A DNA stretch of 64,000 nucleotides from Rubrivirga marina (GTDB taxonomy: Bacteria; Bacteroidota; Rhodothermia; Rhodothermales; Rubricoccaceae): assembly GCF_002283365.1 (NCBI RefSeq), contig NZ_MQWD01000001.1:2403665-2467664 (forward strand). Direction: 5' to 3'. The stretch's first letter is position 1; the number at the start of each line of letters is the position of its first letter. A program made the position numbers and the translations under genes. Positions 1 through 64,000 of the stretch are shown piece after piece. The notes under the pieces are model-generated. The model was not told the DNA's origin. It made no database searches and saw only the letters and a program-made list of their open reading frames with translations.

Positions 1-448
1 GCGTGTAGTCGACGGTCTCCTTGTCGAGGTCGCGGAGCAGTTCCTCCGAGAGCCGCGTCAGGCGGGCCTCGGTGTAGCGCATGGCCGCCGCCGAGTCGCC
101 GTCGATCGAGCCGAAGTTGCCCTGCCCGTCGACGAGCGGCCCGCGGACGTTGAAGTCCTGGGCCATCCGGACGAGCGCGTCGTAGACCGACTGGTCGCCG
201 TGCGGGTGGTACTTGCCGAGGACCTCGCCGACGATGCGCGCCGACTTCTTGTGGGCCCGACCGGCGGCCAGCCCCAGCTCCTGCATGCCGTAGAGCACGC
301 GCCGCTGGACCGGCTTGAGCCCATCGCGGACGTCGGGCAGCGCCCGGCTCACGATCACCGACATCGAGTAGTCGATGTAGGAGGACTTCATCTCCTCCTC
401 GATGTTGATCGGGATGATGCGCGAGGCGCTGTCGGGGATCTCAGCCAT
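1..448 (-). CDS. gyrA: DNA gyrase subunit A, N-terminal part (runs off the window start)
   Basis: This is the breakage-reunion subunit of DNA gyrase, which introduces negative supercoils with GyrB. The ATG is at 446-448 on the minus strand and only about 149 codons lie in the window. The N-terminal GyrA signatures are all present: [42 protein letters not shown], and the catalytic tyrosine in RYTEAR (residue 125 here). Overall similarity favours GyrA over ParC, although ParC cannot be fully excluded without the C-terminal half. The position equivalent to E. coli Ser83 in the quinolone-resistance region is Gln (GDQSVYD) rather than the usual Ser or Thr. The gene is divergent from the response regulator at 662. 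Confidence 0.93.
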
Positions 449-661
449 GGGGCGAAAACAGGGGCGGGGGGATCTCGGCGAAGATACCGAAAGCCAGCGA
501 CGCCGACCTGTCACAGGGCACCCTCTGACCTGCCTCGGCGGGGACTTCGACGGCACCTCACGGACCGCCCTTGGGGGAAACCCTCACGCACTTTCGGCGC
601 GGATGGCTGCGGCTCCGCCTCGAAGCTGTGGTACCCTTTTCCCCCGCTTCTCCTGCTCGCC

Positions 662-1345
662 ATGGATTCCGCCCCGACGAACGGCGCTCGCGTCCGCATC
701 CTCATCGTCGACGATCACCCCATCGTCCGCCAGGGGCTCGAGCGGCTCGTCGAGCGCGAGCCCGACCTCGAGATCGTCGCCGAGGCCGCCACGGCCGACG
801 AGGCGCTGGGGGTGATCGACTCGGAGGAGGTCGACTTCGTCGTGCTCGACATCGGGCTCAAGCAGGGGTCGGGCCTCGACGTGATCGGCCAGATCCGCGC
901 GCGCCGCGACGACCTGCCCGTCCTCGTCCTGTCGATGCACCAGGAGCGGTTCTACGCCGAGCGGGTGCTCCGCAACGGGGCCCAGGGCTACGTCATGAAG
1001 CAGGGCGACCCGAGCGAGATCATCCCGGCCATCCGGCGGATCCTGTCCGGGGACCTCTACCTCAGCCCGGCCCTCGCCGACGAACTCGTGCGCCGGGCCG
1101 TCGAGGGCCCCGAAGAGAGCCGCCCGCCCGCCGAGCAGTTGTCCGATCGCGAGGCCGAGGTCGTTCGCCTCATCGGTGGCGGGATGTCGACGCGTGAGAT
1201 CGCGGGGGAGCTCAACCTCTCGGTCAAGACCATCGAGAGCTACCGCGCCAACGTCAAACGGAAGCTGGGGCTCCGGAGCGGCGCCGAGCTGGCCCGCTTC
1301 GCCTACGACTGGACGAGCCGGTCGATGGGCGTCACGGCGGGGTAG
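662..1345 (+). CDS. NarL/FixJ-type response regulator
   Basis: A 227-residue two-component response regulator. The receiver domain occupies about residues 11-125, with acidic pair DD at 17-18, phosphoacceptor Asp63 in VLDIGL, switch Ser91 and conserved Lys113 in GYVMKQGD. A LuxR/NarL helix-turn-helix follows (LSDREAEVVRLIGGG through SVKTIESYRANVKRKLGL, about 160-210). ATG 662 is chosen because the upstream extension of the reading frame has no conserved residues and overlaps the gyrA leader. No cognate kinase is adjacent, so the signal is unknown. The protein is expected to be a DNA-binding transcription factor activated by phosphorylation. Confidence 0.93.
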   Translation: MDSAPTNGARVRILIVDDHPIVRQGLERLVEREPDLEIVAEAATADEALGVIDSEEVDFVVLDIGLKQGSGLDVIGQIRARRDDLPVLVLSMHQERFYAERVLRNGAQGYVMKQGDPSEIIPAIRRILSGDLYLSPALADELVRRAVEGPEESRPPAEQLSDREAEVVRLIGGGMSTREIAGELNLSVKTIESYRANVKRKLGLRSGAELARFAYDWTSRSMGVTAG

Positions 1346-1360
1346 GGCGAGCGACAGCGT

Positions 1361-1412
1361 CCGCCTCGGCGCGGCGTCGGTCCGAGCGGTTCGGCCCGGA
1401 CGACCGAGGCGG
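1361..1412. repeat. Intergenic inverted repeat, CCGCCTCGG family
   Basis: Left arm CCGCCTCGG (1361-1369) is the exact reverse complement of CCGAGGCGG (1404-1412), and the right arm continues GCGGA. It follows the response-regulator stop codon by 15 nt. It could be a terminator hairpin without a T-tract, but the same arms recur at other intergenic sites in the window, which points to a dispersed family. Confidence 0.55.
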
Positions 1413-1470
1413 GCGGAGTTGAGGCCGCGTCCCCGCCGGCCGATACCCCGGCGGAACTCCTCGCACCGCC

Positions 1471-1977
1471 ATGCGCCTCCTCGGCCTTCTCGTCGCCCTC
1501 GCCGCCGTTGCGGCGCCCGCCTCCGCCCAGCAGCGGTTCGTCCAGGCCTGCGCCGCGTCGCCCGACGTCCAGCAGGTTGAGGGGATCGACGCCGGCCAAC
1601 TCTGCGGCTGCGTCGCCGAGCGGACGATCGCCCGCGGCATCCCGGCCGCCGACCTCGACCGGAGCATCGAGTACTCCTCCGCCGACCTCGCCTCCGCGCC
1701 GGACGAGATCCGCGCCGTCGCCGAGGCGGCGATGGAGGCGACCGTGCCGTGCGCGCTGGCACAGGCCGGAGTCACCGAGGCGATGATGGACGGCGTTGCA
1801 GCGGCTTCCCCGGCTCCGGAGGCCCCCGCGGCCTCGGCCGTGACGGGGACGCCCGTGCCGATGCCCGCCGAGCCCGCGCCGACGGTGTACTCGGGCCTCC
1901 GCACGGGGGACGGGACGGGCTCCGTCCGCGTCGAGCAGGAGGGGAAGGGCGGCGCCATCCGGATCCTCGGCGAGTGA
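1471..1977 (+). CDS. Small exported protein of unknown function
   Basis: A 168-residue protein with a clear N-terminal signal peptide (MRLLGLLVALAAVAAPASA, cleavage near AQQ), so probably periplasmic or surface exposed. The mature part has four Cys in its first hundred residues or so (QAC, LCGC, PCAL), compatible with two disulfides. A low-complexity Ala/Pro/Glu region (about 110-140) and a short Gly-rich tail follow. I do not recognise the family. The first half is predicted helical and the C-terminal tail is likely disordered. It is probably a monocistronic gene, lying between a palindromic element and the pyruvate kinase leader. Confidence 0.75.
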   Translation: MRLLGLLVALAAVAAPASAQQRFVQACAASPDVQQVEGIDAGQLCGCVAERTIARGIPAADLDRSIEYSSADLASAPDEIRAVAEAAMEATVPCALAQAGVTEAMMDGVAAASPAPEAPAASAVTGTPVPMPAEPAPTVYSGLRTGDGTGSVRVEQEGKGGAIRILGE

Positions 1978-2054
1978 GCGGGGGGCACCCCGCCGTGTCA
2001 GCCGTGCCGATGAGATTTAGCGGGCCCGCCGCGCAGGTCGCGCGGGGCGAGGCG

Positions 2055-2062
2055 TAGGTTGG
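2055..2062 (+). promoter_or_regulatory. Candidate -7 promoter element for pyk
   Basis: TAGGTTGG fits the Bacteroidota-type -7 pattern TAnnTTyG/TAnnTTTG and lies 53 nt upstream of the pyruvate kinase ATG. No convincing TTG is seen at the -33 position, so the assignment is tentative. Confidence 0.35.
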
Positions 2063-2115
2063 ACCCGCCGCACACGTCGCGGCGTCCCCTTCTGCCCGTC
2101 CTCTCAGCCCGACCC

Positions 2116-3567
2116 ATGCCCCGGCCCACGCCCCGTCGTACGAAGATCGTCTGCACGCTCGGCCCGGCCGTCGCCTCCCGCGAGGGCGTCCGCGCGCTCA
2201 TCGGGGCCGGGATGGACGTGGCCCGACTCAACTTCTCGCACGGCTCGCACGACGATCACCGCGAGATGATGGAGATCGTCCGCGAGGAGGCGAAGGCGGC
2301 GGGGCGCGTGGTCCCGATCCTCCAGGACCTCCAGGGGCCGAAGATCCGGCTCGGCAAGGTCAAGGACGGCGGCGTGCTCATCCACAAGGGCGCGCCGCTC
2401 GTGCTCACGAGCGAGCGGATGGACGAGGGGACCGCCGAGCGGTGCTACGTGAGCTACGACGCGCTCGCCGAGGAGGTCTCCGAGGGCAATCGGATCCTCC
2501 TCGACGACGGCCACCTCGAGCTCGTCGTGACCCGCGTCGACGGCAACGACGTCCACACCGAGGTCGTGGTGGGCGGGCCGCTGCGGAGCCGGAAGGGCGT
2601 CAACCTGCCGAAGCTCAAGACGGCCCGGCCGTCGCTCACCGACAAAGACCTCGCGGACCTCGCCTTCGGGCTCGACCACGACGTCGACTTTATCGCCCTG
2701 TCGTTCGTCCGCTCGGGGTCCGACGTCGAGGACATCAACCGGCGCATCCGGGCCGCTGGCAAGGACATCCCGGTGATCTCGAAGATCGAGAAGCCCGAGG
2801 CCGTCGACGACTTCGAGGCGATCCTCGCGGCGACGGCCGGCGTGATGGTGGCCCGCGGCGACCTCGGCATCGAGATCCCGATGCAGGAGGTCCCGATCGT
2901 CCAGAAACAGCTCATCCGGGCCTGCCTCGAGGCGGCCAAGCCGGTCATCACGGCGACCCAGATGCTCGAGTCGATGATCGAGAACCCGCGCCCGACGCGG
3001 GCCGAGGCGACCGACGTCGCGAACGCCGTGCTCGACGGGTCCGACGCGGTCATGCTCTCGGGCGAGACGGCGGCCGGGAAGTACCCCGTCGAGGCCGTCC
3101 GGATCATGGACGAGATCGTTCGTCAGGCTGAGGCCAACCGGCGCGTGCTCGGCGGGCGACAGGCCATGGAGGCGGTCTCCGACGCCGCGCAGCCCGTCTC
3201 CGACGCCGTCTCGTACACGGCCGTCCGGCTGGCCGACGAGACCCGCGCGGAGGCCATCTGCTGCCTGACCCACTCGGGCTCGACGGCCCGAGCGATCGCC
3301 AGCCACCGGCCCGGCGTCCCGATCTACGCCTTCACCGACGACGAGGCGGCGCTCGGCCGGATCGCCCTGACGTGGGGCGTCGAGCCCATCGCCATCGGGT
3401 TCCAGGAGCACACCGACGACGGCGTCCGGACGGTCCACCAGCAGCTCCTCGAGCGGGGCGACTACGAGCCCGGCACGCGGATCGTCATCACGGCCGGGCT
3501 CCCGCTGCCGGCCATGGGGCTCACGAACATGGTCCACGTGTCGTCGCTGGGCGAGGACTGGGTGTAG
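2116..3567 (+). CDS. pyk: Pyruvate kinase
   Basis: Cytosolic glycolytic enzyme that transfers phosphate from phosphoenolpyruvate to ADP. 483 residues, normal for the family. The N-terminus RRTKIVCTLGPAVASREGV and the substrate-binding NFSHGSHDDH are canonical. The B domain follows (about 70-170). The catalytic lysine is in VISKIEKPEAV. The metal/PEP-binding MVARGDLGIEIP, TATQMLESM and MLSGETAAGKYP motifs are intact. The last ~120 residues are the C-terminal allosteric domain. ATG 2116 is chosen because the reading frame upstream of it is not conserved and it directly precedes the family N-terminus. Confidence 0.97.
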   Translation: MPRPTPRRTKIVCTLGPAVASREGVRALIGAGMDVARLNFSHGSHDDHREMMEIVREEAKAAGRVVPILQDLQGPKIRLGKVKDGGVLIHKGAPLVLTSERMDEGTAERCYVSYDALAEEVSEGNRILLDDGHLELVVTRVDGNDVHTEVVVGGPLRSRKGVNLPKLKTARPSLTDKDLADLAFGLDHDVDFIALSFVRSGSDVEDINRRIRAAGKDIPVISKIEKPEAVDDFEAILAATAGVMVARGDLGIEIPMQEVPIVQKQLIRACLEAAKPVITATQMLESMIENPRPTRAEATDVANAVLDGSDAVMLSGETAAGKYPVEAVRIMDEIVRQAEANRRVLGGRQAMEAVSDAAQPVSDAVSYTAVRLADETRAEAICCLTHSGSTARAIASHRPGVPIYAFTDDEAALGRIALTWGVEPIAIGFQEHTDDGVRTVHQQLLERGDYEPGTRIVITAGLPLPAMGLTNMVHVSSLGEDWV

Positions 3568-3751
3568 GGGATCGGGCGAGGCACGACCCGGCACAGGAGG
3601 ATTAGGGAGGAGTCGAACGCGACGCCGTGCCGAGGCGCGTCGGTTTGCCCGAGGTGGTCCGCCTCGGCGTCGAGGTGGGAGGGGGCGAGGGAGGAACGGG
3701 GGGCGGTGGCGGCCCGTTGAGATCGGCCCCTCTTTCTCCCGTCCCCCACTC

Positions 3752-4531
3752 ATGGCCCGCTTCCTCTGCGCCGTCCACGCCACCGACGGCGCCCCCCGTG
3801 CCTACGCCATCGTCGAGGTCCTCGGCGACGGCTCGGCCCCGACCTACGCCGTCCGCGACCTCCGCCGCGTCACCGGTGACGACCCGCTCCGCGCCGTCCT
3901 CGACGCGATCGGGAGCGAGAAGCAGTATGCCGGGCAGACGACGCTCGTGACGTCGGGCGGCCAGGCCGTCGCCGACGCGTTCCACGAGATCGGCCCGAGC
4001 GCCGTCGCCGTCCACGTCGGCTCCGGCGATTCGGACGCCCACGACGTTCCGGCGCAGGTCCTCGTCGACACGTTCGAGCGGCTCTACCGCGACGGCGCCA
4101 TCGACGCTCCAGGCTCGCTCGATGCGGCCTCCGAAGCCATCGAGGCGATGTACGCCTCCGCCGACCTCGAGGCCGCCGCGCCGGATTCCGACCGCGACGC
4201 CGAGGGCGACCTCGACGACGACGGGACCGACGGCCCGGACGCCGTCGTCGTCGAGCAGTCCGGCTCGGCCGCCAACACGTCGACGGAGGTCATCAAGGCC
4301 CCGATCACGGCCAACGAGGCGAGCGCTGCCGCCGTGGATGCCCGTGAGCCGCAGGCCCGCATCGCGTCCGCGACCGGCGGGGAGGTCGACCTCGGCGACC
4401 ACGAAGACGTGGCGCTCGCGCTCGCGCTAGCGTGCTGGTACGGAGAGGCCTCCCGCGACGACCTCCCCCAGACCGACAAGGCCGACGAGGCGCTCGCCAA
4501 CCGCGTCAACCGCCCGACGCGCCGGAACTAG
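3752..4531 (+). CDS. Unknown acidic protein
   Basis: 259 residues with no motif I recognise. The first ~110 residues look like a compact alpha/beta domain (HATDGAPRAYAIVEVLGD, then TTLVTSGGQAVADAFHEIG). A long acidic, Ala/Asp-rich linker spans about 125-175. The C-terminal segment is helical (GDHEDVALALALACWYGEA) and ends in a basic tail. There is no signal peptide, so it is probably cytosolic. It stands alone between pyk (same strand, 184 nt upstream) and the convergent moaB. The codon usage matches its neighbours, so it is probably a genuine lineage-specific gene. Confidence 0.7.
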   Translation: MARFLCAVHATDGAPRAYAIVEVLGDGSAPTYAVRDLRRVTGDDPLRAVLDAIGSEKQYAGQTTLVTSGGQAVADAFHEIGPSAVAVHVGSGDSDAHDVPAQVLVDTFERLYRDGAIDAPGSLDAASEAIEAMYASADLEAAAPDSDRDAEGDLDDDGTDGPDAVVVEQSGSAANTSTEVIKAPITANEASAAAVDAREPQARIASATGGEVDLGDHEDVALALALACWYGEASRDDLPQTDKADEALANRVNRPTRRN

Positions 4532-4599
4532 CCCCGGTGATTCAGAGTCGCGCCCCGCCGGTCCGCCTCGGGGAGTCGCCCGACGTGGGCCGAGTCGGA

Positions 4600-5181
4600 C
4601 TAGAGGCCGGAGCCGGCGGGCTCGACGGGGAACTGGGGGCGCGGCGGCGGCTTCGCGGCCGGCTGGCGGACGGCCTCCCACACGAGGTGCTGGAGGTCGG
4701 GCAAGATGAGCCGGTGGAGCGCGAGGTCGACGGCGGCCGTCGAACCGGGGCAGCAGAACAGGAGCGTCTCGGGGTCGCCGTCCTCGGGTCCGTAGAGCCC
4801 AGCCGTCGCCCGCGAGAGCATCGCCGCGGCGCCGATCTCGTCGTACGACAGCATCCGGAACAGCTCGCCGAAGCCGGGCAGGGGCTTCTGGATCAGCCGG
4901 TCGGCGACCTCGATGGTCCGGTCGCGGCGCCCGATGCCGGTCCCGCCCGTGGTGATGACGGCCTCGACGCGGCCGGCGAGGTGGAGCAGGACGGCCCGGA
5001 TGGCCTCGCCGTCGTCGGGCACGATCCGGTAGAACTCGAGCGTGTGGCCGGCCTCGCGGACCCCGTCGCAGAGGAGCTTCCCGCTCGTGTCGTCGGCCTC
5101 GGTGCGGGAGTCGGAGGCGGTGACGACGGCGCAGGCGACGGGCGTGTCGCGGGCGAGCGTACGGTGGAGGTCGGCGGACAT
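4600..5181 (-). CDS. moaB: MoaB/MogA-family molybdenum cofactor biosynthesis protein
   Basis: 193 residues with the MoCF fold that adenylylates molybdopterin. The signature TTGGTGIGRRDRT lies in the middle, preceded by AVVTASDSR near the N-terminus and followed by FRMLSYDEIGAAAMLSRATAG and a CCPGSTAAVDLAL segment equivalent to the family LPGSP/AV motif. The Pro-rich C-terminal tail is not part of the conserved domain. It is the third gene of a minus-strand run with gdhA and yidD (24 nt from yidD). The MOSC protein at 22624 is the only other gene in the window with a plausible molybdenum-cofactor link. Confidence 0.9.
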   Translation of the reverse strand: MSADLHRTLARDTPVACAVVTASDSRTEADDTSGKLLCDGVREAGHTLEFYRIVPDDGEAIRAVLLHLAGRVEAVITTGGTGIGRRDRTIEVADRLIQKPLPGFGELFRMLSYDEIGAAAMLSRATAGLYGPEDGDPETLLFCCPGSTAAVDLALHRLILPDLQHLVWEAVRQPAAKPPPRPQFPVEPAGSGL

Positions 5182-5205
5182 GCGGGGGTGAGCGTGGGGC
5201 CGCTC

Positions 5206-5523
5206 TCACCCCGGGCCGGCACCGTCCGTTCCTGCGTTCTCCCCGAACCAGCGCGGCGGGTCGTGTCCGTGGCCGCCCCACGGGTTGCACCGGAGGATGC
5301 GCCACGCGGCGAGGATCGTGCCCCGGACGGCGCCGTACTCGCGGAGCGCTTGGACCGCGTATTCCGAGCACGTCGGGGTGTAGCGGCACGACGCCGGGAG
5401 CCACGGCGAGATGGCCCCCTGGTACAGTCGAACGAGCCCGACGAGCGCCAGACGCGGAAGACGCCAGAGGGTGGGGAGCACGGACACGATGGGGAGAGCG
5501 TGGGACCGGACAACGGGCCCCAC
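5206..5523 (-). CDS. yidD: Membrane protein insertion efficiency factor YidD
   Basis: 105 residues. The YidD signature is complete: RLYQGAISPWLPASCRYTPTCSEYAVQALREYG, then LAAWRILRCNPWGGHGHDP, including the conserved Cys residues. YidD is a small membrane-associated protein that helps YidC insert inner-membrane proteins. The ATG at 5523 starts 17 nt after the gdhA stop, and a GTG about 11 codons downstream is an alternative start that better matches typical N-termini. It normally sits near rnpA/yidC but here is in an unrelated context with gdhA and moaB. Confidence 0.93.
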   Translation of the reverse strand: MGPVVRSHALPIVSVLPTLWRLPRLALVGLVRLYQGAISPWLPASCRYTPTCSEYAVQALREYGAVRGTILAAWRILRCNPWGGHGHDPPRWFGENAGTDGAGPG

Positions 5524-5540
5524 GCTCTACGTCCTACGCC

Positions 5541-6857
5541 CTAGGCGTAGATCCCCCGCATCTTCAGCGCGCCGGCCACCTTCTCGATGGCGATCACGTA
5601 CGCACCGATCCGCATGGACGTGTCGTAGCGCTCGGCGGCGTCGTAGACGCGGTCGAAGGCGGCGCGCATCATCCGGTCGAGCCGGCGGTTCACGCGGTCC
5701 TTCGTCCAGAAGTAGCCCTGGCGGTCCTGGACCCACTCGAAGTACGAGACGGTCACGCCGCCCGCGTTGGCGAGGATGTCCGGGATGACGAGGACGCCGT
5801 TCTGCTGGAGGATCTCGTCGGCGTTCGGCGTCGTGGGGCCGTTGGCGCCCTCGGCCACGATCTTGGCCTTGACGTCGGCCGCGTTCTTGGCCGTGATCTG
5901 GTTCTCCTTGGCGCACGGCGCCAGCACGTCGACGTCGAGGGTGAGGAGCTCCTCGTTCGAGATCGTCTCGGCGCCGTCGAAGCCGGCGAGCGACCGGCCG
6001 TGCTCGGCGGCGTACTCGATGGCCGCGTCGACGTCGATCCCCTTCGGGTTGTAGTACCCGCCGGAGACGTCGCTGACGGCGACGATCGTGCAGCCCTGCT
6101 CGCGGAGGAGCTGGGCCGCCACCGACCCGACGTTGCCGAAGCCCTGGACGGCGACCGTGGCCTGGCCCGGGCGCATCCCGAGGCGGTCCATCGCGCCGAG
6201 CGTCGTCGTCATGACGCCGCGGCCGGTCGCCTCGCGCCGGCCCTCGGAGCCGCCGATGAGGAGCGGCTTGCCGGTCACGACGGCCGTCTCGGTGCGGCGG
6301 GCGTGCATCGAGTACGTGTCGAGCAGCCACGCCATGACCTGCTCGTTCGTGTTCATGTCGGGCGCCGGGATGTCCTTGTCCGGCCCGAACACGTCGAGGA
6401 GGTTGGCCGTGTAGCGCCGCGTGAGCCGCTCGATTTCGCCGGCCGACATCTCGGACGGATCGCAGCAGACGCCGCCCTTGGCCCCACCGAACGGGACGCC
6501 GACGACGGCGCACTTCCACGTCATCCACGCGGCCAGCGCCTTGACCTCGTCGACGTGGACGTCGGGCGCGAACCGGATGCCGCCCTTCGACGGCCCGAGC
6601 ACCTCGGAGTGGATCACGCGGTAGCCCTCGAACACCTTGAGCCGGCCGTCGTCCATCACGACCGGGATGCTCGTGATGTGGATCCGAGTGGGCGAACGGA
6701 GGACGTCGTAGAGGCCGGGGTCGAGCTTGAGGAGGTCGGCGGCGACGTCGAACCGCTCCATCATCGACTGGAACGGGTTCTCCTTGTCGACGGGCGGGGC
6801 GGGCTCTTGGTAGATCGCGCGCGTCTCGACGTCGCGCTTGAACGGGGTGGCGGGCAT
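5541..6857 (-). CDS. gdhA: Glu/Leu/Phe/Val dehydrogenase (glutamate dehydrogenase)
   Basis: 438 residues, usual for the small hexameric GDH class that interconverts glutamate and 2-oxoglutarate with NAD(P). Visible motifs are GPSKGGIRF (substrate lysine), PFGGAKGGV (catalytic lysine), [10 protein letters not shown], and the Rossmann signature [11 protein letters not shown]. The C-terminal [21 protein letters not shown] is typical of the GdhA/RocG class. ATG 6857 is chosen because residues upstream of MPATPF are Arg/Pro-rich and unconserved. A candidate promoter and a perfect 14-bp palindrome lie just upstream. It heads the gdhA-yidD-moaB run and, with alanine dehydrogenase nearby, suggests local clustering of ammonium/amino-acid metabolism genes. 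Confidence 0.96.
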
Positions 6858-6898
6858 GGCGTCCCGGCGGACCGGGGGAGGGCGGGGGGAGGGCGCCC

Positions 6899-6925
6899 GG
6901 AAGGTAGAGCGCGGAAGCGCTTCCG
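6899..6925 (-). promoter_or_regulatory. Candidate gdhA promoter with palindromic operator
   Basis: On the minus strand a TACCTTCC -7-like element (6906-6899) lies about 40 nt before the gdhA ATG. Immediately upstream is the perfect palindrome CGGAAGCGCTTCCG (6912-6925), whose core AAGCGCTT has the AAnCGnTT form typical of LacI-family operators. Its position between the -33 and -7 regions would suit a repressor. The regulator is unknown. Confidence 0.45.
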
Positions 6926-7102
6926 AACAGGCGGAACAGGAAACTACCCCGCCTATCGGTGGGCACGCCGCTCCGTTCCATCTCCGCGAGGCGTTCATGG
7001 ATCGGAGGGCTTCGGGGCCCGGAAATGGCGCATCTCGACTCCCACCGGAGTTGGCGAAGGGGCCCCGGTGGGCCCACCTTCCAGCCTTCACCGACGCGTC
7101 CC

Positions 7103-7873
7103 GTGACCCGCCAGCAGCTCAAAGACCTCGCTCAGCTCTCGCGCTCGAAAGGCCGCCGCCAGCAGGGGCGGTTTCTGGTCGAGGGCGTCCGGTCGGTCGA
7201 GGCGGCCGTCGACGCGGGGGCGCCGGTCGAGGCGGTCCTCGTCACGGCCGAGGCGGCCGGGGACCACCGCGTCGCGGCACTTCTGGAGCGGACGGGCGCG
7301 GTCGTCCACACGGTCGCGGCGCGCGATCTCGACCGGGTCGGCGATGCGCGCACGTCGCAGGGCGTCCTCGCCGTGTCGCGGTCCGTCGTCGGCGACGGCG
7401 CGGGCCCGGTCGACGCGCCCGTCCTCTTGCTCGACGGCGTACAGGACCCCGGCAACGTCGGCGCCCTCGTACGGACGGCCGCGTGGTTCGGCGTCAGCAC
7501 GGTCGTCGGCGACGAGGACACGGCCGACTTCGAAAACCCCAAAGCGGTCCGTGCCTCGATGGGTGGGATTTGGGACGTGGCGTTGGTCCGGGTGCCCGAC
7601 CTCGGGGCCAGCCTCGACCGACTCGCCGGCGACGGCGTCGCGCTGTGGGGCGCCGACCTCGGCGGCACGTCCGTTACCGAGTGGGCGCCGGGACGCTCGG
7701 CCGCGCTCGTCATGGGGAGCGAGGCGCACGGACTGTCCGACGCAGTCGCCGAGCGGCTCCGGCACTCGGGCGGCGGCCTGGTCCACATCCCCGGCGCGGA
7801 GGGCGCGCGGGGCGTCGAGTCGCTCAACGTGTCGGTGGCCGGCGGCGTGCTGCTGGCGCGCTGGCTCGGCTAG
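7103..7873 (+). CDS. TrmH/SpoU-family RNA 2'-O-ribose methyltransferase
   Basis: 256 residues. The N-terminal substrate-binding domain ([20 protein letters not shown], about 1-90) is followed by the SPOUT knot methyltransferase domain. Its three SpoU motifs are visible: motif 1 [19 protein letters not shown], motif 2 [12 protein letters not shown], and motif 3 [20 protein letters not shown]. It uses S-adenosylmethionine to methylate a ribose in rRNA or tRNA; the exact site cannot be told. I start it at GTG 7103, which begins the conserved [13 protein letters not shown]; the reading frame upstream is not conserved. It is divergent from gdhA and its stop overlaps the convergent DUF4864 gene by 4 nt. 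Confidence 0.92.
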
Positions 7874-8358
7874 ATCCGCGTGGTCGTGGCCTCCGGCAGC
7901 GGGCGGCGCGTGACGCCGTCCGTCATCCAGCAGCCGTCGAACAAGCCGCCGTCCTGGCGCGAGAGGATGAACACGTAGACCGCCCGGCGGCCGTCGTCGT
8001 GCGTCAGCGTCACACGCTGGGCGGCCCGGTCGTCCTCGACCGCGATCCGCCCGAAGTCGGCCCGCGCGAAGTCGAGCATGTCGCCGTAGACGGGCCCTTT
8101 GACCATCGCGGCGAACCGGTCGAGGGGCCCCGTCGCCACCTGGTTGGCCGGCGACGCGAACCGGAAGGCCGTCTCGATGCCGGCGTCGGGAGACGGGTCG
8201 TCGTTGCGTTGGAGCGCCTCGACCTGGATGCGGACGACCTCGGCCGGCGTGAGGTCGGGCGAGGGCTCGGGCCCGCCGTCGGCCTGCCCGGCCAGGAGGA
8301 GCGCGGCGGGAAGGAGCAGCACGGCGAGGGCGGCAGTGACGGGGTGGACGGTCGGCAT
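7870..8358 (-). CDS. Exported DUF4864-like protein
   Basis: 162 residues with an N-terminal signal peptide (hydrophobic residues about 7-24). The mature domain contains AFRFASPANQVATGPLDRFAAMVKGPVYGDML, which matches my recollection of the DUF4864 family (small exported alpha+beta domain, function unknown). It ends with GGLFDGCWMTDGVT. The gene converges on the methyltransferase, sharing 4 nt at the stop codons, and appears monocistronic. Confidence 0.75.
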   Translation of the reverse strand: MPTVHPVTAALAVLLLPAALLLAGQADGGPEPSPDLTPAEVVRIQVEALQRNDDPSPDAGIETAFRFASPANQVATGPLDRFAAMVKGPVYGDMLDFARADFGRIAVEDDRAAQRVTLTHDDGRRAVYVFILSRQDGGLFDGCWMTDGVTRRPLPEATTTRI

Positions 8359-8524
8359 GGGAGTCGGCGCGGGCGACGGGTGCAGTGACGCGAGCGGGCC
8401 CAGCCTGGTCCCCCGCGCCCGGATATGGGGGATGGTCTGACATGAGCGCGCCGACCTTCACCGGGACGCGCGCTCGGATCCCGCCCGGCCGCCGCGCGTC
8501 CCCGGTCCTCACCGACTGCCCGCC

Positions 8525-9136
8525 ATGGAGTCCCGCGTCCGCCGCGCGACCGTCACGTCGTACGACCCCGCCCGCCTCGGGGAGGCCATGCGCGCGGCGT
8601 TCGCCGACGACTCCGCCAGCACGTTCCTGTGGCCCGACCCCGAGACGCGCGACGAGGGGCTGCGTTGGTACTACGGCGTGCTGGTGCCCCGGCTCGGCTT
8701 CGGTGGCGGGCGCGTCTACGTGGCCGAGAGCGGGGCCGGCCAGTCGGTGTGGATCGCCCCCGGGAACGGCATCACGGTCCCTGCCGCGGTACGGGCCGGC
8801 GCACTCCGGTTCGTCTCGCGGTTCGGCGTCGCGGCGTCGCTCCGCCTCAAGCGGCTGGCCGACACCATCGACGCGCTCCGTGCCGAGGCGGCCCCACCCG
8901 GCCACTGGTACCTCCTGCTTCTCGGCGTCGACCCCGAGGCGCAGGGGACCGGCCTCGGCGAGGCCCTCATGGCCCCGCTCTTCGAGGAGGCCGACGTGAA
9001 CCGCCGCGCGGTCTACCTCGAAACGTCGACGCCGTCGAACCTCCCGTACTACCGACGGCACGGGTTCGAGGTCGTCGGCGAGCGCCGGGTGCCGGGGGCA
9101 CACCGGTACTGGGGGATGGCCCGCCCTCCGGTGTAG
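8525..9136 (+). CDS. GNAT-family N-acetyltransferase
   Basis: 203 residues. The acetyl-CoA pyrophosphate-binding loop is seen in YLLLLGVDPEAQGTGLGEALMAPL (motif A, about 125-150). The motif B segment LETSTPSNLPYYRRHGFEVVGE follows, as in GNATs that act on small molecules or antibiotics. Substrate unknown. It ends 8 nt upstream of alanine dehydrogenase, so the two are likely co-transcribed. Confidence 0.88.
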   Translation: MESRVRRATVTSYDPARLGEAMRAAFADDSASTFLWPDPETRDEGLRWYYGVLVPRLGFGGGRVYVAESGAGQSVWIAPGNGITVPAAVRAGALRFVSRFGVAASLRLKRLADTIDALRAEAAPPGHWYLLLLGVDPEAQGTGLGEALMAPLFEEADVNRRAVYLETSTPSNLPYYRRHGFEVVGERRVPGAHRYWGMARPPV

Positions 9137-9144
9137 CTTGCAGG

Positions 9145-10365
9145 ATGGAGATCCCTGCCATCCAAGGCCTGAAGGTCGAGTCGTCGCTGATGCCGCTGGA
9201 GAAGCCGTCGCAGCTCGGCGAGCGCCAGCAGCGCCTCCGCATCGGCGTGCCGAGCGAGTCCGGCAACGCGGAGCGCCGCGTCGCGCTCTCGCCCTACGCC
9301 GCCGCGCTCCTCGTCTCGACGGGCCACGAGGTCCGGATCGAGGCCGGGGCCGGGGCCGAGGCCCAGTTCAAGGATTCCGAGTACGCCGACGCCGGGTGCG
9401 ACGTGGTCGACTCCGCGGCGCAGGTCTACGGCGAGAGCGACCTCATCGCGAAGGTCTTCCCCCCGCGGGCCGACGAACTCGACCTCATGCGCGAGCGGCA
9501 GGTCCTGATCTCGGCCCTCCACCTCGGCGGCCTCGAGGCCGAGACGCTCCGCCGGCTGATGGACCTCAAGGTCACCGGCATCGGCTTCGAGTTCATCGCC
9601 GACTCGGACGGGACGCTCCCGATCGTCCGGATGATGCACGAGATCTCGGGGTCGATGGCAGTCCAGACCGCGGCCCGGCTCCTGGAGTCGTCGGAGGGCG
9701 GGCGCGGCGTGATGCTCGGCGGGATCTCCGGCGTCCCTCCGGCGACGGTCGTGATCCTCGGGGCCGGCGTCATCGGCGAGTGGGCGGCGCGGACGGCCAT
9801 CGGGTTCGGGGCCCACACGATCGTCCTCGACACGGACCTCACGGCGCTCCGGGCCATCGAGCACGTCCTCGACCGCCGCGTGACGACGGCCATGGCCAAC
9901 CCGACCTACGTCGAGAGCGCCGTCAAGACGGCCGACGTCGTGATCGGCGCGGCCATGTCGATGGGCCAGCGCTCGCCTGTCGTGGTGACCGAGGAGATGG
10001 TGGCCACCATGCGGCCCGGCTCCGTCGTGGTCGACCTTGTCATCGACCAGGGCGGGTGCGTCGAGACGAGCCGACCGACGACGCCCTCGGACCCGACGTT
10101 CGTGTGCCACGGCGTCGTCCACCACTGTCTCCCGAACCTCCCCAGCGCCGTCGCGCGGACGGGCACGTTCGCGCTCTCGAATGCGCTCACGCCGTACCTC
10201 CTCGATATCGGCGAGGCCGGGAGCATCAACGACGCGCTGTGGTCGAACGTGAGCCTCCGCACGGGCGCCTACGTCTACCGCCGGCACCTCACCAAGAAGA
10301 GCCTCGCGGCCATGTTCAACATGCCGCACCGGGACATCGAGCTCCTCATCGCGAGCGGGATCTGA
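9145..10365 (+). CDS. ald: Alanine dehydrogenase
   Basis: NAD-dependent enzyme that interconverts L-alanine and pyruvate plus ammonia. The catalytic core is clear: IGVPSESGNAERRVALSP at the N-terminus of the domain, IAKVFPP (substrate lysine region), the SALHLGG histidine region, the Rossmann signature ATVVILGAGVIGEWAA, then DLVIDQGGCVETSRPTT and the C-terminal NLPSAVARTGTFALSNALTPYL. It has 406 residues against ~370 for typical Ald, because of about 30 extra N-terminal residues ahead of the core. It follows the GNAT gene by 8 nt and precedes alanine racemase, making an alanine-metabolism group. Confidence 0.94.
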   Translation: MEIPAIQGLKVESSLMPLEKPSQLGERQQRLRIGVPSESGNAERRVALSPYAAALLVSTGHEVRIEAGAGAEAQFKDSEYADAGCDVVDSAAQVYGESDLIAKVFPPRADELDLMRERQVLISALHLGGLEAETLRRLMDLKVTGIGFEFIADSDGTLPIVRMMHEISGSMAVQTAARLLESSEGGRGVMLGGISGVPPATVVILGAGVIGEWAARTAIGFGAHTIVLDTDLTALRAIEHVLDRRVTTAMANPTYVESAVKTADVVIGAAMSMGQRSPVVVTEEMVATMRPGSVVVDLVIDQGGCVETSRPTTPSDPTFVCHGVVHHCLPNLPSAVARTGTFALSNALTPYLLDIGEAGSINDALWSNVSLRTGAYVYRRHLTKKSLAAMFNMPHRDIELLIASGI

Positions 10366-10400
10366 GGCGGCCCATCGGCGACGGTCCGGGCCGGGTCGTT

Positions 10401-10420
10401 CCGCCTCGGCGCCGAGGCGG
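10401..10420. repeat. Perfect 20-bp palindrome, CCGCCTCGG family
   Basis: CCGCCTCGGC directly abuts its reverse complement GCCGAGGCGG, followed by GCGGA. It lies 36 nt after the ald stop and upstream of alr. It may act as a hairpin terminator, but has no T-tract. Confidence 0.6.
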
Positions 10421-10543
10421 GCGGAGCCGATCCGGTGGTGACGCGGCCGTGAAGACCGCGACGGGAGCGAGAGCGCGGCGCTCCGGGCTGGCAGTCCGTG
10501 ACGGACAGAGGCACCTTCCACGCGCCACCTTCCACCGACCGCT

Positions 10544-11653
10544 GTGAGTCCCGAACGAGCCGTCGCCCTCCGCGCCGAGGTCGACCTCTCCGCCATCCGC
10601 CACAACGTCCGCCAGCTGGCGGGGCGGGGCGAGATCATGGGCGTCGTTAAAGCCGACGGATACGGGCACGGGGCGGTCCCCGTCTCACGGGTGCTGATCG
10701 AGGAGGGCGTCGGGTGGCTGGCCGTGGCGACGGTCCCCGAGGCCGCCGAACTTCGCGAGGCCGGCGTCCAGACGCGGATCCTCGTGCTCGCAGCGCCGCT
10801 GCCCGACTACCTGCCGGCCTACGAGGCCTTGGGCCTGGACGCCGTCGTGTCGTCCGTCGAGGTCGCGGACGCCGTGATCGGGCGCGCGCCGTTCGTGCCG
10901 GTCCACGTCAAAGTCGACACTGGGATGCACCGCCTCGGCGTGCCCCCGGAGGAGGCCGCCGGCACGGTCCGCCGGCTCACCGAGGCGGGCGTGGAGGTGG
11001 TGGCCGTCTGGACCCATCTCGCCACGGCCGACGCCGACGACCCCGGCTTCGCGCTCGAGCAGGTCCGCCGGTTCGACGGCGTGCTCCGGGACCTCGGCGC
11101 CGACGCCCCGCCGCTCGTCCACGTGGCGAACGGGCCGGCGCACGTCCGGCTCCCGCCGCTCACGTCGCGGCCCGCGCTGGTCCGCCTCGGCGGCGTGCTC
11201 TACGGGCTCGACTCCGACCGCGCGATGACGCCCGATACGGTCGACCTCCGGCCGGCGATGCGTCTCGTCTCCCGCGTCGTCCACCTCCAGACTGTGCCGC
11301 CGGGGGAGTCGGTCAGCTACGGGCGGACGTGGACGGCCGAGCGGCCGACGGTCATTGCCACGCTGGCCGTCGGGTACGCCGACGGAATCCCCCGCGCGCT
11401 CTCCAACCGGGGCGCGGTCGGCATCCGCGGCGCGCGGTATCCCATCGTCGGGCGCGTGTGCATGGACATGACGATGGTGTCCCTCGGCGACCCCGACGGG
11501 GCGGGCCGTGAGGTCCGCCGCGGGGACGAGTCGGTCCTGTTCGGGCGGGGCGGGCCGTCGGCCGAACAGACCGCGGCGGCTGCTGGGACCATCCCCTACG
11601 AGTTGACGACGGGCCTCACCCGTCGCGTGCCTCGCATCGTCTCCGACGGGTGA
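10544..11653 (+). CDS. alr: Alanine racemase
   Basis: PLP-dependent racemase supplying D-alanine for peptidoglycan. 369 residues. The PLP lysine motif is VVKADGYGHG near residue 38, and the second catalytic base is the tyrosine in VSYGRTW. The substrate-region motifs HVKVDTGMHRLGV, HVANGPAHV, VGRVCMDMTMV and GTIPYELTTGL are intact. GTG 10544 is the start that places RAEVDLSAIRHNVRQL at the expected N-terminus. It lies downstream of ald, so two enzymes that use L-alanine are adjacent. Confidence 0.96.
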   Translation: MSPERAVALRAEVDLSAIRHNVRQLAGRGEIMGVVKADGYGHGAVPVSRVLIEEGVGWLAVATVPEAAELREAGVQTRILVLAAPLPDYLPAYEALGLDAVVSSVEVADAVIGRAPFVPVHVKVDTGMHRLGVPPEEAAGTVRRLTEAGVEVVAVWTHLATADADDPGFALEQVRRFDGVLRDLGADAPPLVHVANGPAHVRLPPLTSRPALVRLGGVLYGLDSDRAMTPDTVDLRPAMRLVSRVVHLQTVPPGESVSYGRTWTAERPTVIATLAVGYADGIPRALSNRGAVGIRGARYPIVGRVCMDMTMVSLGDPDGAGREVRRGDESVLFGRGGPSAEQTAAAAGTIPYELTTGLTRRVPRIVSDG

Positions 11654-11765
11654 CACGGGCGGAGGATGCCGGATGCGGACCCGGGATCGGGTTGTGTGAA
11701 GGCGGGGCAGAACCCGAGCGCGCCCGCCGTGTATATCGCAGAGCGCCCTCGGTTTGAGGGTTCCC

Positions 11766-11782
11766 CTCACCCGATCACCCAA
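11766..11782 (+). repeat. Solitary copy of the four-helix-cassette end sequence
   Basis: The 17-mer CTCACCCGATCACCCAA is identical to the reverse complement of 52871-52887, the left arm of the inverted-repeat cassette around the four-helix-bundle gene. It lies 10 nt before the response-regulator ATG, in the same orientation and a similar position as the cassette right arm before aroC. Confidence 0.5.
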
Positions 11783-11792
11783 CCCTCGCCCC

Positions 11793-12497
11793 ATGGCTAC
11801 CTCCACTCCCCAGGAGATCACCATCCTCGTCGTCGACGACGAAGAGGACGTCGTCGAGATCATCTCCCACTTCCTCCGTGAGGAGGGCTACAACGTCCTC
11901 ACCGCCCACGACGCCGACGAGGCCCTCTCGAAGGCGAGCCCCGACGTCGACGCCATCGTGCTCGACGTGATGCTCCCCGGCATGAGCGGGTTCGAGATCG
12001 CCAAGCGGCTCCGCGGCCGCGTCGAGACGGAGAAGATCCCGATCATCATGCTCACGGCGAAGACGGAGGAGACCGACCAGCTCGAGGGCCTCGCCAACGC
12101 CGACCAGTACCTCACGAAGCCGGTCAGCCCGCAGGTCGTCCTCGCCAACATCCGGGCGGTCCTCCGCCGGACGGGCACCGAGGAGAGCAAGACGCTCTCG
12201 GTCGCCGGCCTCACGATCTACGAGGACGAGTACCGGGCCACGCTCGACGGCGACGACCTCGGCCTGACGCTGACCGAGTTCGAGCTCCTCCGCTACCTCG
12301 TCCGCCACCCGCGCAAGGCGTTCACGCGCCAGCAGCTCCTGGAGACGATCTGGAAGGACGCCATGATGGTCACCGAGAGGACGGTCGACGCGCACATCAA
12401 GAACCTCCGCGAGAAGCTCGGCGAGTTCGCCAAGCACATCCAGACGGTCCGCGGCGTCGGCTACCGGTTCGTCGAGGAAGCCGAAGCCGAGGCCTGA
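11793..12497 (+). CDS. OmpR/PhoB-family response regulator
   Basis: 234 residues. The receiver domain (about 9-125) has DD 15-16, phosphoacceptor Asp58 in VLDVMLPGMSG, Thr88 in IIMLTAK and Lys109 in YLTKP. The winged-helix DNA-binding domain (about 135-230) has LTLTEFELLRYLVRHPRKAF, WKDAMMVTERTVDAHIKNL and VRGVGYRF, as in PhoB. It is the first gene of an operon with the histidine kinase at 12565, 67 nt downstream, its obvious partner. ATG 11793 is preferred because the family N-terminus begins just after it. Confidence 0.95.
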   Translation: MATSTPQEITILVVDDEEDVVEIISHFLREEGYNVLTAHDADEALSKASPDVDAIVLDVMLPGMSGFEIAKRLRGRVETEKIPIIMLTAKTEETDQLEGLANADQYLTKPVSPQVVLANIRAVLRRTGTEESKTLSVAGLTIYEDEYRATLDGDDLGLTLTEFELLRYLVRHPRKAFTRQQLLETIWKDAMMVTERTVDAHIKNLREKLGEFAKHIQTVRGVGYRFVEEAEAEA

Positions 12498-12564
12498 GGA
12501 GAGGGCCTAGGGGGCGGGGCGGTTCGCCTCGTGCCCCTTGCCCCGTCCCCTTCGCCCGTTCACC

Positions 12565-14064
12565 ATGCGCTGGCGCAACGTCCGCGAACTGCTCTACCCG
12601 CGTCGGGCCTCGACCCAGACGTGGATGATGCTGACGTTCGCCCTGTTCGTGGGGCTGGCCGTCGTGGGCGTCGGGCTGTACTCGTTCCTGATCCTCCGCG
12701 GGCAGGTGCGGGACGCGGCCCGGCAGACGCTCCGCGAGGAGGCCGAGCGGTTCGCGGTCCAGCTCGAGGCCGAGCCGGACCGGACGGCCATGCTCGACCT
12801 CGGCCAGCAGATCGCCCGGCTGACGCAGATCGACGTGGCCCTCGCCACGCGCGACCGGGTCATCGGTGACTTCGGCCCGTCGACCGAGGCGGACGGACTC
12901 GGGGAGGCGACGCCGTTTTTCGAGCGCGAGGAGGTCGTCGAGGCGCTCGCGGCCGCCGACGACGTCGGGTTCGCCGAACGGCGTGGGCCGGACGGCGGGG
13001 CGCGGCTCTACCTCGCGCTGTACCGGCCCCAGACGGGTCTCCTGATCCGCCTCGGGGAGCCGGTGCCCCAGCTCCTCCGGGCGATCCAGTCGCTCCAGGC
13101 GGCGCTCACGATCGGGATGGCGCTCGCGCTCCTGACCGCGCTCATCGGCGCGTGGCTGGCGGCGCGGCAGGTCACGCGCCCGCTCGTCGCCATCACGCGG
13201 AGCGCGCAGCAGATCAACGAGGGCGACCTCGACGGCCGGATCTCGGTCAAGACGCGGGCCGCCGAGTTCCAGGACCTCGCCCGGAGCCTGAACCACATGG
13301 CCGGCCGGTTCCGCGCCGACATCCACGAGCTCCAGCGGATGCAGCGGGTCCAGAACGAGTTCATCGGGAACGTCTCGCACGAGGTCAAGAACCCGATCTT
13401 CGCCGTGTTCGGCTACCTCGAGGCGCTCGCTAGCGAGTCGCTCCCGGCCGAGCAGCGGAAGCGGTACGCGCAGAAGGGGCTCGCCAACCTCCAGCGGCTC
13501 AACACGCTCTTCTCGGACCTCATCGAGATCGCCAAGCTGGAGTACCGCGAGGACCAGATCCGGCCGACCGCGTTCGACCTCCAGGACCTCATCGGGGAGA
13601 TCGGCGAGATGCTCGACCCGAAGGCCGAGGCGAAGGGCCTCGAGCTGACCTACGACAACGACGCCCTCTGGGTCGAGGCCGACCGGAACCGGATCCGCCA
13701 GGTCCTGACCAACCTGATCGACAACGCCATCGCGTACTCCGACGAGGGGACCGTCAAGTGCCGGATGCGGCGCCACCTCGACAAGGCGCGCGTGGAAGTC
13801 GTCGATACGGGCCGTGGGATCCCGGAGGACCACCTCGACCGGATCTTCGAGCGGTTCTACCGGGTCGACGCGGCGCGCTCCCGGAAGGAGGGCGGGACGG
13901 GGCTCGGGCTGGCTATCGTCAAGCAGATCCTGGAAGCCCACGGCTCGACGATCCACGTCGAGAGCACGAAGGGCCGGGGCACGCGGTTCTGGTTCGAGCT
14001 CCCGCTCGCGGAGACGGCGGGCGGCGACGGCGCCGTGACCCAGGCCAAGACCGAGACCGCCTGA
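12565..14064 (+). CDS. Membrane sensor histidine kinase
   Basis: 499 residues. Transmembrane segment 1 is at about 20-42, an extracytoplasmic sensor region spans about 43-175, and transmembrane segment 2 is at about 178-200. A HAMP linker follows (TRPLVAITRSAQQINEGDL). The HisKA phosphoacceptor motif is FIGNVSHEVKNPIFAVFGY. The HATPase_c boxes are N (NLIDNAIAYS), G1 (VDTGRGIPEDH), F (IFERFYRVD) and G2 (GGTGLGLAIVKQIL). Architecture matches PhoR/ResE-type kinases. It sits directly after its response regulator, and the next gene begins immediately after its stop. The stimulus cannot be told from the sensor region. Confidence 0.95.
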   Translation: MRWRNVRELLYPRRASTQTWMMLTFALFVGLAVVGVGLYSFLILRGQVRDAARQTLREEAERFAVQLEAEPDRTAMLDLGQQIARLTQIDVALATRDRVIGDFGPSTEADGLGEATPFFEREEVVEALAAADDVGFAERRGPDGGARLYLALYRPQTGLLIRLGEPVPQLLRAIQSLQAALTIGMALALLTALIGAWLAARQVTRPLVAITRSAQQINEGDLDGRISVKTRAAEFQDLARSLNHMAGRFRADIHELQRMQRVQNEFIGNVSHEVKNPIFAVFGYLEALASESLPAEQRKRYAQKGLANLQRLNTLFSDLIEIAKLEYREDQIRPTAFDLQDLIGEIGEMLDPKAEAKGLELTYDNDALWVEADRNRIRQVLTNLIDNAIAYSDEGTVKCRMRRHLDKARVEVVDTGRGIPEDHLDRIFERFYRVDAARSRKEGGTGLGLAIVKQILEAHGSTIHVESTKGRGTRFWFELPLAETAGGDGAVTQAKTETA

Positions 14065-14337
14065 GTGCCGCGGCCGTCGTCGCTCAAAAACCTCGGGCCG
14101 AAGAGTGACGAGATGCTCGCGGCCGTCGGGATCGAGACGGCCGACGACCTCCGCGAGGTGGGCGCGGCGATGGCCTACCGGATGATGCGCCACCGCTTCG
14201 GACCGGGCGTCAACCGGCTCGCGTTGTGGGCGCTGGCGGGCGCACTGCAGGACCGCCACTGGACCAGCTTCACCGACGCCGAGAAGGCCGCGCTCGACGC
14301 CGACGCCAGCGGTGACCTCGACGTGGGCACCGCCTGA
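14065..14337 (+). CDS. TfoX C-terminal-domain protein
   Basis: 90 residues starting at a GTG that directly follows the kinase stop codon, which implies translational coupling. The sequence LKNLGPKSDEMLAAVGIETADDLREVGAAMAY is the helix-hairpin-helix-like TfoX C-terminal domain. In Haemophilus and Vibrio, TfoX/Sxy regulates competence, but stand-alone C-terminal domains are common and uncharacterised. Being the third gene of a two-component operon it could modulate that pathway; this is inference only. Confidence 0.85.
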   Translation: MPRPSSLKNLGPKSDEMLAAVGIETADDLREVGAAMAYRMMRHRFGPGVNRLALWALAGALQDRHWTSFTDAEKAALDADASGDLDVGTA

Positions 14338-14369
14338 CCTCGTCCGCCTCGGTGCCGGGGCCGGAAGAG

Positions 14370-15563
14370 CTAGAGGCGCTGGAGTGCCCGGCCGGCGACC
14401 TCGTCGCCGACGGCGAGCGACGCCGTCGCCGCCGGGCTCGGTGCGTTGATGACGTGGACGGCCCGCGCCGTCTCCTCGATCACGAAGTCGTCGGCGAGCG
14501 TGCCGTCGGGGTGGAGGGCCTGCGCGCGGACGCCGGCCGGGGCTCGCTCCAGGTCCTGGCGCCGGAGCTGGGGGAGGAGCCGGCGGGCGGCCTTCCAGAA
14601 CGTCGTCAGGCTGAGGGAGCGCGCGAGCTCGTCGAGGCCCGACCGGACGTGGCGGCGGGCGAGCCGACGGAACGCCGGCGAGGCGAGCGCCTCGCCCAGG
14701 TCGCGGGGGCGGACGGTCGAGAACCGGTAGCCGTCGCGCGCGAACGCCAGCGCCGCGCTCGGCCCGGCGTCGACCGTCCCGTCGACCCGGCGCGTGAGGT
14801 GGACGCCGAGAAAGGGAAGCGCGGGGTCCGGCACCGGGTAGATGAGGCCGCGGACGAGCTTGGCCGCGTCGGGCTTGAGGAGCGCGTACTCGCCGCGGAA
14901 CGGGACGAGCTCGACCGACGGCGTGGCGCCGAAGAGCTTCGCCACGCGGTCGGCCCAGAGCCCCGCGCAGGTCACGAGGGCGCGCGCCTCGATGGCGCCG
15001 CCGTCCGTCTCGACCACGACGCCCGTGCTCGTCTCGCGTCCGCTCATGACCGCCGTGCCCGTGCGGATCTCGGCGCCGGCCTCCTCCAGCCGCTCGGCCA
15101 TCCGGCGGGCGACCGCCGAGAAATCGGTGACGCCTGTCGACGGGACCCAGAGCGCGGCGACGCCCGCGGCGTGGGGCTCGCGCTCGCGGAGACCGTCGGC
15201 GTCGAGCCGCTCGGTGGCGACGCCGTTGGCGACGGCCCGCTCGGCGAGGGCGTCGAGGCGGGGGACCTCGTCGTCGGTCACGGCCACCACGACTTTCCCG
15301 GAGCGCGTCCACGGGATCCCCTCTTCGTCGCAGAACGCCTCCATCCGGGCCTTACCGGCCTGGCAGAGCGCGGCCTTCCGGCTTCCCGGGCGGTAGTAGA
15401 GGCCCGCGTGGAGGACGCCCGAGTTTCGCCCGGTCTGGTGGCAGGCGACGACGTCCTCTTTCTCGACGACGACGACGCGGAGGTCGGGCCGCGCCGCGAG
15501 CGCCGCGCGGGCCGTCGCCAGCCCGACGAGCCCGGCGCCGACGACCACGAGGTCGACCGCCAC
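14370..15563 (-). CDS. lhgO: L-2-hydroxyglutarate oxidase
   Basis: 397-residue FAD-dependent oxidase of the DAO superfamily that converts L-2-hydroxyglutarate to 2-oxoglutarate. The dinucleotide-binding motif VDLVVVGAGLVGLATARAAL opens the protein. The family hallmarks HQTGRNSGVLHAGLYYRPGS and KARMEAFCDEEGIPW follow, and the C-terminal INAPSPAATASLAVGD is typical of LhgO. GTG 15563 is chosen because it starts directly before the FAD-binding strand and 2 nt after the upstream stop codon; a longer in-frame extension would overlap the previous gene. It is the last of three closely packed minus-strand genes. Confidence 0.92.
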   Translation of the reverse strand: MAVDLVVVGAGLVGLATARAALAARPDLRVVVVEKEDVVACHQTGRNSGVLHAGLYYRPGSRKAALCQAGKARMEAFCDEEGIPWTRSGKVVVAVTDDEVPRLDALAERAVANGVATERLDADGLREREPHAAGVAALWVPSTGVTDFSAVARRMAERLEEAGAEIRTGTAVMSGRETSTGVVVETDGGAIEARALVTCAGLWADRVAKLFGATPSVELVPFRGEYALLKPDAAKLVRGLIYPVPDPALPFLGVHLTRRVDGTVDAGPSAALAFARDGYRFSTVRPRDLGEALASPAFRRLARRHVRSGLDELARSLSLTTFWKAARRLLPQLRRQDLERAPAGVRAQALHPDGTLADDFVIEETARAVHVINAPSPAATASLAVGDEVAGRALQRL

Positions 15564-15565
15564 GC

Positions 15566-17017
15566 CTAGCGGACGAGGACGACGCGCGTGGTGCCCCGCG
15601 CCGTCTCGCCGCGGAGGCGGACGACGTACGTCCCGGCCGGCAGTCGGCGCCCGTCGATCCGGAGCTCCTGCCACTCGCCCTGCACCGCGACGCCCTCGAA
15701 GAGGACCTGGACGCGGCGGCCCGTGAGGTCGTACAGCTCGGCCGTCACGGACTGGGTCCGCTCAACGCGGAAGCGCGAGACCGTCGTGAGCGAGAACGGG
15801 TTCGGTCGGGCCGACTCGAACTCGACGCCCTCGACCCCGTCGACGGTCGAGAGCTCGAAGCCGATGGGGACGAGCATCGGACCGGCGATGTCGCACTCGA
15901 ACGGGGAGCCGGCCGTGTGGAGCGCGCCGGAGCGGTACCAGAACACGGTGTCCTCGCCCTCGACCGACTCACCGTCGACGAAGGGCTCGAAGGCGAAGGC
16001 GCAGCCGGACGAGATCGTCTTCCCGTCGTCGATCTCGTCCATCTTGTAGCGGAGGACGAGCGCGTCGGTCTTCGAATACTCGTCGACGGGGAGGCGGAGG
16101 TCGGCGTCGCTCGGGCGGATCTCGTAGCCGATGCCCGTGGCGCCGTCGACCACGCTCCAGTACGTCGGGTCGGCGGTGCCTCCGAGCACGCGGGACGACT
16201 CGGTCGTGAAGACCTGGCCCTCGGTGCCCTCGGCCGCGAACTCGCGGACCACATCGTTTTTGGGCGTCCCGTCGAGGTCGAAGTCGAACCGCCAGTAGGC
16301 GTGGTGGCGGTGGCCGACGGAGGTGCAGACGGCGTCGGCGGCGGCGAACGAGAACTCGGGCCAGATCCGGCCGTCGGCGTAGAAATGCCACTTTATGCGG
16401 TAGCGATACCACCCGGCCTCGGTGTGGGCCGTGAGCACGAGCTCGTCGCCGTAGTCCTCGACGGCGATCCCCTCGAACAGGCCGACGTCACCGCCGGGCG
16501 AGGGGTTCGACGGGGTGTCGTTGGCCTCACAGGCTGTCTCCACGACGCCCGGCGCGCTCAGTGCGATGCCGGTCTGGATCGTGACCTCGCCCCCCGCACT
16601 GGCCCGGAACTCGCGGAACGTGCCGCAGTCGGTCACGACCGAGGCGTCGTCGCCGATCTCGATCGAGGCCTCGTCGTCCTGCCAGTCGCGAAAGCACCCG
16701 CAGCCGCCCTCATCGTACTCCACGTTGAGCACGGGCACGCCGGCGCGGGCCAGCACGGTCCGCCCGCGGTAGGTCACGTCGCGGATCTCGAGGCCGCTGC
16801 TGTTGAGGGTCGTCCGGTTGTTCGGCCGGTACACGTCGAACTCCCAGAGCGGGGCGTCGGCCGGCCACGCGATGTGGCCGTTGGGGACGGTCGCGGGCGG
16901 CGGGCCGTCGCCGTACGTGCCGTTCGTGGCGCACGTGGCGTCGGTCAGCCCGACCTGGGCGGAGGGGGAGAGCGCCAGGAGGGCGAGCGCGGCGGAGGCG
17001 AAGAGGGCGCGTGTCAC
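15566..17017 (-). CDS. Exported type IX secretion cargo with a copper-amine-oxidase-like domain
   Basis: 483 residues. A signal peptide (VTRALFASAALALLALSPSAQ) opens the protein. The C-terminal ~80 residues are a Por/type IX sorting domain (ARPNPFSLTTVSRFRV, VTAELYDLTGRRVQVL, LPAGTYVVRL, end VVLVR). The central region (SGLEIRDVTYRGRTVLARAG, EAGWYRYRIKWHFYADGRIW, VGHRHHAYWRFDFDLDG) resembles, from memory, the catalytic beta-sandwich of copper amine oxidases, including a His-rich segment. I see no N-Y-D/E topaquinone motif, so it may be non-catalytic or a distant relative. Its GTG overlaps the upstream stop by 4 nt (GTGA), indicating translational coupling to the 17014-17598 gene. Confidence 0.7.
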   Translation of the reverse strand: MTRALFASAALALLALSPSAQVGLTDATCATNGTYGDGPPPATVPNGHIAWPADAPLWEFDVYRPNNRTTLNSSGLEIRDVTYRGRTVLARAGVPVLNVEYDEGGCGCFRDWQDDEASIEIGDDASVVTDCGTFREFRASAGGEVTIQTGIALSAPGVVETACEANDTPSNPSPGGDVGLFEGIAVEDYGDELVLTAHTEAGWYRYRIKWHFYADGRIWPEFSFAAADAVCTSVGHRHHAYWRFDFDLDGTPKNDVVREFAAEGTEGQVFTTESSRVLGGTADPTYWSVVDGATGIGYEIRPSDADLRLPVDEYSKTDALVLRYKMDEIDDGKTISSGCAFAFEPFVDGESVEGEDTVFWYRSGALHTAGSPFECDIAGPMLVPIGFELSTVDGVEGVEFESARPNPFSLTTVSRFRVERTQSVTAELYDLTGRRVQVLFEGVAVQGEWQELRIDGRRLPAGTYVVRLRGETARGTTRVVLVR

Positions 17018-17598
17018 TGGCGGCGGGACTGCTGGCGGGCGGCCGGGTGGGCCAGGTTGCTGTCGGCGTCCGCGTCGGCGTCGGCGTCGAGGACGCGGAG
17101 CGTGCGGAGGTCGACGACGGCGTAGCGGATCCGGCGGGCCGGGGCCTCGGGCGTCACCTCGAACACATCGACGGTCACGCACCGGCCGCCGGGGCCGCAG
17201 GGGTGGCCCGCCTCGCGGACGAGCGGGAAGCCGCCCTCGACGTGGACCTCGCCGCCGGCCGCGTCGATGAGCGGGGCCACCTCGGGGTGCCGCGCGACGA
17301 GGAGACGGGCCGCGTCCAACTCGGCCTCGGTCGGAGCGGCGACCGACGTCGAGCGGACGTCCCGGCTGAGCGTCGCGCCGTCGGCGTCGACGGTCTCGTC
17401 GGTATAGGTGCCCGCAACGGGGTCGTAGGTCACGGTCCGCGTGATGCGCGCGTGGGTGCCGTCGTCGGTCTTCACTGAATCCGTGACCGCGAACAGGACG
17501 CGGGGGGCACTCGCGTTGACGCGGAGAGCCTGCGCGCCCACGGCGGGCACGGTGAGAACCGCCAGCAGAGCGGCTACGAGCAGGCGATGGGCAGACAT
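17014..17598 (-). CDS. Exported protein of unknown function, coupled to the type IX cargo
   Basis: 194 residues with an N-terminal signal peptide (MSAHRLLVAALLAVLTVPAVGAQA). The mature part is mostly beta strand, with one pair of Cys (GHPCGPGGRCVTVDVF) likely disulfide bonded. It ends in a repetitive DADADADA stretch encoded by tandem GAC-GCC codons and a basic Gln/Arg tail. No family recognised. The last 4 nt overlap the start of the copper-amine-oxidase-like gene, so the two products probably act together outside the cytoplasm. A strong minus-strand promoter candidate lies 24 nt upstream. Confidence 0.75.
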   Translation of the reverse strand: MSAHRLLVAALLAVLTVPAVGAQALRVNASAPRVLFAVTDSVKTDDGTHARITRTVTYDPVAGTYTDETVDADGATLSRDVRSTSVAAPTEAELDAARLLVARHPEVAPLIDAAGGEVHVEGGFPLVREAGHPCGPGGRCVTVDVFEVTPEAPARRIRYAVVDLRTLRVLDADADADADSNLAHPAARQQSRRQ

Positions 17599-17612
17599 CT
17601 CGTGGGGGGGAC

Positions 17613-17652
17613 GAGGACCCGCCAAGCTACGGGGGTCCTCGCGGAAACCCAA
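17613..17652 (-). promoter_or_regulatory. Promoter with TTG-N20-TAGCTTGG and flanking inverted repeat
   Basis: On the minus strand, TTG (17652-17650) is followed after 20 nt by TAGCTTGG (17629-17622), the Bacteroidota -33/-7 arrangement. An exact 8-bp inverted repeat (GAGGACCC 17613-17620, GGGTCCTC 17633-17640) brackets the -7 element, which could be an operator for the exported-protein/lhgO operon. Confidence 0.55.
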
Positions 17653-17736
17653 TCCCCGCGCACTCGGGCACGCCGTCGTGCCCTTTCTCGGGCGGTCGGG
17701 CACCTCGGGGTGGGGGGGAGGCGTTAGACGCCCGCT

Positions 17737-17744
17737 TATCTTCG
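17737..17744 (+). promoter_or_regulatory. Candidate -7 element for the E1 gene
   Basis: TATCTTCG matches TAnnTTyG and lies 65 nt before the E1 alpha/beta ATG in a 211-bp divergent spacer. No clear TTG is seen at -33. Confidence 0.35.
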
Positions 17745-17809
17745 GCACGGGCCGTCGCAGCGTCTCGTGCGGTCGCCCCGTCTCTTTTCTCGTTCTCTCC
17801 GTTCCCCCG

Positions 17810-20800
17810 ATGGCCTCCGACGATCGCCGCTCTGACGACTCCGCCAACGCCCGCTCGCACTTCACGACGCGGACGTTCCTGATGCCCGACGACGAACCCG
17901 GTGACGGGGCCGCCGTCGAGCACGAGGCCCCCGAGGCGTCGTTCGGTACGGGCGGCGTCGACGACGACACGCTCGACGCCGTGGTCGGTGGCGGGGCCCC
18001 GGTCTCGGACGAGCCCGCGGCGGAGGCGACCGGAGCCGAGGCGCCGGCCGGGCAGGAGCCCTCGTTCGTGTGGGCCGCCCCCGAAGTCCCCGAGTCGGTC
18101 CCCGAGGCGGAGGAGGAGCCCGCGGGCGCCTCCGGCACGGAGCCGACCTACGCCGCCGACGCGCCGCAGGTCATGGACCTCTCGGAGCTCAGCCCGGCCA
18201 CCGAGACGCTCACGCCGTCTTTCTCTGAGAACGTTCCGGAAGCGCTGCCGGAGCCCGCCCCGTCCGCCTCGGGGCTGTCGCCAGTGGAGTCCGACACCGA
18301 GGATGCGGACCAGCCCGAGGACGCCGAGCCTTCCGCGTCGTTGGCGACGGCTGAAGTGGGAGATGCGTCACCGGCCGACGAGCCGGACGCCGCCGAGATC
18401 GACGAGCTCACCACGCCCCTGACGGCGCCGCTCGCCGAGTCGAAGCCGGAGGAGGCGTCTGGCGCGGAGGCGCCCGCGATGGCCGAGGCGGCGGCGTCGG
18501 ACGATCCGCTTACCATGGAGCCTGAGGCCGCGGACGTGCCAGAGGACGATCTCGCTGCAGAGCCATCCGATAACGACCCGTTCCGCTCGGCCGGTGACGG
18601 AGCGCAGGCGTCCGCCTCCATCGTCGACGCCGGCGATGACGCGACGGACGCTGAACCCGCGGACGTTGTCGTGGAGGAAGAGGCCCACGACCCCATCGAG
18701 GCGGGCGTGGCCGACGAGATGGACGAGGCCGTCGGAGCGGAGCCCACGCTGGCGGACGACGAGCCCACCGACACGGACGAGGAGACGACGACCGCCGCGG
18801 TCGACGAGGCGTTCGAGATGCAGGCCGACGCCGGCAAGGCGGACGCGGACGGGGCCGGCGAGATCGAGGGGACCCTCGAGGTCGAGCCGCTCGGGCCGGA
18901 GGACTTCGACCCGGACGACCTCCGCGGCGTCCTCCGCACGATGATGCTCTCGCGGCGGCTCGACCAGAAGATGCTCAACCTGCTCAAGCAGGGGAAGGGC
19001 TTCTTCCACATCGGCTCGGCCGGCCACGAGGCCAGCCAGACGGCCGTCGCCCGCGAGTTCGAGGGCGGCTCCGACTGGTTCTGCTTCTACTACCGCGACC
19101 TCGCAACGGCGCTCACGGTCGGCATCACGCCGGACGAGGTGCTCCGCGCCCACTTCGGCAAGGCCGACGACGTGTTCGGCGGCGGGCGCCAGATGCCCGA
19201 GCACTTCGGCAAGCGCGAGCTCAACATCATGTCGACGTCGTCGTCGGTGGCGGCGCAGTACCTCCCGGCCGTCGGCTTCGCGCTGGCGTGCAAGCGGGAG
19301 GACGGCGAGGTCTCGGAGGACGCGCCCGGCCGGGCCGTCTACGCGTCCGGCGGCGAGGGCTCGACGAGCCAGGGCGCCTTCCACGAAGCGCTCAACTGGG
19401 CCGCCCGCGAGGCGCTTCCGGTCCTCTTCCACATCCAGGACAACAAGTACGCGATCTCGGTCCCGGTCGAGGAGCAGACGGCCGGCGGGTCGATCTGGCA
19501 CCTCCTCGGCGGCTACGCCGGCCTCCAGCGGATCCGCTACGACGGGACCGATTTCTTCCAGTCAGCGGCGGCGGCCCGGGCGGCGATGGCCCACATCCGC
19601 GCCGGCCACGGGCCCGTCGCGCTCCACGCCGACCTCGTCCGGCTCCTCCCCCACTCGTCGTCCGACGACCACCGGAAGTACCGCGAGCAGGAGGCCATCG
19701 ACGCCGACGCCGCGCGCGACCCGCTCCCGCGCTTTGCCACCCGCCTCGTCGAGGCCGGCGTGATGACCGACGAGGAGGTCGACGCGCTCCGCGACGAGGT
19801 CGCCGCCGAGGTCGACCGGATCGCCCGCGAGGTGGCCGCCGAGCCCGACCCGGACCCGGCCGAGGCCACGAGCCACGTCTACTTCGAAGGCGAGGACACC
19901 CGCCGCTACGAGGCCGATGGCGAGACGGGCGACCTCGTCGTCATGGTCGACGCCATCAACCACGCGATGGCCGAGGAGATGGAGCGTGACGAGCGCGTGC
20001 TCGTCTACGGCGAGGACGTCGGCGGCGGGAAGGGGGGCGTGTTCACCGCCACGCGCGGACTGACCGAGCGGTTCGGGCGCGACAGGTGCTTCAACAGCCC
20101 GCTCGCCGAGAACTCGATCATCGGCAGCGCCGTCGGGCTGGCCGGCGCCGGCTACAAGCCCGTCGTCGAGATCCAGTTCGCCGACTACATCTGGCCCGGC
20201 ATGCAGTCGCTCCGCAACCAGGTGGCCTCGATGCGCTACCGGTCGAAGGGCGCGTGGGCCTGCCCGATGGTCCTCCGCGTCCCGACGGGCGGCTACATTC
20301 ACGGCGGCCTCTGCCACAGCCAGAACGTCGAGGCCCTGTTCGCCCACTTCCCCGGCCTCCACGTCGTCCTGCCGTCGAACGCGGCCGACGCCAAGGGGCT
20401 CTTGAAGACGGCGATTCGCGGGGAGGACCCGGTCCTCTTCCTGGAGCACAAGGCGCTCTATCGCCAGGGCCCGGCCCGGCGCCCCGAGCCCCACGCCGAG
20501 TACCTCGTCCCGCTCGGCAAGGCCGCCATCGCTCGCGCCGGTACGGACCTGACCATCGTGACGTGGGGCGCCATCGTCTACAAGGCGCTCAACGTGGCGA
20601 AGGCGCTCGAGAAGGAGGGCGTGTCGGTCGAGGTCATCGACCTCCGCTCGATCCTCCCGCTCGACGCCGCGACGGTTCTCCAGTCGGTCAAGAAGACGGG
20701 CCGCGCGCTCGTGGCCTACGAGGACCACGAGTTCATGGGCTTCGGCGCCGAGGTCGCCGCCCAGGTCGCCGACGCGGCCTTCGGCTTCCTCGACGCGCCC

Positions 20801-20917
20801 GTCCGACGCGTCGCCGGCGCCTTCTCGTCGATCCCCTACGCCGACGTCCTCGAGAAGGTCGTCCTCCCGCAGGACGACGACGTGTTCACCGCCGCCCGCG
20901 CCGTCCTCGACTTCTAA
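17810..20917 (+). CDS. 2-oxoacid dehydrogenase E1, fused alpha and beta subunits, with a long acidic N-terminus
   Basis: 1035 residues. Residues about 360-690 are the E1 alpha domain (LSRRLDQKMLNLLKQGKGFF; thiamine-diphosphate motif GGEGSTSQGAFHEALNWA with DNKYAIS). Residues about 700-1035 are the E1 beta domain (VYGEDVGGGKGGVF, PLAENSIIGSAVGLA, EIQFADYIWPGMQ). Together they form the thiamine-dependent decarboxylase of a pyruvate or branched-chain 2-oxoacid dehydrogenase complex; which substrate is uncertain. The first ~350 residues are Asp/Glu/Ala/Pro/Ser-rich with only about three Lys/Arg between residues 30 and 355, so probably disordered. ATG 17810 is the first plausible start; a shorter protein from an internal ATG near the alpha domain is possible. 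E2 and E3 genes are not in the window. DUF1573 follows after 1 nt. Confidence 0.9.
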   Translation: MASDDRRSDDSANARSHFTTRTFLMPDDEPGDGAAVEHEAPEASFGTGGVDDDTLDAVVGGGAPVSDEPAAEATGAEAPAGQEPSFVWAAPEVPESVPEAEEEPAGASGTEPTYAADAPQVMDLSELSPATETLTPSFSENVPEALPEPAPSASGLSPVESDTEDADQPEDAEPSASLATAEVGDASPADEPDAAEIDELTTPLTAPLAESKPEEASGAEAPAMAEAAASDDPLTMEPEAADVPEDDLAAEPSDNDPFRSAGDGAQASASIVDAGDDATDAEPADVVVEEEAHDPIEAGVADEMDEAVGAEPTLADDEPTDTDEETTTAAVDEAFEMQADAGKADADGAGEIEGTLEVEPLGPEDFDPDDLRGVLRTMMLSRRLDQKMLNLLKQGKGFFHIGSAGHEASQTAVAREFEGGSDWFCFYYRDLATALTVGITPDEVLRAHFGKADDVFGGGRQMPEHFGKRELNIMSTSSSVAAQYLPAVGFALACKREDGEVSEDAPGRAVYASGGEGSTSQGAFHEALNWAAREALPVLFHIQDNKYAISVPVEEQTAGGSIWHLLGGYAGLQRIRYDGTDFFQSAAAARAAMAHIRAGHGPVALHADLVRLLPHSSSDDHRKYREQEAIDADAARDPLPRFATRLVEAGVMTDEEVDALRDEVAAEVDRIAREVAAEPDPDPAEATSHVYFEGEDTRRYEADGETGDLVVMVDAINHAMAEEMERDERVLVYGEDVGGGKGGVFTATRGLTERFGRDRCFNSPLAENSIIGSAVGLAGAGYKPVVEIQFADYIWPGMQSLRNQVASMRYRSKGAWACPMVLRVPTGGYIHGGLCHSQNVEALFAHFPGLHVVLPSNAADAKGLLKTAIRGEDPVLFLEHKALYRQGPARRPEPHAEYLVPLGKAAIARAGTDLTIVTWGAIVYKALNVAKALEKEGVSVEVIDLRSILPLDAATVLQSVKKTGRALVAYEDHEFMGFGAEVAAQVADAAFGFLDAPVRRVAGAFSSIPYADVLEKVVLPQDDDVFTAARAVLDF

Positions 20918-20918
20918 C

Positions 20919-21653
20919 ATGGCCCTCCGCCTCCTCCTTCTCGCCCTCCTGGCGGCGTCCGCCAGCGCCCAGGGCCGCCTCGCCTTCGACGCCGAGATCC
21001 TCGACCTCGGGCGGATCGCCGAGGCGGACGGACCCGTCGAGCGGACGTTCCGCTTCACGAACGCAGGCGACCAACCGGTCCGGCTCACGTCCGTCGAGGC
21101 GTCGTGCGGCTGCACCACGCCGTCGTGGACGGAGGACGCGGTCGCGCCAGGGGAGGAGGGGGTGATCCGCGTGGCTTACGACCCGGCCGGCCGGCCCGGC
21201 GACTTCGAGAAGGCCGTGTTCGTCCAGGCCGAGGGCGCCGAGCCGAACGCGGTGACGCTCCGGGTCGAGGGCGTCGTCCGGCCTGCCCTCGCGGACGCCG
21301 GCGAGCGCATCGGCTCGCTCGCGTTCAACCACACGACGGCCGACGCGGGCGTGGCGCCGGCCGGCGAGCCGCTCCAGACGGCGTTCCAGTTCGCGAACGC
21401 CGGCGCGGGGCCCGTGCGGATCGAGCGGGTCGATGCTCCCGAGGGCGTCGAGGTCGCCTCGCCGTCCCGCCCCATCTTCCCCGACGGCCTCGGCGGCCTG
21501 TTCGTATCGGTTGCCGACCCCGCCGTGCTCGCGGAGGCGGACGCGGTCGCCTTCGAGATCGTCCTCCACACGACCGACGCGGAGGCGCCCGTCAAGCGCG
21601 TGACGGTGACGGGGCGGGTCGGGCCGCCGCGCGTGATCCCCGACGGCGAGTAA
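20919..21653 (+). CDS. Exported DUF1573-domain protein
   Basis: 244 residues beginning with a signal peptide (MALRLLLLALLAASASAQ). The DUF1573 Ig-like beta domain is seen in DLGRIAEADGPVERTFRFTNAGDQPVRLTSVEASCGCTTPSW, with the characteristic SCGCT. A second, similar Ig-like repeat follows without the Cys pair (SLAFNHTTADAGVAPAG... FQFANAGAGPVRIERVDAPEG). Such proteins are common, poorly understood exported proteins of Bacteroidota. It starts 1 nt after the E1 stop, so it is probably in the same transcript despite the unrelated role. Confidence 0.9.
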   Translation: MALRLLLLALLAASASAQGRLAFDAEILDLGRIAEADGPVERTFRFTNAGDQPVRLTSVEASCGCTTPSWTEDAVAPGEEGVIRVAYDPAGRPGDFEKAVFVQAEGAEPNAVTLRVEGVVRPALADAGERIGSLAFNHTTADAGVAPAGEPLQTAFQFANAGAGPVRIERVDAPEGVEVASPSRPIFPDGLGGLFVSVADPAVLAEADAVAFEIVLHTTDAEAPVKRVTVTGRVGPPRVIPDGE

Positions 21654-21683
21654 GACCGCGCGCGGCGGGCGCGTTGAGGGGAC

Positions 21684-22505
21684 ATGCGCCGTGTCCTGCT
21701 GTCCGCTCTCGTCCTGATGGCCGTCGTTCCGGCTCGTGCCCAGCGTGCCGTCGAGGTCCCCCTCACCCGCGTCCTGCGCGCCGTCGTCACCGACGAGGGG
21801 CGCGTGGACTACCGGCGTCTCGCGGCGGAGCACCGCGACGACCTCGACGCCGCGCTCCGCGCCATCGACCGGCAGGACCCGGCCGCGCTCCGCACCGACG
21901 CCCAGAAGACCGCCTTCTACGTCAACGCGTACAACGCGCACGTGATGGGGCGCGTCCTCGAGCACGGAGCGACAAACTTGGAGCGCCAGGACCTCTTTCA
22001 AGAGTTCTTTCGCTCGCCGCTCCCCGTCGCCGGTCACCGCATGACGCTCGACCAACTCGAGCACGGGGTCCTCCGCCGACAGGCGCAGGTCGACGGCGCG
22101 CCCGTCCTCCCGGCGCTCCGCGCCTTGCGGCCGAGCGCGTTCGACGTCCGCATCCACGCGGCGCTCAACTGCGCGGCCGTCTCGTGCCCGCCGCTGCTCG
22201 ACCGGGCCTACACCGCCGAGACGCTCGACGCGGACCTCGCCGCCCGCTGGCGGGCCTTCCTCGGCTCGTCCCGCGCCGCGCGTCTCGACGGCAACGGCCG
22301 CCTCACCCTCTCGTCCCTCTTCGACTGGTTTGCCGAGGACTTCGAGGCCAGCGGCGAGGCACTGGGCGACGTGATCCTCGCGGGCATGCCCCGCCAGCGT
22401 GCCGTGACGTACCGCCGTTCCCTCGCCGGCCGCTCCGCCGCCGACCTCCGTGCCGACGACCGCGTCTCGTTCGCCTACGACTGGACGGTGAACCGGTCGA
22501 GATGA
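21684..22505 (+). CDS. Exported DUF547-domain protein
   Basis: 273 residues with a signal peptide (MRRVLLSALVLMAVVPARAQ). The DUF547 hallmarks are DEGRVDYRRL, KTAFYVNAYNAHVMGRVLE and RIHAALNCAAVSCPPLLDRAY. The fold has been compared with transglutaminase/papain-like domains, with the Cys in SCPPL as a candidate nucleophile; activity is not established. It follows the DUF1573 gene by 30 nt, likely in the same operon. Confidence 0.9.
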   Translation: MRRVLLSALVLMAVVPARAQRAVEVPLTRVLRAVVTDEGRVDYRRLAAEHRDDLDAALRAIDRQDPAALRTDAQKTAFYVNAYNAHVMGRVLEHGATNLERQDLFQEFFRSPLPVAGHRMTLDQLEHGVLRRQAQVDGAPVLPALRALRPSAFDVRIHAALNCAAVSCPPLLDRAYTAETLDADLAARWRAFLGSSRAARLDGNGRLTLSSLFDWFAEDFEASGEALGDVILAGMPRQRAVTYRRSLAGRSAADLRADDRVSFAYDWTVNRSR

Positions 22506-22623
22506 GGGGAACGGGAAGATGGGAAATGGCAGAGCGCCGCGCGATGCCTCCGACGTAGCCTTCGGGCGCCAGTCGTCTCGAGATTGGTTCGCCAGGTCCC
22601 TCGTTCTCGTTGCCCCGTTCCCC

Positions 22624-23088
22624 ATGAGCGCCCGCGTCCTCCAGGTCAACACGTCGCCCGGCGGGGTGCCGAAGCGGGCCGTCGCCGAGGCCCGGGTCGG
22701 ACGTGAGGGGCTCGACGGCGACGCCGTCAACCACCCGAAGGTCCACGGTGGGCCGGAGCGGGCCGTGTGCCTCTTCCCGCTCGAGCTGATCCAGGCGCTC
22801 CAGGCCGAGGGGCACCCGATCTATCCCGGGGCCGTCGGCGAGAACCTGACCGTCGCGGGGCTCGACTGGCCGTCGCTGGAGGTCGGCGCCGTCCTCGACG
22901 TCGGCGAGGCCCGGCTCCAACTCACGCAGCGCGCCGAGCCGTGCAACACGATCGCGGACGCATTCGCTGACCGCCAGTTCAAGCGGATCAAACCGGACCG
23001 CGTGCCGGACCAGACGCGGTGGTACGCCCGTGTGCTGACCGAGGGCGTCGTCCGTCCGGGCGACGAGATCCACGTGGCGGAGGGCTGA
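22624..23088 (+). CDS. MOSC-domain protein
   Basis: 154 residues. The MOSC beta-barrel is seen in VAEARVGREGLDGDAVNHPKVHGGPERAVCLF, YPGAVGENLTVAGLDW, and the conserved Cys segment LTQRAEPCNTIADAF. MOSC domains bind molybdenum cofactor or transfer sulfur in molybdoenzymes (as in the MOCO sulfurase C-terminus, YiiM and YuaD). ATG 22624 begins the family N-terminus; the upstream reading frame is not conserved. Confidence 0.9.
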   Translation: MSARVLQVNTSPGGVPKRAVAEARVGREGLDGDAVNHPKVHGGPERAVCLFPLELIQALQAEGHPIYPGAVGENLTVAGLDWPSLEVGAVLDVGEARLQLTQRAEPCNTIADAFADRQFKRIKPDRVPDQTRWYARVLTEGVVRPGDEIHVAEG

Positions 23089-23091
23089 GGC

Positions 23092-23895
23092 TCAGCTGCC
23101 GCCCCGGGCCTGGCCCGTGGGGTCGGGCGGGAGGCCGTCCTCGCCCGCCTCGGGCGTCGGGTCGAGCCGGCCGATGAGGCGCGTCTCCCTCGTCGCCGAC
23201 ACGACGTAGAACACGACGAGGAGCCCGGTGAGCCCGAGGCCGAGGAGGTCGAACAGGGTCCACGGATGGCCGAGGACGACGAACTCGCGCGGCCCGACGG
23301 CCCACGCGACGGTGTTCAGGAGGACGCCCCCCAGCCGGAGCTCCGTCGGGCCGACGCCGCCGAACGAGATCTTGAACACGTTCCGTGCGATCGTCACCAT
23401 GTTGACGAGGAGCATCAGCAGGAGCACGCCGACGCAGATGGCGAGGGCGATCTCCATCCGCATCAGCGACCCGGCCCCGACGCCGACCGTGAGGAGGACG
23501 ACCGAGATCGCGTCGGCCTGGTGGTCGACGAAGAACCCGTACTTCTCGCGGCGGATCTGGCGGACGCGGGCGAGCGTGCCGTCGAGGCTGTCGCCCCACC
23601 AGTGGACGACGAGGCCGAGCGAGGCCACGTGGAGCCACAGCAGGTTCTCGCCCGCGAGCGCGTAGGCGACGGCCGAGAGGAGCGCGCCGGCGAGGGCGAT
23701 GCCGGTCAGCCCGTCGGGCGTGACCCAGCGGGGCATCCGGGCCGCCATCTTCGGCAGCGCCCAGCGCTCGAAGCGGCCGAGCACGATGTCGTTGACCCGG
23801 CGCTTGGCCTTGGGCGGCGTCGTCTGGGCCGTCGCGGCGCCATCCGGCGGCGTCCGCCGCTCAGGCGTTCGGGCGGGAGCGGGGACAGTCGGCAC
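23092..23895 (-). CDS. CDP-alcohol phosphatidyltransferase family membrane protein
   Basis: 267 residues starting at a GTG. The catalytic CDP-alcohol motif is GDSLDGTLARVRQIRREKYG plus FFVDHQADA, with the Asp residues DxxDG...D...D intact; the spacing after AR is one residue longer than the standard PROSITE pattern. Several hydrophobic membrane segments follow (about 65-85, 125-160, 205-225). It would transfer a phosphoalcohol head group to a CDP-activated lipid or the reverse. Substrate unknown. The N-terminal ~30 residues are a Pro-rich cytosolic tail. Confidence 0.86.
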   Translation of the reverse strand: MPTVPAPARTPERRTPPDGAATAQTTPPKAKRRVNDIVLGRFERWALPKMAARMPRWVTPDGLTGIALAGALLSAVAYALAGENLLWLHVASLGLVVHWWGDSLDGTLARVRQIRREKYGFFVDHQADAISVVLLTVGVGAGSLMRMEIALAICVGVLLLMLLVNMVTIARNVFKISFGGVGPTELRLGGVLLNTVAWAVGPREFVVLGHPWTLFDLLGLGLTGLLVVFYVVSATRETRLIGRLDPTPEAGEDGLPPDPTGQARGGS

Positions 23896-23983
23896 GAGCA
23901 GCGGGGAACGTCGGGCGGAGGGCAGAAGCTAACCCTGCCGTAACACGGACCTCTGGTACGATCGCCCCACACACGCGATCCTG

Positions 23984-24019
23984 CCCGCCTCGGGGGGCTG
24001 CCAGAGCCCCCGAGGCGGG
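23984..24019. repeat. Long intergenic inverted repeat, CCGCCTCGG family
   Basis: CCCGCCTCGGGGGGCT pairs with AGCCCCCGAGGCGGG with one bulged G, around a short loop. It lies just beyond the stop of the minus-strand cystathionine gamma-synthase-like gene and could terminate it. The right arm continues CGG like other family members. Confidence 0.6.
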
Positions 24020-24024
24020 CGGCC

Positions 24025-25209
24025 TCAGACCGCGGCGAGCGCCCGGTCGAGGTCGGCGACGAGGTCGGCCTCGTCCTCGACGCCGACGCTCAGGCGGACG
24101 AGGCTGTCGGGCAGCCCGGCCGCGCGGCGGACGTCGGCGGGGATCGAGCCGTGCGTCATGCTCGCGGGGTGCGACACGAGGCTCTCGACGCCGCCGAGGC
24201 TCTCGGCGAGGGCGAACAGCTCGGTCGACTGCATGAAGCGGACGGCCGTCTCGAGCGCGTCGTCCTCCAGCACGAGCGAGACCATCCCGCCGAACCCGTC
24301 CATCTGGCGGGCGGCGGTCTCGTGGCCGGGGTGGTCCTCGAAGCCCGGGTACAGCACGCGGGCCACCTTGTCGTGGCCGCGCAGGAAGTCCGCCACCGCG
24401 CGAGCGTTTGAGCAATGGCGCTCCATGCGGAGGTGGAGCGTCTTCGTTGAGCGGAGCAGGAGGAAGCAGTCCATCGGCCCCGGCGCGGCGCCGACGGACT
24501 TGATCTGGAACCGGAGGTGCTCATTCCACCCGTCGTCCGACGTCATGACGGCTCCGCCGACGACGTCGGAGTGGCCGCCGAGGTACTTCGTGGTGGAGTG
24601 GAGCACGAGGTCCGCCCCGAGCGAGAGCGGCCGCTGGAGGTACGGGCTGGCGAACGTGTTGTCCACCGCCACGTCGACGCCCTTCTCGTGGGCGACGTCC
24701 GCGAGGGCCTCGATGTCGTAGACGCGGAGGAGCGGGTTCGTCGGCGTCTCGATCCAGACGAGCTTGGTCGCGTCCGTGATCGCCTCGGCGAGGGCCTCCG
24801 TCGAGTGGAGGTCGACGAACGTGAAGTCGACGCCCATCGGCTCGTGGATCTGGCGCATGAGCCGGTACGTCCCGCCGTAGAGGTCGCTCGTCGAGACGAC
24901 GTGGTCGCCGGGTCGGAGCCGCCGGAGGATGGCGTCGATCCCGGCCACGCCGGAGGCGAACGCGATCCCGTGCGCCGCCCCTTCGAGCGAGGCCAGATTT
25001 TGCTCCAGCGCCGTCCGGGTCGGGTTGGCGACGCGGGCGTAGTCGTAGCCCTGGTGGACGTCCGGGGCCTCCTGCACGAACGTGCTCGTGAGGTGGACCG
25101 GCGTCATGATGGACCCGGTGGAGGGGTCGGGCTCCTGGCCGGCGTGGACGGCGCGGGTGCCGAAGCCGAGGGCGTCGGCCTCGGTGTCGAGGCGGGGGGA
25201 GTCGGGCAT
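24025..25209 (-). CDS. Cys/Met metabolism PLP-dependent enzyme (cystathionine gamma-synthase/lyase type)
   Basis: 394 residues. Family signatures are GFGTRAVHAGQEPDPSTGS, YDYARVANPTRTALEQNLASLEG, and the PLP lysine motif LHSTTKYLGGHSDVVGG. The C-terminal ESLVSHPASMTHGSIP and LVRLSVGVED are typical. It acts in transsulfuration or methionine biosynthesis; synthase versus lyase cannot be separated by eye. ATG 25209 is preferred because the upstream frame is unconserved. It lies 83 nt downstream of the TPR protein on the same strand. Confidence 0.92.
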   Translation of the reverse strand: MPDSPRLDTEADALGFGTRAVHAGQEPDPSTGSIMTPVHLTSTFVQEAPDVHQGYDYARVANPTRTALEQNLASLEGAAHGIAFASGVAGIDAILRRLRPGDHVVSTSDLYGGTYRLMRQIHEPMGVDFTFVDLHSTEALAEAITDATKLVWIETPTNPLLRVYDIEALADVAHEKGVDVAVDNTFASPYLQRPLSLGADLVLHSTTKYLGGHSDVVGGAVMTSDDGWNEHLRFQIKSVGAAPGPMDCFLLLRSTKTLHLRMERHCSNARAVADFLRGHDKVARVLYPGFEDHPGHETAARQMDGFGGMVSLVLEDDALETAVRFMQSTELFALAESLGGVESLVSHPASMTHGSIPADVRRAAGLPDSLVRLSVGVEDEADLVADLDRALAAV

Positions 25210-25292
25210 GGAGGGGCGAGCGGAGAGGAGGCAAAAAGAAAGCGGGGGCGCGGCGAACCACGCCCCCGCGGGGGAAAGATCCGAGGTCGGCG

Positions 25293-26447
25293 CTAGTTCA
25301 TCGAGATCCCGGCGCACTCGGAGACGCCCTCGGCGTCGTCGACCCGGCCGAGCTGGGTGTAGACGCGGAAGAGGGCGTCGCAGACGCCGGCCTCGTCGGG
25401 CGTGCCGGCCGCGAGCGTGCGGGCCTGCATGAGCGGGGCGAGCGACATCTCGAGGTTGTCGTTCCGCTCGTCGATGAGCGCGTTGGCCGCGTCGACGTCC
25501 TGCTCGGCGTTGGCCCGCTCGTTGAGCGCGGCCGCGCGGTTCTGGAAGGCCGCGCCGAGGTTGTAGAACGCGTCCGAGTTGTCCGGCGCGAGCTCGGTCG
25601 CCCGCGTCAACTGGTCGATGGCCTCGTCGTACCGCTCGGACTCGAGGAGGAGCGCGCCGTAGTTGTAGCGGAGCGTCGGGTTGTCCGGCTGGGCGGCGAC
25701 GGCGTCGGCGTAGCGCTCGACGGCCTGCTCGGTGTTGCCCGACTGGGTGTAGGCGTTGAGGAGCATCGTCTGGATGTCCTCGTCGTCTGGGAACCGCGTC
25801 TGGGCGTCCTCCAGGAAGGCGACGGCGTCGACGCCCCGATCGGCGAGGACGAGGGAGCGGCCGTAGTAGTAAGCGAGGATCGGGTCGTTCGGGGCGATCT
25901 GCGTGCCGCGCTCGAGCGCGGGGATGGCCTGCGAGGCGTCCCCCGTGCGGAGGTAGGCCAGGCCGAGGCCGAGGTACCCCTGCGACGAGTCCGGGTAGAG
26001 CTCCGACGACCTCTCGAAGTAGTCGACGGCGTCGGCCACGTCGGCCTCGGGGTTCCGGATGATCTCGTTGCCGGCGTTGACGGCGAGGGCCCACAGGCCG
26101 AGCCGGGTGGCCGTCACGTCGGGGTCCTCGGGCGCGAGCTGCTGCGCGCGCTCGTAGTCCGCGACCATGACGTCGTAGTTCTGGGCGAGGAACGCGGCCT
26201 TCGGCTGGGCGCCGGCCGTGTTCTCGTACTGCTGGCGGCGGACCTCGACGCGGAGGATCAGGGCCTCGACGTTGTCGGGGTTCGCGGCGAGCGCTTCGTC
26301 GAGGTTCTCGAGCGCGCGGTCGTAGTCGCCGTTTCGGAGGTCGAGCTTGGCGCCTTCGACGTTCGGGTCGCTGGAGCACCCGTCGGCCCCGCCGACGAGG
26401 AGGGCGACGACGAGCGAGAGGGAGAGGGTGAGGATGCGAGAGTGCAT
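25293..26447 (-). CDS. Exported TPR-repeat protein, possible lipoprotein
   Basis: 384 residues. The N-terminus MHSRILTLSLSLVVALLVGGADGCSS is a signal peptide followed by Cys. The GADGC context is a poor lipobox, so lipidation is uncertain. The rest is an array of tetratricopeptide repeats (for example GDYDRALENLDEALAANPDN, GDASQAIPALERGTQIAPND, ERYDEAIDQLTRATELAPDN), expected to scaffold protein-protein contacts in the periplasm. The last ~70 residues carry two Cys (VCDALF, SECAG). Partners unknown. Confidence 0.85.
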   Translation of the reverse strand: MHSRILTLSLSLVVALLVGGADGCSSDPNVEGAKLDLRNGDYDRALENLDEALAANPDNVEALILRVEVRRQQYENTAGAQPKAAFLAQNYDVMVADYERAQQLAPEDPDVTATRLGLWALAVNAGNEIIRNPEADVADAVDYFERSSELYPDSSQGYLGLGLAYLRTGDASQAIPALERGTQIAPNDPILAYYYGRSLVLADRGVDAVAFLEDAQTRFPDDEDIQTMLLNAYTQSGNTEQAVERYADAVAAQPDNPTLRYNYGALLLESERYDEAIDQLTRATELAPDNSDAFYNLGAAFQNRAAALNERANAEQDVDAANALIDERNDNLEMSLAPLMQARTLAAGTPDEAGVCDALFRVYTQLGRVDDAEGVSECAGISMN

Positions 26448-26612
26448 GAGAGGGTGGCGGGCGAAAACGAGGAGTGGCCCCGGCGCCTCCCCTGGGGGGA
26501 TCACGGGGCGGGTCGGGCGGGTCACACCCTTCCACGCCCAAGCTACCGCCCGGGTCCGACCCCACCGGGGCTCTCCTCAGGACTCACGGGCTTCTCGCAC
26601 GACGCCCCCCGT

Positions 26613-27572
26613 ATGACGCCCGCCGCCGACGCCCTCCTCGACGCCCTGGTCGACTACGCCGGCCTCTTCCCGCCCGCCGGGCTCGACATGGCCCCGGCCG
26701 CGGACCTCTACGCCGAGCACCGTGCCGGCCCCGACGCGTTCCTGCTGGGCCGGTTCATCGTCCCGGCCACCCACCTCGGCGAACTCGCGGAAGAGGTCCA
26801 CCGACTCGGCGGCACGCGGTGGCCGTTGTCCGTCCTCGGCCTCGCGCCTCAGGGCGACGGCGCCGATGCCTGGCTCGACGCGGCGCAAAAGACGCTCCAG
26901 ACGGCACGAGACGCTGAGGCTCAGCACGACGGCTTGCTGAACGCCGAGCGGTTCGAGCTCAAGCTCCCTGCGCCGCTCGCCCGCGACCCCGACACGCTCG
27001 CGGGCCTCCTCGGCGACCTCGACGCGGCGTACCTCGACGGCGCGTCCGTCGGACCGCGCGCCGCGCTCGAGGTCCCCTACCTCGACGACCCCGAGACGGT
27101 CGAACCCGCGGCCCAGGCCGTGTCCGACGCGAACGGCCGGGCCGGGCGCCCCGCGTTCGCGCTCAAGCTGCGCTGCGGCGGCGTCACCCCCGACCTCGTG
27201 CCCGAGGCGGAGGCGCTCGCGCGGGCGATCCACCACGTGATCCGCGGCGGCGCGGCCTTCAAGGCCACGGCCGGCCTCCACCACCCGCTCCCGAACGACG
27301 ACGAGGCCGTCGGCACTCGGATGCACGGGTTCCTGGGCGTCTTCGGCGGCGCGGCGCTCGCCCGTCTCCACGGCCTCGGGCCCGACGACCTCGCTGAGAT
27401 TCTCGTCGACGCCGACCCCGCCTCGTGGTCGGTCGAGGACGGTCTCCGCTGGCGGTCGCTCCGGATGTCCGCGGCCGAGGTCGCCGACGCCCGCCAGCAA
27501 CTGGCGCTCTCGTTCGGCTCCTGCTCCTTCGCCGAGCCCCGCGACGACCTCCGCGCGCTGGGCTGGATCTAA
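26613..27572 (+). CDS. Unknown protein paired with fumarylacetoacetase
   Basis: 319 residues, no signal peptide. I do not recognise a named family. The C-terminal half carries sequence that looks like the phosphate/metal-binding strands of a TIM-barrel enzyme (FALKLRCGGVTPDLVP, AAFKATAGLHHPLP), including Lys residues that could be catalytic; this is a guess from the pattern. It ends 80 nt before the fumarylacetoacetase gene, on the same strand, so a role in aromatic amino-acid breakdown is plausible. It is divergent from the TPR protein. Confidence 0.75.
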   Translation: MTPAADALLDALVDYAGLFPPAGLDMAPAADLYAEHRAGPDAFLLGRFIVPATHLGELAEEVHRLGGTRWPLSVLGLAPQGDGADAWLDAAQKTLQTARDAEAQHDGLLNAERFELKLPAPLARDPDTLAGLLGDLDAAYLDGASVGPRAALEVPYLDDPETVEPAAQAVSDANGRAGRPAFALKLRCGGVTPDLVPEAEALARAIHHVIRGGAAFKATAGLHHPLPNDDEAVGTRMHGFLGVFGGAALARLHGLGPDDLAEILVDADPASWSVEDGLRWRSLRMSAAEVADARQQLALSFGSCSFAEPRDDLRALGWI

Positions 27573-27652
27573 GTCGAGGCGCCGACGACGCGGAACGCGG
27601 CGAGGCGGAGCCCGCCGATTCCCATGCCCGATCTCCCATCCCTCCTTTCCCC

Positions 27653-28939
27653 ATGACCCCGTTTCTCGACATCGACCCCGACACCGGCTTCGGCCTCGAG
27701 AACCTCCCCTACGGCGTGTTCTCGACCGACAAAGAGCCGCCGCGAGTGGGCGTCCGCCTCGGGGAGTTCGTGGTGGACCTCGCCGTGTTGGAGAGCCACG
27801 GCGTCGTAGGGGTGCCCGGGGCGGGCCGCCAGCCCGTGTTCGACAAGGGCTCGCTGAACGCGTTCATGGCCCTGGGGCCCGACGTCTGGGAGGCCGTCCG
27901 GTCGCATCTCCAAGAGCTCCTGAGCACCGAGGGCTCGCCGGCCCTCCGCGACGCTGCGACGCTCCGCCAGCGCGCCATCGTCCCCCTGGCGAACGTGACG
28001 ATGCACCTCCCGGCCCGGATCGGCGACTACACGGACTTCTACTCGTCGCGCCAGCACGCGACGAACGTCGGGACCATGTTTCGGGGGCCTGAAAACGCAC
28101 TCATGCCGAACTGGCTGCACCTCCCGGTGGGCTACCACGGCCGGGCGTCGTCCGTCGTGGTGAGCGGGACCGACGTCGTCCGCCCGAGCGGTCAGCAGAA
28201 GCCGGACGACGACGCGCCGCCGGTCTTCGGGCCGTCGAAGCTGCTCGACATCGAGCTCGAGCTTGGCTTCTTCGTCGGGCCCGGCAACGCGCTCGGCGAG
28301 CCGATCCCGGTCGAGGAGGCGAGCCGCCACATCTTCGGGTTCGTCCTGGTCAACGACTGGAGCGCGCGCGACATCCAGAAGTGGGAGTACGTGCCGCTGG
28401 GGCCGTTCCTCGGCAAGAGCTTCGCGACCTCCATCTCGCCGTGGGTCGTACCGACGGCGGCCCTCGCGCCGTTCCGCGTCGAGGGGGAGCCCCAGGGCGC
28501 CGAGGCCGGCAATCCCGAGCCGCTCCCGTACCTCCGCCAGTCGGAGCCGCGCTCGCTCGACGTGGACCTGGCCGTGGCGCTCGAGACGACCGCGATGCGG
28601 GAGGGCGGCACGGCGCCCGAGATCGTCGCCCGCTCGAACGCGACGAACCTCTACTGGAGCCCCGAGCAGCAGCTCGCGCACCACACCGTCAACGGGTGCA
28701 ACGCGCGGCCGGGCGACCTCATGGCGTCGGGCACGATCAGCGGCGAGGAGAAGGGGACCTACGGCTCGTTCCTTGAGCTCACGTGGCGCGGCAGTGAGCC
28801 CATCGACCTCCCCGGCGGCGAGACGCGGACGTTCCTCCAGGACGGCGACCGCGTGGTGCTCTCGGGGGAGGCGTCCCGCGACGGGCGCCGCGTCGGGTTC
28901 GGCGAGGTGTCGGGGACGATCCGGCCGTCGCGGACGTAA
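27653..28939 (+). CDS. fahA: Fumarylacetoacetase
   Basis: 428 residues, matching the family. It hydrolyses fumarylacetoacetate to fumarate and acetoacetate, the last step of tyrosine catabolism. The N-terminal beta domain (GFGLENLPYGVFSTDKEPPRVGVRLG) and catalytic domain motifs are clear: RIGDYTDFYSSRQHATNVGTMFRG, LPVGYHGRASSVVVSGT, the metal-binding DIELELGFFVG, VLVNDWSARDIQKWEYVPLGPF, and the QLAHHTVNGCNARPGDL and GTISGE segments. ATG 27653 starts the conserved N-terminus. Homogentisate dioxygenase and other pathway genes are not in the window. Confidence 0.96.
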   Translation: MTPFLDIDPDTGFGLENLPYGVFSTDKEPPRVGVRLGEFVVDLAVLESHGVVGVPGAGRQPVFDKGSLNAFMALGPDVWEAVRSHLQELLSTEGSPALRDAATLRQRAIVPLANVTMHLPARIGDYTDFYSSRQHATNVGTMFRGPENALMPNWLHLPVGYHGRASSVVVSGTDVVRPSGQQKPDDDAPPVFGPSKLLDIELELGFFVGPGNALGEPIPVEEASRHIFGFVLVNDWSARDIQKWEYVPLGPFLGKSFATSISPWVVPTAALAPFRVEGEPQGAEAGNPEPLPYLRQSEPRSLDVDLAVALETTAMREGGTAPEIVARSNATNLYWSPEQQLAHHTVNGCNARPGDLMASGTISGEEKGTYGSFLELTWRGSEPIDLPGGETRTFLQDGDRVVLSGEASRDGRRVGFGEVSGTIRPSRT

Positions 28940-28943
28940 CTCC

Positions 28944-28979
28944 TTGTCCCCACGCCTCCTCCGGAGGCGCCTATATTCC
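28944..28979 (+). promoter_or_regulatory. Candidate queA promoter
   Basis: TATATTCC (28972-28979) resembles the -7 consensus and a TTG lies 25 nt upstream (28944-28946), slightly further than the usual 19-23. The element is 86 nt before the queA ATG. Confidence 0.35.
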
Positions 28980-29065
28980 GTCGCATTCGGGCGGTCCCCA
29001 CCGCCGGCCCGTGCCCCCCTCGGCCGCAGCCTCTGCGGTCCCACCGCGCCACGGCCCCGCCTCGT

Positions 29066-30148
29066 ATGCAGGTTGCTCATCCCTCGTTTCGGCAACACTC
29101 GCTCCGCCTCAGCGATTTTGACTACGAGTACCCTCGTGAACTGATCGCGGCGTACCCGGCGGAGCCCCGGGACACGGCCCGGCTCATGGTGGTCGACCGG
29201 GCGGAGGGCACGATCGAGCACCGGACGGTCCGCGATCTGCCCGAGTACTTCAACGAGGGCGACGTCCTCGTGGCCAACGACACGATGGTGTTCCCGGCCC
29301 GGCTCCGCGGGATCAAGGAGAACACGGGGGCCAAGGTCGAGGCGTTCCTCCTCCGCGAACTCAACCCCGAGCACCGGCTCTGGGACTCCATCGTCGACCC
29401 CGCCCGGAAGGTCCGCGTCGGCAACAAGCTCGTGTTCGGGGACGGCCTCGCGGCCGAGGTCATCGACAACACGACGAGCCGCGGGCGGACGCTCCGGTTC
29501 ATGTTCGACGGGACGCCCGACGAGCTCTACGCCCGGATCGACGCCATCGGCGAGACGCCCATCCCGCCGTACCTCCGGCGGCCGGCGGAGCCCGCCGACC
29601 GCGTCCGCTACCAGACCATCTTCGCGCGGAAGCGCGGGGCCGTGGCCGCGCCGTCGGCCGGCCTCCACTTCACGCCGGGCCTGCTCCAGTCCCTCACCGA
29701 CCAGGGCTGCGAGGTCGCCTACGTCACGCTCCACACCGGCCTCGGCTCGTTCAACCCGGTCGAGGTGGAGGACCTCTCGAAGCACCGGATGGACTCCGAG
29801 TTCTTCGAGGTGCTGCCCGAGGCGGCCGAGACCGTCAACGCCGCGCTCACCCACCCCGAGCGGACCGTCACGGCCTGCGGCACGACGGTCGTCCGGGCCG
29901 TCGAGTCGTCGCTCTCGGCGTCGAAGACGCTCAAGGCCGGGCGCGGCTGGACCGACAAGTTCATCTACCCTGTCTACTCGTTCCACATCCCCGAGCGGCT
30001 GCTGACCAACTTCCACCGCCCCAAGTCGACGCTCCTCATGACCGTCGCGGCGTTCGCGGGCTACGACCTCCTGATGGAGGCGTACGAGGAGGCGGTCCGC
30101 GAGGAGTACCGGATGTTCGCGTTTGGCGACGCGATGCTGGTGTTGTAG
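29066..30148 (+). CDS. queA: S-adenosylmethionine:tRNA ribosyltransferase-isomerase
   Basis: 360 residues. QueA transfers the ribosyl moiety of SAM to preQ1 in tRNA to make epoxyqueuosine. Signatures are LSDFDYEYPRELIAAYPAEPRDTARLMV at the N-terminus, NDTMVFPARLRG, GETPIPPYLRR, the highly conserved KRGAVAAPSAGLHFT, VTLHTGLGSFNPV and NFHRPKSTLLMTVAAF. ATG 29066 places the conserved start about 15 residues in. It precedes ispD by 77 nt. Confidence 0.96.
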   Translation: MQVAHPSFRQHSLRLSDFDYEYPRELIAAYPAEPRDTARLMVVDRAEGTIEHRTVRDLPEYFNEGDVLVANDTMVFPARLRGIKENTGAKVEAFLLRELNPEHRLWDSIVDPARKVRVGNKLVFGDGLAAEVIDNTTSRGRTLRFMFDGTPDELYARIDAIGETPIPPYLRRPAEPADRVRYQTIFARKRGAVAAPSAGLHFTPGLLQSLTDQGCEVAYVTLHTGLGSFNPVEVEDLSKHRMDSEFFEVLPEAAETVNAALTHPERTVTACGTTVVRAVESSLSASKTLKAGRGWTDKFIYPVYSFHIPERLLTNFHRPKSTLLMTVAAFAGYDLLMEAYEEAVREEYRMFAFGDAMLVL

Positions 30149-30225
30149 GGGATGAGGGACCGGGGACTGAGGTGGGCCCGCCTCGGCGTCACGCTCGGTC
30201 GGGCCAGCCGCAGCACGAGGGGGCG

Positions 30226-30960
30226 ATGAGTGGCTCTGCAGAGCGAGTGGGCGTGGTGCTTCCGGCGGGCGGGTCGGGGTCGCGGATGGCCACGGCTGAG
30301 GCGCCGGCGAAGCAGTTCCGCTTGCTCGGCGACGCGCCCGTCCTCGTCCAGACGCTCCGGGCGTTCCTCCGGCACCCCGACGTGGGGCCGGCGGTCGTGG
30401 TGGTCCGGGCGGGGGAGGAGGGGGCGACGCGCGACCTCCTAGCCGATCACGGCGCCGAGGCGGACGTGGTCACGGGCGGGCCGACGCGACAGGCGTCGGT
30501 CCACTGCGGCGTGCGTGCGCTGCCCGCGCCGGTCGAGGCCGTGCTGGTGCACGACGCGGTCCGTCCGTTCGTGACACGATCCGTGATCGCACACGTCGTG
30601 AAGGCCGTTCGCGCACACGGAGCCGCTGCGGCGGCGGTCCGCGTCGCCGACACGCTCCGGGCGGGCGGTGACGGCCCGCTCTTCGGCGCGACCGTCCCCC
30701 GCGACGGCCTCTGGGCGATGCAGACGCCGCAGGGCGCCCGCCGCGACTGGCTCCTCCGCGCCGCGGCCAACGCGGCCGGCCACGTCGCCACCGACGAGGT
30801 CGGGCTCCTCCAGCACGCCGGCCACCCCGTCTGGATCGTCGAGGGCGATGCCCGGAACGTCAAGATCACGCGCCCCTCCGACTGGCCCCTCGCCGAGGCG
30901 CTCTGGACCACCTGGGAGCGCGACGACGTCGGGCAGGGAGACGGGGACTCCGCGGTCTGA
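30226..30960 (+). CDS. ispD: 2-C-methyl-D-erythritol 4-phosphate cytidylyltransferase
   Basis: 244 residues. It makes CDP-methylerythritol in the MEP isoprenoid pathway. The nucleotide-binding motif is [12 protein letters not shown] with KQF downstream. Other conserved segments are [43 protein letters not shown] and [14 protein letters not shown]. It lies 64 nt upstream of ispF, as in many genomes where the two are adjacent or fused. Confidence 0.94.
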
Positions 30961-31024
30961 CCGTTTGGGGTGGCGCCCCGGCCTCCATGCCCGGACCTTC
31001 CCACACCTCACACCTCCACCCCGC

Positions 31025-31504
31025 ATGCGCATCGGCCACGGCTACGACGTCCACCGCCTCGTCGAGGGGCGCCCGCTCATCCTGGGTGGTGTGACGGTCC
31101 CGGCTGCCGTCGGCCTCGACGGCCACTCCGACGCCGACGTCCTCACGCACGCGATCATCGACGCGCTCCTGGGCGCCGCCGCGCTCGGGGACATCGGCGC
31201 CCTCTTTCCCGACACCGACGCCGAGTGGAAAGGCGCCGACAGCATCGGCCTCCTCGACGCCGTGATGGAGAAGGTGGCCGAGACCGGGTACGCCGTCGGC
31301 AACGTGGACGCGACCGTCGTCCTCCAGCGCCCGAAGCTCCGGCCCCACGTCGACGCGATGCGCCAGCGTCTGGCCGGGGCGCTCCGGGTCGGCCTCGGGC
31401 AGGTCTCAGTCAAGGCCACGACGGGGGAGGGGATGGGCTTCGTGGGGACCGGCGAGGGGGCCGCGGCGCACGCCGTGTGCCTGCTCGTCGCGCGCGAGGG
31501 TTAG
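31025..31504 (+). CDS. ispF: 2-C-methyl-D-erythritol 2,4-cyclodiphosphate synthase
   Basis: 159 residues, the family length. It cyclises CDP-ME-2-phosphate in the MEP pathway. The metal ligands are Asp8 and His10 in GYDVHRL and the His in [10 protein letters not shown]. The conserved [19 protein letters not shown] and [17 protein letters not shown] are present. It follows ispD and its stop codon directly abuts the GTG of the DedA gene. Confidence 0.96.
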
Positions 31505-32146
31505 GTGGGCGAGTGGGTCGCCGACCTCGTCGGGTGGATCGAGGGGCTCCCGCCCGGCGGCATCTACGCGGTCCTGCTCGCCGTGGCCTACGGCGAGAAC
31601 CTCGTGCCCCCGATCTGGGGCGACACGGTCATCGTTCTGTGCGGCTCGCTCGTGGGTCTCGGCGTGCTCCAGTTGGGGCCTACGATCGCTCTGGCGGCGC
31701 TGGGTGGGTCGCTCGGCTTCTTGACGGTCTTCTGGTTCGGGCGGCGGATGGGGCACGCCATCCACGACCCGACGCGGCTGCGGTGGATCCCACGCGACTT
31801 TATCTCCCGGGCCGAGCGCTGGCTGAACCGGTGGGGCTACGGCGTCGTCGCGGCCAACCGGTTCCTCGCGGGCGGGCGGGCCGTCATCGGACTCCTCGCC
31901 GGCGCCTCCGATCTCCGCTGGGCCCCGACGGCGGTGTGGGCGACGGTGAGCGCGGTCGCGTGGAGCGCCCTCCTCGTGTGGGGCGGCGCCGTCCTGGGGT
32001 CCGAGTGGGAACGCGTGCTCGACTGGCTGGCGGCCTACGGGCGGGTCGTGACGGTCGTGCTGGCCGTTGTGCTGGCCGTCGTCGCGGTGCGCTGGTGGCT
32101 CCGTCGACCGAAGAACTCACGGCGAAGAGACGCCGAGGCAGGCTGA
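31505..32146 (+). CDS. DedA-family membrane protein
   Basis: 213 residues beginning at a GTG directly after the ispF stop. The DedA/SNARE-associated (VTT) domain is recognisable: YGENLVPPIWGDTVIVLCGSL, GGSLGFLTVFWFGRRMG, and the arginine-containing ANRFLAGGRAVIGLLAGASDLRW, where Arg is required in characterised DedA proteins. Four to five hydrophobic segments are visible and the C-terminus is basic and cytoplasmic. Members act as lipid scramblases or flippases for carrier lipids such as undecaprenyl phosphate. Fits an isoprenoid-lipid operon. Confidence 0.9.
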   Translation: MGEWVADLVGWIEGLPPGGIYAVLLAVAYGENLVPPIWGDTVIVLCGSLVGLGVLQLGPTIALAALGGSLGFLTVFWFGRRMGHAIHDPTRLRWIPRDFISRAERWLNRWGYGVVAANRFLAGGRAVIGLLAGASDLRWAPTAVWATVSAVAWSALLVWGGAVLGSEWERVLDWLAAYGRVVTVVLAVVLAVVAVRWWLRRPKNSRRRDAEAG

Positions 32147-32162
32147 GTCGGGCCACCTTCGG

Positions 32163-32194
32163 TTGACGCCCCCCTCCGGGACGGGCTAGCTTCG
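32163..32194 (+). promoter_or_regulatory. Promoter of the tRNA-tuf cluster
   Basis: TTGAC (32163-32167) and TAGCTTCG (32187-32194) give a TTG-N21-TAnnTTyG arrangement, ending 20 nt before the first tRNA. This is one of the best promoter matches in the window and probably drives the tRNA genes and tuf. Confidence 0.6.
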
Positions 32195-32214
32195 CGATCC
32201 GCGATGCCCGCGCC

Positions 32215-32287
32215 GCTGGCGTAGCTCAACTGGCAGAGCAGCTGATTTGTAATCAGCAGGTTGGGGGTTCGAGTCCCTTCGCCAGCT
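32215..32287 (+). tRNA. tRNA-Thr (anticodon TGT)
   Basis: Seven-base-pair acceptor stem GCTGGCG/CGCCAGC, anticodon arm GCTGA-TTTGTAA-TCAGC with TGT at the anticodon, T arm with GGTTCGA core. The discriminator base is T and CCA is not encoded. It reads ACA and ACG codons. First of four tRNAs before tuf. Confidence 0.95.
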
Positions 32288-32330
32288 CCGCCGAGCCACC
32301 CGTGACGCGGCCTCGCACGTTCTTTCTTCC

Positions 32331-32413
<83 letters not shown>

Positions 32414-32505
32414 CGATTAGGCATTGTCGATCGGGAGACCGCCGATTGGTGATTGGGCCGCGCCGCTCGATCGCGAGTCGAACGTCACCCAGTCGCTCAT
32501 GCGAT

Positions 32506-32578
32506 GCGGGAGTAGCTCAGTTGGTAGAGCATCAGCCTTCCAAGCTGAGGGTCGCGGGTTCGAGTCCCGTCTCCCGCT
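32506..32578 (+). tRNA. tRNA-Gly (anticodon TCC)
   Basis: Acceptor GCGGGAG/CTCCCGC, anticodon arm TCAGC-CTTCCAA-GCTGA (anticodon TCC), discriminator T. Reads GGA and GGG glycine codons, the latter being unusually common in the tuf gene just downstream. Confidence 0.95.
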
Positions 32579-32666
32579 CCCGGACTTGGCGATGAGGTGA
32601 TCGGCGATCGATCGATTGGGAACAACCCATCGTTCAATCCCCCTCTTCAGTCGACAATCCACCCCC

Positions 32667-32738
<72 letters not shown>

Positions 32739-32802
32739 CCGCGGCCCGCGCCGCCCAGTGACACCCAACCCAACGCGCAGCGAGCGCTCAGACTACAGAC
32801 CC

Positions 32803-33990
32803 ATGGCGAAGGAGCAATTCCAGCGGACGAAGCCGCACGTGAACGTCGGGACGATCGGCCACGTCGACCACGGCAAGACGACGCTGACGGCGGCGATCAC
32901 GAAGGTGCTCGCCGAGGCGTCGGGCGGCGAGGCGAAGAACTTCGAGGACATCGACAACGCCCCGGAGGAGCGGGAGCGGGGGATCACGATCGCCACGGCC
33001 CACGTCGAGTACGAGACGGCCGAGCGGCACTACGCCCACGTCGACTGCCCGGGCCACGCGGACTACGTCAAGAACATGGTGACGGGGGCGGCCCAGATGG
33101 ACGGGGCGATCCTCGTCGTCGCGGCGACCGACGGGCCGATGCCCCAGACCCGCGAGCACATCCTCCTGGCCCGCCAGGTCGGCGTGCCCTACATCGTCGT
33201 GTTCATGAACAAGGCGGACCTCGTCGACGACGAGGAGCTCCTGGAGCTCGTCGAGATGGAGGTCCGCGAGCTCCTCTCGAGCTACGAGTTCCCGGGCGAC
33301 GACCTCCCGGTGATCCAGGGGTCGGCGCTGGGGGCCCTGAACGGGGAGCCGGAGTGGGTGGCGAAGGTCGACGAGCTCATGTCGGCCGTCGACGCGTACA
33401 TCCCGACGCCGGAGCGGGCGGTCGACCGGCCGTTCCTCATGCCGGTCGAGGACGTGTTCTCGATCACGGGCCGGGGGACCGTCGTGACGGGCCGGGTCGA
33501 GCGGGGGTCGATCAAGGTGGGGGACCCCGTCGAGATCGTCGGGATGCAGGAGGAGAAGATGACGTCGACGGTGACGGGCGTCGAGATGTTCAGGAAGCTC
33601 CTGGACTCGGCCCAGGCCGGGGACAACGCGGGGATCCTCCTCCGGGGGATCGAGAAGACGGCGGTCGAGCGGGGGATGGTCCTGACGAAGCCGGGGGCCG
33701 TCACGCCGCACAAGCGGTTCGAGTGCGAGGTGTACATCCTGTCGAAGGACGAGGGGGGCCGGCACACCCCGTTCTTCAAGGGGTACCGTCCCCAGTTCTA
33801 CTTCCGGACGACGGACGTGACGGGGGACATCGAGCTGGCCGAGGGGGTCGAGATGGTCATGCCGGGGGACAACACGCAGTTCACGGTGGACCTCATCGTC
33901 CCGGTGGCGATGGAGGAGGGGCTCCGGTTCGCGATCCGCGAGGGCGGGCGGACCGTGGGGGCCGGCGTCGTCTCCAAGATCCTCGACTGA
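32803..33990 (+). CDS. tuf: Translation elongation factor Tu
   Basis: 395 residues. EF-Tu delivers aminoacyl-tRNA to the ribosome as a GTPase. GTPase motifs are [17 protein letters not shown] and NKADLVDD; switch I ends [12 protein letters not shown]. Domains 2 and 3 follow ([49 protein letters not shown]). The catalytic histidine is in PGHADY. ATG 32803 begins the family N-terminus [16 protein letters not shown]. Codon use is odd: by my count about 25 of 38 glycines are GGG, whereas rpl/rpo neighbours use almost only GGC. A strong hairpin follows the gene. Confidence 0.98.
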
Positions 33991-34005
33991 GCCGGCCTGG
34001 AGTCA

Positions 34006-34031
34006 CCGCCTCGGCGCCCGCGCCGAGGCGG
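34006..34031 (+). terminator. Hairpin after tuf (CCGCCTCGG family)
   Basis: Perfect 11-bp stem CCGCCTCGGCG/CGCCGAGGCGG with a 4-nt loop, 15 nt after the tuf stop and upstream of tRNA-Trp. No T-tract follows. Likely a transcription terminator or mRNA 3'-end stabiliser, and also a member of the dispersed palindrome family. Confidence 0.6.
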
Positions 34032-34073
34032 CGGTCTCCATCGGTCCTTCCGAACACGGTGCCCGCCGGTTCG

Positions 34074-34081
34074 TAGATTGA
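34074..34081 (+). promoter_or_regulatory. Candidate -7 element for tRNA-Trp/secE/nusG
   Basis: TAGATTGA resembles TAnnTTTG, 42 nt upstream of tRNA-Trp and downstream of the tuf hairpin, suggesting a fresh transcript for the tRNA-Trp-secE-nusG unit. Confidence 0.4.
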
Positions 34082-34122
34082 TGCGTCCGCCGGCGTCCTT
34101 CGGGGCGCCGGCGGTCCGCTAA

Positions 34123-34195
<73 letters not shown>

Positions 34196-34245
34196 CCCGG
34201 CCTCTCGGCCCTCACTGACAGAACCGCCGCCCCGCGGCACGACTC

Positions 34246-34461
34246 ATGGCGACACAGACGCAGACGAAGCCCCCTGGTGGCGCGCTCGGGAACTACCTCG
34301 TCGAGGTCCGCAAGGAGATGCGGAAGGTGAACTGGCCCAAGCGCCAGGAGCTCATCAGCAACACGGTGCTCACGCTCGTGGCGGCGCTCATCGCCGCGCT
34401 GTTCATCTTCTTCGCCGACGAAGTGATCAGCACGGCCCTCCGGTTCATCTACGGCAGCTAG
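34246..34461 (+). CDS. secE: Preprotein translocase subunit SecE
   Basis: 71 residues, the short single-span SecE form. The conserved cytoplasmic amphipathic helix NYLVEVRKEMRKVNWPKRQELISNT is followed by one transmembrane helix (about residues 41-62). SecE clamps the SecY channel. It is 40 nt upstream of nusG, the universal secE-nusG arrangement. Confidence 0.95.
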   Translation: MATQTQTKPPGGALGNYLVEVRKEMRKVNWPKRQELISNTVLTLVAALIAALFIFFADEVISTALRFIYGS

Positions 34462-34501
34462 GCGACGTCCCTCCGCGCTCCGCACCCGCATCGATACCCC
34501 C

Positions 34502-35044
34502 ATGGCCCGCCCCCCGATCCGCAAGTGGTTCGTCCTCCGGACGTTCTCCGGCCACGAGAAGAAGGTCAAGGAGTACCTGGAGAGCGAGGTTGAGCGGCTC
34601 GGCTACGACGACAAGCTGACCCAGGTCGTGATCCCGACCGAGACGGTCTTCGAGATGCGCGCCGGCAAGAAGCGGACGCGCGAGAAGACGTCGTTCCCCG
34701 GCTACATCCTCCTCGAGGCCATCGTCGACCCGTACCTCCGCGAGGTCATCAACGGGGCGCCGTCGACGATCGGCTTCCTCGGCGCCAACGGCGAGCCCGT
34801 CCCGCTCCGGCCCGACGAGGTCAACCGGATCCTCGGGATGATGGACGAGGACAAGGGCGAGGTCATGGAGATCCCGTTCAAGGAGGGCGACGCCGTCAAG
34901 GTCGTCGACGGCCCGTTCAACACGTTCACCGGCTTCGTCGAGGAGGTCTACCCGGACAAGATGAAGGTCCGCGTGATGGTCTCGATCTTCGGGCGGAAGA
35001 CGCCGCTGGAGCTCGACTACCTCCAGGTGGAGCACGAGGGCTGA
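34502..35044 (+). CDS. nusG: Transcription termination/antitermination factor NusG
   Basis: 180 residues. The NGN domain (KWFVLRTFSGHEKKVKEYLE, VFEMRAGKKRTREKTSFPGYILLEA, about 8-120) binds RNA polymerase. The C-terminal KOW domain (FKEGDAVKVVDGPFNTFTGFVEEVYPDKMKVRVMVSIFGR) contacts Rho or ribosomal protein S10. Start ATG 34502 has no Shine-Dalgarno, like other genes here. It precedes rplK by 206 nt, a spacer that holds a promoter candidate and RNA structures. Confidence 0.97.
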   Translation: MARPPIRKWFVLRTFSGHEKKVKEYLESEVERLGYDDKLTQVVIPTETVFEMRAGKKRTREKTSFPGYILLEAIVDPYLREVINGAPSTIGFLGANGEPVPLRPDEVNRILGMMDEDKGEVMEIPFKEGDAVKVVDGPFNTFTGFVEEVYPDKMKVRVMVSIFGRKTPLELDYLQVEHEG

Positions 35045-35163
35045 TCCGCTCCTCGTCGTCGCTCTGGGAGGGCGGAGAGCCGGTCTCTTCGAACGGCCCG
35101 CCGAGGCGGGGTGAAAGGCGGGCGAAGCCGGTCTGAGGGCTCATTCTGGGGCGGCTCCGCCTC

Positions 35164-35171
35164 TAGCTTCT
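35164..35171 (+). promoter_or_regulatory. Candidate -7 element for the rplK-rplL operon
   Basis: TAGCTTCT matches the TAnnTTyn pattern seen upstream of several genes here. Transcription would begin about 70-80 nt before the rplK ATG, so both leader hairpins would be in the mRNA. Confidence 0.45.
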
Positions 35172-35180
35172 CCGTTCCGC

Positions 35181-35197
35181 CGTGCCGCGTTGGCACG
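35181..35197 (+). promoter_or_regulatory. Leader hairpin I upstream of rplK
   Basis: Perfect 6-bp stem CGTGCC/GGCACG with a 5-nt loop. The sequence GCGTTGGCAC at 35187-35196 is repeated at 35228-35237 within the second leader element, so GTGCC (35182-35186) could pair with either copy, allowing two mutually exclusive folds. Confidence 0.45.
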
Positions 35198-35208
35198 GCC
35201 TCACATTC

Positions 35209-35240
35209 GCGGGAGCCGGTGACCCCGGCGTTGGCACCGC
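35209..35240 (+). promoter_or_regulatory. Leader stem-loop upstream of rplK, candidate L1-binding site
   Basis: Outer stem GCGG/CCGC (35209-35212 with 35237-35240), an asymmetric internal loop of 2 nt (GA) against 7 nt (GTTGGCA), inner stem GCCGG/CCGGC and a 5-nt loop. It ends 10 nt before the rplK ATG. A second element with the same geometry precedes rplA. L1 autoregulates the L11-L1 operon in E. coli through a leader site, so a similar role here is a reasonable inference. Confidence 0.6.
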
Positions 35241-35250
35241 ACAGATATCG

Positions 35251-35688
35251 ATGGCGAAGAAAATCGACGGCTACATCAAGCTGCAGATCAAGGCCGGCCA
35301 GGCCAGCCCGGCCCCGCCGATCGGCCCGGCGCTCGGTCAGAAGGGCGTCAACATCATGGAGTTCTGCAAGGCGTTCAACGCCGCGACGCAGGACAAGATG
35401 GGCCTCGTGATCCCGGTCGTGATCACGGTCTTCGGCGACAAGAGCTTCACGTTCATCACGAAGAGCCCGCCGGCGGCGGTCCTCCTCCGGAACGCGGCGA
35501 AGATCCAGAAGGGCGCCGGCGACCCGCTCCGCGAGAAGGTCGGCAAGGTGACCTGGGAGCAGTGCCGCGACATCGCTCAGCAGAAGCTCGAGGACCTCAA
35601 CGCGACCGACCTCGACAACGCCGCCCGCATGATCGCGGGGACGGCCCGGTCGATGGGCATCACCGTCACCGGCGCGCCGGTCGCGTAA
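35251..35688 (+). CDS. rplK: 50S ribosomal protein L11
   Basis: 145 residues, the normal length. The N-terminal domain [42 protein letters not shown] binds release factors and the GTPase centre; the C-terminal rRNA-binding domain includes [19 protein letters not shown] and [13 protein letters not shown] 35251 begins the family sequence MAKKI. First gene of rplK-rplA-rplJ-rplL, likely under control of the L1-site-like leader element. Confidence 0.98.
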
Positions 35689-35741
35689 CGATTCGCGCCG
35701 CCCCGGCGGCGACTGACCGGGCGCCCGTCGCGCCCCCCACC

Positions 35742-35773
35742 GCGGGAGCCAGTCACGCTGGCGTTCGGACCGC
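35742..35773 (+). promoter_or_regulatory. Stem-loop upstream of rplA, twin of the rplK leader element
   Basis: Outer stem GCGG/CCGC (35742-35745 with 35770-35773), 2-nt GA against 7-nt GTTCGGA internal loop, inner stem GCCAG/CTGGC and a 5-nt loop. Compared with the rplK element, the fourth inner pair changes from G-C to A-T on both sides, a compensatory change that supports a real RNA fold. It ends 15 nt before the rplA ATG. Confidence 0.6.
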
Positions 35774-35788
35774 ACACCCCACACAACC

Positions 35789-36511
35789 ATGGCAAAGAGA
35801 GGCAAGCGCTACCGTCAGGCGGCCGAGCTCGTCGCGACCGCGACCGAGCAGGCCGGCGGCGCGCTCCCGCTCGACCAGGCCGCGCAGCTCGTCAAGATGA
35901 CGGGTCGGGCCAAGTTCGAGGAGTCCGTCGACATCGACATCCGGCTGGGCGTCGACCCCCGCCACGCCGACCAGATGGTCCGCGGCTCGGTCGCGCTCCC
36001 GCACGGGACCGGCAAGACCGTCCGCGTGCTCGTCCTCACGAACGAGGGCAAGCAGGCCGAGGCGGAGGCCGCCGGCGCCGACATGGTCGGCCTCGACGAG
36101 TACGTCGACAAGATCCAGAATGAGGGCTTCACCGACTTCGACGTGCTCATCGCGTCGCCCGACGTGATGCCGCAGGTCGGCCGGCTCGGCCGCGTGCTCG
36201 GCCCCCGCGGGCTCATGCCGAACCCGAAGTCGGGGACGGTCACGAACGACCTCGCCGAGGCCGTCGAGGCCGTCAAGGCGGGCCGGATCGACTTCCGCGT
36301 CGACAAGGCCGGGATCATCCACACCTCGATCGGCAACGTGTCGTTCTCGGACGACCAGATCCGCGACAACGCCGACGCCTTCCTGAAGGAGATCGTCCGG
36401 CTCCGCCCGGCCGCCGCCAAGGGCCTCTACGTCAAGAGCGTCACGCTCTCGACCACGATGGGCCCGCCGGTCCCGGTCGAGCGCGCCGCCGCTGTTTCCG
36501 CCACCCGATAA
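35789..36511 (+). CDS. rplA: 50S ribosomal protein L1
   Basis: 240 residues. L1 forms the mobile stalk that guides deacylated tRNA out of the E site and, in many bacteria, represses its own operon. Signatures are [11 protein letters not shown] at the N-terminus, [59 protein letters not shown] and GKAGIIH-type [14 protein letters not shown]. It is preceded by a stem-loop twin to the one in front of rplK. Confidence 0.98.
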
Positions 36512-36529
36512 CCGACAACTCCCACTGAC

Positions 36530-37060
36530 ATGCCGCTTACCAAAGAGCAGAAGCAGGAGGCGCTCGGGGCCATCGCGGAGACGCTCGAAGGCGCCAACAC
36601 CGTCTACCTCACCGACTACCAGGGCCTGACGGTCGAGCAGGCGACCGGCCTCCGCCGGGCGTTCCGCGAGGCCGACGTCCAGTACAAGGTCCTCAAGAAC
36701 ACGCTCCTCCGCCGCGCGATGGAGCAGCAGGGCGGGTTCGACGACCTGCTCGAGCAGCTCAACGGCCCGACGGCCGTCGCGTTCACGAACGACCCGGCCG
36801 GCCCGGCCAAGGTGCTCAAGAAGTTCCTCGAGGACAACGACCTCGAGGTCCCCCGCTTCAAGGGCGCCTACATCGACGGCGCGATCTACGGCGACGACCA
36901 GCTCGACGTGCTGGCCAGCCTCAAGAGCAAGGACGAGCTCCTCGCCGACATCCTCGGGCTCCTCATGGCGCCCATCACGAACGTCGCGTCGGCCCTCGGC
37001 GCGCAGGGCGCTGGCCTCGCCAGCGTCATCCAGCAGATCTCCGAGAAGGAGGAAGGCTGA
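36530..37060 (+). CDS. rplJ: 50S ribosomal protein L10
   Basis: 176 residues. L10 anchors L7/L12 dimers to the ribosome. Recognisable segments are MPLTKEQKQEALGAIAETL, VYLTDYQGLTVEQATGLRRAFREA, YKVLKNTLLRRAM and the C-terminal helix that binds L12. It begins 18 nt after rplA, so there is no room for a separate L10-type leader between them. Confidence 0.97.
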   Translation: MPLTKEQKQEALGAIAETLEGANTVYLTDYQGLTVEQATGLRRAFREADVQYKVLKNTLLRRAMEQQGGFDDLLEQLNGPTAVAFTNDPAGPAKVLKKFLEDNDLEVPRFKGAYIDGAIYGDDQLDVLASLKSKDELLADILGLLMAPITNVASALGAQGAGLASVIQQISEKEEG

Positions 37061-37100
37061 TCTCACCCCGCCGGCGCCCGCGCCGGCACTCCCTTAATCA

Positions 37101-37133
37101 GCGGCGTAGCCGACACCCGGCCGAGACCGCCGC
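37101..37133 (+). promoter_or_regulatory. Stem-loop upstream of rplL
   Basis: Outer stem GCGGCG/CGCCGC (37101-37106 with 37128-37133) and inner GCCG/CGGC with a longer 3' internal side. It resembles the rplK/rplA elements only in outline and lacks their loop sequences, so it may be a generic GC-rich hairpin. A separate GCCGGCG/CGCCGGC hairpin lies at 37070-37087. Confidence 0.3.
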
Positions 37134-37151
37134 AGGAACCAACCCACCATC

Positions 37152-37529
37152 ATGGCAGACATCAACAGCATCGCCGAGAGCCTCGTCAACCTGACGATCA
37201 AGGAGGCCAACGAGCTCCTCACCGTCCTCAAGGACGAGTACGGCATCGAGCCGGCCGCCGCCGCGGCCGTGGTCGCCGGCCCGGCCGGGGGCGACGGCGC
37301 CGCCGCCGCCGAGGAGCAGACCGAGTTCGACGTGATCCTCGCCGGCATCGGCGGCAACAAGATCGCCGTCATCAAGGAGGTCCGCGGCATCACGGGCCTC
37401 GGCCTCAAGGAGGCCAAGGAGCTCGTCGACAACGCCCCGTCCCCGATCAAGGAGGGCGCCTCGAAGGAGGAGGCCGACGAGGTCAAGGCCAAGCTCGAGG
37501 GCGCCGGCGCCACGGTCGAGCTCAAGTAA
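37152..37529 (+). CDS. rplL: 50S ribosomal protein L7/L12
   Basis: 125 residues. N-terminal dimerisation domain ([29 protein letters not shown]), an Ala/Gly-rich hinge (about 40-58), and the C-terminal factor-binding domain ([42 protein letters not shown]). It recruits translational GTPases. It is followed by a 402-bp spacer before rpoB. Confidence 0.98.
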
Positions 37530-37931
37530 GCCCGCGCTGGCGGCCCGCCCCGACAGCCCCGCGCTGCACCGAGCGGTCCCCGCCAGCCCGCCGCGTCTCG
37601 CCCGCCCTCCCCGGCACTGCCGAGTGGGGGGCGGGCGTTCGCGGCATCCGGCGGCACGCCCTTTTCGAGCGTTCGTCGAATCCCGGCCGGGCCCCGCCCG
37701 CGCCGGACGCGAACCGGCTGGAACTCCGCGTTCCACGTCGCGTTCCGCTCCGTCGGCCCCGCTGCGCCAACGCGCCTGCCTCCGGGCAGCGCTCGAGGCG
37801 CCCGGGGTCCCGGATGCCCGCGCCGTCCGATCCCACCTCGGCCGGCGCCGCCCGGCGGCTCGCACGCACCCGCGTGTGGGCCGCGGCCGGGCCCACCAGC
37901 ATCAGCGGTCATCACACCCCAGGGGTACGCC
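37530..37931. other. 402-bp spacer/leader between rplL and rpoB
   Basis: No credible gene. It contains a GC-rich hairpin (CGCCCGCCCTCCCC at 37599-37612 with GGGGGGCGGGCG at 37626-37637) followed 18 nt later by the run CCCTTTT, which could be a terminator or attenuator setting the ratio of ribosomal-protein to polymerase transcripts. The rest has no visible motif. A 103-codon reading frame here (37624-37935) is Arg/Pro-rich and not gene-like. Confidence 0.5.
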
Positions 37932-41798
<3,867 letters not shown>

Positions 41799-41884
41799 GG
41801 GCTCTGGCGACGCGCCCGAGGCCGGCCCCCTCGGCCTCGGGCGCGCTCCCCACACCCCCGATTCCTATACCCTAGTCCCCCAAT

Positions 41885-46252
<4,368 letters not shown>

Positions 46253-46379
46253 CCCCACCTCAGGCGCCCCGTGCGCACGCTGAACCGGACGCCCCGGCTG
46301 CCCTCGCGGTGGCCGGGGCGTCGTGCGTTCGTCCGCCTCGCCGGCGGGTCGTATCGTCTGGGGCGCTCCCACCACGCTC

Positions 46380-47966
46380 ATGCTCACCCGGTCCGTCCTC
46401 GTCCTTCTCCTGCTCGGACTCGGCGTGGCGGGGTGCGACGGCGCCAGGCCCGAGCCGCCCGACGAGACGGACGCGCTGCCCGCCGTCGTCTCACGGTTCG
46501 AGGTCGAGGTCGATCCGGCGGGGACGTCGCCGCTGACGGCCGAGGTGACGCTCGAGGCCGACGTGCCGGTGTCGATCGACGTGGTGGTCGAAGGGAAGGA
46601 GGGGGCGGCCACCGAGATCCGCCACCGGTTCGACGACCTCGGGACCGTCCACCGCATCCCCGTCCTCGGGCTCTACGCCAACACTACCACGGCCGTCACG
46701 CTCGTCCTCCGGGACGAGAGCGGCGCCGAGGTGGGCCGGGTCGAGCGGGACGTCGAGACGGGACGGGTCCCCGGCGGCCTCCCTGCGGTGACGGTGAACA
46801 CGGCGGCCCCGGGCGCGGTCCGGCCGGGCCTCACGTTCGTCAGCTCGTTCGCGGGGGAGGGCGCGACGCCGCAGGCTCCGTTTGCCTACGACGCCGCCGG
46901 GACGATCCGCTGGGTGCTCGACTATTCGGGCCGTCCGCCGCTCACGACCCTGTTCTACGACAACGGGATCGACCGGCTGGCGAACGGGAATCTGTACTTC
47001 GGCGACGGCGCCACGGACCGGATCTACGAGGTCGATCTGTTCGGCCGGATCGTGCGCCAATGGGACCTCCCAGGCTTCGGGTTCCACCACCACGTGCTGG
47101 AGAAGCCCGACGGCAACTTCCTCGTCACGGTCAACCGCGACGGCGCGGCGACGGTCGAGGACGCCGTCGTCGAGGTCGACCGCGAGACCGGCCAGATCGT
47201 CCGCGACTGGGACCTCCGCCAGTCGCTGAATCAATACCGCCGGGCGTGGCCCACGGACCTCGCCGACCTCAACGTCGACTGGTTCCATGCCAACGCGCTC
47301 GTGTATGACGAGCGGGACGACACGATCCTCGTCTCGGGGCGCACGCAGGGCCTCGTCAAGCTCACCGCCGGCAACGAGGTCGTGTGGATCCTCGCGCCGC
47401 ACCGGGACTGGGGGACAGCAGGCGACGGGACGGACCTCGCGACGAAGCTTCTCCAGCCGCTCGACGCGGCGGGCCAGCCGATCACCGACCCCGCCGTGCT
47501 CGACGGCGCGCAGCGGCACGTCGACTTCGACTGGGCGTGGTACCAGCACGCCCCGGAGATCCTCCCCGACGGGTCGATCCTCCTGTTCGACAACGGCGAC
47601 AGCCGCGGGTACACGGGCCGAGGCCTTTATAGCCGCGCCGTCGTCTACCGCGTCCATGAGGCCGCGATGACAGTGCGCCAAGTCTGGGACTACGGTGAGG
47701 AGCGCGGGCCGCAGACGTACTCCCGCATCGTCTCCGACGTGGACTACCACGCGGACGAGGGGATCGTCGTGTTCGCGCCGGGCGCCATCGCACGCGGGGA
47801 GGCCAATCCCCATGGGCGCGTCGTCGAGGTGGACCGGGCGACGGGCGCGGTGCGGTCCGAGGCCGTCATTCGGGCGCCGACGACCCGGTTCGGAATCACG
47901 TTCCACCGCGTCGAGCGGATGCCCCTCTACCCGCCGGGTCTCCGGACGACCCGGCCCAACGCCTGA
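46380..47966 (+). CDS. Arylsulfotransferase-like lipoprotein
   Basis: 528 residues. A lipoprotein signal peptide ends at LGVAGCDG (lipobox VAGC), so it is membrane-anchored outside the cytoplasm. An N-terminal Ig-like domain (about 30-125) is followed by a six-bladed propeller of the ASST type: NGIDRLANGNLYFGD, GFGFHHHVLEKPDGNFLVTV, VDWFHANALVYDERDDTILVSGR, WYQHAPEILPDGSILLFDNGD and YSRAVVYRVHE. The His residues in FHA and QHA match the catalytic-site histidines of bacterial aryl-sulfate sulfotransferases. PAPS-independent sulfate transfer between phenols is the family activity; the substrate here is unknown. Confidence 0.85.
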   Translation: MLTRSVLVLLLLGLGVAGCDGARPEPPDETDALPAVVSRFEVEVDPAGTSPLTAEVTLEADVPVSIDVVVEGKEGAATEIRHRFDDLGTVHRIPVLGLYANTTTAVTLVLRDESGAEVGRVERDVETGRVPGGLPAVTVNTAAPGAVRPGLTFVSSFAGEGATPQAPFAYDAAGTIRWVLDYSGRPPLTTLFYDNGIDRLANGNLYFGDGATDRIYEVDLFGRIVRQWDLPGFGFHHHVLEKPDGNFLVTVNRDGAATVEDAVVEVDRETGQIVRDWDLRQSLNQYRRAWPTDLADLNVDWFHANALVYDERDDTILVSGRTQGLVKLTAGNEVVWILAPHRDWGTAGDGTDLATKLLQPLDAAGQPITDPAVLDGAQRHVDFDWAWYQHAPEILPDGSILLFDNGDSRGYTGRGLYSRAVVYRVHEAAMTVRQVWDYGEERGPQTYSRIVSDVDYHADEGIVVFAPGAIARGEANPHGRVVEVDRATGAVRSEAVIRAPTTRFGITFHRVERMPLYPPGLRTTRPNA

Positions 47967-47985
47967 GGCAGGCGGACAGGCGTGC

Positions 47986-48015
47986 CCGCCTCGACCCGTT
48001 GCTGGGCCGAGGCGG
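47986..48015. terminator. Hairpin between convergent genes (CCGCCTCG family)
   Basis: CCGCCTCG (47986-47993) pairs with CGAGGCGG (48008-48015), with CCC/GGG able to extend inside the loop. It lies between the stop codons of the arylsulfotransferase-like gene and the convergent DUF3072 gene, so it could serve as a bidirectional terminator. Confidence 0.5.
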
Positions 48016-48026
48016 ACGGCCCGGAC

Positions 48027-48245
48027 TCACTCGCCACGGCCGGTCTTAGCCTGGAGCGCGTCGATGGTCTCGGACGCCTCGGCCTTTGTGAGACCGTCGT
48101 ACTGGTCGGGGTCCTCGCCGGCCTCCTGAGCGAGCGTGTGGAGGTAGGAGCGCTGCGCGCCGGTCATCGGCTCGTCGCCGGTGGTCCAGTCTTCGGGGTC
48201 CTTCTGGGCGTTGCCGGCGTCGGTCTGGTCTTGAGGGGTCGACAT
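48027..48245 (-). CDS. Small DUF3072-like protein
   Basis: 72 residues. The motif DPEDWTTGDEPMTGAQRSYLHTLAQEAGE and the ending LTKAEASETIDALQAKTGRG match the DUF3072 family as I remember it. The first ~18 residues are polar and Gln/Asp-rich. Cytosolic, function unknown; a short helical SAP-like or DNA-associated fold is sometimes suggested for such LTKAEAS motifs. Monocistronic and convergent with the gene at 46380. Confidence 0.85.
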   Translation of the reverse strand: MSTPQDQTDAGNAQKDPEDWTTGDEPMTGAQRSYLHTLAQEAGEDPDQYDGLTKAEASETIDALQAKTGRGE

Positions 48246-48484
48246 GGGATCGGTCGGAAGTGGACTCCCAACGTCGGATCGCGCGGTGCCGACGGTGCGT
48301 CGTCGGGACGTCCCCGGGGGCGGGGTCGGGCGAGGCCCTACCGCCGGCCGGCTACCTTCGCGGGCCCTGTCGGCCGGGACGCCGAGCCTGGCGCCTCCCT
48401 CCAGGAGTTCGGTCCAAACGCCGGTCTCCGCACTCATCCAGACTCGTGTCGACGCCCCCCCGGTTGGCCCGTGGTGCGGGCGGA

Positions 48485-49438
48485 CTACCCGCCCGTGCCG
48501 TAGACGGCGGCCGCCTGGCGGTACATCGTCGCGTGGAGATCCGCGGTCCGGTGGGCCATCGTCTCGGGCGCCTGGCCGGGCTCGCGGCGCGCGGCGTAGC
48601 CGCCCGATAGGAGCAGACAGAGCGGGACGCCGGCGTCGCGGACGGTTTCGCACACGAGCCGGTCGCGGGCCGCCAGGCCGTCGCGCGTGAGCGTCAGCCG
48701 CCCGAACCGGTCGTCGGCCACGACGTCAACGCCTCCGAGATAGACGACGAGGTCTGGCGTAGCGTCCGCCAGCACCTCCGGGAGAAGGGTGGCGAGCACG
48801 TCGAGGTACTCGCCGTCGCCCGTCCCGTCCGGCAGCCCCACGTCGCGGGTCGAGGGCGGTTTTCGGAACGGGAAGTTGTTGGCCCCGTGGACGGAGACCG
48901 TGTAGACGCCGCCGGCCGGCCACGCGCGGTCGCCGCCGAACACGTGGGCCGTCCCGTTCCCCTGGTGGACGTCGAGGTCGAGCACGAGCGCCCGCCGGAT
49001 CCACCCGGACCGCTGGAGGACGCGGAGCGCGACGGCGACGTCGTTGAGCACGCAGAACCCCTCCCCGTGGTCGGGCATCGCGTGGTGCGTCCCGCCGGCG
49101 AGGTTGCCCGCGACGCCGTCGAGCAGCGCCATCGACATCGCGTTGATCGTGCCCTGGACGGCCCGCCGGCTCCGCATCACGAGCGCCTCGCTCCACGGGA
49201 GCCCCATCCGCCGTTCTTCCTTCCGCGACAGCGTGCCCGTCGCGAGCGCGTCGAGGTAGCGCGTGGTGTGGACGAGCAGGAGGTCGCCCCAGTCGGCCTC
49301 GCGCGGGGCGACGACGTCTTCCGCCCGGATCACGCCCTCGGCGATCAGGAGGTCGTGGAGGGCCGAGAACTTGGCCATCGGGAACGCGTGCCGCGGCGGG
49401 AGCGGCACGACGTAGCCCGGGTGGTACGAGACGCGCAT
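48485..49438 (-). CDS. Histone deacetylase-family amidohydrolase
   Basis: 317 residues of the arginase/deacetylase fold, a bacterial class II-type deacetylase (acetoin utilisation AcuC, acetylpolyamine or acyl-lysine substrates possible). Zn-site and catalytic motifs are AGGTHHAMPDHGEGFCVLNDVAVA (the His pair), VLDLDVHQGNGTAHVF (Asp and His ligands) and VVYLGGVDVVADDRFGRL (Asp ligand). The C-terminal LLLSGGYA is family-typical. ATG 49438. The 239-bp spacer beyond its stop holds no gene. Confidence 0.92.
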   Translation of the reverse strand: MRVSYHPGYVVPLPPRHAFPMAKFSALHDLLIAEGVIRAEDVVAPREADWGDLLLVHTTRYLDALATGTLSRKEERRMGLPWSEALVMRSRRAVQGTINAMSMALLDGVAGNLAGGTHHAMPDHGEGFCVLNDVAVALRVLQRSGWIRRALVLDLDVHQGNGTAHVFGGDRAWPAGGVYTVSVHGANNFPFRKPPSTRDVGLPDGTGDGEYLDVLATLLPEVLADATPDLVVYLGGVDVVADDRFGRLTLTRDGLAARDRLVCETVRDAGVPLCLLLSGGYAARREPGQAPETMAHRTADLHATMYRQAAAVYGTGG

Positions 49439-49496
49439 CGAGGCGGGGGGAGACCCGTCGCGGACGCGCGTCGCCCGCCCGGCGATCCGTCCCGAC

Positions 49497-50069
49497 CTAC
49501 TGCGCCTCGGGCTCCTCGCGCGGCGGCGCCATCAGGGTCTCGACGGCCTGCTCGAGCGAGAGCCCCGTCCGGCGGGCGACGATGAACTGGTCGAACGGCG
49601 TCGTCTCGTACGCCTCCTCGCGGACGTACTGGAGCGCGAACAAGAAGGTCTCGGGGTCGGTGTAGCCCGGGAGCTTCGTGATGAGCGCGCCGTCGGTATC
49701 GACGAACACGTTGGTCGGCGTGCCCGAGATGCCCATGGCGCCGCCGAGGTCGCGGCCGGTCACGCGCGCGTCGAAAAACTGGAGCGAGTCGGCGCCCTCG
49801 ATGTCGAGGCGGACCGGGGCGAAGTTGCCGGTGAGGTACTCCTGGACGGCGTCGTCGGTGAAGACGTCGGCGTCGAACCGGGCGCAGAAGCCGCACCACG
49901 AGGCGTAGCCATAGACGAGGACGATCTTGTCGTCGGCCTGGGCCGTCGCGATGGCCTCCTCCATCGAGAGCCAGTCCGGCGCGTCCTCGGGGACGATGGA
50001 CGCGTCGACCTGGGCCTGCCCGGCGAGCGGGAGCGCGAGGGCGAGCGCGAGGAGGATGGAGCGGATCAT
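49497..50069 (-). CDS. Exported thioredoxin-family protein
   Basis: 190 residues with a signal peptide (MIRSILLALALALPLAGQAQ). The thioredoxin fold has the redox motif WCGFC within VLVYGYASWCGFCARFDADVF, and the cis-proline segment ISGTPTNVFVD. The C-terminal ~50 residues are helical and specific to this group. It likely reduces or forms disulfides in the periplasm. Its ATG overlaps the glycosyltransferase stop by 4 nt (ATGA), so translation is coupled. Confidence 0.9.
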   Translation of the reverse strand: MIRSILLALALALPLAGQAQVDASIVPEDAPDWLSMEEAIATAQADDKIVLVYGYASWCGFCARFDADVFTDDAVQEYLTGNFAPVRLDIEGADSLQFFDARVTGRDLGGAMGISGTPTNVFVDTDGALITKLPGYTDPETFLFALQYVREEAYETTPFDQFIVARRTGLSLEQAVETLMAPPREEPEAQ

Positions 50070-51178
50070 GTGGCGGGGAGGAGGCGGTCGAGGAGAGCGC
50101 GGAACGTCCGTCGGCCCTCGTTCCATGTGTAAGGGGCGAGCGCGGCGGGCGCGGCGGCGGCCCAGCGGGCGCGGCGGTCGGGGTCGAGGGCCTTGCGGAG
50201 CGCGTCGGCGACGGCCCCCGGATCGGAGGGGGCGGCGAGGACGCCGACGCCGCGGTCCACGACGGCCCGGATCTCGGGGAGCGGGCTGGCGAGGACCGGG
50301 ACGCCGGCCGCAAGGTACTCGAACAGCTTGTTCGGCAAGCTCAGGCGGAGGCTCTCCGTGAGAGGTTCGATGAGGCACGCGCCGAGGTCGGCGCCCGGCG
50401 TGAGCGCCGCCAGCCGGTCGGGTGGGACGAACGGGTGGACCACGAGCCGGTCTCCAAGGGCTGCGCTCCACGTGCGGATCTCGGCCTCCAGCGCCCCCTC
50501 CCCGATGAGCACGAGGCGGATGCCCTCGACGGCCGCGGCCGCCTCGGTGAGCGCACGGAGACCCCGGCCGTCGCGGAAGAGGCCCTGGTAGAGCACGATC
50601 GTCCGGCCGTCGTCGGGGAGGTCCAGGTCGCGACGGAGAGCGTCGCGGTCGGCGCTGCCGGCCTCGGCGACATAGGGCGCGTTGTAGAGGACGGTCGGCC
50701 GAGCGATGCGATAGCGGTCGCGGAGCCGGTCGGCGATGGCGTCTCCCACCGTCAGGACCGCGTCGGCGCGGCCGATGGAACGGCGCTCTACGGCGCCCCA
50801 CACCGCGCCGACGTAGGGGCGCCCGTGCGTCGAGTCGAGCGCCGTGTAGAGCTCGCGGCTGTCGTAGACGAGCCGTGCGCCGTGACGTCGGGACGCGGCC
50901 ACGAGGGCAGGGAGGGTGTAGAGGTCGCTCGCGAGGTACAGCCCGGCCGGTCGCGCGAGCGCGGCCTCTCGAACGGCCCGGTGCGCGCGCCAGAACGCGA
51001 GCGGTCCACCGCCGGGCCGCACGCCGAGGACGGTGAGCGTGGCGCCGTCCGGGAGCGCCCGGGGAGCGCGCGGACCGGCCGTCTGCAGGACGGACACGGG
51101 CACCCCCGCCTCGGCGAGCACGCGGAGCTGGCGGAGCGCGCGCGACGAGCCCGTGACGTCGCCCACGAGGGCGAACAC
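50066..51178 (-). CDS. GT4-type glycosyltransferase
   Basis: 370 residues, starting at a GTG. The GT-B fold is indicated by the C-terminal nucleotide-sugar domain: YQGLFRDGRGLRALTEAA, IRLVLIGEGALE, and SLPNKLFEYLAAGVPVLASPLPEIRAVVD, with the EPLTES region positioning the donor. The N-terminal acceptor domain has DVTGSSRALRQLRVLAEAGV. It would build a surface polysaccharide or glycolipid; donor and acceptor unknown. Coupled to the downstream thioredoxin gene. Confidence 0.88.
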   Translation of the reverse strand: MFALVGDVTGSSRALRQLRVLAEAGVPVSVLQTAGPRAPRALPDGATLTVLGVRPGGGPLAFWRAHRAVREAALARPAGLYLASDLYTLPALVAASRRHGARLVYDSRELYTALDSTHGRPYVGAVWGAVERRSIGRADAVLTVGDAIADRLRDRYRIARPTVLYNAPYVAEAGSADRDALRRDLDLPDDGRTIVLYQGLFRDGRGLRALTEAAAAVEGIRLVLIGEGALEAEIRTWSAALGDRLVVHPFVPPDRLAALTPGADLGACLIEPLTESLRLSLPNKLFEYLAAGVPVLASPLPEIRAVVDRGVGVLAAPSDPGAVADALRKALDPDRRARWAAAAPAALAPYTWNEGRRTFRALLDRLLPAT

Positions 51179-51337
51179 GGCGGTTCGAGGCGGCGGGGGC
51201 GGGGTCAGGGGATCGATGAAGTTGTGTGCCGGGGGGGCGCCGGGGGACGATTCCGGACGCCCAAACGTATGTTCAGTGCCCGACGCGGGGCCCGAAGTTT
51301 CGTCCTCGAGCCCAGGGTCGGCTCACCCACCCCGAAC

Positions 51338-52867
51338 GTGACTCTGCGTCGTCTCCTGTTCGCGCTGGCCGCGGTGTCGGTCGGCGTGCTCCTCGGTCTC
51401 CCGGTCGTCCGGCTGCTCCAGCCGGACCCCGAGCCCGTGCCGCAGCAGGCGCCCGCGCCGTCGGCGCCGGCCCGGGTCGAGACGGTCCAGATCGGGGCCG
51501 ACGGGCCGCCGCCGGCCGCGGAGATCGGCACGCCCGACCTCGCCGACATCAGCCAGCAGACGCAGGCGGTCGCCCGCGCCGTCGACCGGGCCGTCGTCTA
51601 CATCGAGGTCGAGCTCGGGCCCGGCTACGCCCGCGGGCAGACCGAGGCCGGCAGCGGGATCATCATCTCGGACGCCGGCTACGTCCTCACCAACGCCCAC
51701 GTCGTGGCCCGGGCCACCGAGGCCCTCGTCATCCTCCCCTCCGACAAGCGCGAGTACCGGGCCGAAGTCGTCGGGCGCGACCCGACGACGGACATCGCCG
51801 TGCTCCGGTTGTTCGAGGTCGGCGTGGACGACGAGGAGCCGCTCCCGGTCGCCTCGCTCGGCGACTCCGACGCCCTCGAGGTGGGGGAGTGGGTGCTCGC
51901 CGTCGGCAGCCCGTACCGGCTGATGAACACGGTCACCTCGGGCATCGTGTCGGCGCTGGGCCGCGGCGGGCTCAACGCGATCCCCAACGAGTTCGCCATC
52001 GAGGACTTTATCCAGACCGACGCGGCTATCAACCCGGGCAACTCGGGTGGGGCGCTCGTCAACCTCCAGGGCCAGGTCGTGGGCGTCGTGACGGCGAACG
52101 CTTCCGACAACGGCTACGCGGCCGGCTACGGGTTCGCGGTCCCGATCAACCTCGCGCGTGTCGTGGCCGAGAGCCTCATCCGGTACGGCGAGGTCCGACG
52201 GGGCTACCTCGGCGTCGAGGTGTTCCCTGTCGACCGGGCCGATGCACGCGAGGCCGGGATGCCGGACGTTCGCGGCGTGCTCGTCACGCGCGTGGTGTCG
52301 GGCGGCCCCGCGGCGCAGGCCGGCGTCCGCCCCGGCGACGTGCTCCTCGAGGTCGGCGGCCGGTCGGTCGACGCGCCGAACCAGTTCCAGAGCCGGCTGG
52401 CGATGTTCCAGCCGGGCGAGGGCGTCGAGCTCTCCGTCTGGCGCGGCGGCGAGGCCCGGGCTCTCGAGGCGACGCTCTCGGACCCGACCGACCCGTCGCT
52501 CGAAGATTGGTTCGCCGGGCCGTCGACGCCCGCGTCGCCCCAGACCGGCCCGCAGGAAGAAGAGGTCGCGCGGTCCGAGGCGCCCGACTGGGGCGTCCGC
52601 TTCCGCGACCTCACGCGTCCCGAGCGCCGCGCGTTCGAGAGCGGCGCCTTCGTCGAGTCGATCGAGCCCGGCAGCGCGGCCGAGCTCGACGGGCTCCCGC
52701 GGGGGACCGTCGTCGTGGCCGTCGAGAACCGCCCGGTGGCGACGGCCGAGGAGGCGCGCGTCGCGCTCGCCCGCCTCGCCCGCCAGGACCGCCCCGCGCT
52801 CTTGCGCGTCCGCCGCCCCGACGGCCGGACCGCGTTCTACGACCTGGCGTCGCCATTCGTCGATTGA
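51338..52867 (+). CDS. HtrA/DegP-family serine protease with two PDZ domains
   Basis: 509 residues from GTG 51338, which directly precedes a membrane-anchor helix (LLFALAAVSVGVLLGLPVV). An in-frame ATG at 51269 would add 23 residues and is the alternative start. The trypsin-like domain has the catalytic His in VLTNAHVV, Asp in DPTTDIAVLRL and Ser in NPGNSGGAL. PDZ1 (about residues 280-370) contains GYLGVEVFPVD and VVSGGPAAQAGVRPGDVLLEVGG. PDZ2 (about 415-505) contains SIEPGSAAELDGLPRGTVVVAVENRPV. Family role: periplasmic quality control or regulated proteolysis. Its stop lies 2 nt before the four-helix-bundle cassette. Confidence 0.92.
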   Translation: MTLRRLLFALAAVSVGVLLGLPVVRLLQPDPEPVPQQAPAPSAPARVETVQIGADGPPPAAEIGTPDLADISQQTQAVARAVDRAVVYIEVELGPGYARGQTEAGSGIIISDAGYVLTNAHVVARATEALVILPSDKREYRAEVVGRDPTTDIAVLRLFEVGVDDEEPLPVASLGDSDALEVGEWVLAVGSPYRLMNTVTSGIVSALGRGGLNAIPNEFAIEDFIQTDAAINPGNSGGALVNLQGQVVGVVTANASDNGYAAGYGFAVPINLARVVAESLIRYGEVRRGYLGVEVFPVDRADAREAGMPDVRGVLVTRVVSGGPAAQAGVRPGDVLLEVGGRSVDAPNQFQSRLAMFQPGEGVELSVWRGGEARALEATLSDPTDPSLEDWFAGPSTPASPQTGPQEEEVARSEAPDWGVRFRDLTRPERRAFESGAFVESIEPGSAAELDGLPRGTVVVAVENRPVATAEEARVALARLARQDRPALLRVRRPDGRTAFYDLASPFVD

Positions 52868-52868
52868 T

Positions 52869-53304
52869 GATTGGGTGATCGGGTGAGTGGGGAAGACGAT
52901 GAGACGGAGCACGGGCGGCGAGCGGAGGCGCTCCGGGATCGGACGAAGGCGTACGCGTTGAGAGTCATCCGATTCTGCCGGTCGCTTCCTGACTCCGACG
53001 AGGGGCGTGTCATCCGTCGTCAGATGCTCCGGTCGGCGACCTCGGTGGCCGCGAACTACCGCGCCGCGTGCCGCGCCCGGAGCCATCGGGAGTTCGTCGC
53101 CAAGATCAGCGTCGTGCTCGAGGAGGCCGACGAGACCGAGTTCTGGATCGAACTAACGGTGGATGCCGGGCTGGCGGATGCGGAGCGCACACGGGACCTT
53201 CTCCGCGAGGCGAGCGAGTTGGTGGCGATCTTCGCAGCCTCCCGCCGGACGGCCAAGCGGCGATCCTGAGGGCGGCTCAATCTCCACTCACCCGCTCACC
53301 AATC
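52869..53304. mobile_element. Putative cassette: four-helix-bundle ORF between imperfect inverted repeats
   Basis: Left arm 52869-52893 and right arm 53281-53304 are inverted copies matching at about 22 of 25 positions, sharing GGGTGAGTGG. The cassette begins 2 nt after the htrA stop and ends 5 nt before the aroC ATG. The only gene inside is the four-helix-bundle ORF. Related proteins are known from intervening sequences of 23S rRNA, which also have complementary ends. Mobility is inferred; no target duplication was recognised. Confidence 0.5.
52883..53269 (+). CDS. Four-helix-bundle protein (S23/IVP family)
   Basis: 128 residues from GTG 52883, with TTG 52871 as an alternative that adds four residues. 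Matches the four-helix-bundle/23S-rRNA-intervening-sequence protein family: LRDRTKAYALRVIRFCRSLP, RQMLRSATSVAANYRAACRARSHREFVAKISVVLEEADET and FWIELTVDAGL. The fold is shared with Avd of diversity-generating retroelements, but no reverse transcriptase or template repeat is nearby. The start codon lies inside the left inverted repeat. Function unknown; a nucleic-acid-binding role is suspected for the family. Confidence 0.88.
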   Translation: MSGEDDETEHGRRAEALRDRTKAYALRVIRFCRSLPDSDEGRVIRRQMLRSATSVAANYRAACRARSHREFVAKISVVLEEADETEFWIELTVDAGLADAERTRDLLREASELVAIFAASRRTAKRRS

Positions 53305-53309
53305 CCCCA

Positions 53310-54521
53310 ATGCGTTACCTCACCGCAGGAGAGTCCCACGGCGAGGCCCTCGTCGGCATCGTCGAGGGGATGCCGGCCGGCGTGCCCGTCACGCCCGCCG
53401 ACATCGACGAGCACCTGAGCCGCCGCTGGCTCGGCTACGGCCGCGGCGGGCGCGCCAAGGTCGAACGCGACCAGGTCCGGGTGCTCGGCGGGATCCGGTT
53501 CTCGCACACGATGGGGAGCCCCGTCGCGCTGCTCCTCCCGAACGCGGCCTACGAGAAGGACCGGGCCGGCTGGCCCGAGACGATGGCCGTCATGGGCGAC
53601 GGCGACGGCGTCGAGCGCGTGACGCTCCCGAGGCCCGGCCACGCCGACCTCGTCGGCGCGCAGAAGTACGGGTTCGACCGGCCGCCGCACGGGCCCGACG
53701 TCCGCCCGGTGATCGACCGGTCATCGGCGCGGGAGACGGCGATGCGGGTGGCGTGCTGCTCCGTCGCCCGGCAGATGCTCCGCGCGCTCGGGATCGAGGT
53801 CGGGAGCCACGTCGTCCGCCTCGGGGAGGTCGGCCTCGACGACCCGGCGGGCTGGGCCGAGGATCGGGACGCGCTGCTCGCCGAAGGCGGCGCGCGGGCG
53901 CTCTACGAGAAGGCCGACCAGTCGGAGGTCCGAATGCTGGGCGACGCGCTTTCCGAGCGGGCCATCGAGCACATCAAGGCCGCGAAAAAGGCGGGCGACA
54001 CGCTGGGGGGCGTCTATGAGGTCGTCGCGACCGGCGTCCCCGTCGGCCTCGGGAGCTACGCACAGGGCGACCGGCGGCTCGACGGGCGGCTCGCGCAGGC
54101 GATCCTGTCCATCCAGGCGCAGAAAGCGGTGGAGGTCGGCGACGGGTGGCTGGCAGGGCGCCGACCCGGGTCCGAGGTCCACGACCCCATCACGCGCGAC
54201 GGCGACCGCTGGGGCCGCGAGAGCAACCACGCCGGCGGCGTCGAGGGCGGCATCTCGAACGGCCAGCCGCTCGTCGTCCGCGGCACGATGAAGCCGATCC
54301 CGACCCTCATCAAGCCGCTCGGGACGGCCGACCTCGCGACGGGCGAGGCCCAGCCGACGCGCTACGAGCGGAGCGACGTGACGAGCGTGCCCGCCGCGAG
54401 CACGGTCGCCGAGGCGACGGTCGCGTGGGAGATCGCCGTGGCCCTCCTCGAGCGCTACGGCGGCGACACGTTCGGGGCCCTCCGCGAGCGCGTCGAGGCG
54501 GACCGGGAGCGCGGCTTCTGA
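53310..54521 (+). CDS. aroC: Chorismate synthase
   Basis: 403 residues. It converts EPSP to chorismate, the end of the shikimate pathway, using reduced FMN. Signatures are MRYLTAGESHGEALVGIVEGMPAG, RRWLGYGRGGRAKVERDQV, GSPVALLLPNAAY, RPGHADLVGAQKYG, SSARETAMRVACCSVARQ, ESNHAGGVEGGISNGQPLVVR and the C-terminal RSDVTSVPAASTVAEA. ATG 53310 is exact for the family. It lies 5 nt downstream of the four-helix cassette right arm, so its native leader has been replaced by the element. Confidence 0.97.
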   Translation: MRYLTAGESHGEALVGIVEGMPAGVPVTPADIDEHLSRRWLGYGRGGRAKVERDQVRVLGGIRFSHTMGSPVALLLPNAAYEKDRAGWPETMAVMGDGDGVERVTLPRPGHADLVGAQKYGFDRPPHGPDVRPVIDRSSARETAMRVACCSVARQMLRALGIEVGSHVVRLGEVGLDDPAGWAEDRDALLAEGGARALYEKADQSEVRMLGDALSERAIEHIKAAKKAGDTLGGVYEVVATGVPVGLGSYAQGDRRLDGRLAQAILSIQAQKAVEVGDGWLAGRRPGSEVHDPITRDGDRWGRESNHAGGVEGGISNGQPLVVRGTMKPIPTLIKPLGTADLATGEAQPTRYERSDVTSVPAASTVAEATVAWEIAVALLERYGGDTFGALRERVEADRERGF

Positions 54522-54573
54522 CCCTCCGGGCCGTCGGTTTGCGCAGGGACGGGGGACCGCTCCCGGCTCGCCC

Positions 54574-55032
54574 ATGCTGACCGTCACGCCCAAAGGCGCG
54601 TTCTCCACGTCGTACGCCGTCGCCCTCGACGGCGAGCCCGTGGGCCAGTTGCGCCTGCGCCGTTTCCGCGAAAAGGCGACGGCCGTGCTCGACGGCGACC
54701 GGTTCACGATGGCCAACCAGCTCGTCGGGCGCCACTTCCTCCTCAAGGCGGGACGGCTGCGCGTCGCCCGTGCCGACAAGCGCGCGTTCCAGTACGCCGT
54801 CGATGTCCGCCTCGGGGACCGGGGCGCGCCGCTGGCGTTCGTCTCCGCCGGGGTGCTCGCGACGGGGCGGTTCGTCCTCACCGACGGGGGCGAGGTCGTC
54901 GGCGAGGTCGTTCGGGAGGGGCGCGGCGCGCGCGGCGCGTTCGACGTGGACCTGCCACCGCCGGTCGAGCTGTTCTTGGCGTGGATCGCGCTCGCGATGT
55001 GGCGCCGGGACCGGCGGCGACGGTCGGGGTAG
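54574..55032 (+). CDS. Unknown protein with C-terminal membrane-like helix
   Basis: 152 residues. The sequence is largely beta-strand (TPKGAFSTSYAVALDGEPVGQLRL, RFVLTDGGEVVGEV), loosely reminiscent of LURP-one/tubby-like beta-barrel domains, but I cannot assign a family. A hydrophobic helix (VELFLAWIALAMWRRD) near the C-terminus is followed by Arg-rich residues, suggesting membrane contact with a cytosolic tail. It starts 52 nt after aroC, possibly in the same transcript. Confidence 0.7.
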   Translation: MLTVTPKGAFSTSYAVALDGEPVGQLRLRRFREKATAVLDGDRFTMANQLVGRHFLLKAGRLRVARADKRAFQYAVDVRLGDRGAPLAFVSAGVLATGRFVLTDGGEVVGEVVREGRGARGAFDVDLPPPVELFLAWIALAMWRRDRRRRSG

Positions 55033-55058
55033 GCGGTCGCCGTCCGGCACGGTCGGGC

Positions 55059-56135
55059 TCAGCCGACGTCCGGCGGGGTGGGAGGGGGGCTGGAGGCGCC
55101 GTCACCGCGGCGCTCGGCGTCGGCGAGACGGGCCGGGCGCGGCGGGTTCGAGCCGGCCGGCCACCCCTCGCGCTGGCGCGTCCGGTCGCCGTCGGTCTCC
55201 TCCGTCTGGTCGTGGAACAGCACCACCTGCGTCGGGAACGGGAGGTCGATGGCGCCCTCGGCCATGGCCTCCGTGATCCGGCCCAGCACGCGGTCGCGGA
55301 CGGCGACGACGTTCGAGCGCTTGGGGTGGGTCCACCAGCGGATCCGGAGGTTGACCGACGAGCCGGCGAGGTCCCACGTGAGCACGTCCGGCGCGGGGTC
55401 CTCCAGGACGCCCTCGGCGCCGCGGAGCACGTCGAGCGCGATCTGCTTCGCCTTCCCGATGTCGTCGCCGTAGCCGATCCCGACGTCGTACTCGCTCCGG
55501 AGCAGGTTGTAGGCCGTGATGACCTGGACGGGCTCCGAGTAGATCTGGCTGTTCGGGATGATGACCCGGCGGCCGTCGTAGGTCCGGATGAACGTGGCCC
55601 GCGTCTCGATCGACTCGACGGTCCCGACGTAGTCCCCCGACACGATCTCGTCGCCGGCCTGGAACGGCTGGCGGAGGAGCAGGAGCACGCCCGCCAGGAG
55701 GTTCTGGAAGATGTCCTGGAACGCGAACCCGAGGACGAGCCCGCTCACGCCGAGCGCGCCGACGAGCCCGGCGATCGTGAAGCCGGGGAAGACCAGGACG
55801 AGCCCGATCAGGAGGCCGAGGAACAGGAGCCCGGCCGTCGCCAGCCGCCCGAGCACGATCCCGATGGGCGAGTCGACGGGCCCCGGCGTCACGCGGTGGA
55901 TGATCCCGCGGACGCCTCGCGCCACCAGCCACAGCACGAGGAAGACGACGACGGCCACCGCCAGCGCCGGCAGGGCGGCCACGACGGCGTTCGCGTAGCC
56001 CTGGACCGTCCCGACGGCCTGCCCCGTCGCCTCGGCGAAGCCGGGCGCCACCGTGTCCGCCTCGGCGATCGCCTCGGCCGTGGTGACGACGGTGTCGCGC
56101 ACGACGGAGCCGGAGAAGAGCGTGTCGGCCTGCAT
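55059..56135 (-). CDS. MscS-family mechanosensitive channel
   Basis: 358 residues. After an N-terminal region and two or three membrane helices, the pore-lining TM3 and beta domain are clear: GALGVSGLVLGFAFQDIFQNLLAGVLLLLRQPFQAGDEI, then GTVESIETRATFIRTYDGRRVIIPNSQIY. The C-terminal cytoplasmic vestibule domain follows and the last ~45 residues are a Pro/Arg-rich tail. It would release solutes upon hypo-osmotic shock. The gene is convergent with 54574 and divergent from alaS. Confidence 0.92.
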   Translation of the reverse strand: MQADTLFSGSVVRDTVVTTAEAIAEADTVAPGFAEATGQAVGTVQGYANAVVAALPALAVAVVVFLVLWLVARGVRGIIHRVTPGPVDSPIGIVLGRLATAGLLFLGLLIGLVLVFPGFTIAGLVGALGVSGLVLGFAFQDIFQNLLAGVLLLLRQPFQAGDEIVSGDYVGTVESIETRATFIRTYDGRRVIIPNSQIYSEPVQVITAYNLLRSEYDVGIGYGDDIGKAKQIALDVLRGAEGVLEDPAPDVLTWDLAGSSVNLRIRWWTHPKRSNVVAVRDRVLGRITEAMAEGAIDLPFPTQVVLFHDQTEETDGDRTRQREGWPAGSNPPRPARLADAERRGDGASSPPPTPPDVG

Positions 56136-56209
56136 GGGCGAGCGGGAGGGGGAGAGGGGGACGCGGGACGGCCGCGGCGGGTTCGCCGGTTGCCACTGCC
56201 CTCACCCCG

Positions 56210-56319
56210 TGTCATCCTGAGGAGCAGGGCGACGAAGAATCTCGTGTCCGATCGCGTTTCGCTCACGACGAGGGATCCGGCCGAGTCGGACGAGATCCTT
56301 CGGTCTGCTTAGGGTGACA
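56210..56319. mobile_element. MITE-like element with TGTCATCCTGAG-type ends
   Basis: A 110-bp non-coding segment with imperfect terminal inverted repeats of about 35-40 bp: left end TGTCATCCTGAGGAGCAGGG continuing CGAAGAATCTCGTGTCCGA, right end TCGGACGAGATCCTTCGG ending GGGTGACA. Palindromic GTCATCCTGAG...CTCAGGATGAC repeats recur in many unrelated bacterial genomes. It is lower in G+C than its surroundings. No transposase is present, so it would need one in trans. Confidence 0.7.
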
Positions 56320-56336
56320 AGCGTTGAGGGAAGACT

Positions 56337-56370
56337 CCGCCCGCCTCGGGAGTGCGACCGAGGCGGGCGG
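56337..56370. repeat. 13-bp-arm inverted repeat, CCGCCTCGG family
   Basis: CCGCCCGCCTCGG (56337-56349) and CCGAGGCGGGCGG (56358-56370) are perfect reverse complements with an 8-nt spacer. The site lies between divergent genes, so it cannot be terminating either of them. Confidence 0.65.
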
Positions 56371-56430
56371 GGGGACCGGATTGCGCGGAAAGCCCATCGG
56401 CACGGCGGATCGGCGGTCGGGCGGGCTCGG

Positions 56431-56438
56431 TAGCTTCT
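56431..56438 (+). promoter_or_regulatory. Candidate -7 element for alaS
   Basis: TAGCTTCT lies 24 nt before the alaS ATG, identical to the element upstream of rplK. No TTG is seen 19-23 nt upstream. Confidence 0.4.
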
Positions 56439-56462
56439 GAACCCTCCGTGTCTTCCGTGCCC

Positions 56463-59384
<2,922 letters not shown>

Positions 59385-59390
59385 CTCCCC

Positions 59391-59410
59391 CCGCCTCGGC
59401 GTCGAGGCGG
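59391..59410. terminator. Hairpin between convergent alaS and cyclase genes
   Basis: CCGCCTCG and CGAGGCGG form a perfect 8-bp stem with a 4-nt loop, 6 nt after the alaS stop. Likely terminator for alaS and a member of the intergenic palindrome family. Confidence 0.55.
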
Positions 59411-59526
59411 ACGCACCCACGCGACACCCGACGTCCCCCCTCCTCGGATGGGGTGGGGGGACTCCTCGACCCCCGTCGTGCTCACTCATCTCGGGTCGGC
59501 TCGCCCCGGCCCCGAGGCCGAGGGAG

Positions 59527-62500
59527 TCAGGCCGTGGCGGCGGTCGCGTCGAGTTCGACCGGGTAGCCGGCTACGGGCGCGTCGATCCCCTTGAGCCGGA
59601 GCTCGCGCGGGGGGGCGAACGTGACGTCACTCACCGTGAGGGCGTGGACGGCCTCCGACACGAGGACGCCGCCGGGGGCGCACGCGCTCTCCAGCCGGGC
59701 CGCGAGGTTAACGCCCCGCCCGATGGCCGTGAACTCGACCAGTTCGTCCGACCCGAAGTTGCCGACCGTGACCTCCGACTGGTGGATCCCGATGCGGAGG
59801 TCGACGCGGTGGCCCAGCCCGCCGGCCTCCCACGAGCGGCGCAGCCGCGCCATCGCCCGCTGCATCTCGACGGCCATCGCGACGGCGCGGCGGGCCTGCT
59901 CGTCGGGCGGCATCGGGTCGGCCGCACCGAAGAGGACCATGATCCCGTCGCCCATGAACTTGTCGAGCGTGCCCCCGTGCGTGTCGATGAGGGCGACCAT
60001 CTCGTTGAGGTACTCGTTGAGGAGGGCCGTCACGCGTCCGGGCGGCGTGGCCTCCGAGAGCCGGGTAAACCCGGCGAGGTCGGTGAACACGACGGTCACC
60101 GGCCGCCGCTCGGCCTCGACGCGGACGTCGCTCTCCTGGCGCAGAATCCGCTCGGCGACCTTCTTGGGGAAGTACTTCTGGAGCCGCGTGTTGAAGGTCG
60201 AGAGCTGCCCGTTGAGGCTCTCCACGCGGGCCTTCTCGTCGGCCAGCTCGCGCGTTCGCTCGGCGACGACGCCCTCGAGGTGCTCGGCGCGGGCGCGGAG
60301 TTGGGCCGTCCGCGCCTTGTAGCCGGCGAACGCGAGGCCGACGCCCGCGAGGAGGCAGAGCGCGGCGAACCAGCCGGTCTGCCACACGTGCGGCCGGAGC
60401 GTGAACGCGACCGTGGCGTCGGTGTCGCTCCACACGCCGTCGGCGTTGGCCGCTCGGACGCGGAAGACGTAGTCGCCGGGCGGGAGGTCGTTGTAGAAGG
60501 CCTGGCGGCGAGCGCCCGCCTCGGTCCACTCCTCGTCGTGCCCGTCGAGCCGGTACCGGTGTCGGACGCGCGTCGGGGTGACGAAGCTGAGCCCGGCGTA
60601 GGCGATCTCGAACTGAGAGACCCCGGGCCCGACCGTGACCGCGCCGCCCCCGAGGCGGACCGGGTCGCCGTCCACGCGCAGCCGCTCCACGACGACGGGG
60701 GGCGCGACCTCGTTCGTCCGGATCCGGCTCGGGTCGATGACGGCCACGCCGCCGTTCGTCGGCACGTAGAGGGCCCCGTCGGCGGCGCGGGCACCGGCCG
60801 GCTGGCTCCCGCCGTTGGCTTCGGCGCTCGGGAGCCCGTCGGCCCGCCCGTAGAGCGTCATGCGGACCGGCGCGCCCGTCCGGGCCGCCTCGGCGAGCGC
60901 GTCGGCCGGGGCGACGGACACGCCGCGGTTCGACGTCAGCCAGATCCGGCCCTGGCCGTCGTCGAGGACCTGCGGGATGATCTGCGAGGGGACGCCCTCC
61001 GCCGTCGTGAGCCGGTGGACCGCACCGTCGGCGACGTGGAGGAGCCCCGACCCATCGGTGCCGACCCACACGCCGTCGGGGCGTGGGAGGATGGAGAGCG
61101 CGTTGTCGGATTCGGTCCCCGCGACGGCCTCGACCGCGCGCCCGTCGTACCGGTGGAGGCCGGCGCCGTAGGTCCCGATCCAGAGCACGCCGTCCGCGGC
61201 GCCGAGCGCCGTCACGGGCGCCTCCGGCGCGCCGGGCGCGTCGAGGGGCACGACGGCCCCGTCGGCCCACCGCCCGGCTCCGGTGGCGGTCCCGACCCAG
61301 AGCGTCCCGGCGTCGTCCTCCTCGAGCGCGATGACGTAGGGGTCGGGGAGGCCCGCGCCCTCGGTCACACACCCGGCCACGCGCCCGCCGACGACGCGGC
61401 ACAGCCCGGCGCCCTCCACGCCCGCCCAAACTGTCCCGTCGCGGGTGGCGTAGACCGCCGAGACGTCGTCGCCGGGCAACCCGTCCGCCGAGGTGACCGT
61501 CTGCACGACGCGCCCGCCGACGACGTGCGCGAGCCCGCCCGTCGTCCCGACCCAGACGCCGCGGTCGGGGTCGGCCGCGACGGCGTAGGCGCGGTCGGCG
61601 GGGAGGCCTTCGCGAGAGGTCACGGGCGTGAACTTGGCCGTCCGGAGGCGCGCGAGGCCGCCGCCGCCGGTCCCGATCCAGAGGCTGCCCTCCGGGTCCT
61701 GGAGCAGGGCGAGGACCGTGCCGAGGTCGGCCCCGGCGGCCTCGGCGATCGTCTCGACCTGGTCGCCGCGGGCGCGAAGGAGGCCGCCGCCGTCCGTCCC
61801 GATCCACAGGCTGCCGGCGTCGTCGAGCAGGAGCGCCTCGGTGGGCACGCCGGCCGCCGCTTCCGCCTCGGGCCGCGCGCGGAGCGTCCCGCTGTGGAGG
61901 TAGCCGAGCGGGTGGTCGCTGAGGGGTCCGATCCAGAGACCGCCCCGTGCGTCTTCTGCGAGCGCGCCGACGGGTTCCGCCGCCGCCCCCCCGAGGCCGT
62001 CGAACGCCTCGACGCGTCCGTTCGCAACGCGCGCCAGGCCGCCTCGCGTCCCGACCCAGAGGCCGCCTCGCCCGAGGAGGAGGGTGCGGACGTAGGCCGT
62101 CGGCAGGCCGTCGTCCTCGCCCAGGCACTGGAACCGGTCGGCGCCGGGCGCCAACTGGCAGAGCCCATCGAACGTGCCGGCCCAGACGGCACCGTCGGGG
62201 GCCACGGCGAGGGCGGCTACGGCCGGGCTCGGGAGGCCGGCGTCCGTGTCGAACGTCCGCACGCGGAGGTCGCGGTCGACGTGGGCGAGCCCGCCGCGAC
62301 GCGTGCCGACCCAGAGCCCTCCATCGGCTGAGGGGGCGAGGGCTCGGACGTCGCCGTCGGGGAGCCCGCCTCGCCCGCGGCCGACGACCGTGAACGTCAC
62401 GCCGTCGAAGCGGGCGAGGCCCTCCTGGGTCCCGAACCAGAGGTGCCCGTCGGCCGTCCGCGCGATGGCTTCGACGCGGCTCTGAGGCAGACCCTCCTCG

Positions 62501-62673
62501 GCGCCCCACGCTTCGGCGTGAAGCTGGGTGAGCGCGAGCCGCGGGTCGAGCGCCGCCTGCTCGGGACGACCGGTAGGGAGCCCAGCCGCCGTGGACTGGG
62601 CCACGGTCAGACCGGGCCAGACGACGCTCGCTACGAGCGCCCCGATCGCGCAGAGTAAACTGAGACGGGCCAT
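59527..62673 (-). CDS. Propeller-Y_Y_Y receptor with C-terminal class III adenylate/guanylate cyclase domain
   Basis: 1048 residues. A signal peptide (MARLSLLCAIGALVASVVWPG) is followed by two-component-regulator propeller repeats of the form GLPDGDVRALAPSADGGLWVGT through about residue 620, then a Y_Y_Y Ig-like domain (RYRLDGHDEEWTEAG, GDYVFRVRAANADGVW). One transmembrane helix follows (about 765-790) and then a coiled coil. The cyclase domain (about 850-1040) has metal Asp in VFTDLAGFTRL and FMGDGIMVLFG, Lys in LDKFMGDG, and transition-state Asn/Arg in GRGVNLAARLE. It should make cAMP (Lys suggests adenine) in response to an external, possibly sugar, ligand. It lies alone, convergent with alaS. 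Confidence 0.88.
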   Translation of the reverse strand: MARLSLLCAIGALVASVVWPGLTVAQSTAAGLPTGRPEQAALDPRLALTQLHAEAWGAEEGLPQSRVEAIARTADGHLWFGTQEGLARFDGVTFTVVGRGRGGLPDGDVRALAPSADGGLWVGTRRGGLAHVDRDLRVRTFDTDAGLPSPAVAALAVAPDGAVWAGTFDGLCQLAPGADRFQCLGEDDGLPTAYVRTLLLGRGGLWVGTRGGLARVANGRVEAFDGLGGAAAEPVGALAEDARGGLWIGPLSDHPLGYLHSGTLRARPEAEAAAGVPTEALLLDDAGSLWIGTDGGGLLRARGDQVETIAEAAGADLGTVLALLQDPEGSLWIGTGGGGLARLRTAKFTPVTSREGLPADRAYAVAADPDRGVWVGTTGGLAHVVGGRVVQTVTSADGLPGDDVSAVYATRDGTVWAGVEGAGLCRVVGGRVAGCVTEGAGLPDPYVIALEEDDAGTLWVGTATGAGRWADGAVVPLDAPGAPEAPVTALGAADGVLWIGTYGAGLHRYDGRAVEAVAGTESDNALSILPRPDGVWVGTDGSGLLHVADGAVHRLTTAEGVPSQIIPQVLDDGQGRIWLTSNRGVSVAPADALAEAARTGAPVRMTLYGRADGLPSAEANGGSQPAGARAADGALYVPTNGGVAVIDPSRIRTNEVAPPVVVERLRVDGDPVRLGGGAVTVGPGVSQFEIAYAGLSFVTPTRVRHRYRLDGHDEEWTEAGARRQAFYNDLPPGDYVFRVRAANADGVWSDTDATVAFTLRPHVWQTGWFAALCLLAGVGLAFAGYKARTAQLRARAEHLEGVVAERTRELADEKARVESLNGQLSTFNTRLQKYFPKKVAERILRQESDVRVEAERRPVTVVFTDLAGFTRLSEATPPGRVTALLNEYLNEMVALIDTHGGTLDKFMGDGIMVLFGAADPMPPDEQARRAVAMAVEMQRAMARLRRSWEAGGLGHRVDLRIGIHQSEVTVGNFGSDELVEFTAIGRGVNLAARLESACAPGGVLVSEAVHALTVSDVTFAPPRELRLKGIDAPVAGYPVELDATAATA

Positions 62674-62916
62674 CGACACGAGGCAAACGTACCCCGAGAT
62701 CGGGGAGAGAGGCGCGTAGGACAAACGCGGACGACGGTACCGAGCCGGATCCTACGCGGATTGCGGATCGGGGAAAATGGGCGTTCCAAAGGGGATCGTC
62801 AGGTAAAACGACCCGTGGGACGGTCGATCATAGGGGGGTGCCGAGACCCGTCACGTCGCATGGCTTCACGGCGCGGCCGCTGGGTTTTAGTTTCCCTGAT
62901 CGTCCCCTGGCACCTG
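62674..62916. other. 243-bp divergent spacer
   Basis: Lies between the cyclase receptor (minus) and the subtilisin-like gene (plus). It is noticeably less G+C-rich than the flanking genes and should hold both promoters. I see no palindrome or convincing -33/-7 pair. Confidence 0.4.
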
Positions 62917-64000
62917 ATGACGACTCGTTCTCGCACCCTCGTCGCTCTCGCGATCGCCCTCGTCGCCGTCGCCGGCTGCGACAGCCTGACCGATACCGGC
63001 TCCGCCGGGCTGGCGGCGTCCTCAGCCCACGACTGGCAGTCCGAGGTGCTCGCTGCGGCGGAGGGCCTGGACCCGCTCGGGTCGATCGACCTCTTCGTGA
63101 GCTTCGCCCCGGGCACCGATCCCGAGGCCGAGTCCGACGCGATGTTCGACGGCCACGACGTCCGCCGACGGGGCTACGTCCAGGAGACGAACCCCGGCGT
63201 CGCGATCCAACTGTCGCTGGTCGACCTCAACACGATCCTCGGCATCCTCGGGCTCAACCCGCTCGTGATCGACGTCGAGGTCGACCTCCGCATTCCGCTG
63301 GAGGCCTTCCCGGGTACGTACGTCCCCCTCAGCGACCGGTACACCGGACGCGAGAGCGACGTCCTGATCGCGCAGACGACCATGCCGGGAGAGTTCGAGG
63401 GCCAGATGCTGCCGTGGAGCGTCCGCCAGGTCCGCGGCCACCTTTCCTCGACCGCCTCGGGCGACGGCGCCGGGACGGTCGACGTCGACGTGTACGTGAT
63501 CGACTCGGGCGTCGACCATCCGGACGTGAACGTCGTCGAGAGCGTGTCCTTCCTCGACGAGGGCGCCGAGGCGGGCCCGACGACGCACGGCAACCACGTG
63601 GCCGGCATCATTGGCGGGACCGACGACGAGGGCGGGATGGTCGGCGTGGCGCCCGGCGTCCGGATCCACTCGCTGGACGTGTTCGACGCGTCGGGGACGA
63701 CCTCGATGAGTCAGGTCATGCGGGCGGTGGACCACGTCACGGCGGCGAAGCGGGCCAACCCCGCGGCTCCGATTGTCGTCAACCTGAGCCTCGGGGCAGC
63801 GACCAGCACGACGGAGCTCAACGCGCTCGACCGGGCCATCCAGACATCGATCCGGGCGGGCGTCGTGTACGTCGTCTCGGCCGGCAACGACGGCGTGAAC
63901 GCGGCCTACGTGTCTCCGGCGCGAGTGCCCGAGGTGATTACCGTCGGGGCCTACGACTCGCGGTGGCAGTTCGCGTCGGAGTTCTCGAACCACGGCCCGG
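62917..64000 (+). CDS. Subtilisin-like S8 peptidase lipoprotein (runs off the window end)
   Basis: About 361 codons are visible. A lipoprotein signal peptide ends at LVAVAGCDS (lipobox VAGC). An N-terminal propeptide-like region (about 30-175) precedes the S8 domain. The catalytic Asp is in VDVYVIDSGVDHPD and His in THGNHVAGIIGG; the oxyanion-hole Asn is in VYVVSAGNDG. The catalytic Ser lies beyond the window, soon after the last visible residues (FSNHGP). It is expected to be a cell-surface or periplasmic protease. The C-terminus, which might carry a sorting domain, cannot be seen. Confidence 0.9.
   Translation, partial: MTTRSRTLVALAIALVAVAGCDSLTDTGSAGLAASSAHDWQSEVLAAAEGLDPLGSIDLFVSFAPGTDPEAESDAMFDGHDVRRRGYVQETNPGVAIQLSLVDLNTILGILGLNPLVIDVEVDLRIPLEAFPGTYVPLSDRYTGRESDVLIAQTTMPGEFEGQMLPWSVRQVRGHLSSTASGDGAGTVDVDVYVIDSGVDHPDVNVVESVSFLDEGAEAGPTTHGNHVAGIIGGTDDEGGMVGVAPGVRIHSLDVFDASGTTSMSQVMRAVDHVTAAKRANPAAPIVVNLSLGAATSTTELNALDRAIQTSIRAGVVYVVSAGNDGVNAAYVSPARVPEVITVGAYDSRWQFASEFSNHGP

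Follow-up and report, generated by a model that had tools for sequence, protein, structure and literature searches.

The closest described counterpart of the element studied here is the intervening sequence of Coxiella rRNA, which carries tandem GACAGAT heptamers before its S23 ORF and is excised by RNase III, as stated in the available part of the report (PMC4990558). The same part of that report describes the Xanthomonas S23 protein as a homopentamer of toroidal form and gives the function of S23/IVP proteins as unknown (PMC4990558). Heptameric repeats have been reported as GGGAATC in Xanthomonas and GGGGA[CT]T in Nostoc; two Xanthomonas genomes hold 70 and 75 convergent inverted heptamer pairs, the repeat sequence is variable between relatives, and slippage was proposed as its origin, according to the accessible sections of the study (PMC4692102), in which S23 or four-helix proteins have 0 occurrences. 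REPINs are mirrored, hairpin-forming doublets between genes, built of REP sequences that are common to copies and linked to a transposase, as the accessible sections describe them (PMC3116915). A link of S23 genes to mirrored 7-8 nt arrays was not found in the open-licence literature; subscription journals are mostly uncovered by that search, and an earlier description is possible.

In the window (the whole 64-kb stretch of DNA analysed here), the 442 nt between the htrA stop codon and the aroC start hold one S23/IVP ORF and two inverted arms. The window's own genome is designated G000, other G numbers are related genomes of the order and L numbers are loci. The left arm was computed to be a period-8 array, while the cores of the window were read by eye. 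The features of the locus are as follows.

52865..52867, plus strand: stop codon of htrA, the upstream border of the cassette; htrA adjoins aroC in relatives.
52863..52893, plus strand: left arm, with four clear cores by eye and a doubtful fifth.
52863-52866 (ATTG), 52870-52873 (ATTG), 52878-52881 (ATCG) and 52886-52889 (AGTG), plus strand: left-arm cores, at steps of 7, 8 and 8.
52883..53269, plus strand: S23/IVP four-helix-bundle ORF, from GTG; alternative start TTG at 52871.
53278..53311, minus strand: right arm, with five ATTG-like cores by eye.
53308-53311, 53300-53303, 53293-53296, 53285-53288 and 53278-53281, minus strand: right-arm cores, at steps of 8, 7, 8 and 7; read on this strand with the outermost first, they are ATTG, ATTG, AGCG, AGTG and ATTG.
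53310..54521, plus strand: aroC (chorismate synthase), the downstream border, with its ATG at 53310-53312.

The initial annotation had described the ends of this unit as inverted copies, and positions 52869-52893 are indeed identical to the reverse complement of 53281-53304 in 22 of 25 columns with one gap (score 33); a longer pairing of 52863-52893 with 53281-53311 spans 31 nt at 77%. It was also right that the unit fills the gap from the htrA stop to the aroC ATG and that the ORF begins within the left arm, where both in-frame starts before the domain lie (TTG 52871 and GTG 52883); no in-frame ATG was found upstream of the S23 domain in this ORF. The outermost left core overlaps the htrA stop codon and the outermost right core overlaps the AT of the aroC start codon. 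An ATG-like stretch is present at both cassette borders; it may be a target-site duplication, but could equally reflect the required start codon.

The proposed identity of the protein, an S23/IVP-type four-helix bundle, was confirmed by matches over the cut-offs to PF05635 (E 3.5e-16, 59.8 bits vs a cut-off of 33.8) and TIGR02436 (E 1.5e-24, 86.3 bits vs a cut-off of 24). For the ORF in the 442-nt gap Pfam gave 23S_rRNA_IVP as the sole family, with no transposase in the cassette, which holds no recombinase either. The structure predicted for the window S23 protein from 34 sequences consists of four helices (pLDDT 94.9), and its best structure matches were 2RLD (E 1.1e-5) and 2GSC (E 1.4e-3), both with chains A-E. 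The S23 ORF is under purifying selection, with dN/dS of 0.05-0.35 where dS is unsaturated. PADLOC returned no match that would identify the S23 protein as part of a defence system.

Taken alone, the inverted repeat of the window is unremarkable: the best of 200 single-base flank shuffles also scored 33 (mean 21.8), and the whole 64 kb holds 9 ungapped inverted pairs with a score of at least 30 within 800 nt. The feature is judged real because of the comparison with other copies and not because of this repeat. S23 genes (PF05635) were found in 45 of the 99 genomes of the order, with up to 11 in each and one in G000. The order set consisted of 113 S23 copies, 112 of them with enough flank, and the subfamily set, from a GTDB scan for the subfamily of the window protein, of the top 80 among at least 563 relatives, 79 with enough flank. 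The wrongly cut locus L059 (score 22) is counted in the 112 and is replaced by L128 from the period analysis on, and one locus common to both sets (L203, identical with L097) is counted in the 79 and dropped later. Left flanks were locally aligned with the reverse complement of the right flanks, and the threshold was set at a score of at least 30.

The arms matched in 54 of the 112 order-set copies, the other 58 remaining below the threshold, compared with 1.2% of 3360 swapped arms and 0/48 pairs taken 700 nt further out; same-strand (direct) matching of the flanks reached 30 in 4.5% of the 112 copies. Among the subfamily copies, which come from relatives in many phyla, the arms matched in 65/79, compared with 6.0% of 2370 swapped arms and 0/69 pairs 700 nt further out, and direct matching reached 30 in 14/79. 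Without the locus shared with the order set, 64/78 subfamily copies matched, in 13 of 15 author-labelled groups. A fixed terminal inverted repeat common to the copies is absent. Arms match within a copy but, for the most part, not when swapped between copies: the repeat unit is particular to each copy, and what the copies have in common is the architecture. The suggestion that all such genes might be flanked by the same ends was upheld in one half: many S23 genes are flanked by inverted ends, but these ends are not one shared sequence. The cassette is in this respect unlike an insertion sequence or MITE, as its copies have neither common terminal repeats nor a transposase.

The arrays have a regular period. 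Among the copies passing the arm threshold (54 in the order set and 64 in the subfamily set), the best period was 7 or 8 in 95/108 and 125/128 arms, respectively, with flat shuffles, and the two arms of one copy preferred the same period (7 or 8) in 50/54 and 62/64. Array length was 4.0-5.5 units in 40/79 arms of the order set and 62/108 of the subfamily set; 16 and 22 arms had at least 6 units, and 22 and 19 had fewer than 4. In 138 arms of the window's subfamily we also followed chains of ATT cores at steps of 7 or 8. The longest chain most often had five cores (47/138 arms), compared with four in 17, six in 11 and seven or more in 14; in 49 of the 138 arms the number of ATT cores was at most three, a different core being present in some of these, and the chains in 690 shuffles were never above three. 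Examples of units off the ATT mode are GAGTTAG (L185) and AATGCGG (L097).

The letters of the unit change between species at orthologous sites, as seen before trpD (GGTTCAG, GGTACNG and GGTTCCG) and before a DUF711-like gene (GGGATGN vs GGGGACT). With orthologous sites assigned by us from flank matches (site L less surely), 79 directed comparisons were made of a copy's own arm with the flank of its ortholog; the own arm was the better match in 55 and the poorer in 23, these comparisons being mutually dependent, drawn from 11 sites and made with arms chosen by their own match. An earlier orthologous-site test, biased by the same choice of arms, gave arm agreement in 25/31 pairs; the set of 79 is the fairer of the two tests. 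Unit resemblance was correlated with protein resemblance (Mantel r 0.30, n=54, and 0.29, n=64; 0/2000 permutations), a modest correlation that comes mostly from close pairs and falls to r 0.07 below 45% identity.

The cassettes lie tightly between genes, as far as the rough ORF-based gene calls behind the neighbour counts tell. The left arm begins at most 12 nt from a co-directional stop codon in 19/29 (order) and 42/53 (subfamily) copies, with the gene-end heuristic choosing a wrong-frame stop for the window copy, and the right arm ends a median of 6 nt (order) and 5 nt (subfamily) upstream of the next start. Sites named from translations include ftsW/murG in Pedobacter and tldD/pmbA in Fischerella. 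No rRNA match was found in the window, nor in 20 related S23 loci that were scanned, in agreement with the earlier description of a cassette outside rRNA that codes for a protein, has inverted ends and sits where two genes meet. Five tRNA genes lie within 2 kb of one another in the window (32215-34195).

We then compared filled and empty junctions among relatives. aroC was found in 39 of the 40 genomes searched, and 30 loci were fetched. htrA adjoins aroC in 25 genomes (G000 included), and only G000 has the cassette there; the gap is at most 13 nt in 9 of the 25, including G005, G006 and G008 of the same family and G017. The junction is thus empty in close relatives, as the initial annotation had proposed to check. 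The congeners G001 and G003 have cassettes upstream of trpD and of the DUF711-like gene, and the gaps of G000 at these two junctions measure 12 and 22 nt, with no cassette. The der locus was present in 29/30 genomes, 26 of which were examined by eye and 22 were readable: full cassettes occur in G081, G087, G031, G066 and G014, truncated S23 remains in G020 and G058, and a 9-nt gap in G039. The case that would have spoken against the initial annotation, a locus fixed across the family with no inverted repeats at other copies, is true in neither half. As a separate observation, the htrA-aroC gap of the congener G003 (L065) is a one-strand run of the 9-nt unit CTCGTCCCG and has no S23 gene.

Presence or absence at several sites suggests, at the level of sequence, that the cassette can move. 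The closest within-genome S23 pair among 187 pairs is 83% identical, so no recent jump of the S23 cassette is seen. Of the 112 copies, 51 had their nearest relative at the same site, 10 had it within the same genome and 51 had it elsewhere. The description of the locus as a mobile unit is supported by junctions that are empty or filled among relatives, but not by any recent transposition; movement, if any, would be slow or rare.

Mirrored arrays also occur without an S23 gene. The der junctions of G040, G063 and G017 and the aroC junction of G039 hold such ORF-less arrays, and for each of them 0/300 shuffles attain its score. Other candidates seen by eye failed the shuffle test and were rejected, namely at aroC in G006 (28/300), G019 (49/300), G001, G002, G003, G015 and G029, and at der in G072. 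Across 464 kb of G000 there was no genome-wide excess of inverted pairs at periods 7 and 8 (6 and 11, vs 16 each at periods 5, 10 and 11). The period-7 pairs of G000 had a loop below 60 nt in 5/6, compared with 31/439 for other periods, and, judging by ORF calls, these short-loop pairs are located at gene ends or close to them. Short ORF-less mirrored heptad arrays were noted on contig C1 of G000 at about 2057382, 2244716, 2265222, 2292845 and 2386513; the array near 2292845 ends at the start of a trmD-like gene.

Our preferred explanation, which we hold with even confidence for and against, is a junction-dwelling S23 cassette placed between two inverted arrays of about five cores at a 7-8 nt pitch, which would be read by the S23 pentamer. 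The equal numbers of cores and subunits, five of each, suggest a one-to-one pairing: the S23 protein would form a five-subunit ring in which each subunit reads one core on single-stranded RNA or DNA. The TRAP RNA-binding ring takes one short repeat per ring subunit; it is a protein unrelated to S23, with another repeat and ring size. By such an analogy, a pitch of 7-8 nt with spacers of 3 or 4 nt would suit a single strand wrapped around a ring more readily than a double helix contacted on one face. The two arrays would be the ends through which the cassette is maintained and now and then mobilised, with cutting and joining performed by a host-cell enzyme outside the cassette. With slippage and with copying from arm to arm, the unit could drift without the two sides losing their agreement. 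Mirrored arrays that lack an ORF would be relatives of the cassette that either depend on it or have decayed. The cassette is probably selfish. Both the binding of cores by the S23 protein and the mobility of the cassette are inferred here.

The arms might instead be kept for RNA and not as mobile ends, a tentative alternative that we consider unlikely, though a serious one. The stem of the arms around the S23 ORF would then be excised or processed like the rRNA intervening sequences, or the S23 ring would bind the 5' array of its own mRNA to set its level, the 3' array competing by pairing. The excision of the Coxiella rRNA sequence by RNase III, as given in the available part of its report (PMC4990558), is consistent with this, as is a predicted fold in which the right arm pairs with 23 of the 25 bases of the left; but the fold of the entire window RNA is only a little better than those of shuffles (z -1.59, with 9/100 shuffles as good). 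Similarly, S23 is co-directional with both neighbours in 43/61 and 32/51 clear-arm copies, but not in 18/61 and 19/51. The existence of mirrored arrays without an ORF also argues against an RNA-level role, and these gene-less arrays, together with arms that are kept alike, speak for the ends of an element. The same gene-less arrays at der and aroC and in G000 would fit an origin in which the arrays came first, with polymerase slippage making mirrored 7-8 nt arrays at junctions and S23 genes landing there by chance. Slippage is the origin proposed for heptameric repeats in the accessible sections of that study (PMC4692102), and the number of units differs between the arrays of two Planktothrix strains. 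We nevertheless consider this improbable, because arms that match at 65/79 subfamily copies vs 0/69 far controls, a mode of five cores and a unit resemblance that follows the protein are not expected from chance landing, and 400 kb of G031, which has 7 S23 copies, contains only one short mirrored period-7 array (1 inverted pair at period 7 and 0 at period 8).

That a reverse transcriptase or some other known transposase is the partner of S23 in trans, in the manner of the Avd of diversity-generating retroelements or of RAYT and REPINs, is in our view highly improbable. Avd is a pentamer. It shares the four-helix fold, and the Avd structures 4DWL (E 0.06) and 8UB7 (E 0.07) are among the fold matches of the model, but at E 0.06 or worse these are weaker matches. 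Unlike a diversity-generating retroelement, G000 has no reverse transcriptase: RVT_1 has no match in G000 or in 34 further S23 genomes among the 45. The requirement for a reverse transcriptase acting in trans was rejected, with 10/45 S23 genomes vs 19/54 others having one. Y1 transposases are commoner with S23 (19/45 genomes vs 4/54, in counts that ignore relatedness), but 26/45 S23 genomes have no Y1 match, which speaks against a Y1 transposase as the mover. The two Y1 matches of G000 are both on contig C10 and the cassette is on C1, so they are unlinked to the repeats. A chance inverted repeat in GC-rich DNA would account for the window alone, whose repeat is within the shuffle range, but it is refuted by the swap, far-flank and shuffle controls across copies and retains a negligible probability.

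Set beside the described systems, the five-core S23 cassette resembles an rRNA intervening sequence in its S23 ORF, its length of about 430 nt and its complementary ends, and with the tandem heptamers before the Coxiella S23 ORF, reported in the available part of that source (PMC4990558), the comparison drawn by the initial annotation holds. It differs in that the window cassette lies between protein genes and not in rRNA, and in that ends of the window type are ordered arrays with a copy-specific unit. Like the Xanthomonas and Nostoc heptameric repeats, the cassettes have G-rich tandem 7-nt units between genes, which is what defines heptameric or STRR-type repeats, the window copy having a period of 8 with some 7-nt steps; the heptamer study, however, deals with one unit type per genome, whereas the unit of S23 cassettes differs per copy. 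Some mirrored S23-type arrays also lack a gene, as in REPIN/RAYT systems, but S23 cassette units differ and there is no transposase inside.

A wider claim is possible, to which we give somewhat less than even weight: S23 proteins would be five-subunit rings that read five-core arrays, and these arrays would be the ends of recombinase-less mobile cassettes, the letters being free to change as long as the five cores, the 7-8 nt pitch and the arm agreement persist. The rRNA intervening sequences, the mirrored heptamers found in Xanthomonas and Nostoc, and the S23 genes that lie between other genes in many phyla would then be one kind of element. If S23 binds a five-core array, the protein family, the mirrored heptameric repeats and the tandem heptamers of the rRNA element would be explained together. 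The architecture gives a testable idea of what the widespread S23/IVP family recognises, and ends that change their letters yet keep their form are unusual for a mobile element.

Several S23 loci were also recorded for their neighbours. Genes read from their translations as cas4 and cas1 flank the S23 cassette of Gracilimonas mengyeensis (L223, 1420-1884). In a Parcubacteria locus (L211), the S23 match at 1501-1833 lies between a tmRNA (1062-1450) and two tRNA genes. Two Planktothrix agardhii plasmids (L329 and L330) carry the same S23 cassette after drmD of a DISARM system, and this DISARM-linked cassette is followed by an MmeI-like gene in one strain and by PglX in the other.
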